Source of the DNA: Sulfurovum sp. | Lineage (GTDB): Bacteria; Campylobacterota; Campylobacteria; Campylobacterales; Sulfurovaceae | NCBI GenBank assembly: GCA_027019175.1 | Contig: JALUXB010000069.1 | Coordinates: 1 to 36,900 of the forward strand | DNA: 36,900 bases | Reading direction: 5' to 3' | In this document: positions 1-36,900 of the stretch, one piece after another | Layout: each line of letters starts with the position of its first letter | Position numbering within the stretch: position 1 is the first letter of the stretch | Position numbers and translations under genes: made by a program | Notes under the pieces: model-generated | Seen by the model: only the letters and a program-made list of their open reading frames with translations | Told to the model about the DNA's origin: nothing | Databases searched by the model: none

Positions 1-1
1 G

Positions 2-67
2 AAAAACTTTGCCAAAGACCATCAGGTCAGTTGCTATGACTGCCATAACGGACCAAACGGGGATTAG
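2..67 (+). CDS. C-terminal end of a c-type (probably multiheme) cytochrome, partial
   Basis: Only the last 21 codons and the TAG stop are inside the window; the gene starts upstream. The visible peptide contains CYDCH, a canonical CxxCH covalent heme c site, six codons before the stop (HNGPNGD ending). A CxxCH so close to the C-terminus is common in multiheme cytochromes of Campylobacterota, so a periplasmic electron carrier or a respiratory subunit is likely, but the number of hemes cannot be seen. A terminator hairpin follows directly, so it probably ends its own transcript rather than reading into the next gene. Confidence 0.6.
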   Translation, partial: KNFAKDHQVSCYDCHNGPNGD

Positions 68-72
68 GCAGT

Positions 73-104
73 AAAGGGGAGGAGTATTCTCCTTCCTCTC
101 CTTT
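73..104 (+). terminator. Intrinsic terminator after the cytochrome gene
   Basis: A 12-bp stem (73-84 with 93-104, including two G-U pairs) closes an 8-base loop. It starts six bases after the cytochrome stop codon and is followed by a moderately T-rich stretch (tctgctattctt). The position argues for a real terminator, although the U tract is interrupted. Confidence 0.6.
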
Positions 105-173
105 CTGCTATTCTTCATAAAATCTTCATAAATCTGTTTTACACTTCTGTATCTTCATTAGAAAGAGTTACCC

Positions 174-1193
174 ATGGACAAAGCAAGACAACCAATGCGT
201 ACCGGTGTATCAGATATCGCCTTTCTCATCCTCTTTGCAGCAGAATTTACCTACTATCTGTTGATCCTGCAGACAGGGGTTGTGGCGTATCACCACTCAC
301 AACTTTCTGAAATATGGATGGTACCCGTCGGTGGTATGATGGGCATCGTACTTTCAGTAGCCCTTTTTCAGAAACGTGAAGTACTGATGCCGTGGCTGCT
401 TTTGCTGCAGTTGCTGCTTAGTGTTGCGTATGCAGATGCAAACGGTATGGCATTGTTCCTCCTCGGGCTCATTAGCGGGCTCACCGCACCGATGCTGCTC
501 TACCGCATTGACAAACTCTATATCGCAACGATTGCGTTGGGTGTATCCTACTTTATTGGTACGATGTTTTTCGACATTCCGGCACATGAACGTACAACGA
601 TCGCTGTAGCACTCAGTATAGTGGCACTTGCAGGATCGTTGTTCGCGCAGCCTGGGCGCAAAAAAGCTGTGTTGCGCCAAACGGTATCGGTCTACATGAT
701 CTTGACTGTCTTCTTGTGGCTGCTTTTGGATGCCGCGCTCTTTGAAACACTCTCACGCGATACACTCATGCATCTTTGGGGATGTGACACATACAGATGG
801 CATATCATCCTGTTTCACAGCTTGGGTCTTCTGGCTGCATATGCGCTTCGCAGATGGCGGCATACCGATGTTGCGATGATCGTACTCTTTCTGCTCGCCT
901 ATATGGCGTACAGTATGCACAACCGTGAGATACTGAGTATCGTCTATCCGTTTGTGATCTCCTACTACAATGTGGCGATACTCTATAGGTTGATGCATTT
1001 GGGGTATCTTCCTCTGGCTGTTGTTTCACTGGGGCTGTGGGGTGCATCGGGCATCGGCCTTATTATTGCCCTGTTACACGTTTTTTCGGCTGCCTGGAGC
1101 ATCCTTGCACTGCTTGCTGTTGTCGTACTCTTCAAAGCATTGCATACAAGGCTCTTTTTTACAGCCATACATTTTACTTCACTGAAAGGATAG
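174..1193 (+). CDS. Polytopic inner-membrane protein of unknown function
   Basis: A 339-residue protein made almost wholly of hydrophobic segments, about ten predicted membrane helices spread from residue 13 to the C-terminus, with short polar loops. I do not recognise the family. There is no obvious transporter signature, heme-binding His pair in a helix, or ATPase motif. It begins a run of co-directional genes: the YceI-like gene starts four bases after its stop. The context (heme-copper-like protein, YceI, ABC transporter) suggests a membrane job linked to respiration or to periplasmic protein or lipid handling, but this is inference. The upstream 106 bases hold the cytochrome terminator and probably the operon promoter; the GAAAGAG before the ATG is a weak ribosome site. 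Confidence 0.75.
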   Translation: MDKARQPMRTGVSDIAFLILFAAEFTYYLLILQTGVVAYHHSQLSEIWMVPVGGMMGIVLSVALFQKREVLMPWLLLLQLLLSVAYADANGMALFLLGLISGLTAPMLLYRIDKLYIATIALGVSYFIGTMFFDIPAHERTTIAVALSIVALAGSLFAQPGRKKAVLRQTVSVYMILTVFLWLLLDAALFETLSRDTLMHLWGCDTYRWHIILFHSLGLLAAYALRRWRHTDVAMIVLFLLAYMAYSMHNREILSIVYPFVISYYNVAILYRLMHLGYLPLAVVSLGLWGASGIGLIIALLHVFSAAWSILALLAVVVLFKALHTRLFFTAIHFTSLKG

Positions 1194-1197
1194 AACC

Positions 1198-1725
1198 ATG
1201 AAAAAAACACTACTCTTTACACTGCTATTTATCACTGCTGCCTTTGGAAAAACACTACAGGTGGAAAACGGTGTTGTCAAAGCGCATACCGAAGTGCTTG
1301 GCGATTCTACAATTGATCCTGAAACGCATGTTCTGATATCGCACCTTACGATGGCAGATGATGTCGCTTCTATGAAAGGGAGCATCGATGCCTCTATACT
1401 GAAACTCAAAAGTGACAATGAAGACAGGGATGAGCATATGGTCAAGGCGCTTGAAAGCCTCAAATATCCTATGGCGCACTATGAGGTTAAAGAAATTTTG
1501 AAAAAATCCAGAGGCTACACGATCAACGGGATAATGGAGTTTCACGGTGTCAAGCGTCCGCTTTCGTTCGATTCGGATATAGTGAAGCATGGTGACAAGG
1601 TTGACATTACGGCAAAGGGCTCGATCCGTTTGTCTGACTATCAGGTCAAACCTATCAAGCTGCTGTTTTTGAGCGTTCGTGACAGGGTTGACCTCAATAT
1701 CCATCTTGTCCTGAAAACGAGATAG
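1198..1725 (+). CDS. YceI-like periplasmic protein
   Basis: 175 residues. A signal peptide (KK, hydrophobic core, cleavage near AFG-K at about residue 18) is followed by a lipocalin-like YceI domain. Supporting features are the internal stretch YTINGIMEFHGVKRPLSFD and a terminal amphipathic beta pattern ending IHLVLKTR. YceI proteins form a beta-barrel that binds polyisoprenoid or quinone-like lipids in the periplasm; the substrate here is unknown. It lies 4 bases after the membrane protein gene and 6 bases before the ABC permease gene, so it is surely in the same operon. A second YceI-type gene occurs at 11957-12565. The sequence is divergent, so the family call is good but not certain. Confidence 0.75.
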   Translation: MKKTLLFTLLFITAAFGKTLQVENGVVKAHTEVLGDSTIDPETHVLISHLTMADDVASMKGSIDASILKLKSDNEDRDEHMVKALESLKYPMAHYEVKEILKKSRGYTINGIMEFHGVKRPLSFDSDIVKHGDKVDITAKGSIRLSDYQVKPIKLLFLSVRDRVDLNIHLVLKTR

Positions 1726-1731
1726 GCCGGT

Positions 1732-2805
1732 ATGTTCCGCTCCCTGCTGCACTACCGCTACAAGACACTGCTGATTGTACTCTCCGCCACCGCGGCGATC
1801 ACCTCGACCTTTCTGATCACCGCACTTAGCAACGGCATTGTGCAGATGTATGCGCAGATGCTACGAACCGATGGAGATATTATTGTGATGCAAAAAGGGG
1901 TGGCAGATACTTTTTTCAGCGATGTCAACCTCTCTCTTGGCAGATCTATAGCATTGTTTGATGGGGTGCGCTCTGTCGAGGGGGTCATAGTAGGTGCGGG
2001 AAAGATAGACACCGTTCCCATTGCCGGGATCTACGGTGTTACCCCAAACCGTTATGGCAACTATGCACTTAGCAGCGGACGCTACCCAAAAAAAAACGCA
2101 GAGGTGATGATCGGCGAGAGCATCAATATGCTGCTGGTTGATCCTGAGCAGATCACACTGTTTGGAAAAACGTTTCATGTCACCGGTGTCTATCACAGCG
2201 ACATCGGCTTTGAGAACGGGGGTGTGGTGATCAACATCCATGATGCACAGAAGCTTTTTAAAAAAAGTGCTTCCTTTCTGCTTGTCAGCCTCAAAGATCT
2301 CGCCAAAGCCGATGAGATCATTGGAAAAATAAACAGACTGGATGAGAATGTGGTTGCCAAATCGACCGATGCCTTCATCGACAGCTACAACCAGTTCAAG
2401 ATCATCCGTATTTCCGGCGGTGTGATCGCCTCAATCTCTTTTTTGATGGGCTTTCTTGCTATTGTAAGCCTGATGAGTATGATGATCGGAGACAGAACCT
2501 ACGAGTTTGGCATCAAACGGGCACTGGGTATCTCAAAAATGCGCATACTCATGGAGGTCATGGCAGAGGTGATCGTGCTGACACTCTTCTCCTTTGCACT
2601 GGCATATCTTGTGGCAGAGGGTGTACTCTATGTACTTGAGCACATCAAAAAGTTTCAGGGATATCTGAGCGGGGAGATCGATGCAACGCTCTTTGTGCAA
2701 CTGCTTGGCGGTTCTCTGCTTATGGCAGTACTGGGTGCCATGATCCCTGCATTGATGGCATCGCGTGTCGATCCTGTCACACTGATCAACAGGGGGCGGG
2801 CATGA
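1732..2805 (+). CDS. ABC transporter permease, FtsX/MacB/LolE type
   Basis: 357 residues with the topology of the FtsX/MacB superfamily: one N-terminal membrane helix (about 10-32), a large extracytoplasmic domain (about 35-220, MacB_PCD-like), then three C-terminal helices (about 228-252, 283-303, 320-342) with the typical cytoplasmic motif EFGIKRALGISKMRI between helices 2 and 3 and the closing MASRVDPVTLI. Such permeases work as mechanotransmitters, moving lipoproteins, peptides or other periplasmic substrates without classic transmembrane transport. The stop overlaps the start of the ATPase gene by four bases (ATGA), so the two form one transporter. The substrate is unknown; lipoprotein release or assembly of the neighbouring exported proteins is possible. 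Confidence 0.88.
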   Translation: MFRSLLHYRYKTLLIVLSATAAITSTFLITALSNGIVQMYAQMLRTDGDIIVMQKGVADTFFSDVNLSLGRSIALFDGVRSVEGVIVGAGKIDTVPIAGIYGVTPNRYGNYALSSGRYPKKNAEVMIGESINMLLVDPEQITLFGKTFHVTGVYHSDIGFENGGVVINIHDAQKLFKKSASFLLVSLKDLAKADEIIGKINRLDENVVAKSTDAFIDSYNQFKIIRISGGVIASISFLMGFLAIVSLMSMMIGDRTYEFGIKRALGISKMRILMEVMAEVIVLTLFSFALAYLVAEGVLYVLEHIKKFQGYLSGEIDATLFVQLLGGSLLMAVLGAMIPALMASRVDPVTLINRGRA

Positions 2806-3413
2806 TAGAAGCAAAATCCATTACCCATTTTTACGGCAATGAAGCGATACTGCATGACATCTCACTGACCATAGAAGAGGGGAGTTTTACGGTACTAAGC
2901 GGTGAGAGCGGCAGCGGCAAGTCCACTTTGCTGAGCATTCTCTCGACACTGCTTCGCCCAAGCCGTGGCAGCATACACTACGACCAAAAGGATACGGCAG
3001 AGATCAAAAAGATAGATGCTTTCCGAAACGCAAACATCGGGTTTGTGTTCCAGTTTCACTATCTGATCGCGCATCTGACCCTGCTGGAGAATATCATGAT
3101 TGCATCACGCAAAGAGAAGGCAGAAGGCATTGCACTGTTGGAGAGACTGGGTATTAGGCATCTTGCGCACCGCTTTCCAGACGAAATATCAGGCGGCGAG
3201 CGCCAAAGGGCTGCCATTGCCAGAGCACTCATTAATGAGCCGCGCTATCTCTTTGCCGATGAACCTACAGGCAACCTCGATACAAAAAATTCTGAAGCGG
3301 TATTTGATTTACTGCGTGAGCTTGATGCCACAGTGATTGTTGCCACACACGATACCAAACGCATTGCATCAAGTGATAAAATAATTCAACTTAAGGATGG
3401 ACGACTGTGTTAA
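2802..3413 (+). CDS. ABC transporter ATPase, LolD/MacB type
   Basis: 203 residues. Walker A GESGSGKST (residues 34-42), signature ISGGERQR, Walker B YLFADEPTG with the catalytic Glu, D-loop NLDT and the switch His in VIVATHDT are all present, so it should hydrolyse ATP. The size and the LDT.NS...F.LL tail fit the LolD/FtsE/MacB-N group that partners FtsX-type permeases. Its start overlaps the permease stop (ATGA) and its own stop overlaps the next gene, which starts at GTG 3407. It is the energising subunit of the 1732-2805 permease. Confidence 0.92.
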   Translation: MIEAKSITHFYGNEAILHDISLTIEEGSFTVLSGESGSGKSTLLSILSTLLRPSRGSIHYDQKDTAEIKKIDAFRNANIGFVFQFHYLIAHLTLLENIMIASRKEKAEGIALLERLGIRHLAHRFPDEISGGERQRAAIARALINEPRYLFADEPTGNLDTKNSEAVFDLLRELDATVIVATHDTKRIASSDKIIQLKDGRLC

Positions 3414-4990
3414 ATAAGATGCTTCTCCCACACATACGGTTTTCCTATATGTTTTTAGTATTGGCAGCTTGTTTTGGACTACTCTATGCACTGCAGCTGC
3501 TTGGTATCGGTACAGATCTTATTCGTCCCGATCTGATGCGTTCGTTGCATATTTCGCTGATGCTGTACGGGTTTGTACCGCTGATGATGACGCTGCTGCC
3601 TTTTGCACTCTTTGACAAAGAGGGAATACTGCATGCAGGATCACTGCGTAATCTTGAACGTTTTTTGTGGCTGTGGTACATCTTTTTGGTCTTTATGATC
3701 CTCTCCATACTCGCAGGCGTGACACGCGGGCTTCCCTTTTATGACTTTGCCTATGAACTCAACGCCATTTTGGCACTTGCCGGGCTGTTTTACATCGCTG
3801 CACTCATACAGAATGTGCGCAACTATCCCAAGGTACCGCGCTGGGTCAAAGTATCGCTCTTTTTGGTTATCATCAGCCCTCTGGCGCTGCTTATTTTGAT
3901 GAATCCTCAGTATGGACAGGTGGAGAAGATGCTGCAGGGACCTCACGGTGACAATACACTGGGCATGAGCTTTGCGCTGGTGGTGATCTACTACCTTGTC
4001 ATCAAACTCTCTTCCGAAAAGATCAGTTTTGAGACCAAGTGGCATTTTCTGTGGCAGATCCCGCTTGCCGGCTACGCAGTAAGCGTACTCTGCCGCATCT
4101 TTGTCGGTACACTCAGCTACAATGCCGAATGGTTCTTTCAGTACCTGACACTACTTTATGTTCCGCTGCTGTACCGCTGGTGGAAAGATGCCGGGCTTAG
4201 CATCGCAAAGAACCGTCTGCTTTTCATCTCTATTGCAGCATTTCTCTTTGCCGATGTGGAGGGCAATATTCTCTTTATCCCCTCACTTCGCCATCTCTTT
4301 CACCGCAATGATCTTGTGGTAGGGCATGCCCATGTCGCGGTGGGTATCGGGCTGCTCTTTTTGGCATTGGCGATCATCAAACCCTATATGAGTGTAGGAA
4401 GATATAAAGCCTATTTTTGGGCACTTATGCTCTCTCTTATGGCTGTTGTTCTGAGTATCAGCGGCATAGAACAGGCAGGATTCGCTGACATGCATACAGA
4501 AAAACTGTGGGAGTGCCGTGCGCTGTTTGGCGCACTCTTTTTGGCAGGGCTGCTTTACCGTCCGACAGGCATTGGGACAGACTATCTGCGAAGATGGGTA
4601 CACACATGGAACACAATAACCTTGTATAATGCAGCAGGTTTTCTCTCTGACGGTGTCGGTGGTGTACTGTTGCTGCTCTTTGGCAAAGCACTTTATGATA
4701 TGGCGGGTATACCGTTTGCACCCGGGTATCAGCAGATCGTCTTTGGTTTTGTTGCCGCTGTAGGTGCCATCCACTTGATGGGGGTGCTCTATCCGCGTTA
4801 CGGTGAAGCGAGTGCACGCGCAACTGTTTTGGCGCGCATTGTCACTGCCGCTGGCTTTTTTGCACTTTACAAAAACGGTACATTTGGGTGGATCGGGGCG
4901 TTTATCTGCATGACCGATCTGCTCTTTGTGTTGGTGTATCTTATATTTATCAAAAAGGAACCTTCTTATGAAAAAAACGATATGGATTAG
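3407..4990 (+). CDS. Heme-copper-oxidase-like membrane subunit lacking the CuB site
   Basis: 527 residues, about 14 membrane helices. It aligns by eye to CcoN (cbb3 oxidase subunit I). RSLHISLMLYGF matches the helix-II heme ligand region (H48). VVGHAHVAVGIG matches the helix-X HxH (H307, H309). EKMLQGPHGDNTLG aligns without gaps to the CcoN helix-VI motif ending GHNAVG, but the CuB ligand His is D182. In the helix-VII region (about 203-235) the HH pair is absent. Heme binding therefore looks possible while the usual binuclear centre does not. I place the start at GTG 3407 because AAGGA lies ten bases upstream; ATG 3419 is too far from it. The stop overlaps the next gene by 23 bases. It could be a quinol/heme electron-transfer or NO-related protein; the function is unknown. 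Confidence 0.7.
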   Translation: MLNKMLLPHIRFSYMFLVLAACFGLLYALQLLGIGTDLIRPDLMRSLHISLMLYGFVPLMMTLLPFALFDKEGILHAGSLRNLERFLWLWYIFLVFMILSILAGVTRGLPFYDFAYELNAILALAGLFYIAALIQNVRNYPKVPRWVKVSLFLVIISPLALLILMNPQYGQVEKMLQGPHGDNTLGMSFALVVIYYLVIKLSSEKISFETKWHFLWQIPLAGYAVSVLCRIFVGTLSYNAEWFFQYLTLLYVPLLYRWWKDAGLSIAKNRLLFISIAAFLFADVEGNILFIPSLRHLFHRNDLVVGHAHVAVGIGLLFLALAIIKPYMSVGRYKAYFWALMLSLMAVVLSISGIEQAGFADMHTEKLWECRALFGALFLAGLLYRPTGIGTDYLRRWVHTWNTITLYNAAGFLSDGVGGVLLLLFGKALYDMAGIPFAPGYQQIVFGFVAAVGAIHLMGVLYPRYGEASARATVLARIVTAAGFFALYKNGTFGWIGAFICMTDLLFVLVYLIFIKKEPSYEKNDMD

Positions 4991-5420
4991 TCTTTGCTTG
5001 ACACTCGGACTCTTTGCCGATCTGAAGATCGGTCAGCACTTTCCCAAACAGACATTCACCGACCAGTTTGGCAATACGATGCAGGTAGGCAAACATGACC
5101 GATGGGTCTGTGTCACTTTTGAAAAAAATGTCGCTGTTGCCTTGACCAAAGAGGTCAAAAAGGTACCTAAAGGATATCTTGAAAAACACCGTGTGCGTTT
5201 TATCTCTGACATCAGTGCCATGCCCTCATTCATCACTGCCATGTTTGCGCTGCCGATGATGAAGAAGTACCCTTTTTCTGTCTGGCTCATTCGTGATGAG
5301 AGCGGAAAAGTGTATGACCGTAAACCGGGGATGGTGACGCTCTACAGGCTTAAAAGAGGCAAAGTAGCTTCTAAACGCTTTATTGAGCCGCAGGCACTGC
5401 TGCACATTGTGGACAAATGA
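4968..5420 (+). CDS. Small exported protein, possibly thioredoxin-fold
   Basis: 150 residues from ATG 4968, chosen because AAGGA sits just upstream and because the resulting N-terminus (MKKTIWISLCLTLGLFA) is a clean signal peptide; a longer reading frame from 4926 would destroy it. The mature part (GQHFPKQTFTDQFGN, then RWVCVTFEK, ISAMPSFI, YPFSVWLIRDESG) has the rhythm of a redoxin-like alpha/beta fold, but there is no CxxC pair, so disulfide chemistry is unlikely. The family is not recognised. It overlaps the oxidase-like gene at its 5' end and the following hydrolase gene by four bases, so all three are probably co-translated. Confidence 0.7.
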   Translation: MKKTIWISLCLTLGLFADLKIGQHFPKQTFTDQFGNTMQVGKHDRWVCVTFEKNVAVALTKEVKKVPKGYLEKHRVRFISDISAMPSFITAMFALPMMKKYPFSVWLIRDESGKVYDRKPGMVTLYRLKRGKVASKRFIEPQALLHIVDK

Positions 5421-6331
5421 TCAAACAAAACAAAAAAGGGCGGTTTGACGGGGCACTCAACAGCCTGCGCACACTGCGCTTTCGTGATGTGCTCAAGTGG
5501 AAACTTCTACACCCTTACAGCCCTATAAAGTCCCATAAGCGTCTTGTGGTAAAAGATGAGCATGAGAAGCTCATAGCTGCCCAAGACTATCTTTGCTGGC
5601 TTGGACATGCCTCCTTTTTGCTCCAGCTTGGTGGTAAACGTATCTTGATCGATCCTGTCTTTGGGGATATCCCTTTTTATAAACGGGATATTCCTGCACC
5701 CTATACGCCTGCGATGCTTCCAAACATAGACTTTTTGCTGCTCTCCCATACCCACTATGACCATTTCGATGCCCCTTCTCTTCGTCAGATCAGCAAGTAC
5801 ACAAAGCAGGCTTTACTGCCGCTTCAGATGGGATGTCTGTTGAAACGTACTGTAAAATCCAATCTTCACTGTACAGAACTAAACTGGTTTGAACGGTATG
5901 AAGAGGAGGACTTTGCCGTGACACTGGTACCTGCTAAACATTGGAGCAGACGTGGAGTGTTCGATACCAACAGAGTGTTATGGGGCGGATTTGTCATAGA
6001 ATATGGGGGAAAGACCGTCTATTTTTCAGGTGATACGGCGTTTGATACCCATTTTGAGGCCATTGGCTCCTGTTTTGACATTGACATCGCCATACTCCCC
6101 ATCGGTGCCTACCGTCCAAGAGAGGTGATGAAACACAACCACCTCGACCCGCAGGAGGCGTATGATGCCTTTAAAATGCTCGGTGCAAAGCAGATGGTTC
6201 CCATGCACTACGGTACCTTCAAACTCTCCGATGAACCGCTGGACGAACCCTTGGCATGGTTACGTAATATTACAAATTCTGCTTCGGAAGAGATAAGGGT
6301 TTTGGAAGTGGGAGAAGTCTATACAATATGA
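5417..6331 (+). CDS. Metallo-beta-lactamase-fold hydrolase, NAPE-PLD-like
   Basis: 304 residues. The metal motif HTHYDH (residues 111-116), later His in AKHWSRRG, the bridging Asp in FSGDTAFD, and the closing His in PMHYGTF form a complete dinuclear zinc site. WLGHASFLLQLGGKRILIDP near the N-terminus and the LDPQEAYDAFKMLGAKQMVPMHYG C-terminus are typical of the NAPE-PLD / YfhI-like branch (L-ascorbate-6-phosphate lactonase fold relatives), which often act on phosphodiesters. The bacterial substrate is unknown. No signal peptide is seen, so it is probably cytoplasmic. The start overlaps the preceding stop (ATGA). Confidence 0.88.
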   Translation: MIKQNKKGRFDGALNSLRTLRFRDVLKWKLLHPYSPIKSHKRLVVKDEHEKLIAAQDYLCWLGHASFLLQLGGKRILIDPVFGDIPFYKRDIPAPYTPAMLPNIDFLLLSHTHYDHFDAPSLRQISKYTKQALLPLQMGCLLKRTVKSNLHCTELNWFERYEEEDFAVTLVPAKHWSRRGVFDTNRVLWGGFVIEYGGKTVYFSGDTAFDTHFEAIGSCFDIDIAILPIGAYRPREVMKHNHLDPQEAYDAFKMLGAKQMVPMHYGTFKLSDEPLDEPLAWLRNITNSASEEIRVLEVGEVYTI

Positions 6332-6343
6332 TATAATCGCGCC

Positions 6344-7567
6344 ATGACACACGAAGAAAAACTCGCCAAAGCCAAAGCCAAACTGATGCTTGAACACCCC
6401 TACATCGGTTCTGTCGCGACAGTATTGAAGATGGATGCAGACAGCAATGCGCTGACATTCGGCAGTGACGGCACGAAGCTGACCTATAATGAAGAGTATA
6501 TTGAACGGGCACCGCTGGATGAGATCGAGTTTGCGCTTGCAAATGGAGCGATGCATGCACTGCTGAAGCACCATGAGCGCATAGAACAGCGTGTGGGGCG
6601 CATCTGGCAGGCAGCTACTGATCTTGCGGTCAACAGTATGCTGGTAAAAAATGATTTTACACTGCCTCCCCATGCCTACTATGATGAGCGCTTCGAGAAT
6701 ATGTATGCCGAAGAGATTTACGACATTCTCAAAGACGAAATGATCTACAACCAGACACGCGATGAGACCGAAGCCCCCACACCCGATGACGTACCGCCTC
6801 AGGAGGGAGAGGAGGAGAGCAGAGAACAGCAGACACAAACACAGAACGATATGCCGACAGAGCCTCCGCAAAAAGAGGAACAGGCTGCTGAAATACCACA
6901 ACCGCTTGCAGCACAGGAGGAAGATTCACTCACACCTGAAGAACTCTCTGCACTTCAAGAGGAGCTTACAGAGTATTTCGAGCAGATTTTCCAGAAGTTC
7001 AAGCGCCAGGGGGAGCTGCCCAAAGGGCTTGAGCTTGTGGTGCCTGCCTACTTTTCGCACAAGATCCACTGGCGTGAGCTCCTCTACCGCTACATTGCCG
7101 AGTTTGCCAAAAGTACCTACAGCTTCATGCCGCCAAATCCCAAGTACCTCTACCGCGGCATCTGTCTGCCAAGCCTCAGTTCCGACCTGCTGCGCATCGT
7201 TGTTGCCGTCGATACCTCAGGCTCGGTCGATGAAACACTGCTGGGAACGTTTCTTGGTGAAGTAGAGGGTATTATGCAAAGCTACGGAAACTATGAAATA
7301 GACCTTATAACTGCGGATGCGAAGGTACATAGCCACACAGTATTTCTGCCGGGTGAAGCGCTTGACTATACCCTGACTGGAGGAGGGGGAACCGATTTTA
7401 GACCGGTTTTCGAACACATAGCACGTGAAGTAAGCTATCCGACACTGCTGCTCTACTTTACCGACGGTATGGGAACTTTTCCGGCAGAAGCACCGGGTTA
7501 CGATGTAATGTGGGTAATGCCCGAAAGCAGAGAGGTACCGTTTGGCGAAGTGCTCTTGTTGAATTGA
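6344..7567 (+). CDS. DUF2201-type protein: degenerate metallopeptidase domain plus VWA domain
   Basis: 407 residues with two conserved parts joined by an acidic, Glu/Gln/Pro-rich linker (about 145-200). The N-terminal part matches the putative metallopeptidase domain of DUF2201, but the usual HExxH reads NGAMH (LANGAMHALLKHHER), so the first zinc ligand and the catalytic Glu are missing. The following IWQAATDLAVN motif is kept. The C-terminal VWA-like domain has an intact MIDAS: DTSGS, TGGGGTDF and the FTDG Asp. VWA partners in this family usually work with a MoxR-type AAA+ ATPase, but none is adjacent in this window. It starts 12 bases after the hydrolase gene, so it is probably the last member of that operon. 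Confidence 0.82.
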   Translation: MTHEEKLAKAKAKLMLEHPYIGSVATVLKMDADSNALTFGSDGTKLTYNEEYIERAPLDEIEFALANGAMHALLKHHERIEQRVGRIWQAATDLAVNSMLVKNDFTLPPHAYYDERFENMYAEEIYDILKDEMIYNQTRDETEAPTPDDVPPQEGEEESREQQTQTQNDMPTEPPQKEEQAAEIPQPLAAQEEDSLTPEELSALQEELTEYFEQIFQKFKRQGELPKGLELVVPAYFSHKIHWRELLYRYIAEFAKSTYSFMPPNPKYLYRGICLPSLSSDLLRIVVAVDTSGSVDETLLGTFLGEVEGIMQSYGNYEIDLITADAKVHSHTVFLPGEALDYTLTGGGGTDFRPVFEHIAREVSYPTLLLYFTDGMGTFPAEAPGYDVMWVMPESREVPFGEVLLLN

Positions 7568-7640
7568 CCGTTCCGAATTAACATCCGATTTAATATCTTT
7601 GGATATACTCCGATAAATTCATATATCATAGGATATTTTT

Positions 7641-8759
7641 ATGTTCGCTTTGGAAAACAATACCAAAAAACCATCCTGTTTCGCACAGGCATTCGCCATT
7701 GTACTTCTGCCGATGCTGCTGCTTATTGCACTGGCACTTGGCTATGTCGGGATCATTCCGCTGCATGTGGAGATCCATATACTCGTCATCATTGCCTTTA
7801 TTTTCATTATTTTTCTCTTTTTTGTACGCCACAATGCCAACTACGCCGCCTGCCATATGCGCGGTTCGTTTGTACAGATGGAAGAGCAGCTGCAAAAAGA
7901 GCTGCGTGCCAATGCGTTGACCATTATGGGCAAGACCAAATCGACCCTGCATGTCAAAGATTTTATGGAAGAGTTCTACAAAGATATCCGTAATGACAAC
8001 TTCGCAAGGGTAGCACCGTCTGTCTTTCCCATGCTTGGTATTCTGGGAACCTTCATCGCCATTGCCATGTCGATGCCCGACTTCACTGTCAAAGACCTCG
8101 ATGCACTCGATCAGGAGATTTCCATTTTGCTCTCCGGTATCGGTACAGCCTTTTACGCTTCTATTTACGGTATTGCACTTTCCCTCATCTGGATCTACTT
8201 TGAAAAACGTGGCGTCAGCAAAGTTGAGAAGAACCTCTACGATCTTGAGAAGCTCTACGAGAACCGTGTCTGGAAAAAAGCGGAGCTGATCAAACATGAA
8301 CATATGCAGAGCGAACTCAAAGACCAGGAGATCGTTAAGACACTCAAAGAGACTTTCAATATGGATTTCATCAAAGAGCTGAACGACCAGTACCTCAAGA
8401 ACTTCACAACCATCGTTTCCGATACGACAGACAGTTTTACACAAATTACCAAAGGGATGCAGCAGATATCCAGAGAGCTGCGTGATACGCTCGACCGCAT
8501 AGAGAGCAGAGGAGAGAGTGTCAATGCGGTTGCTGCCATCAAAGAGAATATTGAAGGTTTCAACGAAAATGCCAAAAATCTTCAGCGCTCTATGCAGCGT
8601 TTTGACGGCAGTGTGGATCGTACGTTCGAAAAAATCGATGCGGAAATCGGTGATGTGGTCGAAAAGCTTGCGACCTTTTCGAGGATACTCTCCGAGCAAA
8701 ACCAGGAGGTGCTCAAAACACTTGCTGCACTCAAAGAGAACAACGGAGCAGGTGAGTAA
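7641..8759 (+). CDS. MotA/TolQ/ExbB-family ion channel protein with long coiled-coil tail
   Basis: 372 residues. Two N-terminal membrane helices (about 13-37 and 40-61), a cytoplasmic segment, then the conserved pair APSVFPMLGILGTFIA (about 128-147) and GIGTAFYASIYGIALSLIW (about 165-185), the helices that line the ion path in MotA/ExbB/TolQ. Residues 190-372 are a polar coiled-coil tail projecting into the cytoplasm. The pentameric partner should be the next gene, whose start overlaps this stop (TAATG). Tail length and pairing resemble ZorA, but no Zorya effector genes are present. AGGA lies eight bases before the ATG. Likely an ion-driven rotary or force-generating unit of unknown output. 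Confidence 0.85.
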   Translation: MFALENNTKKPSCFAQAFAIVLLPMLLLIALALGYVGIIPLHVEIHILVIIAFIFIIFLFFVRHNANYAACHMRGSFVQMEEQLQKELRANALTIMGKTKSTLHVKDFMEEFYKDIRNDNFARVAPSVFPMLGILGTFIAIAMSMPDFTVKDLDALDQEISILLSGIGTAFYASIYGIALSLIWIYFEKRGVSKVEKNLYDLEKLYENRVWKKAELIKHEHMQSELKDQEIVKTLKETFNMDFIKELNDQYLKNFTTIVSDTTDSFTQITKGMQQISRELRDTLDRIESRGESVNAVAAIKENIEGFNENAKNLQRSMQRFDGSVDRTFEKIDAEIGDVVEKLATFSRILSEQNQEVLKTLAALKENNGAGE

Positions 8760-9883
8760 TGTTCCGACGCAAAAGTACGGATGAGGGGAGCAACTTCTGG
8801 ATCTCCTATGCCGACCTGATGGCAGGGTTGCTTTTTGTCTTCATCCTTCTCATCGGTGCCATTGTCTCCAAGTCGATGATCCTTAAAAATGATCTGCATA
8901 CCAAAGAGGATCGGCTTACACAGCTCTCCTCTGCGCTTCAGAGCCGTGAAAAGACGCTTGAGGCACTGAGTGCAAACCTGCAAAAGAACAAAGCACTGCT
9001 CAGCCAGCGCGAAAAAGATCTCTTTTCCAAAAACCGTTCTCTTGAAGCACAAATGCACACCATACAACTTAAAGAGGCTGAGATTAAAAAACTCACCCGA
9101 ATGCTGCTTGAAGCCAATACCCAAAAAGACAGACTGGCAGGCAAACTGGTGATTGTGCAGCATATGCTCAATGACACCAATGCGACACTTAACAGAAAGC
9201 TCAGGGACTACAAAGGCAAAATTGTTGTACTCTCCAGTGCACTCAGTGATGCAAACCAGACCATCAGAGCCAACGAGGCGCAGTTGCTTAAACTTGCCAG
9301 CGCACTTGACGAGAAACAGACAAAGTACGATGCACTCATAGAAAAGCTCCAGCATCAAAGAGCGAAGGTCAAGTCTCTGACAGGTATCCGTCTCAAAGTC
9401 ATCGCAGCACTCAAGGATGCTTTGGGCAATAAAGTACGCATAGACAAGAAGAGCGGTGCACTCAAGCTTGCCTCCAATGTCCTCTTTGACAAAGGCAGTG
9501 CTGTGCTCAAAGAAGATGCCAAAGGGGAGCTCAAACGTGCGTTTGAAGAGTACATCGGGACACTTGTGACCAATCCGTCCATCAAACCTTACCTTGACAA
9601 GATCATTATCGAAGGGCACACTGACAGCGACGGTGGCTACCTCTACAATCTCGACCTCTCACAAAGACGCGCCTTTGCCGTCATGCATTACCTGCTAACG
9701 CTGGATATTGCCAAAAAATACAACCTCAAACCGCTTCTCGTGGCATCAGGACGTGCCTATCTTGACCCTGTCAAAGTCAACGGTGTTGAAGATAAAGAGG
9801 CGTCACGCCGCATTGAGATCAAGTTCAGGCTCAAAAACCGTGATGCGATGCATGAGATAGAGAAGGTGCTTGATGCCCAGTGA
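8759..9883 (+). CDS. MotB/OmpA-type peptidoglycan-binding stator protein with coiled coil
   Basis: 374 residues. A single membrane helix starts with NFWISYADLMAGLLFVF; D19 corresponds to the ion-carrying Asp of MotB/ZorB. Residues about 45-220 form a long periplasmic coiled coil with heptad-like Leu/Lys/Glu repeats. The C-terminus (about 225-374) is an OmpA-like peptidoglycan-binding domain: the EGHTDSDG motif, NLDLSQRRAFAV, and EASRRIEIKF. MotB normally has only a short linker, so the long spacer here would anchor the motor far from the membrane. The start overlaps the channel gene by one base. The pair is a two-protein ion-driven motor. Confidence 0.87.
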   Translation: MFRRKSTDEGSNFWISYADLMAGLLFVFILLIGAIVSKSMILKNDLHTKEDRLTQLSSALQSREKTLEALSANLQKNKALLSQREKDLFSKNRSLEAQMHTIQLKEAEIKKLTRMLLEANTQKDRLAGKLVIVQHMLNDTNATLNRKLRDYKGKIVVLSSALSDANQTIRANEAQLLKLASALDEKQTKYDALIEKLQHQRAKVKSLTGIRLKVIAALKDALGNKVRIDKKSGALKLASNVLFDKGSAVLKEDAKGELKRAFEEYIGTLVTNPSIKPYLDKIIIEGHTDSDGGYLYNLDLSQRRAFAVMHYLLTLDIAKKYNLKPLLVASGRAYLDPVKVNGVEDKEASRRIEIKFRLKNRDAMHEIEKVLDAQ

Positions 9884-10046
9884 CTTTGAACCAAAACGCA
9901 TAAAAGAGGCCAAGGAGACACTTGTCCGGCAGCTTGAAAGTGTAAAGCGGATGCTTCACACACAAGAGGAGCAGAACAGGGAAGCAGAAAAAAATTCTGC
10001 TTCCCTGTTTTCCCGCTTTGCAGCCTATGTGAAAAGCCTATTTTGA
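9873..10046 (+). CDS. Possible 57-residue small protein overlapping the stator gene
   Basis: ATG 9873 overlaps the last 11 bases of the stator gene, a layout that allows translational coupling. The predicted peptide is highly charged and helical (KRIKEAKETLVRQLESVKRM), ending AAYVKSLF. No homolog is recognised. A perfect 15-bp hairpin with a following T run lies inside the frame; if that is a terminator, the message would usually end before the stop codon. The ORF also overlaps the convergent mltG end by nine bases. It may be real or chance. Confidence 0.35.
   Translation: MPSDFEPKRIKEAKETLVRQLESVKRMLHTQEEQNREAEKNSASLFSRFAAYVKSLF
9975..10011 (+). terminator. Strong terminator-like hairpin at the end of the stator operon
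   Basis: Perfect 15-bp inverted repeat (9975-9989 with 9995-10009) closing an AAAAA loop and running into TTTT on the plus strand. It is the most convincing hairpin in the window and lies between convergent transcription units. The minus-strand side has no T tract, so it should act mainly on the plus-strand transcript. Confidence 0.75.
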
Positions 10047-11021
10047 CAGAAGCGTTTTGCGTTTTTTCTGATACGCTCTAAATGCTTTCAGGTTTTTCAA
10101 ATGCGTTGCATAGTCTGCTGCAAAGCTGTGGCTTCCGTCCGGGGTCAGCATAAAAAAGAGAAAATCACTGCGGGCAGGGAAGAGGGCAGCTTTGAGTGCT
10201 TCCATGGAAAAGGATGCCAATGGGGCAGGCGGTAATCCTTTGTACTTGTACGTGTTGTAGTAGCTTGTATCTTCTCTGATCCGCTCTGGGGTAACCACAC
10301 GGTGGGAGTAGTCACCGTAGTTGAGTGTGCCGTCCATTTGCAGTTTCATACCTCTTTCAATGCGGTTGTAGATGACCGAAGCGATCAAGGGCATCTCTTC
10401 TGGGTTGTTGCTTTCTTTTTGGATAATGGAAGCAATGATCATCAACAGCTTGAATGTGTAAGCATCGACAGGCTTGTCGAAATAGCGTTTCTTAAACGCA
10501 ACAAACTGGGCATCGGATTGTTCAAAAAGATAGTTTAATGCAGTATCTTCATCGGCACGTCTTGCGATGCTGTAGGTACCGGCCAGAATATCACCTTCAG
10601 CATAACGGGCGTGTATTTTGTAATGCTTTTCCAATATCCCCCTGTTGAGTTTCATGTCGTTTGCCAAACGCGAAAGAAGCTCTTTATGCGTTTCACCGGG
10701 ATAGACGACAATATGCATGGCAGGAAGCGGATTTTGACTGAGCGAATGAAAAAAATGCCAGCGCCCGTCATGGGTATGCCCCACCTGATACCACCCTTGA
10801 AGCGGAAGTTCGCCTTCAGGAATGAGCCAGGCATCGAAACGGGTAATGTTGTAGCCGTTTTTTTTAAGGGTTTGGAGGATGCTTTTGGTATCGTTCGCAT
10901 CAAAAAAGAGTACCTTTTCTTTTTCTCCAATGGGGAGCAGAAAATTGTATGCCAGCAGAAATATAAAAAGTACAAGCAGCGCTTCAAGCAAACGGATGAA
11001 ATGCTTGAAACGTCTAATCAT
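10038..11021 (-). CDS. mltG: Endolytic murein transglycosylase MltG (YceG family)
   Basis: 327 residues. One N-terminal membrane helix (about 12-31) is followed by a LysM-like region (VVYPGETHKELLSRLA) and the catalytic YceG domain. The catalytic Glu is in ASIIQKESN, followed by the diagnostic PLIASVIYNRIERGMKLQMDGTLNYG, YNTYKYKGLPPAPL and F..FFMLTPDGSHSFA. MltG cleaves nascent glycan strands at the inner membrane and sets their length. It is the last gene of the minus-strand operon, one base after the phosphoribosyltransferase gene. Its length fits the family (about 330-340). Confidence 0.95.
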   Translation of the reverse strand: MIRRFKHFIRLLEALLVLFIFLLAYNFLLPIGEKEKVLFFDANDTKSILQTLKKNGYNITRFDAWLIPEGELPLQGWYQVGHTHDGRWHFFHSLSQNPLPAMHIVVYPGETHKELLSRLANDMKLNRGILEKHYKIHARYAEGDILAGTYSIARRADEDTALNYLFEQSDAQFVAFKKRYFDKPVDAYTFKLLMIIASIIQKESNNPEEMPLIASVIYNRIERGMKLQMDGTLNYGDYSHRVVTPERIREDTSYYNTYKYKGLPPAPLASFSMEALKAALFPARSDFLFFMLTPDGSHSFAADYATHLKNLKAFRAYQKKRKTLLSK

Positions 11022-11022
11022 C

Positions 11023-11475
11023 TTACTCGGTTTCTAAAAAGTCTTTTTCCCAGAAAAAGTCGATCCATTCATCGGTTTCATGCAGCCAGTAGTCAGGTTC
11101 GATGCAGGAGCTTGCTTTGTAGAAGAGTGTAGCACTTTTAAAAGTGATGTCGGGGTAGCGCTCCTGCAGCACGGTAAGTACTGCGCGCAGTGTCTGTCCA
11201 GAGTCGGCAATGTCGTCCAAAATGAGCACTTTTTTTGCACCACTGAGTTCGGGGAGGTTAATGAGTTTGGGATGGGAGCGCTTTACCTCGCCGTCATAGA
11301 GAATGGAGTTGATGGTAAAGAGGTTGCGGTTGTCTGTTGCTTCAGCGTAGGCCTGTGCAAGTGTCAGACCGCCCCGTGCAATGGCAAGCAGGGTGTCAGG
11401 TTCAAACTCTTTTGTCTCTTTGACAAGTGTTTTGACATCGTTTACAAAAGTAGGGTAGTCGTAGTATTTTCCCAT
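11023..11475 (-). CDS. Purine phosphoribosyltransferase (xanthine/guanine type)
   Basis: 150 residues. The PRPP-binding loop VLILDDIADSGQT (about 83-95), the upstream LLAIARGGLTLAQ segment and the WIDFFWEKD ending are typical of Gpt-like type I phosphoribosyltransferases that salvage xanthine, guanine or hypoxanthine with PRPP. Base specificity cannot be read from the sequence. The ribosome site GGAG lies just before the ATG (antisense of actcctt at 11481-11487). It is between the DUF1456 gene (12 bases upstream) and mltG (1 base downstream). Confidence 0.88.
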   Translation of the reverse strand: MGKYYDYPTFVNDVKTLVKETKEFEPDTLLAIARGGLTLAQAYAEATDNRNLFTINSILYDGEVKRSHPKLINLPELSGAKKVLILDDIADSGQTLRAVLTVLQERYPDITFKSATLFYKASSCIEPDYWLHETDEWIDFFWEKDFLETE

Positions 11476-11487
11476 GGTACACTCCTT

Positions 11488-11955
11488 TTAAACTTCTTCA
11501 CCACTATAGTAGAACTCATCGAGACCCTCGAGAAATGCCAACAGCAGTCCGTCCGGACAGACTTTGAAGTTTTTGTGATCCTCTTTGCGAAAGAGTGATT
11601 TGAGCTCCTGTTTGCCAAGGGGTGCATCACCAAGTCCAAAGATGATCTCTGTCTCCATCTCTTTGAGTTCCAGGGCAATACGCAGTTTTTTGAGAATAAG
11701 GTTGTTTGTAAGGTCTACAGCGGCTTCCTCTTCTGATTTTTTGGGAGACGGCCCGCGTTTGAGGGTAATGAGCCCGTCCAAAAATACGCCGAGTTCTTCA
11801 TAACTGCAGGGTTCCCCGCTGTTACCGAGTATCTCTTCTATGCGTTCTTTTGAGACGGGGTATGCCTCTTTTGCATACGCTTCGGCTATGGTATCCGTGT
11901 CAAGCTTGAGTGCTGTAGCAATGCGCTGTACAACTTCATTGGTAAAAGCAGCCAT
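11488..11955 (-). CDS. DUF1456 (YehS-like) protein
   Basis: 155 residues from ATG 11955, one base after the yceI stop. A longer frame to 11997 would run into yceI and is not needed. There are two copies of the DUF1456 helical unit: residues about 1-67 (NEVVQRIATALKL ... FLDGLITLKRG) and about 80-150 (NLILKKLRIALEL ... PDGLLLAFLEGLDEF). Each ends with the family mark FL.GL. The function of DUF1456 is not established; it is a small cytoplasmic protein. The first unit is diverged compared with the second. Confidence 0.85.
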   Translation of the reverse strand: MAAFTNEVVQRIATALKLDTDTIAEAYAKEAYPVSKERIEEILGNSGEPCSYEELGVFLDGLITLKRGPSPKKSEEEAAVDLTNNLILKKLRIALELKEMETEIIFGLGDAPLGKQELKSLFRKEDHKNFKVCPDGLLLAFLEGLDEFYYSGEEV

Positions 11956-11956
11956 C

Positions 11957-12565
11957 TTATTTACTGTCACACTTGGTTGCTTTGACTGTGGTGACAAACC
12001 CGATGCTCACATCACTCCACGTTTTACCCTTGTGCAGGTCATAGCAGGCACGGTTGATGCTTTTCAGTGCGCTACCGGCGGCAAAATCCATGAGGTCTAT
12101 GTTCCCCTGTGCCTTGAAAAGTCCTTTTTCATAGTGGTAATCCAGGGGTGTCGTGACGGTTTTACCGTTCATTGTCAGTGCCACTTCAAGCTTTCCGGTG
12201 TAGGGCTTGCCTTTGGTATGTGCATCGGGGGTGACAGAAAGAATTTTTCCCGTGATCTTCGGTGTTTTCATTTGTTTGAAAAAGTATGTGACCAGTTTCC
12301 CGTCACGGACAGTATTGCCGCTATCGACCTTTGTCGTATCGATGGTGACGGTAGATCCTTCAAAGAGTGCTTTGAAGTTCTTTCCTTCTTTGTGGGCAGG
12401 ATGATAGGAGAGTGAAGGGAGTTTTCCCTTGACACCGATCTTTTCAGGGGTCTTGTAGGCTTGCCAGACAATATCGACACTGTCATTCTGTACAAGTGTA
12501 CAGCCCCCTTTTGCATAAAGCAGTGTCCCGGCAAGAAGGAGGGCAGTTGTCAGTGTTTTTTTCAT
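11957..12565 (-). CDS. YceI family periplasmic protein
   Basis: 202 residues from ATG 12565, preceded by AAGGAG; the frame could extend to 12586 but the internal Met gives a proper signal peptide (MKKTLTTALLLAGTLLYA). The mature protein has YceI features: VDIVWQAYKT near the N-terminus, VDSGNTVRDGKLVTYFF in the middle, GKLEVALTMNGKT and a terminal strand ending in TVKATKC. YceI proteins bind isoprenoid lipids in the periplasm. Cys residues near both ends of the mature protein could form a disulfide. It lies between a DUF302 lipoprotein and a DUF1456 gene. Confidence 0.85.
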   Translation of the reverse strand: MKKTLTTALLLAGTLLYAKGGCTLVQNDSVDIVWQAYKTPEKIGVKGKLPSLSYHPAHKEGKNFKALFEGSTVTIDTTKVDSGNTVRDGKLVTYFFKQMKTPKITGKILSVTPDAHTKGKPYTGKLEVALTMNGKTVTTPLDYHYEKGLFKAQGNIDLMDFAAGSALKSINRACYDLHKGKTWSDVSIGFVTTVKATKCDSK

Positions 12566-12585
12566 TGTATGGCTCCTTGGAAGCA

Positions 12586-13047
12586 TTATTTCTTTGCAGC
12601 AGCCTTACTGAGCTCCTGCAGCATGATATGCATATTTCTAATGATACCTAAACAATTCTTATCTTTAATGTTGTGTTTAAGCGTCCAGTATTCGGGATTG
12701 GTATAGGAGATGGTCGTTTTGCCTTCATAGTCTGTCGTAAAGAGCATGCGAAGGGGAAGATCAAGCCCCATAGAAGGGTTACACTCCATTAACTTCGTTC
12801 CCATCTTCGGATTGCCGAAGAGCACAACTGTTTCAGGACGCAGATCCATACCGGCTTTTTTGGCAATAGCTGCATGGTCAATGGTAGCAAAGTGCATCAA
12901 ATGTTTTTCTTTGATGATCTTCAGAAATTTTGAAACAGCCGTAGGCAGGTTGTTTTGGGAAGGCACACTTTCGAAGAATGCCCCTTTTTTATTGTCACAG
13001 CCTGTCAGCGCCAGCAGAAGTATTGCTGCCAAAAATAGTTTTTTCAT
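12586..13047 (-). CDS. DUF302-domain lipoprotein
   Basis: 153 residues. The N-terminus MKKLFLAAILLLALTGC ends in a lipobox with Cys17, so it should be lipid-anchored in the periplasm. The rest is a DUF302 domain: HFATIDHAAIAKKAGMDLRPETVVLFGNPKMGT, then MGLDLPLRMLFTTD and YTNPEYW. The role of DUF302 is not settled; it often occurs near redox and sulfur genes. It begins 14 bases after ychF, with AGGTACC-type spacing and GGAATG before the ATG, and precedes yceI by 20 bases. Confidence 0.88.
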   Translation of the reverse strand: MKKLFLAAILLLALTGCDNKKGAFFESVPSQNNLPTAVSKFLKIIKEKHLMHFATIDHAAIAKKAGMDLRPETVVLFGNPKMGTKLMECNPSMGLDLPLRMLFTTDYEGKTTISYTNPEYWTLKHNIKDKNCLGIIRNMHIMLQELSKAAAKK

Positions 13048-13061
13048 AGGTACATTCCTTG

Positions 13062-14165
13062 CTAAACATTAAATCTGAAATGCATTACATCACCGTCCTG
13101 AACGATGTACTCTTTTCCCTCAAGGCGCATTTTGCCTGCCTCTTTGGCTCCCTGTTCCCCGCCGTATTCGATGAAGTCTTCATAGCTGATTACTTCGGCA
13201 CGGATAAAGCCTTTTTCAAAATCATTGTGAATGACAGCAGCGGCCTTCGGTGCCGTCGTCCCCTGACGAATAGTCCAGGCACGCACCTCTTTGACACCGG
13301 CTGTAAAGTAGCTCATCAGTCCCAGTTTTTCAAACCCTTTACGGATGATCTGCTCCAGTCCGCTCTCTTCGACACCGAGCGATTCAAGCATTTCCATCTT
13401 CTCTTCTTCGTCAAAATCGACCATCTCTTCCTCGACCTTGGCACAGAGTTTGATCACTTCACGGTTACGCTCTTGGGCATAGGCTTTGAGCGCTTTCACA
13501 TACGCGTTGTCTTCGGCAAGTCCGTCTTCATCGACATTGGCACCGTAGATGATCTCTTTGTTGCTCAGCAGCCTCAGATCTCTAAGCAGTGTAATGAACC
13601 CTTCATTCTCTTTGTCAGGGAATGTAGACGCAGGCTGTCCCTCTTCAAGGTGTTTCAAAAGTGCTTCGGCAACGGGAAGCTGCAGTTTCGCCTCACGGTC
13701 GTTCCCTTTGGCCTTTTTTTGCATCGTAGCAATACGTTTCTCCAAAGCATCCATATCGGCCAGCAGCAGTTCTGTTTCGATGATTTCAATATCACGCACC
13801 GGGTCGATGCTGCCTTCAACATGGGTGATGTTCTCATCTTCAAAACATCTGACGATTTGCAGGATCACTTCAGTCTCACGGATGTTGCTGAGAAACTTGT
13901 TGCCAAGCCCTTCACCCTTGCTTGCACCCTTGACCAGCCCGGCAATGTCAACAAAGTCAAGTGTCGAGTGCTGTACACGTTCAGGATTTACAATTTTGGA
14001 AAGTTCGTCCAGACGCTTGTCCGGTACGGGTACCACTGCCTTGTTCGGCTCAATAGTACAGAAAGGGTAGTTTGCGCTCTCAGCGTTTTGCGCTTTGGTC
14101 AGCGCGTTGAATGTGGTCGATTTTCCTACGTTGGGCAGTCCAACAAGTCCGATGCCAAGTCCCAT
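13062..14165 (-). CDS. ychF: Ribosome-binding ATPase YchF
   Basis: 367 residues, the expected length. P-loop GLPNVGKST (residues 9-17), switch region DIAGLVKGASKGEGLGN, the NxxE-type base-specificity motif NVDED (ATP rather than GTP), the coiled-coil insertion, and a C-terminal TGS domain ending QDGDVMHFRFNV are all clear. YchF/OLA1 binds ribosomes and responds to redox stress. It heads the minus-strand operon that runs down to mltG; the next gene starts 14 bases after its stop. Confidence 0.97.
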   Translation of the reverse strand: MGLGIGLVGLPNVGKSTTFNALTKAQNAESANYPFCTIEPNKAVVPVPDKRLDELSKIVNPERVQHSTLDFVDIAGLVKGASKGEGLGNKFLSNIRETEVILQIVRCFEDENITHVEGSIDPVRDIEIIETELLLADMDALEKRIATMQKKAKGNDREAKLQLPVAEALLKHLEEGQPASTFPDKENEGFITLLRDLRLLSNKEIIYGANVDEDGLAEDNAYVKALKAYAQERNREVIKLCAKVEEEMVDFDEEEKMEMLESLGVEESGLEQIIRKGFEKLGLMSYFTAGVKEVRAWTIRQGTTAPKAAAVIHNDFEKGFIRAEVISYEDFIEYGGEQGAKEAGKMRLEGKEYIVQDGDVMHFRFNV

Positions 14166-14221
14166 AATGATCCTTCATAAATAAGTGGCATGATTTTAGC
14201 GAAATCTTCGTGAAAAGGCGG

Positions 14222-15637
14222 TTAGGGTACACACAAATGTGCCATTGCTTCCGGATATTCCCGCATGCGGCAAAGCCTTTCGGCCTCTTTGGTAATGGCC
14301 TCTGCCTCAATTGATGTGCTCATATCATCCATTTCAACCGTTGTCGCCTCTTCCATAAGGCCAAGCGAAACAAGGTTCTCAAGAATGGCATAAGCCATAT
14401 CGATCGTTGAAGAAACCTTGACGATTTCACAGCGGGCGTAACGGGGGATGGGGAATGCAACTTCCGCCACCCGCAGTGTAGGGTCGCTGCCCGGTATCTG
14501 CTGTGCCCCGAACAACGGCTTTGAGGCGGTTTTTGCCAAAGCAAAAGAGGGGATGAAACGGCTTAGATGCTTGATGGCTTTTTGGGTACGTTCCTTTGTT
14601 TCACGCCATGTCCAGTCGGCTTCTATTTTTTCAACAAGGTTTTGCGGCAGCTGCGGCTGACAACTGAGCGGTGTGCTTGCAACAAGACCATCTTCATACA
14701 GGGTAATATCCTTGGTCATACCATGCAGCTGTACATGCCCCTGTGGATAGGGCGTGAACTGTCCCATACCTCGCGGTGTACCGCGTTCACCCTGAAAGAT
14801 AATCTCTGGCCAGAGATAGGCGCTTTCCGCTTCCCACTGTGTGACATAGGCAGCCTTGAACTCAACCATACGTTCACAGGGTACGCCGACCATGTCATCG
14901 ATCTTGCCTGTCTGGTAGCCTGCAGCATTGACAAGATAATCAAACGTCTCTGTTTTGGTATCGGTTTGCACAGACCATCCATCCGTGTCCCGTTGTACTT
15001 TTTTGACATCTGTAGAGAGGTGCAGGGTGATATTGGGATCCTTTTTCAGTTCAAGCATCAGCCTCGCACCGATACGAAAGAGATTGAGTCCGTACTCCTG
15101 CACCAGTATGACAGGAAACTGAAGCTTGTCAAGGTCGGCCTTCTGTGCAAAGGGAATCATCCACTCATCGAGCGTTTGGGGTTTCTCTTTCACCGTTTCA
15201 TTTTTGAGAGCCTCTATGGCTTCTCTCTCATAGCATTTGAAATAGATAGACGGATCACCAAGCACCTGGTTTTCTGCATTGTCGGCAACAAGTGCCGCAT
15301 AGCGTGCTCTCAGCTTTTCCAGCCGTGGCATCAGGTGCTGTGTACTTCTGTTGCAGTAGGCCGGCAATGCAACAATGGTAGGGCGGTGGTCGACACCGTG
15401 CGGGTAGAGCCGTGCAAAGTCAATGGATTGTTTCAGCAGCGTCAGGCACTGCTCATCACTGATCTCGGGGTAGAGGTTGCCCCCGGCATGCAAATGGCAA
15501 AAAGGCGGTCCGCTTACCAGACTGGCTGCTTTTTCAAAGAGGGTAACTTTCGCTCCCGCTTTGGCAAGGAAGCGTGCAGCGGTACTTCCTGCAATACCGC
15601 CGCCGACAATGGCTATTTTCGGTTGTGTTTGAGGCAC
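14222..15637 (-). CDS. FAD-dependent oxidoreductase (DAO-like)
   Basis: 471 residues from GTG 15637. The GTG is chosen because GGAG lies seven bases upstream and the dinucleotide motif IVGGGIAGSTAARFLAKAG then follows at residues 8-26; an ATG at 15673 has no ribosome site. The Rossmann motif GxGxxG and the later NAAGYQTGKIDD are typical of DAO/MnmC-C-like flavoproteins, with GMGQFTPYPQGHVQLHGM in the substrate half. The substrate is unknown. A terminator lies just before it, after gph, so it probably has its own promoter (a TATATT element near 15660). Confidence 0.83.
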   Translation of the reverse strand: MPQTQPKIAIVGGGIAGSTAARFLAKAGAKVTLFEKAASLVSGPPFCHLHAGGNLYPEISDEQCLTLLKQSIDFARLYPHGVDHRPTIVALPAYCNRSTQHLMPRLEKLRARYAALVADNAENQVLGDPSIYFKCYEREAIEALKNETVKEKPQTLDEWMIPFAQKADLDKLQFPVILVQEYGLNLFRIGARLMLELKKDPNITLHLSTDVKKVQRDTDGWSVQTDTKTETFDYLVNAAGYQTGKIDDMVGVPCERMVEFKAAYVTQWEAESAYLWPEIIFQGERGTPRGMGQFTPYPQGHVQLHGMTKDITLYEDGLVASTPLSCQPQLPQNLVEKIEADWTWRETKERTQKAIKHLSRFIPSFALAKTASKPLFGAQQIPGSDPTLRVAEVAFPIPRYARCEIVKVSSTIDMAYAILENLVSLGLMEEATTVEMDDMSTSIEAEAITKEAERLCRMREYPEAMAHLCVP

Positions 15638-15673
15638 CTGTTCTCCTTTTTTTGTACCAATATATAAAAGCAT

Positions 15674-15700
15674 AAAAAGGTGCTGTAAGGGTACAGCACC
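15674..15700 (-). terminator. Rho-independent terminator after gph
   Basis: On the minus strand a perfect 9-bp stem (15700-15692 with 15687-15679) with a 4-base loop is followed by TTTTT (15678-15674). It begins directly after the gph stop codon, and only 36 bases separate it from the start of the next gene. Confidence 0.85.
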
Positions 15701-16378
15701 CTAAAGGATGTTTAATAGTTCTTCAAATTTTTCGATGACCACATTTGGTTCATATATCCTGATATCTTCACCGTAATTATATCCGTATGTTACGCCTATT
15801 GCATCCATACCGCAGGCTTTTGCGGCAAGCATATCATTTTTGGAATCTCCGACAATAACCGCATCATCTACCGTTATATCCATTGTTTCACACAAATGCA
15901 GCAGCGGCATCGGGTCGGGCTTTTTTTTCGGCAAACTATCTCCGCCCAGCCATGCTTCAAACAAGTCTGCCATACCGAGTCCCTCAAGGATCGGAGAAAC
16001 GAACTGCTCTGGTTTATTGGTGACGATGGCCAACCTGTAGCCGCGTGCTTTCAGCATTTTTAGGGTTTCAGCTACATGCGGGTAGGGGCGTGTTGCTTCG
16101 CAAAGATGCTTCCGGTAGGCGGCAAGAAAGCGTGACAGTGCATCTTCAAAAAGGGTTTCATCGATCTGTTTACCCTCGATGTCCCGCTCTCCAAGCAGGG
16201 CGCGCCTGACCAGTGTCTGCGCCCCGTTGCCGACCCAGTAACGGATGATACTTTCACTGAAGGGTTTTCTGCCAAGTTGCATCAGCATTTCATTGACCGC
16301 CAGTGCAAGATCAGGCACACTGTCAATGAGGGTACCGTCAAGGTCGAAAAAAATGGCTTTTTTCTCTTTCCAGTTCAA
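15701..16378 (-). CDS. gph: Phosphoglycolate phosphatase (HAD family)
   Basis: 225 residues. HAD motif I FFDLDGTLIDS (residues 10-20, nucleophile Asp), motif II VTNKPEQ, motif III Lys in KKPDPMPL, and motif IV IVGDSKNDMLAA. The cap domain type and ending match Gph, which dephosphorylates 2-phosphoglycolate from DNA repair or oxygenase side reactions; other HAD phosphatases are similar, so the exact substrate is probable rather than proven. It is divergent from truD, with about 96 bases between them. Confidence 0.85.
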   Translation of the reverse strand: MNWKEKKAIFFDLDGTLIDSVPDLALAVNEMLMQLGRKPFSESIIRYWVGNGAQTLVRRALLGERDIEGKQIDETLFEDALSRFLAAYRKHLCEATRPYPHVAETLKMLKARGYRLAIVTNKPEQFVSPILEGLGMADLFEAWLGGDSLPKKKPDPMPLLHLCETMDITVDDAVIVGDSKNDMLAAKACGMDAIGVTYGYNYGEDIRIYEPNVVIEKFEELLNIL

Positions 16379-16474
16379 AGCTAAACCCCCTAATTTTTAT
16401 CATATGTGCGGATTATACTGAGTTAGGGTAAAATGTCAAATCAAAACGCCAAATCAACCTGAAAGAAGCCATTT

Positions 16475-17548
16475 ATGAAACGTATCTACCCGCTTAATAT
16501 CAAAAACGAATTTGTATTCAACGCCTCACCGCGCGATTTTACTGTTGAAGAGATTCCGCTCTATCCCTTTACCGGAGAAGGGGAGCATCTGGTGCTGAAG
16601 GTACGTAAAAAAGAGGCAACAACATGGGAGATGCTCGATGCCTTTGCCGATTTTCTTGGCATCAGACGGCGTGACATCGGCTATGCAGGGCTCAAAGACA
16701 AGCATGCGATGACCATCCAGTACATTTCGCTGCCTGCAAAGTTCGAAGAGAAACTGCAACACTTCAGCCATGAAAAGATAAAAATACTCGACACTACCCG
16801 GCACAGCAACAAAATACGTATCGGCCACCTTAAGGGTAACCGCTTCGAGATACGGCTGAAAAAGGTGCTTGGTGTCCAGAAAGAAAAGCTCGATTCAGTT
16901 CTTAAATGGATCAAAGCCAATGGCGTTCCCAACTATTTTGGCGACCAGCGCTTCGGTACCAACGGAAACAACTGGGAAGATGGAAAAAAGCTCATAGACG
17001 GTACGCTGAAAATGCGTGACAGGAAAACACGGGAGTTTCTGATGGGCTCCTACCAAAGCCGGCTTTTTAACCGCTGGCTGGCCAAACGGATGGAAATCAA
17101 CCTGCTTTTGGAGAAATTTTCAGAAGAGGAGGTTGAAAGCCTGATGCAACTGCCACAGGGGGCGCTGAAAGGAACGAAAGCACAGCCGAACTTCTACAAA
17201 CTTCTTACGGGTGACTTGATGATGCACTATCCTTACGGCAAACTGTTCAGCGTTGAAGATGCTGAAACCGAAGCAGCGCGTTTTGCCACCAAAGACACGG
17301 CACCCACAGGGCTGATCCCCGGCAGCAAAACCAAACGCGCTACAGACATTGCCGGCATCATAGAAGCAGAGTTTGACGAACCCATGAAACTCTACGGGGC
17401 AAGACGCTACGCCTGGGTACAGGTGACGGAGATAGAAAAACGCTACATCGCGGAAAAAGCACACTATGAACTTGGATTTGTATTGCCTAAAGGGTCGTAT
17501 GCAACGAATGTGCTGGATGTGCTGCGAGGAGAGGCGGTGAGAGCATAA
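16475..17548 (+). CDS. truD: tRNA pseudouridine(13) synthase TruD
   Basis: 357 residues, close to the E. coli length. The catalytic motif GYAGLKDKHAMTIQ (Asp in LKD), the N-terminal FTVEEIPLYPFTGEGEHL, the NYFGDQRFG motif and the C-terminal RRYAWV..TEI support the call. The enzyme makes pseudouridine 13 in tRNA-Glu and others. Possible -10 elements upstream are TATACT and TAAAAT (about 16413-16435). The gene converges on the CYTH gene with a 75-base spacer. Confidence 0.96.
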   Translation: MKRIYPLNIKNEFVFNASPRDFTVEEIPLYPFTGEGEHLVLKVRKKEATTWEMLDAFADFLGIRRRDIGYAGLKDKHAMTIQYISLPAKFEEKLQHFSHEKIKILDTTRHSNKIRIGHLKGNRFEIRLKKVLGVQKEKLDSVLKWIKANGVPNYFGDQRFGTNGNNWEDGKKLIDGTLKMRDRKTREFLMGSYQSRLFNRWLAKRMEINLLLEKFSEEEVESLMQLPQGALKGTKAQPNFYKLLTGDLMMHYPYGKLFSVEDAETEAARFATKDTAPTGLIPGSKTKRATDIAGIIEAEFDEPMKLYGARRYAWVQVTEIEKRYIAEKAHYELGFVLPKGSYATNVLDVLRGEAVRA

Positions 17549-17623
17549 ACTGGACAGTCAGTTGCTACCTTCTTCCTGAGAAAACAGGCATATCAACTTT
17601 ACAACAAACCTATGATGAGAGGT

Positions 17624-18088
17624 TTAGTGCCACGTCCTGAACGGATGTTTCACAAGGTAGGCATTACGGTAGCGAGGGTCGTCTGAAACTTCAACCGTGA
17701 CCCATTCGGGTTTTTCAAACACTTCCTCTTCACTGGAAAGTTCAATTTCGGCGACTATCAGCCCTTCATTCTCTCCCTCAAAAATATCAAGTTCCCACGT
17801 ATGTCCTGCATAGGGAAGCAAATAACGCTTTTTGTCAATGTACGGTCTTTCACAAAGCTGTGTGAGCATTGCTTCGGCATCGGAAAGCGGAACAGGGTAC
17901 TCAAACTCCGAGCGGGTCACACCGCTTGTCCTCCCTTTGAGTGTAAGAAACGCTTCCTTGTTTCGGATGCGTACACGCACCGTAGCATTCCTGGCAGCAA
18001 TGTAGCCCTGTTTAATGGTGTAGGGTGTAGGAAGGGGAGGAAGTTTTGAAGTATCCACAAGAAATTTGCGCTCTATCTCCAGTGCCAT
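17624..18088 (-). CDS. CYTH-domain triphosphate tunnel metalloenzyme
   Basis: 154 residues from ATG 18088, one base after the murA stop; longer frames run back into murA. The N-terminal signature MALEIERKFLV (the ExExK motif of CYTH/TTM proteins), RVRIRNKEAFLTLKG, and the acidic strand VAEIELSSEEE define a tunnel metalloenzyme. Bacterial members often act as inorganic triphosphatases, a few as adenylate cyclases; this short single-domain type is most likely a triphosphatase. It is coupled to murA. Confidence 0.88.
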   Translation of the reverse strand: MALEIERKFLVDTSKLPPLPTPYTIKQGYIAARNATVRVRIRNKEAFLTLKGRTSGVTRSEFEYPVPLSDAEAMLTQLCERPYIDKKRYLLPYAGHTWELDIFEGENEGLIVAEIELSSEEEVFEKPEWVTVEVSDDPRYRNAYLVKHPFRTWH

Positions 18089-18089
18089 A

Positions 18090-19358
18090 TTACTTTTGCT
18101 CTTTTTTACGGGCAATATCGGCACCAAGTGCAGCGAGTTTACCTTCAAGGTTGTCATAGCCTCTGTCAAGATGGTAAATACGGCGGACATTCGTCGTTCC
18201 CTCGGCAACCAGTCCGGCAAGCACCAGTGCGGAAGAAGCACGCAGATCGGTTGCCATCACATCGGCACCGTAGAGCTTTTCAACCCCTTTGACTGCGGCG
18301 GTACTGCCTTTAAGCCAGATATCGGCACCGAGACGGTTGAGTTCGCTGACATGCATGAAGCGGTTTTCAAAAAGGCGCTCCTCAATGAGACTTTCACCGT
18401 CTGCAATGGCGGCAACCGCCATGAACTGAGCCTGCATATCGGTCGGGAAACCGGGGTATTCAACCGTAATAAGGTTCACAGGCTTGATCGTTTCTGCCGG
18501 ATGAATGGTAACAGTGTCATTGTCAATATCGAAACCAAAACCCATGGTTTCCAGTTTGTCCAGGGAGGCACGGATATGCTCTGCATTGACCTTGTGAAGG
18601 GTAATAGAGGAGTTGGTAATGGCACCGGCACAAAGATACGTACCCGCCTCGATACGATCCGGGATGATCTCTGTTTCAGGGAAGGTAAGTGGTTCGCCGC
18701 CTGTTCCTTCAATGATCAGTTCATTCGTACCAATGCCTTCTATGACCACACCGGCTGAAGCAAGCATGTCACAAAGCTGAACGATCTCCGGTTCTTTAGC
18801 TGCGTTAATTATGGTGGTGGTACCCTTTGCAAGTGCGGCCGCCATCAATGTATTTTCCGTTCCGCCAACCGTAATCTTGTCAAAAATGATCTTTGCACCC
18901 TTCAGCCCTTCGGGTGCAACAGCATGGACATATCCGCTTTTTATCTCTATCTTAGCACCCATTGCCTCCAAGGCTTTGAGATGCAGGTCGATGGGACGCT
19001 GTCCTATGGCACAACCGCCGGGAAGGCTCACTTCACACTCTCCAAAACGGGCAAGCAGAGGGCCGAGTACAAGAATGGATGCACGCATTTGCGAGACAAT
19101 CTCATAGACAGCTTTATGTGAGTTGATGGAACTATTGTCTATGTAGGCAACCGTATCTTCATGTGTAACATTGCCGCCAAGCATTGTCAGCAGTTTGAGC
19201 AGGGTACGAATGTCAACAACATTGGGAAGGTTGGTCAGTGTGACCGGTTTGTCGCTCAGTATAGTCGCGGCGATAACAGGCAATGCAGCATTCTTCGCAC
19301 CGCTGATCGTGATGCTCCCGCTTAACTTTTTCCCGCCGTTAATTTGAAGATAATCCAT
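18090..19358 (-). CDS. murA: UDP-N-acetylglucosamine 1-carboxyvinyltransferase MurA
   Basis: 422 residues from ATG 19358; AGGA seven bases upstream decides the start over ATG 19397. MurA marks: [20 protein letters not shown] near the N-terminus with the catalytic Lys of KNA, the active-site loop [16 protein letters not shown] with the Cys attacked by fosfomycin, and late [16 protein letters not shown]. It catalyses the first committed step of peptidoglycan synthesis. Because the loop has Cys, sensitivity to fosfomycin is expected from family knowledge. The CYTH gene follows after one base. Confidence 0.97.
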
Positions 19359-19577
19359 CTCTATTCCTAAAATAATGTAATATGTGATTTTATCCAAAGA
19401 TCATTAAACAAGAAGTAATATATTATATAATATTAGAAATATTACTTTTTTACATTAAAAAATAGAAAATATTCATATTATTCAGTATGGTTTTAAAGAA
19501 AGTATTATAAAAAGTGGTGTACTATATTTTCTAATATTTAGTTTTTGATACGGGAACGCCCGTTATAAAGGGGAACA
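19359..19577. promoter_or_regulatory. AT-rich divergent intergenic region between murA and a hypothetical gene
   Basis: 219 bases, very rich in A/T. It should hold the divergent promoters of murA and of the gene at 19578. Several TATAAT-like hexamers (around 19420-19430 and 19500-19525) cannot be told apart. An AT-only inverted repeat (19414-19421 with 19439-19446) is present. No ORF is seen. Confidence 0.45.
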
Positions 19578-20162
19578 ATGTCAAGCAGTCTGGAAAAGCT
19601 CAGGGCACTTACAAGCAAACTCGAAGAGAAGCTGGAGCAGAAGGAATCGCAACCGAAAGTAAAGGCAACAGAAACAGAACCCGCCATGCCGGTCAAAGAA
19701 ACTGTTACTGCACCAACTTCCCCAAAAAGCATCAAGCCAACTGCACAACCTGTTGCAAAAGTCTCCTTTGAAACGGTTCGCCAGGAAAATATTGACCGTG
19801 TAAAGACTCTCTTTGAAAATCTCAAAATTTTTGAAAAATCTCCGGATTTCGACCATATCTTCGACTACAAGGCAATGAACCTTTCGGGTATCGGACTGAA
19901 AGAAGAGGATTTCGGCCAGGTAAGAGAAGGCAAGTATATTCAGGTCATCGCCATTACCTATGAACCGGACAAAACAGGAAAGAAGAAAGCCAAAAACATT
20001 TCACTCGGCTATTTCGGAAAAGCCGAAACACTTGACCCCAGACTCAAAAACAATATCATCGAATTTGTGCTGCGCTGGCGCTATGAGAAAGCCTTTCAAA
20101 ACGTGGAACACTATAAAGATCTGATTGAAAAAATAGACCGTCCCAAAGATAGTCTGTTTTAA
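19578..20162 (+). CDS. Hypothetical soluble protein with N-terminal coiled coil
   Basis: 194 residues. Residues 1-25 form a charged amphipathic helix (SLEKLRALTSKLEEKLEQKE), followed by a low-complexity Thr/Pro/Lys/Glu linker to about residue 63 and a mixed alpha/beta domain (FETVRQENIDRVKTLFENL, FDYKAMNLSGIGLKEEDFG, NISLGYFGKAE, RWRYEKAFQNVEHY). GGGG-AACAATG upstream gives a ribosome site. No family is recognised and no signal peptide or membrane helix is present. The gene stands alone between long spacers. Confidence 0.7.
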   Translation: MSSSLEKLRALTSKLEEKLEQKESQPKVKATETEPAMPVKETVTAPTSPKSIKPTAQPVAKVSFETVRQENIDRVKTLFENLKIFEKSPDFDHIFDYKAMNLSGIGLKEEDFGQVREGKYIQVIAITYEPDKTGKKKAKNISLGYFGKAETLDPRLKNNIIEFVLRWRYEKAFQNVEHYKDLIEKIDRPKDSLF

Positions 20163-20248
20163 TATTATCTCCAAAAAATAACATTTAAATCACTTTCAGC
20201 TATTTCTCTCGCTTATTTTATTTTTTTCATTTAATATAATTTTTTATG

Positions 20249-20257
20249 TGCTATAAT
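20249..20257 (+). promoter_or_regulatory. Extended -10 promoter of the M4 peptidase gene
   Basis: TG-C-TATAAT, a perfect extended -10, lies 31 bases before the ATG, with a T-rich stretch upstream as is usual for sigma-70 promoters in Campylobacterota. Transcription would start near 20264, leaving a short leader with GAGGGAAG as ribosome site. Confidence 0.65.
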
Positions 20258-20288
20258 CAATTACTGAAAAAAATCTGAGGGAAGAAAC

Positions 20289-22613
20289 ATGAAGAAAAAC
20301 AGAAATATCTCTACACTTGTTCTGTCTACTGTTGCATTGCAGCTTGCAATTGTACCAGTGCAGTTAAATGCATTCCGTGCTCCGGATACATCCAAAAAGG
20401 TACAAAGCCTTGCAGTCAAAAAGGTAGACTTGGAACGGAATGCAAACTTGAAAACAATATCCAAACGGCATCTCAACAAAAAGGTTGTAAGTGACGCTGC
20501 GTTCACAGCAACAAGCCTGGCACAGGAAATCTTTAACAATGGTTTGGATTATGCACTCTCAGCACCCATTGCCAAAACACAGGCTGTGAATGGCTCATCT
20601 TTTGCCACTATCCGGAAAGAACTTAAAGATCCGCTTGGATTTACGCACATCCGTACAGTACAAAAATATAAAAATATTCCTGTAGTCGGGGCAGAAGTTA
20701 TTATCCATATCAATAACAAAAATACCGTCTATATGATTAATGGAAAGTATCAGCCTGATCTGAATATGGATGTAACCCCTAAAGTATCAGCCAAAAAAGC
20801 CCTGGAGATCGGACTTTCGGAGCAGAGCGGAAAAAGCAATATGCATGTAGGGAAACAGCCCTCACTGGTTATCTATGATAAAAAACTTGCATGGTTTTAT
20901 ACGATTGAATATGACGGCAGTGAACCGGGCAATGTATACTACTATGTTGATGCCAAGACCGGTAAACTCCTCAACAGCTACAACAGTATCAAATATGCGG
21001 CACCTTCCCAGGCAAACGGGGCAGCAGCAAATGTTACGGGAAACCGTCTGAATGGTGAAGACGGCAGTAATGTAACCATTGGCGGCTTTAAAGAAGATGC
21101 ATCAGCCAGTAATAACTATTTTCTCTACAGTTTTACCAACAAATGGGGCGTCTACGATACCGATGCCGGAGACTGGGAACAGCAGGCATCTTCTGCCTGG
21201 GGCAGTGCCGATCCTGCCGCAGTTTCCTGTGCAAATAACATGGAAGCGACACAAAATTATGTCTCAACCATTTTGAACAGAGACAGCTTTGATAACAATG
21301 GGGCATTTGCGGAAGCAGATGTCCATGTCGGTGACAACTATGTCAATGCCTACTGGGATGGCAATAAATTCAATTTTGGTGACGGTGACGGGTCAACGTC
21401 AAACCCGCTGACGGTTCTTGATGTTGCAGCCCATGAATACGGGCATGCTATTACACAATATACATCCAACCTTGAATACCAGAATGAATCCGGCGCCCTC
21501 AATGAAGCCTATTCCGATATTCTCGGTACTACAGTGGAATTCCATGTGCAAAGTGACGGGACATCAGCTTACCCTGATGCTGTCGCAGGAGAGTCAGACT
21601 GGCTCATGGGAGAAGACTGCTGGGTGAGCGATACAGCATTGAGAGACATGAAAAATCCACAACGTTATAATCAGCCCTCATATTACATGGGTACCAACTG
21701 GTATACGGGTACGGGTGACAATGGCGGGGTGCATACCAACAGCGGTGTTGCCAACTTTGCCTTCTACCTTTTGGCGGAAGGTGGTGCCGGCAGCAATGAC
21801 GGACATGATTACAACATTACAGGAATAGGCATTTCCCAGGCGGCGGCAGTAGCCCTGAGAGCGAACTATGTCTACCACACTTCTACTACAGATTATGCAG
21901 CTGCAAGAGAAGACTGGATACAGGCTGCGGAAGATTTGGGCTACAATACCCAAACCGTTGCTGCCGTATGGACAGCATGCGGGGTGGAAAAAGTTATTCC
22001 GACACCGCCTGAATATACTATGAGTGATACAGCACCATATGCTTTTGAAGACATCAGCACGACGGGTACCAATCTTTCATTGGGAGATGATGCCTCTGCA
22101 AATATAACATTCCCATTTGATTTTTCGTTCTACAAAAATACCTATAACAGTGTCAATGTGAATTCAAACGGAACCCTTTCCTTTACCAGTACTGACACTT
22201 CCTACTCAAATGGAGCCATTCCAAACAGTGCCTTCCCCGATATGATTGCCGTATTCTGGGATGACCTTAACCCTTCCGGTGGTGGCGCAGTCTATTGGGA
22301 AGTCAAGGGTACTGCACCTAACCGAAGACTGATAGTCCAATGGAATGATGTCATACACTATGGCGGTTCAGACGGCGGAACTTTTGAAGTCATCCTTTAC
22401 GAAGGAAGCAATAAAATTCTGATGCAGTATGCGGATGTGAACTTTGGAGATTCGGGTATAAACAATGGTGCTTCAGCCACTGTAGGTATTCAAAAAGACA
22501 GTAAGCAGGGGCTTCAGTACTCTTCCAATACTGCTGACTTAAGAGACGGATTAAGTATTCTCTTTGCACCCAAAACATTTGGTATGTCACCTGTATATTA
22601 TCTCCTTTTCTAA
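20289..22613 (+). CDS. Secreted M4 (thermolysin-type) zinc metallopeptidase
   Basis: 774 residues. Signal peptide 1-28 (cleavage after LNA), propeptide with FTP/PepSY features (about 85-240: LGFTHIRTVQKYKNIPVVGAE, NMDVTPKVSAKKALEIG), and the M4 catalytic region with HEYGH (382-386), the third zinc ligand E406 in GALNEAYSD, and the second catalytic His in GGVHTNSGV. All catalytic residues are intact. The last 170 or so residues are a beta-rich domain (FPFDFSFYKNTYNSVNVNSNG, MIAVFWDDLNP, TFEVILYEGSNKILMQY) of the kind appended to secreted proteins. The product should be an extracellular protease degrading protein for nutrition or acting on surfaces. It is flanked by its own promoter and a terminator-like hairpin. 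Confidence 0.93.
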   Translation: MKKNRNISTLVLSTVALQLAIVPVQLNAFRAPDTSKKVQSLAVKKVDLERNANLKTISKRHLNKKVVSDAAFTATSLAQEIFNNGLDYALSAPIAKTQAVNGSSFATIRKELKDPLGFTHIRTVQKYKNIPVVGAEVIIHINNKNTVYMINGKYQPDLNMDVTPKVSAKKALEIGLSEQSGKSNMHVGKQPSLVIYDKKLAWFYTIEYDGSEPGNVYYYVDAKTGKLLNSYNSIKYAAPSQANGAAANVTGNRLNGEDGSNVTIGGFKEDASASNNYFLYSFTNKWGVYDTDAGDWEQQASSAWGSADPAAVSCANNMEATQNYVSTILNRDSFDNNGAFAEADVHVGDNYVNAYWDGNKFNFGDGDGSTSNPLTVLDVAAHEYGHAITQYTSNLEYQNESGALNEAYSDILGTTVEFHVQSDGTSAYPDAVAGESDWLMGEDCWVSDTALRDMKNPQRYNQPSYYMGTNWYTGTGDNGGVHTNSGVANFAFYLLAEGGAGSNDGHDYNITGIGISQAAAVALRANYVYHTSTTDYAAAREDWIQAAEDLGYNTQTVAAVWTACGVEKVIPTPPEYTMSDTAPYAFEDISTTGTNLSLGDDASANITFPFDFSFYKNTYNSVNVNSNGTLSFTSTDTSYSNGAIPNSAFPDMIAVFWDDLNPSGGGAVYWEVKGTAPNRRLIVQWNDVIHYGGSDGGTFEVILYEGSNKILMQYADVNFGDSGINNGASATVGIQKDSKQGLQYSSNTADLRDGLSILFAPKTFGMSPVYYLLF

Positions 22614-22629
22614 GTAGAGAAACACATTC

Positions 22630-22665
22630 AAGAAGTTTTTCCGTTTTTATGCGGGAAAACTTCTT
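22630..22665 (+). terminator. Hairpin after the M4 peptidase gene
   Basis: A 14-bp stem (22630-22643 with 22652-22665, one wobble pair) around an 8-base loop lies 17 bases after the stop codon. There is no long T run after it, so termination efficiency is uncertain, but position and stability fit the end of this single-gene transcript. Confidence 0.6.
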
Positions 22666-22714
22666 ATCCAAAATATATGTATTCCCAAACTGTTTTCTAT
22701 ACTAATCAAAAATC

Positions 22715-22723
22715 TGCTACAAT
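22715..22723 (+). promoter_or_regulatory. Extended -10 promoter of the 22761 gene and helicase
   Basis: TG-C-TACAAT lies 38 bases upstream of the ATG at 22761, with GAAGGA as ribosome site just before the start. It would drive the small gene and the helicase together. Confidence 0.5.
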
Positions 22724-22760
22724 CCTCTTCTATTTCAACACTTACAATTGAAGGAAATTC

Positions 22761-23099
22761 ATGCATCTTGAACTGACTCCCGAAGCACTTCTCAAGCAGC
22801 TTGGCTACTCTGTAACCGAACAGACACTCAAACAGGTACATACCATTCTTGACAATACCCCCGGTATACAAACATTTTTGCCTCATATTCCCTCGTTTGC
22901 CGATGCGCTTGCGGTAGAGAAAGGCTACATTGCCATGTCCAACTCTGAAGACTACCTGAAGATCAAATGTGAGGAGGATGCCAATGCCGACAACCTCTCT
23001 GCCTTTACCGAGCTGGTAAACCGTTGGGCTGAAAAATACAAGCTTCAGCTGAAAAAAGTCGACAACAAAAATACCTACTACATCATCGGTCACGCATAA
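22761..23099 (+). CDS. Small conserved-looking hypothetical protein upstream of helicase
   Basis: 112 residues, soluble, no signal peptide. The first half is helical (LTPEALLKQLGYSVTEQTLKQVHTIL), followed by FLPHIPSFADALAVEKGYIAM and a charged tail ending NTYYIIGHA. No known motif is seen. Its TAA stop is followed at once by the GTG start of the helicase, so the two are translationally coupled and may act together. A good ribosome site (GAAGGA) and promoter support it as real. Confidence 0.7.
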   Translation: MHLELTPEALLKQLGYSVTEQTLKQVHTILDNTPGIQTFLPHIPSFADALAVEKGYIAMSNSEDYLKIKCEEDANADNLSAFTELVNRWAEKYKLQLKKVDNKNTYYIIGHA

Positions 23100-25163
23100 G
23101 TGCCGCTCTCAGCCCTCAATGACGAGCAGCTGAGTGCTGCCACGGCTGCCCCCGGTCATAACCTCATTATTGCCAGTGCAGGTACAGGAAAAACATCGAC
23201 CATCGTCGGACGTATTGCCCATCTGCTCAACAGCGGTGTGGAACCGCAGAAAATCCTGCTGCTTACCTTTACAAACAAAGCTGCGGGAGAGATGATCGCC
23301 CGGTTGGAGCGTTTCTTTCCCAAAAAAGTAGTTTCCAGGATCGAATCGGGTACTTTTCATGCTGTCAGCTATCGATGGCTCAAGGAACTTCACCCGAATC
23401 TTGCACTCAAACAGCCTGGAGAGCTCAAAACACTCTTTCGCAGTATTTATGAAAAGCACAACTTCGAGCGGATGAATGTCGATGTCGCCCCGTTTTCTGC
23501 AACCTACCTCTACGAGATGTATTCTCTTTACCAGAACGCCTCACTTGACGGTTTCGATGTCTGGTTTCTGGAAAAATACCCCGAGCACGAACTTCTGATG
23601 GATACCTACATGCATATCGTCGAAACGTTTGAAGAGGAGAAAATCACTTATGGTTTTGCTTCATTCAATGACCTACTGCTGCGTATCAAAGCACATTTGG
23701 AAGAGAACCACATTCCTTTCGATGAAGTACTGGTCGATGAGTACCAGGACACCAATACCCTCCAAAGTGCGCTCATCGACACACTCAGACCGAAATCACT
23801 CTTTTGTGTGGGTGATTATGACCAGAGTATTTACGCCTTTAACGGTGCCAACATTGAAAATATTGCCACTTTCGGTACACGTTACCCTGAAGCAAAGGTT
23901 TTTACGCTCAAAACCAACTACCGCTCCACGGCGCCTATTCTCTCGCTGGCGAATCGTGTCATTGAACGAAACGAACGCATCTACCCCAAAAAGCTCGAAG
24001 TAGGCAGACACGGCAAGACACACCCGCCAAAACTGCTCATTTACAACGATCTTTTCGAGCAGTATCAGGCCATTGCCCACTCCATAAAGCATACCCATGT
24101 GCCCAACGATGATATTGCCGTCATTTTCCGTAACAACTCTTCTGCTGACGGTATAGAGGCAAGCTTGAGAGAGCTGGGTATCACCTGCAAGCGAAAGGGC
24201 GGTACAAGCTTTTTCGATGCCAAAGAGATCAAGTTCCTTCTCGATATGCTCTCGCTTCTGGTCAACCCCAAGGACATGATGGCGTTCATTCACATCTTCG
24301 AATATGCATCCGGTATCGGCTCGGCACTCTCCAAAGAGATGTTCCAGTGCTTTGTCCATTTTGGCAAAGGAAGTTTCCGGCAGGGGGTACTCCACCCCGT
24401 ACAGACTGACCTGCCCAAACTCAACCCCAAAAAGAATGTTCAGCTGGGGCTTTTTGATGATGATTTTGAGATAGGCTCAGCCACACGCTTCAGACATCTT
24501 GACCTTCCTGCAGAGGTCTATGCCCATCCGCTGCTTAAACATCCCAAAATTACGCAGGAGGGTGTGAAGTTCTTCGAAAAGTTTTACCGTCTCATGGCAC
24601 ATACCGACCCCTATGAAGCCCCTTCCAAAACACTGCAGACGATTATCGGCTCAAGGCTTTACGAGGGGATTGTAGAGACCCTCTCCACCCAGCGCGGCCG
24701 TTTGAAAACAGGTGAGATCGATGAAGAGAAAAAGAAAACAGCCAGAGAACGCATACTCAGAAAAGCCCGTCTGCTGCTCGATCTCAGCAGACAGTACAAG
24801 GAGCTTGGACGCTTTGTCAATGCTATGGTACTCGGCGGCGGTGAGCTGAGCGAAGGTGAGGGTGTAAACCTGCTGACGGTACATGCCAGCAAAGGGCTGG
24901 AGTTCCCTGAAGTCTATGTCGTCGACCTGGTGGACGGCCGCTTCCCCAACCGCAGGATGATGAGTTCCATCGAAGAGGAGCGCAGGCTATTCTATGTTGC
25001 TGTGACACGGGCAAAGGACAAGCTCTACCTCTCTCTGGCCAAGTATGATAAGGTCAAGAAGGTAGAGTATACCCCCTCACAGTTTCTCTATGAGGCGGGG
25101 CTGATCAAAGGGGAGTTTGTTGAGCCCGAACAGCGCAAAGGCAAAAAGAAAGAGAGTGCCTAA
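23100..25163 (+). CDS. UvrD/Rep-type superfamily 1 DNA helicase
   Basis: 687 residues from GTG 23100. SF1A helicase motifs in order: Q-motif LNDEQLSAA, Walker A ASAGTGKTST, TFTNKAAGEM (Ia), VDEYQDTN (II), GDYDQSIYAFNGA (III), NYRST (IV), LLTVHASKGLEFPEVYV (V), and RRLFYVAVTRAKDKLYLS (VI). All are intact, so it should be an ATP-driven 3'-5' helicase for repair or replication restart. The domain 2B region looks compact. It has no ribosome site of its own and depends on the upstream gene for translation. It could be called UvrD, Rep or PcrA; I cannot separate these by eye. Confidence 0.92.
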   Translation: MPLSALNDEQLSAATAAPGHNLIIASAGTGKTSTIVGRIAHLLNSGVEPQKILLLTFTNKAAGEMIARLERFFPKKVVSRIESGTFHAVSYRWLKELHPNLALKQPGELKTLFRSIYEKHNFERMNVDVAPFSATYLYEMYSLYQNASLDGFDVWFLEKYPEHELLMDTYMHIVETFEEEKITYGFASFNDLLLRIKAHLEENHIPFDEVLVDEYQDTNTLQSALIDTLRPKSLFCVGDYDQSIYAFNGANIENIATFGTRYPEAKVFTLKTNYRSTAPILSLANRVIERNERIYPKKLEVGRHGKTHPPKLLIYNDLFEQYQAIAHSIKHTHVPNDDIAVIFRNNSSADGIEASLRELGITCKRKGGTSFFDAKEIKFLLDMLSLLVNPKDMMAFIHIFEYASGIGSALSKEMFQCFVHFGKGSFRQGVLHPVQTDLPKLNPKKNVQLGLFDDDFEIGSATRFRHLDLPAEVYAHPLLKHPKITQEGVKFFEKFYRLMAHTDPYEAPSKTLQTIIGSRLYEGIVETLSTQRGRLKTGEIDEEKKKTARERILRKARLLLDLSRQYKELGRFVNAMVLGGGELSEGEGVNLLTVHASKGLEFPEVYVVDLVDGRFPNRRMMSSIEEERRLFYVAVTRAKDKLYLSLAKYDKVKKVEYTPSQFLYEAGLIKGEFVEPEQRKGKKKESA

Positions 25164-25171
25164 CAGTACTC

Positions 25172-25633
25172 TCAGTAGGGTATCTTGTCCGGGTTTTCAT
25201 ACCACTGCGTAAAAAGCGTTTCACACGCTTGTGAAGGTGTATGCTCAAAGTGGACAGGGTCGGGCTTCTTTCCAAGAATAATTTCTGTAATCAGTGAATC
25301 GTCAAAGCCGATGGCCGCAGCCTGTGCCTTGGTATTGCAGTAGTAGACACGATCGATGTGTGCCCAGTGAATGGCTGAAAAACACATGGGACAGGGTTCC
25401 CCTGTAGCGTAGAGTGTACAGCCTTTCAGCCGAAAATCATTCAGGAAAGCCGAAGCATTGCGTATAGCAACCATTTCGGCATGGGCAGTAGGGTCTTTGT
25501 GCTTAACCACTTCATTGTGTCCGCGCGCAATAATCTTTCCTTCCTTGACTATGACCGCACCAAAAGGGCCGCCGTCACCTGATTCAATACCCTTTTGCGC
25601 CTCTCTGAAGGCTTCGCGCATAAATGCATCCAT
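25172..25633 (-). CDS. Guanine-deaminase-like cytidine deaminase family enzyme
   Basis: 153 residues. Zinc motifs HAEM (H51, E53) and PCPMC (C81, C84) are intact. The N-terminal GGPFGAVIVKEGKIIARGHNEV, the DPTAHAEMVAIR context, and the ending with FDDS and a C-terminal aromatic (IPY) resemble Bacillus GuaD rather than TadA. The likely reaction is guanine to xanthine plus ammonia, which would feed purine salvage. Start ATG 25633 overlaps the stop of the NYN gene (TGATG), so translation is coupled. Confidence 0.82.
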   Translation of the reverse strand: MDAFMREAFREAQKGIESGDGGPFGAVIVKEGKIIARGHNEVVKHKDPTAHAEMVAIRNASAFLNDFRLKGCTLYATGEPCPMCFSAIHWAHIDRVYYCNTKAQAAAIGFDDSLITEIILGKKPDPVHFEHTPSQACETLFTQWYENPDKIPY

Positions 25634-26379
25634 CAGCTTTTCCAGCGTTTGTCCCGAATGCTCATCTGTTTGCTTACTTCATCATAGGCAATATCAAAGA
25701 GGTCTATCTCCTTGATGAGCGAACTCAGTTTCTTGTAGCCGTAGTTCAGGGGAGAAAAGGACGATTTGTTGTTAATGTACTGTCCGACTTCAGAAAGGTT
25801 CGCCCAGCCGTAGTCATCTGCAGTCTGTTCAACAGCAGTACGCAGCAGATTGACCAGCCAGCTGTCCTGACGAAGCTCTCTGCCTGTTTTGCGTTTCTTC
25901 TCTTTCTCAACCGGTGTCTCAGCTGTACCGTCCGCATGGTTCTCCATCAGGTTTTCGGTAAAGATGAACTGTGAACAGGCGGCCATAAAGGGCTTTGGTG
26001 TCTTCTTCTCACCAAAGCCGAATACTTTAATACCCTCTGCCTGCACACGCATTACCACCGGGGTAAAGTCGCTATCACTCGTAGCGAAAGCAAAGGCATC
26101 AATGTCTTTGGTGTGCAGCAGATCTATCGCATCGATGGTCATCAGGATGTCGGTAGCATTCTTGTTCTTGGAGTAGTCGAACTGCTGAATGGGCTTAATG
26201 GCGAACTCCAGCAGTTTGTCTTCCCAGTTTTTCAGGTTCTCTTTCGTCCAGTTGCCATAAGCCTGGCGGATATTTACCACGCCGTATTTGCTCAGTTCGT
26301 TGATGATACCCTCTATCGAGCGGTGCGAAATATTGTCACAGTCGATAAAGAGGGCAATGTGGTCTTCTTTTTTTGTCAT
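25633..26379 (-). CDS. NYN-domain (LabA/DUF88) protein with OST-HTH/LOTUS domain
   Basis: 248 residues. The N-terminal NYN/PIN-like nuclease fold (about 8-140) keeps the acidic residues: ALFIDCDN, NATDILMTIDAIDLL, FATSDSDFTPVV. A charged linker (about 150-170) leads to a C-terminal domain (about 172-245: WLVNLLRTAVEQTADDYGWANLSEVGQYI and LNYGYKKLSSLIKEIDLFDI) that fits OST-HTH/LOTUS, an RNA-binding fold. A metal-dependent RNase acting on structured RNA is likely from the families; the target is unknown. It is coupled with the deaminase gene. Confidence 0.87.
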   Translation of the reverse strand: MTKKEDHIALFIDCDNISHRSIEGIINELSKYGVVNIRQAYGNWTKENLKNWEDKLLEFAIKPIQQFDYSKNKNATDILMTIDAIDLLHTKDIDAFAFATSDSDFTPVVMRVQAEGIKVFGFGEKKTPKPFMAACSQFIFTENLMENHADGTAETPVEKEKKRKTGRELRQDSWLVNLLRTAVEQTADDYGWANLSEVGQYINNKSSFSPLNYGYKKLSSLIKEIDLFDIAYDEVSKQMSIRDKRWKS

Positions 26380-26434
26380 AAAACTTCTTTTTTGGAAGTA
26401 TTATAGCAAATCTCCTTTACCAAATGTAAATGGG

Positions 26435-27052
26435 TCACTCAGACGGCGTGTAATAGGAGAGGGTACTTCGGCCGAATTTCTTCTTTTTGACTTTGCTAAG
26501 TGAACCGATGGTTTCGGGCATGGTAAGGTTGGTCATGTGTTCAACAGCAACCATTTCACACACTTCGGGCTCTATTTGCTCTATGAGAGCAAGGGTTTTG
26601 TCGTACACATCATCCATACCGTCACGGGTGGAGAAGGGCGGGTCGAAGTAGAAGTAGGTCTTCTCTCCGGTACGTTTTACCAAAGCATACACATCAGCAA
26701 ACTTTTCAAAACTGTCTCCGTAAAAAGCGTGGCATCTGCCCGGGTCTGTCTGCTTGATGTTGTTTTCCAGTGACTGAAAGGCGATGCGGTTGTATTCCAT
26801 AAAGAAGCATTCTGCTGCACCTCTGCTGAGCGCTTCAAGCCCGACAGAACCGCTCCCGGCGAACACTTCAACAAAATTTTTGCCGATGATCTCGAACTGA
26901 ACCGTATTGAAGAATGATTCTCTCAAAATCGATTTGGAACTGCGTGTCGTAGCAATGTCGGGAATTTCAATGGTTTTGCCTTTGAACTCCCCTGCTATGA
27001 TAGTAGTGGTGAAGAGTTTGATCTTCTCTTTGTGTCTGCGTTGGTTTTTCAT
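26435..27052 (-). CDS. rsmD: 16S rRNA (guanine(966)-N2)-methyltransferase RsmD
   Basis: 205 residues. IIAGEFKGKTIEIP and TTRSSKSILRESFFNT at the N-terminus, motif I VEVFAGSGSVGLEALSRGA, and catalytic motif IV YFDPPFS are the RsmD pattern. The enzyme methylates G966 of 16S rRNA during 30S assembly. The reading frame may use the ATG at 27052, without a strong ribosome site. It lies 22 bases after the NlpC/P60 gene and 55 bases before the NYN gene, probably one transcript. Confidence 0.92.
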   Translation of the reverse strand: MKNQRRHKEKIKLFTTTIIAGEFKGKTIEIPDIATTRSSKSILRESFFNTVQFEIIGKNFVEVFAGSGSVGLEALSRGAAECFFMEYNRIAFQSLENNIKQTDPGRCHAFYGDSFEKFADVYALVKRTGEKTYFYFDPPFSTRDGMDDVYDKTLALIEQIEPEVCEMVAVEHMTNLTMPETIGSLSKVKKKKFGRSTLSYYTPSE

Positions 27053-27074
27053 GCTGACATTCTACCCAAAAGCA

Positions 27075-28412
27075 TCAAAATTTCACAATGGTCTTGAGCG
27101 TATTGATAAGCCTGCTTTCAGGCTTGGTATCTCTGCGCTCTTTGCCCGGTTCGGTAGTGGTAATGATGGTTCTTCCCGTAATAAGTTTTGTACCGTCTTT
27201 TTTACGGACACCCCAGTAGGTATGCATGATAACCGGTTCTCCTTTGTACTGCCCAAGGTAAAGCACAATGTGTCCAGGCACATAAAGCAGAGAACGGAAG
27301 GGTTCCGCTTCACGGATGATCTTTTTCTTTTTGGCATTTTTGGGCATACCTTTAATATAGACCGACTGCCCGTCCTGTGCCTGTTTGCTGGAGTTGCGTC
27401 TTAGAAAAATGCCAAATACACCGAGAAAATCACGGGTGGTCGCCGAGCAGTCACGGCATCCGTATCCGCCGCCCCATCCGTAGGGTTCATTGTAAAATTC
27501 TCTGGCAACCTTCGCCACATTGTGTGCCGTAAACGGCAGCGGTTTTTTGGCAATGATCCCTTTGGTACGCACCTGTACTTTTTTAATAAGCGCCTGTCCG
27601 TTGGCACTTCTTGCCGCCGCAAGGTAACGTACACCGTCCTTGGCAACAGGGAAAAGGGTACCAAGTTTGACGAAACTGACGGGTTTGCCTTTTTCATTGT
27701 AGAGGCGAAGGTTGTCTTTGACGGTCATGGCATACCGTCCGTTTTTGAAACGGCGTATAAATTTCCTGTCTACAAAGGCAATGTCACTGACCTTTACCCA
27801 GCCAAAAGCGTAAGAACCACGCACGAAAGCCCACTTTCGGTCTTTGGAAAAATGCGACACATACAGCGGTACATTCATGTGCAGCGCAGAGTTCTGGTTG
27901 TAGTTGAACGGAAAGCCTTCACCCGGTTTGCGGGGGTCAAGGTAAAAAGCCTGTGCGGTAGGCAGGGCATGGACATTCGTTCGCTCTGTGGTGATGGCAT
28001 AGTAGTGCTTGGAATCTTTTGCCTTGTAATTGGCATTGGCGATCCATCGTTTGTAGACAGAAGCAGGAATCTCTTTTCGGTTGACGGTATATATCTTGTT
28101 ACGGGTCACAAAGCGTACTTCCCAGCCGAAATCTTTGAGGGGAATGTCGAGTTTATGCAGTTTCCACGGTTTGAAGTATTTGCGGTTAAAGGCTTCATCT
28201 GCACGTTTCTGTCTCGATTTTGGCCAGGGTTTGAGCTGCCTGGCATAGTACGCCGGATCCTGTGGGATACGTTTCATGTCGGCAACCATCCCTTTGGGCA
28301 TATGGTCAATACGGCTGGGGTGGCGTTTGCTTGGTTTGAGCAGATAGTCTGCATGGATACTGGCTGTCAGCATCAAAAAGAAAAAGAGCATAAGAAAAGA
28401 GTGTTTTTGCAT
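27075..28412 (-). CDS. SH3-domain NlpC/P60 cell-wall hydrolase
   Basis: 445 residues from ATG 28412, chosen because it gives a signal peptide (MQKHSFLMLFFFLMLTASIHA). An N-terminal stabilising region (about 30-130), two bacterial SH3-like segments (about 135-215 and 225-285), and a C-terminal NlpC/P60 domain follow. The catalytic Cys is C322 in YGCRDCSATTRDF; the His is in PGHIVLYLG. This layout is typical of dl-endopeptidases that cut peptidoglycan stem peptides in the periplasm. It probably starts the minus-strand unit that includes rsmD. Confidence 0.9.
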   Translation of the reverse strand: MQKHSFLMLFFFLMLTASIHADYLLKPSKRHPSRIDHMPKGMVADMKRIPQDPAYYARQLKPWPKSRQKRADEAFNRKYFKPWKLHKLDIPLKDFGWEVRFVTRNKIYTVNRKEIPASVYKRWIANANYKAKDSKHYYAITTERTNVHALPTAQAFYLDPRKPGEGFPFNYNQNSALHMNVPLYVSHFSKDRKWAFVRGSYAFGWVKVSDIAFVDRKFIRRFKNGRYAMTVKDNLRLYNEKGKPVSFVKLGTLFPVAKDGVRYLAAARSANGQALIKKVQVRTKGIIAKKPLPFTAHNVAKVAREFYNEPYGWGGGYGCRDCSATTRDFLGVFGIFLRRNSSKQAQDGQSVYIKGMPKNAKKKKIIREAEPFRSLLYVPGHIVLYLGQYKGEPVIMHTYWGVRKKDGTKLITGRTIITTTEPGKERRDTKPESRLINTLKTIVKF

Positions 28413-28534
28413 TCCATATCCGTCACGTTGGTTTGAAGGAATCATAATACAGTTTGATTAACCATTGGTGTACTTCAAAACAGTTCTCTTCCTAACTATT
28501 AAAAGATATTATAAAATAAAACTAATTTATACTT

Positions 28535-28543
28535 TGTTATAAT
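28535..28543 (+). promoter_or_regulatory. Extended -10 promoter of the sensor kinase gene
   Basis: TG-T-TATAAT, 28 bases before the ATG at 28572. It overlaps an in-frame ATG at 28542, so that upstream ATG cannot be the start of this transcript. GGAGG between 28561 and 28566 is the ribosome site. Confidence 0.7.
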
Positions 28544-28571
28544 GATCCCATTAAAGGAAAGGAGGGGAACA

Positions 28572-30605
28572 ATGAAGTGGTACAACAGTGTCAAAATCAA
28601 GCTGATTGGCTTCTTTCTCTTCGTTTCTGTCGTTTTTCTTACAACAATCATTATTGCTTTTATGACCATGCGTGATAATTCACTTGAAAAAAATGCACTG
28701 AAAGAAGCTGCACTGATGACTTCGGTCATACTGCAGGATATACGCAGCAAACAGACAAAAGCCGAAGCAGTTGTCCTGACACTTGCCTCGGTGGGCAGCA
28801 AACTCAGTGAAAAAAACAATGAAAGCACCTATCCGGCCATTATCACATCCATACTTTCGGCCAGTGAAAAAAACAATATCGATATTATCAGCGGCGGTAT
28901 CTGGCTTGAAAATAACAGTTCCGCCTCCCCCAAAGTCTATTTTTTCGATAAAAAACAGGGAGGCACGTTTCAATTCGTCAAAGCGTACATACCTCATGTT
29001 AACCCGAAAACCATGGCGTTTTACAAACTTGCACAAAAAACCCCCTATCAGCAAACTGCCTGGACAAAGGTGTATGTAGACCCTGTTACACATCGCCGTA
29101 TGATTAGCGTTGTTTCCCCAATCTACAGAAAAGGGCACTTTGCCGGTACGGCAAGTATCGACTTGAATATACAGACAGGTATCAAAGACATTTCAAGCGA
29201 TGGAAATGTCATTGTCCAGCCCAGGCACTATCTGATGATGCTTGATAAAGACGGAAACTTTATCAGCAAGTCGAAGGAAGTTTCCCGTTTTGACAGTACC
29301 GAAAACATTTACCGTTCCAAGAATATGGCTATACAGCAAATACTCCAACAGATAGAACCCTTACTTGGACATATGACAGGCAAAAATACCAACTGCTATG
29401 CAAGCATCCAATACAGTGTGCACTCTTCTACCCCGAAAAATCATTTCTCCCCACCGGAAATGAGCGTGAAGGAACGTTTATGTACCATCAAACACGATCC
29501 GGTTCTGCAAACGGAGAGTATTGTGGTCATTTATCATTTTACCGATACACATTGGAATGTCATTATCGGTATCCCCAAAGAACAGGTACTTGCAAGTTTA
29601 GACAGCCTTTTCTATCATATTTTCATCATTACCATCATTTTGACGATTCTTGCTACCATTGCCGGCTATCTGGTACTCTACCGTGTTTTTGTCCGACCTA
29701 TTGAATCGATCAACAAACAGTTGAAAGCAGCCATTTCCGAGCATACCCTGCTCAAGTGTGAAGACCAGGGCGAAATCGGTATGCTGGTAGAAAATCTCAA
29801 TACCCGAACCCGAAACCTCGAACATGCCAAAGCACGTGAAAACCGTGAACATGAACTCCGCTTGGAGCAGCAGGAGATGCTGATGCAGCAGTCAAAAATG
29901 GCGATGGTAGGAGAGATGATGGACTCGGTTGCCCACCAGTGGAAGCAGCCGCTCAATGCCCTGATGCTCTACAGCGAACTGATACGGAATGACTTTGAAG
30001 AGGGTATTGTAGACAAAGCGTATATCGAGGAGTTCAGGAAAAACCTTCAGGTGCAGATTGATCACATGGTCAACACACTTGACGAGTTCCGTTCTTTCTT
30101 CCGCCCCAACAAGGAGCGTGTACACTTTAAACTTATCGATGTGGTCAACTCAGCGCTTTTCCTTGCTAAAGATGACATCCTTAAAAACCGTATTCTTGTG
30201 AAAATCGATCGGCAAGACGAAATAGAGCTCTACGGGTACCCCAACGAATTCAAACATCTCATCCTCAACATCATCAACAATGCCAAAGATGCATTCATTG
30301 AGCATAAAGTACAGCAGCGCCTCATTACGATCAACCTGATCGCCTCCGAGCATGGCGACAGGTTAGAGATATGCGACAATGCCGGCGGTGTACCCGAAGC
30401 GGTCATCGACACTATTTTCGAAGCCAACGTCACAACCAAGGAAGAGGGGAAAGGAACAGGAATCGGGCTCTACATGAGCCAGCAGATCGCACAGAAGCAT
30501 CAGGCGAAAATTACAGTAGAGAACAGAAACGGCGGTGCCTGCTTTATTGTGACTTTCCATCACGACCTCAAGAGGAAGCCGCTCTCCCCGCGAGATATCC
30601 GCTAG
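28572..30605 (+). CDS. Membrane sensor histidine kinase with dCache-type sensor, orphan
   Basis: 677 residues from ATG 28572 (see promoter). Membrane helix about 10-32, periplasmic sensor about 35-345 with dCache features (GGIWLENN, YFFDKKQGGTF, TAWTKVYVDPVTHRRMISVVSPIY, GTASIDLNI), second membrane helix about 350-375, HAMP-like segment with a coiled coil, HisKA with phospho-acceptor H455 in VAHQWKQPLNAL, and HATPase with N-box NIINNAKDAF and G-boxes CDNAGGVP and GKGTGIGLYM. All catalytic motifs are intact. The periplasmic part would bind small ligands. No response regulator is adjacent. Its 3' end overlaps the convergent flavoprotein gene by 38 bases. Confidence 0.92.
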   Translation: MKWYNSVKIKLIGFFLFVSVVFLTTIIIAFMTMRDNSLEKNALKEAALMTSVILQDIRSKQTKAEAVVLTLASVGSKLSEKNNESTYPAIITSILSASEKNNIDIISGGIWLENNSSASPKVYFFDKKQGGTFQFVKAYIPHVNPKTMAFYKLAQKTPYQQTAWTKVYVDPVTHRRMISVVSPIYRKGHFAGTASIDLNIQTGIKDISSDGNVIVQPRHYLMMLDKDGNFISKSKEVSRFDSTENIYRSKNMAIQQILQQIEPLLGHMTGKNTNCYASIQYSVHSSTPKNHFSPPEMSVKERLCTIKHDPVLQTESIVVIYHFTDTHWNVIIGIPKEQVLASLDSLFYHIFIITIILTILATIAGYLVLYRVFVRPIESINKQLKAAISEHTLLKCEDQGEIGMLVENLNTRTRNLEHAKARENREHELRLEQQEMLMQQSKMAMVGEMMDSVAHQWKQPLNALMLYSELIRNDFEEGIVDKAYIEEFRKNLQVQIDHMVNTLDEFRSFFRPNKERVHFKLIDVVNSALFLAKDDILKNRILVKIDRQDEIELYGYPNEFKHLILNIINNAKDAFIEHKVQQRLITINLIASEHGDRLEICDNAGGVPEAVIDTIFEANVTTKEEGKGTGIGLYMSQQIAQKHQAKITVENRNGGACFIVTFHHDLKRKPLSPRDIR

Positions 30606-31806
30606 CAAACGACCACTGCAGGTTGTAGCCGCCGCAGGGACCGTCAAGGTTGACCACTTCTCCGCAGAAATAAAGCCCGTTTAGTTTCCGGCTTTGCATT
30701 GTGTAGGGGTCTATCTCTTTGAGGCTTACTCCGCCGCGGGTGATCATGGCCATTTTGAAACCCTCGTGTCCGTTGACGGTCAACGGTGTGGCCACAAGGA
30801 GTTTAAAAAGTCTGTCGCGTGCTGCACCCTGCTGCTTTGCCAGTGTACGTTCAGGGTTACAGCCGGCAAGTGTACACAATACCAGCGAGAGTGACCGGGG
30901 GAGCAGTGTTTCAAGCATTTCAAGCAATGTAATCTGCGGGTTTTTTCTGATCTGTTCTTTGAAGTGACTGCGTATCTCTTCTTCATTCATCCCTTTGGTG
31001 AAGTTCGCTGTCAAGGGTACTTCGTCAAACTTTGCCAATAGCGGGGTGATCTCCCGTGAGAAGTCAAGCACCACAGGCCCCCGGATGCCCTCTTTGGTAA
31101 AGATGAGATCACCGGTAGCATGCAGTTTTCGGTACTTTTTGATCGCCACGCGCAGCTCAACTTTGGGCAGTGTGTCCGCACGGCAGTTGGCAACCCACTT
31201 CTCTTTGGTCTTTAGCGGCATCATAGCCGGATGCAGCGGTGTCACAGTGTGGCCAATGGATTGGGCTATGGTGTAGCCGTCTCCCTCTGCACCAAGCACG
31301 GGGTAGCCTTTTCCTCCGGTTGCAATAATGACATGCGAAGCACTGAACGTTTCCTTTTCCGTCTTTACCCCTGTCACTGTACTGCCGTCATGCTCTATGG
31401 AAACAATACGCGCTTTGCACTGCACTTCCACACCCACACGCTGCATCTCTTTTTCCATCGCTTCGACAATGGTGGCGGCACTGTGGGTAAGAGGAAAAAC
31501 ACGAAAGCCATCCGGTGCATGGGTCGGCACACCGATGTTCTCGAAGAAATCGGTAAGTGCATGATGATCGAAAGCATCAAGAGCAGGCATCATGAACTTG
31601 CCGTCACGTCCAAAACGGCTCATAAATGTTTCATTGTCCAGTGTATTGGTCAGGTTGCATCGTCCGCCGCCTGTGGCTTTGAGCTTCGCACCGATTTTGG
31701 AAAGTTTTTCAAGCAGCAGTACCCGTTTTCCACTGCGTGCGGCGGTAATGGCAGCCATCATCCCTGCTGCCCCGGCTCCTGCAATAAGTATGTCATACTG
31801 TTTCAT
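30568..31806 (-). CDS. BaiN/HI0933-family NAD(P)/FAD-dependent oxidoreductase
   Basis: 412 residues from ATG 31806; the longer frame to 31875 adds an unlikely N-terminus. FAD motif IAGAGAAGMMAAITAARSG (residues 8-26), then LLEKLSKIGAKLKATGGGRCNLTNT, which is the HI0933-like signature, IATGGKGYPVLGAEGDGY, and the closing GLYFCGEVVNLDGPCGGYNLQWSFASG. The physiological substrate of this family is mostly unknown. Convergent overlap of 38 bases with the histidine kinase gene at the 3' end. Confidence 0.9.
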   Translation of the reverse strand: MKQYDILIAGAGAAGMMAAITAARSGKRVLLLEKLSKIGAKLKATGGGRCNLTNTLDNETFMSRFGRDGKFMMPALDAFDHHALTDFFENIGVPTHAPDGFRVFPLTHSAATIVEAMEKEMQRVGVEVQCKARIVSIEHDGSTVTGVKTEKETFSASHVIIATGGKGYPVLGAEGDGYTIAQSIGHTVTPLHPAMMPLKTKEKWVANCRADTLPKVELRVAIKKYRKLHATGDLIFTKEGIRGPVVLDFSREITPLLAKFDEVPLTANFTKGMNEEEIRSHFKEQIRKNPQITLLEMLETLLPRSLSLVLCTLAGCNPERTLAKQQGAARDRLFKLLVATPLTVNGHEGFKMAMITRGGVSLKEIDPYTMQSRKLNGLYFCGEVVNLDGPCGGYNLQWSFASGYLAGRAASS

Positions 31807-31847
31807 GGCTGCAATCATAGCGAAATTCCCCATTATTTGCCCAAAGA

Positions 31848-32011
31848 GTTTCACTCGATGGCGACAAAGGAGCACTCAGCCCGAAGGGCGGCCAGCCTTC
31901 ACGGCTTCGCATACGCTCCGACCGTTTCGGTTACGAAGCTACGAAAGCAAAGCAGTTTGCTTTCGTTTTACGCTTCTCACATTTGCGACTGCCAGAGCTA
32001 TCGAGTGAAAC
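31848..32011. repeat. 164-base element bounded by 12-base perfect inverted repeats
   Basis: GTTTCACTCGAT at 31848-31859 pairs with ATCGAGTGAAAC at 32000-32011. Inside are further palindromes: a 10-bp stem with GCAG loop (31942-31951 with 31956-31965) followed by TTTT, a GCCC-GAA-GGGC hairpin, and a GGAGC/GCTCC pair. No ORF fits it. The layout suggests a non-autonomous mobile repeat (MITE-like) or a structured RNA. A copy-number search would decide. Confidence 0.6.
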
Positions 32012-32184
32012 GACCTATACATTAACATTTGGTTAAACTACCCGGCGTATACTGCGGTCAACCCTTCCCAGATGCAATGTTTAAACTCCTCCCTTTCAAA
32101 AACATAAGGGCATTTTTTCCTTGTTATGTCCAAAAACATTCTTCTTCCTTTCCCTGGGGAAGGGGGCTTTAGAAAAACAGTCGC

Positions 32185-32190
32185 TATAAT
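32185..32190 (+). promoter_or_regulatory. -10 hexamer upstream of the BioC-like gene
   Basis: Perfect TATAAT, 30 bases before the ATG at 32220. The short leader contains AGGAT as ribosome site. Confidence 0.55.
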
Positions 32191-32219
32191 ACCTCCAAAC
32201 AATCCAGGATGCTGCCTTT

Positions 32220-32915
32220 ATGAAGATCAGAGAGTCTTTTTCACAAAATGCTAATGCCTATGAACGTGTCAATATCATTCAGAAGCGTGTGCTTGAAGCA
32301 CTGGTATCACGTATAAACGATGCCCCCTCACACATCCTTGACATAGGCTGCGGCAGCGGTGGACTCTACAAGATGCTTGACTGGCCTGTAGAAACATTCG
32401 TCGGTGTCGATTTTGCCGAGGGTATGCTTGCATTACATCCCAAAGCGGACAATGTTTCTTTAATGCAGCGTGACTTCAATGACCCTTCGCTTTTTAAGGA
32501 ACTCTCTTCCTTCCATTTTGACCGTATTGTCTCCGCTTCCGCACTGCAATGGGCGGACGATCTTGATGGTGTTCTTGCCAATATCGCTGCACTCAATACA
32601 CCCGTTTCCCTGGCCATCTTTACCTCAAATACATTCAAAACACTGTATGAAACTGCCAAACTTCCCCCGCTGCTGCGGAGCAGAGAAGAGACCACGGCAC
32701 TGCTTGAAAAACACTTCAACGGTGAGATTGACATACTGGAGTATACCCTTGCATTTCCATCTGTGAGGGAAATGTTCCGCTACATGAAACAAAGCGGTGT
32801 AGGGGCAGGGCGGAATGTGCTTGGCTACAAGTCCATGAAACAGCTCATGCAAACCTACCCGCTGGAGTATCTGGAGTATGAGATCGTGCTACTTCACGAA
32901 AAGCAGCCAAGATGA
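32220..32915 (+). CDS. BioC-like malonyl-ACP O-methyltransferase
   Basis: 231 residues, class I SAM-dependent methyltransferase. The N-terminal FSQNANAYERVNIIQKRV, motif I HILDIGCGSGGLYKML, GVDFAEGML and SASALQWADDLDGVLAN follow the BioC pattern (FSxxAxxYdxxAxxQ; LQWxxDL). BioC methylates malonyl-ACP to start pimelate synthesis for biotin. No other biotin gene is in the window, so the assignment rests on sequence alone. The stop overlaps the next gene by four bases (ATGA). Confidence 0.75.
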   Translation: MKIRESFSQNANAYERVNIIQKRVLEALVSRINDAPSHILDIGCGSGGLYKMLDWPVETFVGVDFAEGMLALHPKADNVSLMQRDFNDPSLFKELSSFHFDRIVSASALQWADDLDGVLANIAALNTPVSLAIFTSNTFKTLYETAKLPPLLRSREETTALLEKHFNGEIDILEYTLAFPSVREMFRYMKQSGVGAGRNVLGYKSMKQLMQTYPLEYLEYEIVLLHEKQPR

Positions 32916-33859
32916 CATTTACCAACGAACCCCTCCACACCATCCTTTCACATCTTGAAGAGCTGCTGCAAAACAAGCATCACATCAGCTTCGAGGTACT
33001 CAACCCAGACTTGCACCGCGGGGTTTACGCCGGTACACTTGTCGAAGCGGAGGGGAGGGCGTACCGCTACCGCAGTCTGCGTGCGTGGGATGAACTGGCA
33101 CAACTGCTTGGCTGCCGCATGCTGACCACGGAGCATGTGCCACATGCACCACATATCAAAGTGACTTTTGAAAAAATAAGCAAAAACGCATCGTTTCATG
33201 ATGCACCGGTGCCAAAGAAGGCGGAGAAGTACGGCACCGACTCCCCTTTTGCACAGATACACAAGATGGAGGAACCGGACTTTTTCTACTACTTCCGTCA
33301 GGCACTGCACAATGTCACTCTGCCACGCAGAAAACGCATCCTTGACCTTGGCATCAACCGTGCCGATGAGTTTGAGGTGATCCGAAATATGGTTAATACT
33401 AAACAATATCAATCTATGGAACTCGTCGGCATCGACCACTCCAAAAGTGCCATAGAAGCCGCACGTACAGCCTTTCCTGAACCAAACGTCCGATTCTACT
33501 CCCACGACATCAACACCCTTGACACACTCGATCTGGGACGCTTCGACCTGCTCATCTCCATAGGCACACTGCAAAGCCCCGGCATTGCCTTTAAACCGCT
33601 GCTGATGGAGCTGGTGCAAACCCATCTAAGCGATGACAGCGCCCTCATCCTCGGCTTTCCCAACGCAAGGTGGCAGGACGGCGAACTGGTCTACGGCGCC
33701 AAAGCCCCCAACTACACCATGAGCGAAATGAGCCTGGTACTCAACGACCTGATGTTCGCCAAACGCTACCTCCAGCAGAAACGATACCGTGTGACCGTGA
33801 CGGGGAGGGGGTATCTTTTTTTGACGGCGACGAAGATAGGGGTGAATAATAGGGAGTAG
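32912..33859 (+). CDS. Class I SAM-dependent methyltransferase with extra N-terminal domain
   Basis: 315 residues. The first 130 or so residues form a separate domain (HISFEVLNPDLHRGVYAG, GRAYRYRSLRAWDELAQLLGCRM) that I do not recognise. A Rossmann methyltransferase domain follows, with motif I RILDLGINRADEFEVI (Gly-poor variant), acidic motif II LVGIDHSKSAIEAA, and DLLISIGTLQSPGIAFKPLL. The substrate is unknown. The start overlaps the BioC-like gene by four bases, so the two are co-translated and may act in one pathway. Confidence 0.78.
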   Translation: MTFTNEPLHTILSHLEELLQNKHHISFEVLNPDLHRGVYAGTLVEAEGRAYRYRSLRAWDELAQLLGCRMLTTEHVPHAPHIKVTFEKISKNASFHDAPVPKKAEKYGTDSPFAQIHKMEEPDFFYYFRQALHNVTLPRRKRILDLGINRADEFEVIRNMVNTKQYQSMELVGIDHSKSAIEAARTAFPEPNVRFYSHDINTLDTLDLGRFDLLISIGTLQSPGIAFKPLLMELVQTHLSDDSALILGFPNARWQDGELVYGAKAPNYTMSEMSLVLNDLMFAKRYLQQKRYRVTVTGRGYLFLTATKIGVNNRE

Positions 33860-33892
33860 GTTTTAGGGAATAGGGAGCAGTTTAACCTTTCT

Positions 33893-33918
33893 CGTTACCA
33901 TGCTCCTGCGTGGTAATG
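33893..33918. repeat. REP-like palindrome
   Basis: CGTTACCATGC-TCCT-GCGTGGTAATG forms an 11-bp stem with two wobble pairs. The pattern resembles a widespread bacterial palindromic repeat of the form CGTTCCCACGC...GCGTGGGAATG. It sits between the methyltransferase gene and the integrase end, preceded by the short direct repeat AATAGGGAG (33847 and 33869). Confidence 0.5.
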
Positions 33919-33943
33919 CAGACTTCAACTTTTTATAGACGAT

Positions 33944-34921
33944 CTACGCCATCATATCCAACGGGCTCATAACTTTTGCCTTGTTCATCTCTGCAACTAC
34001 ATGTGTATAGACCATCGTTGTTTCTACCGACTTGTGACCCAGTAACTCCTGAATGCTTCTAAGATCAATGCCGCTTTGCAGCAGGTGTGTAGCGTAGGAG
34101 TGTCGGAAGATGTGGGAGGTGACGCGTTTGTTGAGGTTTGCTTTTTTAGCTGCCTCTTTGATGTTTCTACCAACTGTTTGAGGGTGTAAGTGGTGTCTTC
34201 TTCGCTCTTTGCTGCGTGGGTCAGTGGAGATATTTTTCATAGGAAAGAGATACTGCCATTTGGTTTCATATTTGGCATTGGGGTACTTTTTGCTCAATGC
34301 GTATGGAATAAAAACCCTCCCATACCCGGCTTTAAGATCTTCTTGATGTAACTGCGTTACTTTCTCTACCTGCTCTAAAAGTTTTGTTTTGAGACTTTGC
34401 GGTAGCGGTACGGTTCTGTCTTTTAACGATTTTGAGTCCCAAATGTAGATTTTGTCAAACCCAAAGTCTATGTCTTTGACGCGAAGGTTCAAGGCTTCAT
34501 TCATCCTGAGTCCACACCCATACATGAGATGGGTAATGAGGCTATATTCGCTTGGAATGTGCAACAATATCTTTCGCACCTCCTCCTTGATCAATACTAC
34601 GGGAATACGCTTTCTTTCCTGTGCCCTCAGTGCCTGAATGTCCCACTTGCTTATGTCGATGCCCAAAACTTCTCTGTATAAAAACAGTAATGCGCTGAAA
34701 GCCTGATTTTGTGTCGTAGGTGATACTTTTTCCTTTACTGCCAACTTTGTCAGAAATTGTTCAATGTGTACTTTCTCCAGTTTTATCGGGTGTGTTTTAT
34801 TATGAAATAAGATGTAGTGTTTGATCCAATGTACATAGGTACGTTCGGTTGAGTAACTGTAGTGCTTCAAGCGTATTTTTTCCCGTACGATGTCTAAGAG
34901 CTTTTTCTTTTTCTCGCCCAT
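33944..34921 (-). CDS. intI: IntI-type integron integrase (tyrosine recombinase)
   Basis: 325 residues. Catalytic residues are complete: R139 ([10 protein letters not shown]), K167 (SLKDR), H270 and R273 ([15 protein letters not shown]), H296 ([10 protein letters not shown]), Y305 (VYTHV). The SAM-like N-terminal DNA-binding domain carries [20 protein letters not shown]. Residues about 200-247 ([13 protein letters not shown] ... [19 protein letters not shown]) are the extra segment that sets IntI apart from XerC/D and binds folded attC sites. Closing KVMSPLD also matches IntI. AGGAG lies eight bases before the ATG. The enzyme should insert and excise gene cassettes by attI x attC recombination. 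It reads leftwards, away from the ABC-3C-like genes. Confidence 0.9.
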
Positions 34922-35217
34922 GATATTTCTCCTCTTTAAGGAAGATTTTGCGTGTTATTGGTAGATTTTTCCAATTAACACATAAATGTGTATGTTAAAA
35001 CAGACTATTCCAAATAACACACACGATGGCTTTAAGAATTGTATGGAATTTTTTGGATAGTGCTTAAAAATATTTCAAAATGACATACTTTTTATATTTA
35101 ACACACAACCAGATATGATATTAATACTGGATTTTTCAGGAGTTTGGTGTAAAATGTGTGTATATAAATAGTTGTCTTTACATGTAAACAAATAAAACTG
35201 AAAAGGAAAATGAGTAA
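34922..35217. promoter_or_regulatory. Divergent intergenic region with candidate attI or operator repeats
   Basis: 296 AT-rich bases between the integrase and the effector gene. Three copies of GTGTTA(W)TTGG occur: 34952-34961 direct, 34971-34981 and 35010-35020 inverted; the first two can form a hairpin 31-60 bases before the integrase start. A GTTRRRY-type core (GTTAAAT) is found only on the minus strand (35102-35096). The plus strand has GTTAAAA at 34994, a near match. A TATAAA at about 35163 is a possible -10 for the effector gene. The site could be attI, but this is unproven. Confidence 0.4.
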
Positions 35218-36429
35218 ATGTCAAATACTACACATACTGATAAAACAAGTGCAGATTCAATTGCAGTAGCATTTGACTATCAATACTATTATTTTCTATT
35301 CAAAGTTTTTAGTTTAGAGGTTGGACAATCAGTCGGTCTCGAAGTTAAAGATGATGTACATACTGAACTTAGTAATAATATTCAACTACTAATTCAATTA
35401 AAGCATAGTGTACAAACAAGTGCATCTGGCAATTCAGTAAATCTCACAACACTTGATAATGATCTATGGCACACGCTCTATAATTGGTGTGAAGTCATCA
35501 CAGATGCACAAGATGATAGAAAAAATACGGCTAAACAAATTGATTTCGTAGAAAAAACATATTTTATTTTGGTTAGCAATAAGTCTTATACTGAACAAAA
35601 CAAATTTATAGAGATATTAAATAACTACAAAATAGGTTCTATAACACATAAAAAAGCAAAAAATGAGATCAGTAAAATAACCACTGAAAATAAAGATATA
35701 CAGAAATACAAAGCTAAATTATTATCTTTGGATGATGATGTTTCAGAGCGATTTTTTAATCATATGGAATTTGATTTAGATAATGATGATTTAATTGACA
35801 AATGTAAAATAGCTCTAAGGTCCAAAATGATTCCGGAAGAGAATATTAATGATTTGTTTAAAAAACTAGATTCTAGTATTAGAGAAGAAAACTATACTGC
35901 CATAAAGAAAAATCAAAAAATCATTATTAACTTTGATGAATACTATAAAAAGTATAGAATCTACTATGATCAAGCTCGAAATACTGACTTACAAATAAAG
36001 ACATTTAGCATAGGCTTACCTGACAATTTAACTGAGCAACGTTTTATTCAACATTTAATCGATATTAATGATATTTCAGAAGATGACATTGACGATATCA
36101 TAGAATTCACAAAGTATAAGCTACAAATTCAAAACAATGTAAGTAGTTGGTTACAAGAAGCAGAACTCACCAAAGATCAACTTGATGATTTTGAAAAAGA
36201 AGTTATTGCAATATGGAGAAATGAATTTCGTTCAAAAAATAGAGGTCAAATGACTGAAAAGGAGATACAAGTAAAAGCTTTATCGATAGTTGATACTTTA
36301 AGAAAAGAAAAGTTATCGATTTCGTCTTTGCAACTCGATACTCAACACAGCAATGGAGAGTTCTACTATCTGTCTGATAATTTAAAGATTGGTTGGAGAA
36401 AAGATTGGGAGGATAAATACAGTGGATAA
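35218..36429 (+). CDS. Predicted ABC-3C system effector with PD-(D/E)xK-like nuclease domain
   Basis: 403 residues, very AT-rich and Asn/Lys/Ile-rich compared with the rest of the window. The N-terminus (residues 15-64: FDYQYYYFLFKVF, then GLEVKDDVHTE and LLIQLKHS) has the E42, D45/D46, Q60-x-K62 arrangement of Cap4/DUF4297-like PD-(D/E)xK nucleases. The middle is helical and of unknown function. The C-terminus (GEFYYLSDNLKIGWRKDW) resembles the C-terminal domain of ABC-3C effectors, where a G.FH.LS...IGWH pattern is common; here Arg takes the place of His. The AAGGA ribosome site is ten bases upstream. A small coupled gene follows. No signal peptide. Confidence 0.65.
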   Translation: MSNTTHTDKTSADSIAVAFDYQYYYFLFKVFSLEVGQSVGLEVKDDVHTELSNNIQLLIQLKHSVQTSASGNSVNLTTLDNDLWHTLYNWCEVITDAQDDRKNTAKQIDFVEKTYFILVSNKSYTEQNKFIEILNNYKIGSITHKKAKNEISKITTENKDIQKYKAKLLSLDDDVSERFFNHMEFDLDNDDLIDKCKIALRSKMIPEENINDLFKKLDSSIREENYTAIKKNQKIIINFDEYYKKYRIYYDQARNTDLQIKTFSIGLPDNLTEQRFIQHLIDINDISEDDIDDIIEFTKYKLQIQNNVSSWLQEAELTKDQLDDFEKEVIAIWRNEFRSKNRGQMTEKEIQVKALSIVDTLRKEKLSISSLQLDTQHSNGEFYYLSDNLKIGWRKDWEDKYSG

Positions 36430-36868
36430 CTATTTTTATAACAATATTGGTATTTGTTCATCTTCAATACTTGCAACATTGCAAGAAAATGGTGAGGAGA
36501 TCGAACTGACAAAAATACTTTTAATTATGCCTTTCTTGTCACATAAACAATTAACAAATTATTTAAGTAAAGCCAATGTAAAAATTTTGAGTTTAGATGG
36601 ATTACTCATTGATAAAAAAAGTTATTTTACAAATTTCAATAAAAGGTTTTACCAAAGTTTACCATCGACTATTAATTCCTTGCAATTTTTACATGATATT
36701 GAAATTATTCAGATTAAAGAAAATAAAGTGAGTCTTCTAAAAGAAATTACATACAACAAAAAGATGGGAAAGAGAGTTGAAAAAATTTATAAAGCTTCTA
36801 AAAATATAGCAAAAATTTTAAACGAGAGTAATGAAAAACTCTATTTAAATCTAAGGATTGAACTATGA
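36422..36868 (+). CDS. Predicted ABC-3C middle component (winged-helix-like)
   Basis: 148 residues from GTG 36422. GGGAGG lies nine bases upstream, and the GTG overlaps the effector stop by eight bases (GTGGATAA); the in-frame ATG at 36389 lies inside the effector gene with no such site. The sequence has an early conserved-looking NNIGICSSSILATL, a helix-turn-helix-like LLIMPFLSHKQLTNYL, and LHDIEIIQIKENKVSL as a possible wing. This size and place between effector and ATPase fit the three-component middle proteins. It ends in ATGA with the next gene. Confidence 0.6.
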   Translation: MDNYFYNNIGICSSSILATLQENGEEIELTKILLIMPFLSHKQLTNYLSKANVKILSLDGLLIDKKSYFTNFNKRFYQSLPSTINSLQFLHDIEIIQIKENKVSLLKEITYNKKMGKRVEKIYKASKNIAKILNESNEKLYLNLRIEL

Positions 36869-36900
36869 ATTTTTATTTCAAAAAAATTATTTTGTGGTGT
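36865..36900 (+). CDS. Start of predicted ABC-3C ATPase, cut by window end
   Basis: ATG 36865 overlaps the preceding stop (ATGA), with AAGGA seven bases before it. Only twelve residues are visible (MNFYFKKIILWC). The II-L-W pattern recalls the N-termini of the SMC/RecN-like ATPases of ABC-3C systems, which continue with a P-loop near residue 30-40. The rest lies outside the window, so the call depends mostly on gene order. Confidence 0.45.
   Translation, partial: MNFYFKKIILWC

Follow-up and report, generated by a model that had tools for sequence, protein, structure and literature searches.

The heme-copper oxidase (HCO) superfamily is generally defined by a binuclear centre made up of a heme and a second metal, and in the catalytic members three histidines hold the second metal (CuB or FeB). 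CcoN, the catalytic subunit of the cbb3 oxidases, is accompanied by the c-type cytochromes CcoO and CcoP. The cNOR type of NO reductase is recognized by the FeB histidines, a helix-VI Glu and the partner NorC, and the gNOR type by an active-site Asp, a retained helix-VII His pair (HH) and a cupredoxin subunit II. For the gNOR of Sulfurimonas and Sulfurovum, the active-site residue has been given as D (PMC8756737). Proteins of the YceI family bind isoprenoids such as ubiquinone-8, and their genes often lie together with that of a b-type membrane cytochrome; one such pair, LcoA (b561) and BcnA (YceI), guards membranes against lipid peroxyl radicals (PMC9113575). In E. coli, the b561 gene yceJ adjoins yceI.

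The window analyzed here is a stretch of 36,900 nucleotides from a Sulfurovum sp. (contig JALUXB010000069.1, positions 1 to 36,900, forward strand). It encodes an HCO-like protein in the following gene cluster:

174–1193 (+): MFS-fold membrane protein, 339 aa, no Pfam family; model pLDDT 92.5, VIA-align Z up to 26 with MFS transporters
1198–1725 (+): YceI-family periplasmic lipocalin, 175 aa; Pfam YceI E 1.7e-15, E. coli YceI (1Y0G) E 1.5e-4
1732–2805 (+): ABC permease of the FtsX/MacB/LolCE type, 357 aa; family search, conserved neighbour
2802–3413 (+): ABC ATPase of the LolD/MacB type, 203 aa; family search, conserved neighbour
3407–4990 (+): HCO-like protein without CuB ligands, 527 aa, predicted 12-helix HCO core and four C-terminal helices; ORF, Pfam, model and alignment
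4968–5420 (+): 150-aa protein of no known family, N terminus signal-like, no CXXC; close by in 24 of 36 loci

The HCO-like gene begins with GTG and shares its first 7 bp with the ATPase gene upstream. The only Pfam match of the protein was COX1, with an E-value of 1.3e-4 that falls under the curated cut-off, and the single protein had no match in NCBIfam or among solved structures (phmmer). COX1 was matched by 27 of 31 family members (best E 2e-9) and the ccoN model by some of them (9e-6). When a family profile was compared with PDB sequences, the R. capsulatus CcoN was the only relevant chain (E 6e-4). Apparent fusions of the ATPase and the HCO-like protein (L077, L090 and others) were discarded as out-of-frame overlaps between ORFs.

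An AlphaFold2 model built from 31 family members reached a pLDDT of 82 and a pTM of 0.79, with a low-confidence loop directly before D182 (residues 175–177 below 50). Foldseek placed CcoN (8smr, 6xkw) and NOR structures on top, the best being 8smr_E (E 2e-5). Superposition of a predicted structure on CcoN and NorB, as proposed in the initial annotation, recovered the HCO fold with Z-scores of about 26–27 over about 380 residues. The values were Z 27.1 over 382 residues (rmsd 4.1) for NorB of R. denitrificans (RdNOR) and Z 25.9 over 386 residues for the cbb3 CcoN, within an overall range of Z 25–27 over 370–386 residues for the two proteins. Judged by the 12-helix subunit I fold of the model, the product is a divergent member of the HCO fold family. 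The VIA-align match stops near residue 400, and the four helices that follow are absent from HCOs.

The ligands were placed by hhalign profile alignment and L-INS-i multiple alignment with CcoN, and invariance was counted in 64 distinct Campylobacterota homologue sequences. The following positions are invariant (64/64 for each residue named):

3548–3550 (+): H48, ligand position for the low-spin heme in helix II; falls on the CcoN His and shares the R-x-x-H of CcoN
3743–3745 (+): D113, aligned over the Glu of the CcoN KEYAE motif in the loop between helices III and IV
3944–3946 (+): H180, two residues ahead of the CuB position
3950–3952 (+): D182, replacing the helix-VI CuB His; GDN (181–183) over CcoN GHN by hhalign and L-INS-i
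4094–4096 (+): R230, at or beside the lost helix-VII His pair, register uncertain by one
4127–4129 (+): E241, start of helix VIII
4301–4333 (+): H299, D302, H307 and H309 in helix X, HxxDxxxxHxH as in CcoN, by alignment
4613–4951 (+): four-helix C-terminal extension (residues 403–515, helices from the model) with D415, H456, R477 and D504

The initial annotation had found H48 in helix II and H307 and H309 in helix X in place as in CcoN, and all three hold throughout the family. The segment HRNDLVVGHAH (299–309) is aligned on the helix-X motif HFTDWIPGHVH of CcoN. The histidines for the low-spin heme (H48 and H309, helices II and X) and for the high-spin heme (H307, helix X) are thus all present, and both heme sites are apparently retained. 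The same annotation had also laid the helix-VI motif over that of CcoN, with D182 in place of the CuB His. Since GDN falls over GHN in both alignments, D182 stands at the place of this ligand. The helix-VII pair is missing as described, with no His between residues 214 and 295 of the protein, and the question whether an entire family shares D182 and lacks the pair is answered in the affirmative, as HH occurs in the helix-VII region of 0 of the 64 sequences. The register of the pair is uncertain by one residue, falling on 228/229 in the L-INS-i alignment and on 229/230 in a gap-free motif match; position 229 is not conserved and is His in 10 of the 64 sequences. With D182 in helix VI and no HH in helix VII, the three His ligands of CuB or FeB seen in catalytic HCOs are gone. 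We regard it as very probable that the protein has the HCO fold and lacks the classical CuB/FeB site. H180, R230, E241, H299, D302 and D113 had not featured in the initial annotation, nor had the C-terminal helices or the conserved operon.

The gene is under purifying selection, with a dN/dS of 0.12 against an orthologue of 87% identity. This value, the invariance in 64 of 64 sequences and the complete lack of HH together indicate that the classical CuB site was not lost by decay and that its absence is a selected trait of the family. A real pseudogene was seen in one genome (G528, L088), where the HCO-like gene carries eight in-frame stops beside an intact MFS-fold gene.

The invariant positions also bear on the question whether heme is used at all. 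The protein might be a heme-free or heme-static scaffold, or a lipid channel, that serves the ABC/MFS machine and has kept only the HCO fold. The four added helices with their invariant charged residues D415, H456, R477 and D504 do suggest a second function, and the gene strictly co-occurs with those of transport proteins. However, the three heme histidines and H299, D302 and D113 on the propionate side are invariant in all 64 sequences. A protein devoid of heme would hardly account for this, and we consider a pure scaffold quite improbable.

A different use of the same residues would be a new non-heme Fe or Zn site next to the high-spin heme, built from H180, D182, E241 and others, in a divergent reductase of NO or another small molecule. 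All three residues are invariant, and changes of active-site carboxylates are known from NO-reductase branches, including the residue D of gNOR (PMC8756737). The genome itself encodes a gNOR-like HCO of 561 aa outside the module (L027, 1432–3117, genome G000, contig C47), which has GLD in helix VI where others have GH and is preceded by a gene for a 197-aa subunit-II-like protein. This gNOR-like protein keeps the helix-VII HH, however, as gNOR does, whereas the HCO-like family never has it and instead places an invariant Arg at or beside the position of the pair. The module proteins contain neither CXXCH nor a CuA-like motif, and the module has no cytochrome c, CuA or cupredoxin donor subunit. 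In addition to the gNOR-like gene, the genome already holds a genuine norCB (L026), as well as a genuine ccoN (L025). A link to denitrification was rejected, as NosZ was found in 23 of 60 genomes with the HCO-like gene and in 102 of 337 without it (Fisher p 0.23). Taken together, a reductase with a new metal site seems rather unlikely.

The HCO-like protein resembles CcoN in the fold, the helix-II RxxH, the helix-X HxxDxxxxHxH, the acidic residue in the loop between helices III and IV and the helix-VI GxN. It differs from CcoN by D182 at the place of the CuB His, the lost HH, the lack of CcoO and CcoP, the four additional C-terminal helices and an operon with ABC, MFS and YceI genes. With NorB and gNOR it shares the fold (Z 27 for NorB) and the heme histidines, and with gNOR also an altered carboxylate at the active site. 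Unlike NorB and gNOR, it has no FeB His ligands, no NorC and no cupredoxin subunit. The earlier suggestion of a heme protein with altered or no O2 or NO chemistry is in part borne out, in that the predicted HCO fold, the kept heme ligands and the family-wide loss of the CuB/FeB ligands all agree with it.

In the window, the MFS-fold gene comes first, followed by those for YceI, the ABC permease, the ABC ATPase, the HCO-like protein, the 150-aa protein and a metallo-beta-lactamase-fold hydrolase. The arrangement usual in other families begins with the permease and the ATPase and continues with the HCO-like, MFS-fold and YceI genes; the 150-aa protein, a metallophosphoesterase and a two-component system of the OmpR type often come next. 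Near the HCO-like gene at 36 loci, we found the MFS-fold gene 35 times, the ATPase and the permease 34 times each, YceI 33 times and the 150-aa protein 24 times, some of the gaps being due to contig ends or ORF calling. When 397 Campylobacterota genomes were searched separately for the HCO-like and the MFS-fold genes, both searches retrieved exactly the same 60, from 18 of 68 genera. The HCO-like gene is thus obligately tied to the ABC/MFS-fold/YceI operon. Apart from one record titled 'bacterium', a scan of contigs for close relatives returned just MAGs and isolates of epsilonproteobacteria, and tblastn yielded no plasmid copies. Literature searches, with subscription papers outside their coverage, found no description of the family.

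The neighbouring regulators raise the possibility of a heme-based gas or redox sensor (for O2, NO, CO or the quinol state) with control over the ABC machine or the adjacent two-component system. Gas sensors are usually built around a five-coordinate heme with no second metal beside it, which would fit the HCO-like protein. A response regulator and a histidine kinase are part of the operon at Arcobacteraceae-like loci, and an OmpR-like regulator is divergent to the operon in Sulfurovum. The HCO-like protein has no signalling domain, however, and the two-component system is missing at some module loci, unlike the ABC, MFS-fold and YceI genes, and we find a sensor unlikely. The initial annotation had offered an electron-transfer or a sensing module as options. 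Electron transfer fits the YceI/ABC/MFS context better than reduction of O2 or NO would, and the choice between the two options is our interpretation.

The permease and the ATPase belong to the families of the MacB/LolCDE type VII ABC transporters, and to our knowledge no known member of these systems comes with an HCO-like protein. The sizes of the two proteins resemble those of HrtBA, and a two-component system is often adjacent, which invites a comparison with HrtBA/HssRS. The ABC pair might then export or deliver heme to the HCO-like protein as a heme-binding acceptor. Against this, the permease profile matched MacB and LolF/LolE among solved structures and not HrtB, for which reason an exporter of the HrtBA type was discarded, and YceI is a binder of lipids and isoprenoids. 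A role in heme handling is highly improbable. The operon points to the handling of envelope lipids or quinones, although the varied substrates of ABC, MFS and YceI proteins count against this lipid theme.

The system that comes closest in gene content is the pair of LcoA and BcnA, or YceJ and YceI in E. coli, in which a b-type membrane cytochrome, as predicted here, is encoded together with a YceI lipocalin. The linked lipocalin is found at 33 of the 36 loci. The membrane partner, however, has an HCO fold and not that of cytochrome b561 (PF01292), COX1 being its sole Pfam match, and ABC and MFS-fold proteins are added. The HCO-like protein is compared with LcoA only in how it may work. The Sulfurovum genome has no gene of the cytochrome b561 family, and its only two YceI genes are both in the window. 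The second lies at 11957–13047 (-) beside a gene for a DUF302 lipoprotein. In two Arcobacteraceae-like genomes of one genus (G525 and G541), a b561-family gene follows directly after the histidine kinase of the module, with an overlap of 8 bp (L124, 11682–12344; L125, 10464–11126). A simple replacement of b561 by the HCO-like protein was rejected, as PF01292 proteins occur in 56 of the 60 module genomes, though not in that of Sulfurovum.

The link between YceI and b-type cytochromes, the lack of b561 in the genome, the presence of both YceI genes in the window and the b561 genes of the two Arcobacteraceae-like genomes lead us to propose, as the likeliest though still tentative reading, that the HCO-like protein may be a di-heme b subunit without CuB that transfers electrons in an envelope lipid or quinone system and works like LcoA and BcnA. 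For this proposal, we infer heme occupancy, the absence of a metal, the flow of electrons and the lipid cargo. One heme would be held between H48 and H309 in the low-spin site and the second on H307, as in CcoN and NorB. The metal pocket would be occupied by D182 and, at or next to the former His pair, by R230. As the CuB/FeB site is lost, the protein would reduce neither O2 nor NO, and would instead pass electrons between the pool of menaquinol and the periplasmic side of the membrane. The YceI lipocalin would be the partner that carries a lipid or an isoprenoid quinone, which the MacB/LolCE-like ABC pair and the MFS-fold protein may move or present. As a result, the cargo of the lipocalin may be kept reduced, or oxidized envelope lipid may be repaired or removed.

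The constant association of a CuB-less HCO-like protein with ABC, MFS-fold and YceI proteins suggests that an ancient respiratory enzyme has been reused for a task in the cell envelope. A selected family with both heme sites and no classical ligands for the second metal would mean that the HCO scaffold can also serve other purposes. Automated genome annotation may be counting genes of this kind among the oxidases or NO reductases. Their strict association with the operon offers a testable way into an unknown envelope function of free-living Campylobacterota.

Several further features were observed in and around the cluster. The 150-aa protein has no match in Pfam or PDB sequences and gives the mere impression of a thioredoxin-like protein. 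The hydrolase that directly follows it (5417–6331, Lactamase_B_2) has relatives near 11 of the 36 module loci and is reminiscent of phospholipases of the NAPE-PLD type. At one locus (L079, G229), the MFS-fold gene is in two pieces with other ORFs between them. The contig begins with the last 21 residues of a cytochrome c (2–66, ending in VSCYDCHNGPNGD), truncated by the contig end; an intact relative with nine CXXCH motifs is located just upstream of the module at another locus (L091, 1481–3253). Elsewhere in the window, 20289–22613 (+) encodes a large, putatively secreted protein that resembles a protease; by eye, its HEYGH motif is thermolysin/M4-like. A putative tyrosine recombinase at 33944–34921 (-) looks like an integron integrase, also by eye, and is followed on the opposite strand by two ORFs (35218–36868, +) that look like a mobile or defence-type pair.

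Follow-up and report, generated by a model that had tools for sequence, protein, structure and literature searches.

A palindrome in a Sulfurovum spacer as a probable degenerate copy of a modular, nested mobile element

Between an HI0933-like flavoprotein gene on the minus strand and a divergent methyltransferase gene on the plus strand (from 32220), a contig of Sulfurovum sp. carries a palindrome of 164 bases, and the question raised by this locus is what kind of element the palindrome is. The window, meaning the whole stretch of 36,900 nucleotides that was analyzed, had been given a sequence-only reading that placed the palindrome at 31848-32011 with perfect 12-base arms, and both details held when the sequence was re-read. 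The palindrome starts GTTTCACTCGAT and ends ATCGAGTGAAAC, and its arms reach 15 nt at 93% identity. Perfect 12-bp inverted pairs spaced 60-200 nt apart are uncommon in this DNA, with two in the window and a mean of 0.4 in 40 shuffles. The nested hairpins described earlier are present, including a perfect inner 11-bp hairpin (31941-31951 / 31956-31966), as is the TTTT, at 31966-31969. Folding of 31836-32023 gave z = -5.1 for RNA of the plus strand and z = -4.6 for DNA of the minus strand. The mechanically called flavoprotein frame extends to 31875 from a GTG; an ATG near 31806 is the likely start.

The sequence-only reading had offered three guesses, a MITE, a REP-type cluster and a small structured RNA. 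Each catches part of the element: around other copies the outer unit is MITE-like, with terminal repeats bordered by 4-bp duplications; the inserted part is palindromic, dispersed and REP-like; and both modules show covarying structure. None of the three is right alone, however, as one repeat is nested within another. We consider the window feature to be a degenerate copy of a mobile element that is modular, nested, non-autonomous and MITE- or BOX-like, with a probability of about 0.7.

Composition of the palindrome

Judged by what matches where, the element is a composite of two repeat families, an outer module M and an inner module I in the loop of M (Table 1). We use M for the outer part, 82 nt without the insert, and I for the inner part. 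Searched against its own genome, the palindrome had further matches for nothing but its outer 45 and 30 bases, at the spacing of an 82-nt element. Matches came from 23 of the 60 genomes searched (its own included); some covered the whole palindrome, others its outer part, and many just the inner part. These copies, with M and I matched separately in the own genome and in relatives, exclude the single unconserved sequence that the sequence-only reading had set against its own proposal.

The orthologous spacers of genomes G079, G067 and G009 hold M without I, in the same AGCCCGAA variant, so at the window site I would have entered an M already in place, once this lineage had separated from the nearest relatives in the comparison. 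In a fourth relative, G002, the orthologous spacer lacks the element without being a clean empty site, as ~195 bases are replaced by 12 others. This allele may be an empty site or a deletion; on our reading its 12-base replacement looks like the right end of the unit O described below. The GA dinucleotide reported at both ends of the palindrome is there, but it is not a target duplication, because the bases adjoining the arms at these positions are G and C, lengthening the stem, in 70 of 74 related M copies.

Table 1. Features of the palindrome and of its two modules, in window coordinates
Feature	Position	Strand	Basis
Composite, M interrupted by I	31848..32011	+	Separate matches of outer and inner parts; orthologous sites without I
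M, left arm of stem P1 (partner 31997-32011)	31848..31862	+	Compensatory changes in alignment
M, conserved unpaired GACAAA	31863..31868	+	Alignment
M, left arm of P2, GGAGCA (partner 31984-31989)	31869..31874	+	Alignment, covariation
M, hairpin P3 (CCCGAAGGG)	31880..31888	+	Alignment, covariation
M, left arm of P4, CGGC (partner replaced by I here)	31889..31892	+	Comparison with orthologs L143-L145
Module I, inserted in P4 loop of M	31895..31979	+	R3 match, 104 bits; absent at orthologous site in G079, G067 and G009
I, hairpin A	31895..31931	+	I alignment and structure
I, stem B (31935-31939 / 31972-31976) around hairpin c (31942-31951 / 31956-31965)	31935..31976	+	I alignment and structure
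M, right arm of P2, TGCGAC	31984..31989	+	Alignment
M, conserved unpaired TGCCAGA	31990..31996	+	Alignment
M, right arm of stem P1	31997..32011	+	Arm pairing

Folds and distribution of the two modules

Module M is dispersed in Sulfurovum and a sister genus, and I sits in the P4 loop of about one quarter of the other copies. The 74 paired M copies studied come from loci fetched in four genomes (G000, G002, G009 and G032); 53 measure 80-84 nt and 21 measure 153-168 nt, and I was detected by pattern in 20 of the 21 long copies (three under another locus name). As in a MITE, the copies are multiple, with up to ~30 per genome, 80-168 nt in length and without coding capacity. Under strict search filters, and with an M model that misses copies containing I, M was found in 31 of 78 Sulfurovum genomes and in 8 of 298 genomes sampled from the phylum, which belong to three genera and include two with weak matches only. 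Among named genomes, 27 stretches, all from Sulfurovum, fit an exact M pattern; these records are metagenome assemblies. At L236 (G149:C1:222341-223051), a 111-nt M match has its P4 region replaced by unrelated sequence that is not I.

M consists of a stem P1 of ~16 pairs that encloses, in order, GACAAA, the first strand of stem P2, CYCAA, two hairpins (P3 and P4), the second strand of P2 and TGCCAGA. Covariance analysis of the hairpins, which the sequence-only reading had proposed as a check, revealed strong compensatory changes in both modules. In an alignment of 28 M sequences, four of which belong to other species and have unrelated P1 stems, pairing holds in 94.1% of cells and both sides have changed in 17 of 29 pairs, which none of 500 shuffles reached; 10 of the 38 sequences first aligned had been dropped, mainly for another P3-P4 form, and none was chosen by pairing. 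Near-perfect stems are built from unrelated sequence in different species, and unpaired bases are conserved across species. For P2 the paired share falls to 79.2% of cells, since GGAGCA/TGCGAC, which by our reading could form tandem G-A pairs, is present in many copies. The P1 stems of the 74 copies contain 92 G-T pairs against 9 A-C pairs (30 against 9 without the commonest state of each pair), and the minority states of the whole structure in the 28 sequences are 23 G-T against 10 A-C. Because of this excess, the fold of one strand of M seems to be favored, though the copies are not independent.

Module I is spread more widely, being detected under similarly strict filters in 56 of the 298 genomes sampled from the phylum and 29 of 58 genera, alone or in tandem, and in several genomes it forms head-to-tail arrays with a period of ~82-84 bp. 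The arrays at L212, L216 and L215 consist of units of ~82-84 bp or shorter partial units with no genes between them, and near-identical copies at L277-L279 and L281-L283 (G053 and G124) adjoin what by inspection is the apparent end of a tRNA gene. The fold of I is two hairpins in which 97.3% of cells pair and 11 of 23 pairs show double changes. No shuffle of 500 reached these pairing and covariation values, whereas 146 of 500 reached the number of further pair types; the structure, which replaced a first one, was suggested partly by RNAalifold on the same alignment and is to that extent fitted to it. There is no G-T excess in I (minority states 4 G-T against 10 A-C). Relatedness of the copies and palindrome repair may have contributed to the covariation of both modules.

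Such folds suggest another explanation, that M, and I with it, are structured RNAs with a function in the host, as small RNAs or protein-binding sites, and that their mobile spread is secondary. The covariation of both modules, the G-T excess in P1 and the conserved unpaired bases of M argue for it, as do antisense M copies with compensated stems at two sites. One lies between a TPR (batE-like) gene and batD in G083, G013, G020, G025 and G022, the other beside gltX in G021, G077 and G074; batD and TPR were assigned by Pfam for G013, and the remaining gene names are presumed from sequence likeness. The stems differ, most at the batD site, yet they pair, those of G083 and G022 being nearly the same, and O ends are not visible at either site. 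M looks long maintained here, and these copies are the best evidence that it may be kept for its fold. Against a host RNA stand the up to ~30 copies per genome, the lack of a G-T excess in I, the flips in place described below, and Rfam, which gave no match in the window at gathering scores and none even at E 5 in six loci. Orientation to genes is also even, the neighbor-gene arrangements numbering 17, 17, 16 and 13 in the 63 of 74 copies with both neighbors called, and a cis-regulatory RNA of the neighboring genes was rejected on this count. Host-selected structured RNAs are, in our judgment, an unlikely account of the element. By the raw calls of a simple ORF caller, 12 of the 74 copies lie inside an open frame.

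The outer unit and the movement of the modules

In G321, a genome of another genus, most M copies lie within a sharply bounded 131-bp unit, O, with the layout (AATN)GAACCCTCTGAAAAA...M...TTTTTCAGAGCACTC(AATN). O, which surrounds many copies of M, is ~131 bp long with 15-bp terminal inverted repeats, GAnnnCTCTGAAAAA, in G321 and its relatives, giving the family the terminal repeats of a MITE. Identical 4-bp flanks border 12 of 31 O units, against 4.7 when right flanks were permuted (p 0.0004). Leaving aside units flanked by AATT on both sides, duplications are found in 8 of 27 against 2.8 (p 0.002), and the 26 units with M have 11 against 3.8 expected. Duplications of 2, 3, 5 or 6 bp were not in excess among the 31 units, which were filtered to one row per copy after false ends from M's own CTCTGGC motif had been removed. 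The target duplications of a MITE are therefore found in the family, in copies other than that of the window.

Compared with a reversed control, the O end motif scored 20 to 0 in G321, 13 to 0 in G090 and 5 to 0 in G066, then 3 to 1 in G002, 2 to 1 in G091, 1 to 1 in G067 and 1 to 0 in G000, and the exact motif was absent from G009 and G079. With exact-motif scores of 0-1, G009, G079 and some other genomes are judged to have a degenerate O. Clear O ends are also missing from the window copy, which for this reason is probably no longer mobile. The contents of O also vary. The same ends enclose, at L263, L264 and L265 in G321, pairs of unrelated palindromes instead of M in units of 130-131 bp, which we take from their resemblance to be of CGTC type, and in L271 they enclose a 66-bp interior; G149 has a closely similar M bounded by outer ends of another kind.

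Among the fetched loci no transposase or autonomous element with O ends was recognized. The ends of two G090 contigs, L270 and L274, break ~120 bases into a sequence beginning with an O end. These breaks would fit a longer multicopy element, possibly an autonomous partner, and a search of 175 genomes gave the candidate sequence no match outside its own. The exact pattern matched nothing in viral contigs, phages gave no match either, and among plasmids one Sulfurovum record weakly matches part of I.

Two other enzymes were considered. The first would make the element a REP mobilized by a RAYT, and the window's genome does contain a RAYT-like gene (NF047646 at 72.7 bits, below the cut-off of 80). 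The RAYT-like Y1 transposase, of 256 aa, was located at L108:1947-2717 (-) (G000:C30:7449-8216), and relatives occur in 42 of the 78 genomes of the genus. They are present in 18 of the 31 M-bearing genomes and in 24 of the 47 that lack M, and RAYT was rejected as partner for this lack of association. None was found in the M-rich G066, G090 and G032, though these genomes are incomplete; no M lies beside the gene in the stretch read, and neither M nor I carries a GTAG tag by inspection. Four-bp duplications are moreover not expected of Y1 transposition, and movement by a RAYT is highly improbable.

The second enzyme is an integron integrase 2 kb away (33944-34921; TIGR02249, 417 bits), whose presence would suit an attC site of that integron. 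The sites are bounded by boxes of the consensus RYYYAAC / GTTRRRY, and inspection of the element showed nothing like them. Copies are scattered rather than arrayed, and the 5.2 kb fetched next to the G009 ortholog of the element contains no relative of the integrase. On these three grounds the attC identity was rejected, and we give it practically no credence. No attC was seen by eye in two short stretches of the integrase region. The integrase gene, on the minus strand, diverges from ABC-three-component-like genes at the contig end (35218-36868, plus strand), in which CTD7 falls just below its cut-off and MC3 above.

Sister genomes offer a view of change at single sites. Fourteen orthologous sites carry the element in both of two genomes (17 rows minus 3 in which two neighboring elements share one spacer). 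I is present in one partner and absent from the other in 4 of the 14 pairs, and the M core is inverted between the same flanks in 3 of them. For two of the inverted pairs, L055/L077 and L054/L038, a flip in place is indicated by an uncommon stem variant that both partners have. Misassembly would be an unlikely, though possible, source of such differences in the short copies. A score of the orientation of M relative to O gave 23 canonical, 2 inverted and 49 undecided among the 74 copies; the two scored as inverted are both at one orthologous site, and the three inverted pairs above were not singled out by this score.

Inversion in place would also suit a neutral palindrome, with arms kept alike by template-switch repair, a loop that flips by recombination between the arms and a fold that is unselected. 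The near-perfect stems of unrelated sequence in different species are consistent with this, and so is the behavior of the flanks beyond the stem, which were rejected as part of the covarying fold: own flanks pair no better than swapped ones (permutation p 0.14), and their similarity is shared sequence. The one-strand excess of G-T over A-C in P1, the unpaired bases conserved across species and the 4-bp duplications tell against neutrality, and we hold it to be very unlikely.

For the preferred reading, a modular mobile element, we propose that a transposase acting in trans on the O ends would have spread O-M and O-M-I, and that insertions would survive mainly between genes. The long stems would extrude as hairpins or cruciforms, which may lead to inversion in place and to the exchange of loop modules.

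Significance and relation to known systems

The nesting of I within M seen in Sulfurovum and the sister genus is reversed in G053 and G129, genomes of another family with weak M matches (E about 4e-5). Here the P3-P4 core of M lies in the loop of a stem with the GCTA...TTAACGC asymmetry of I, inside a longer inverted repeat; this reciprocal nesting is known from these two related sequences only. It raises a broader idea, which we put forward tentatively and think on the whole doubtful, that M and I are interchangeable folded modules that nest in each other's loops and flip, as substrates of some recombination or mobility system of Campylobacterota. If this is true, and the fold of one M strand is selected, the substrates would be single-stranded DNA or RNA.

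The family as we interpret it would be a MITE-like bacterial system in which structured modules nest, swap between outer ends and flip, with module gain, loss and inversion visible on comparison of close genomes. Two questions become testable: whether selection on the fold or template switching keeps the arms of a palindrome paired over long periods, and what enzyme in Campylobacterota mobilizes folded repeats that carry no genes. The family also advises caution, as RNA-like motifs that covary may, in such genomes, be mobile DNA.

Literature searches limited to open-licence papers brought up no title or abstract opening with a description of M or I. Both are new families of a recognizable kind of element, the published GTAG and CGTC REPs having been compared by description only, and parts of I or of the O interiors may already be among the published Sulfurovum families of these types. 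In architecture, the only basis of the comparison, the element resembles the BOX elements of Streptococcus pneumoniae and S. suis, which are described as dispersed, folded, gene-less composite repeats with inner modules that are present, absent or repeated (PMC3049150). The same source reports repeats that insert into one another and, in S. suis, different outer modules around the same inner one, much as two kinds of outer end surround M (PMC3049150). Unlike the inner modules of BOX, I also stands alone across the phylum, and M is inverted in place.

With MITEs the family shares terminal inverted repeats, short target duplications, many copies, a lack of coding capacity and an intergenic location. 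It differs in that no partner insertion sequence was found in the fetched loci and in that its interior, a branched and conserved fold, is swapped from one kind of outer end to another. A likeness to the GTAG and CGTC REPs is suggested by the sequences resembling the CGTC type inside the same O ends as M, and by inspection the CGTC tag outside the stem is absent from M and I. REPs of both types are reported in Sulfurovum (PMC3733652), and are like M and I dispersed palindromic repeats of the same genus. They are described there as repeats of 20-40 bp with the tag outside the stem (PMC3733652), and this description sets them apart from M and I, which are 82-85 nt long and fold into several helices.
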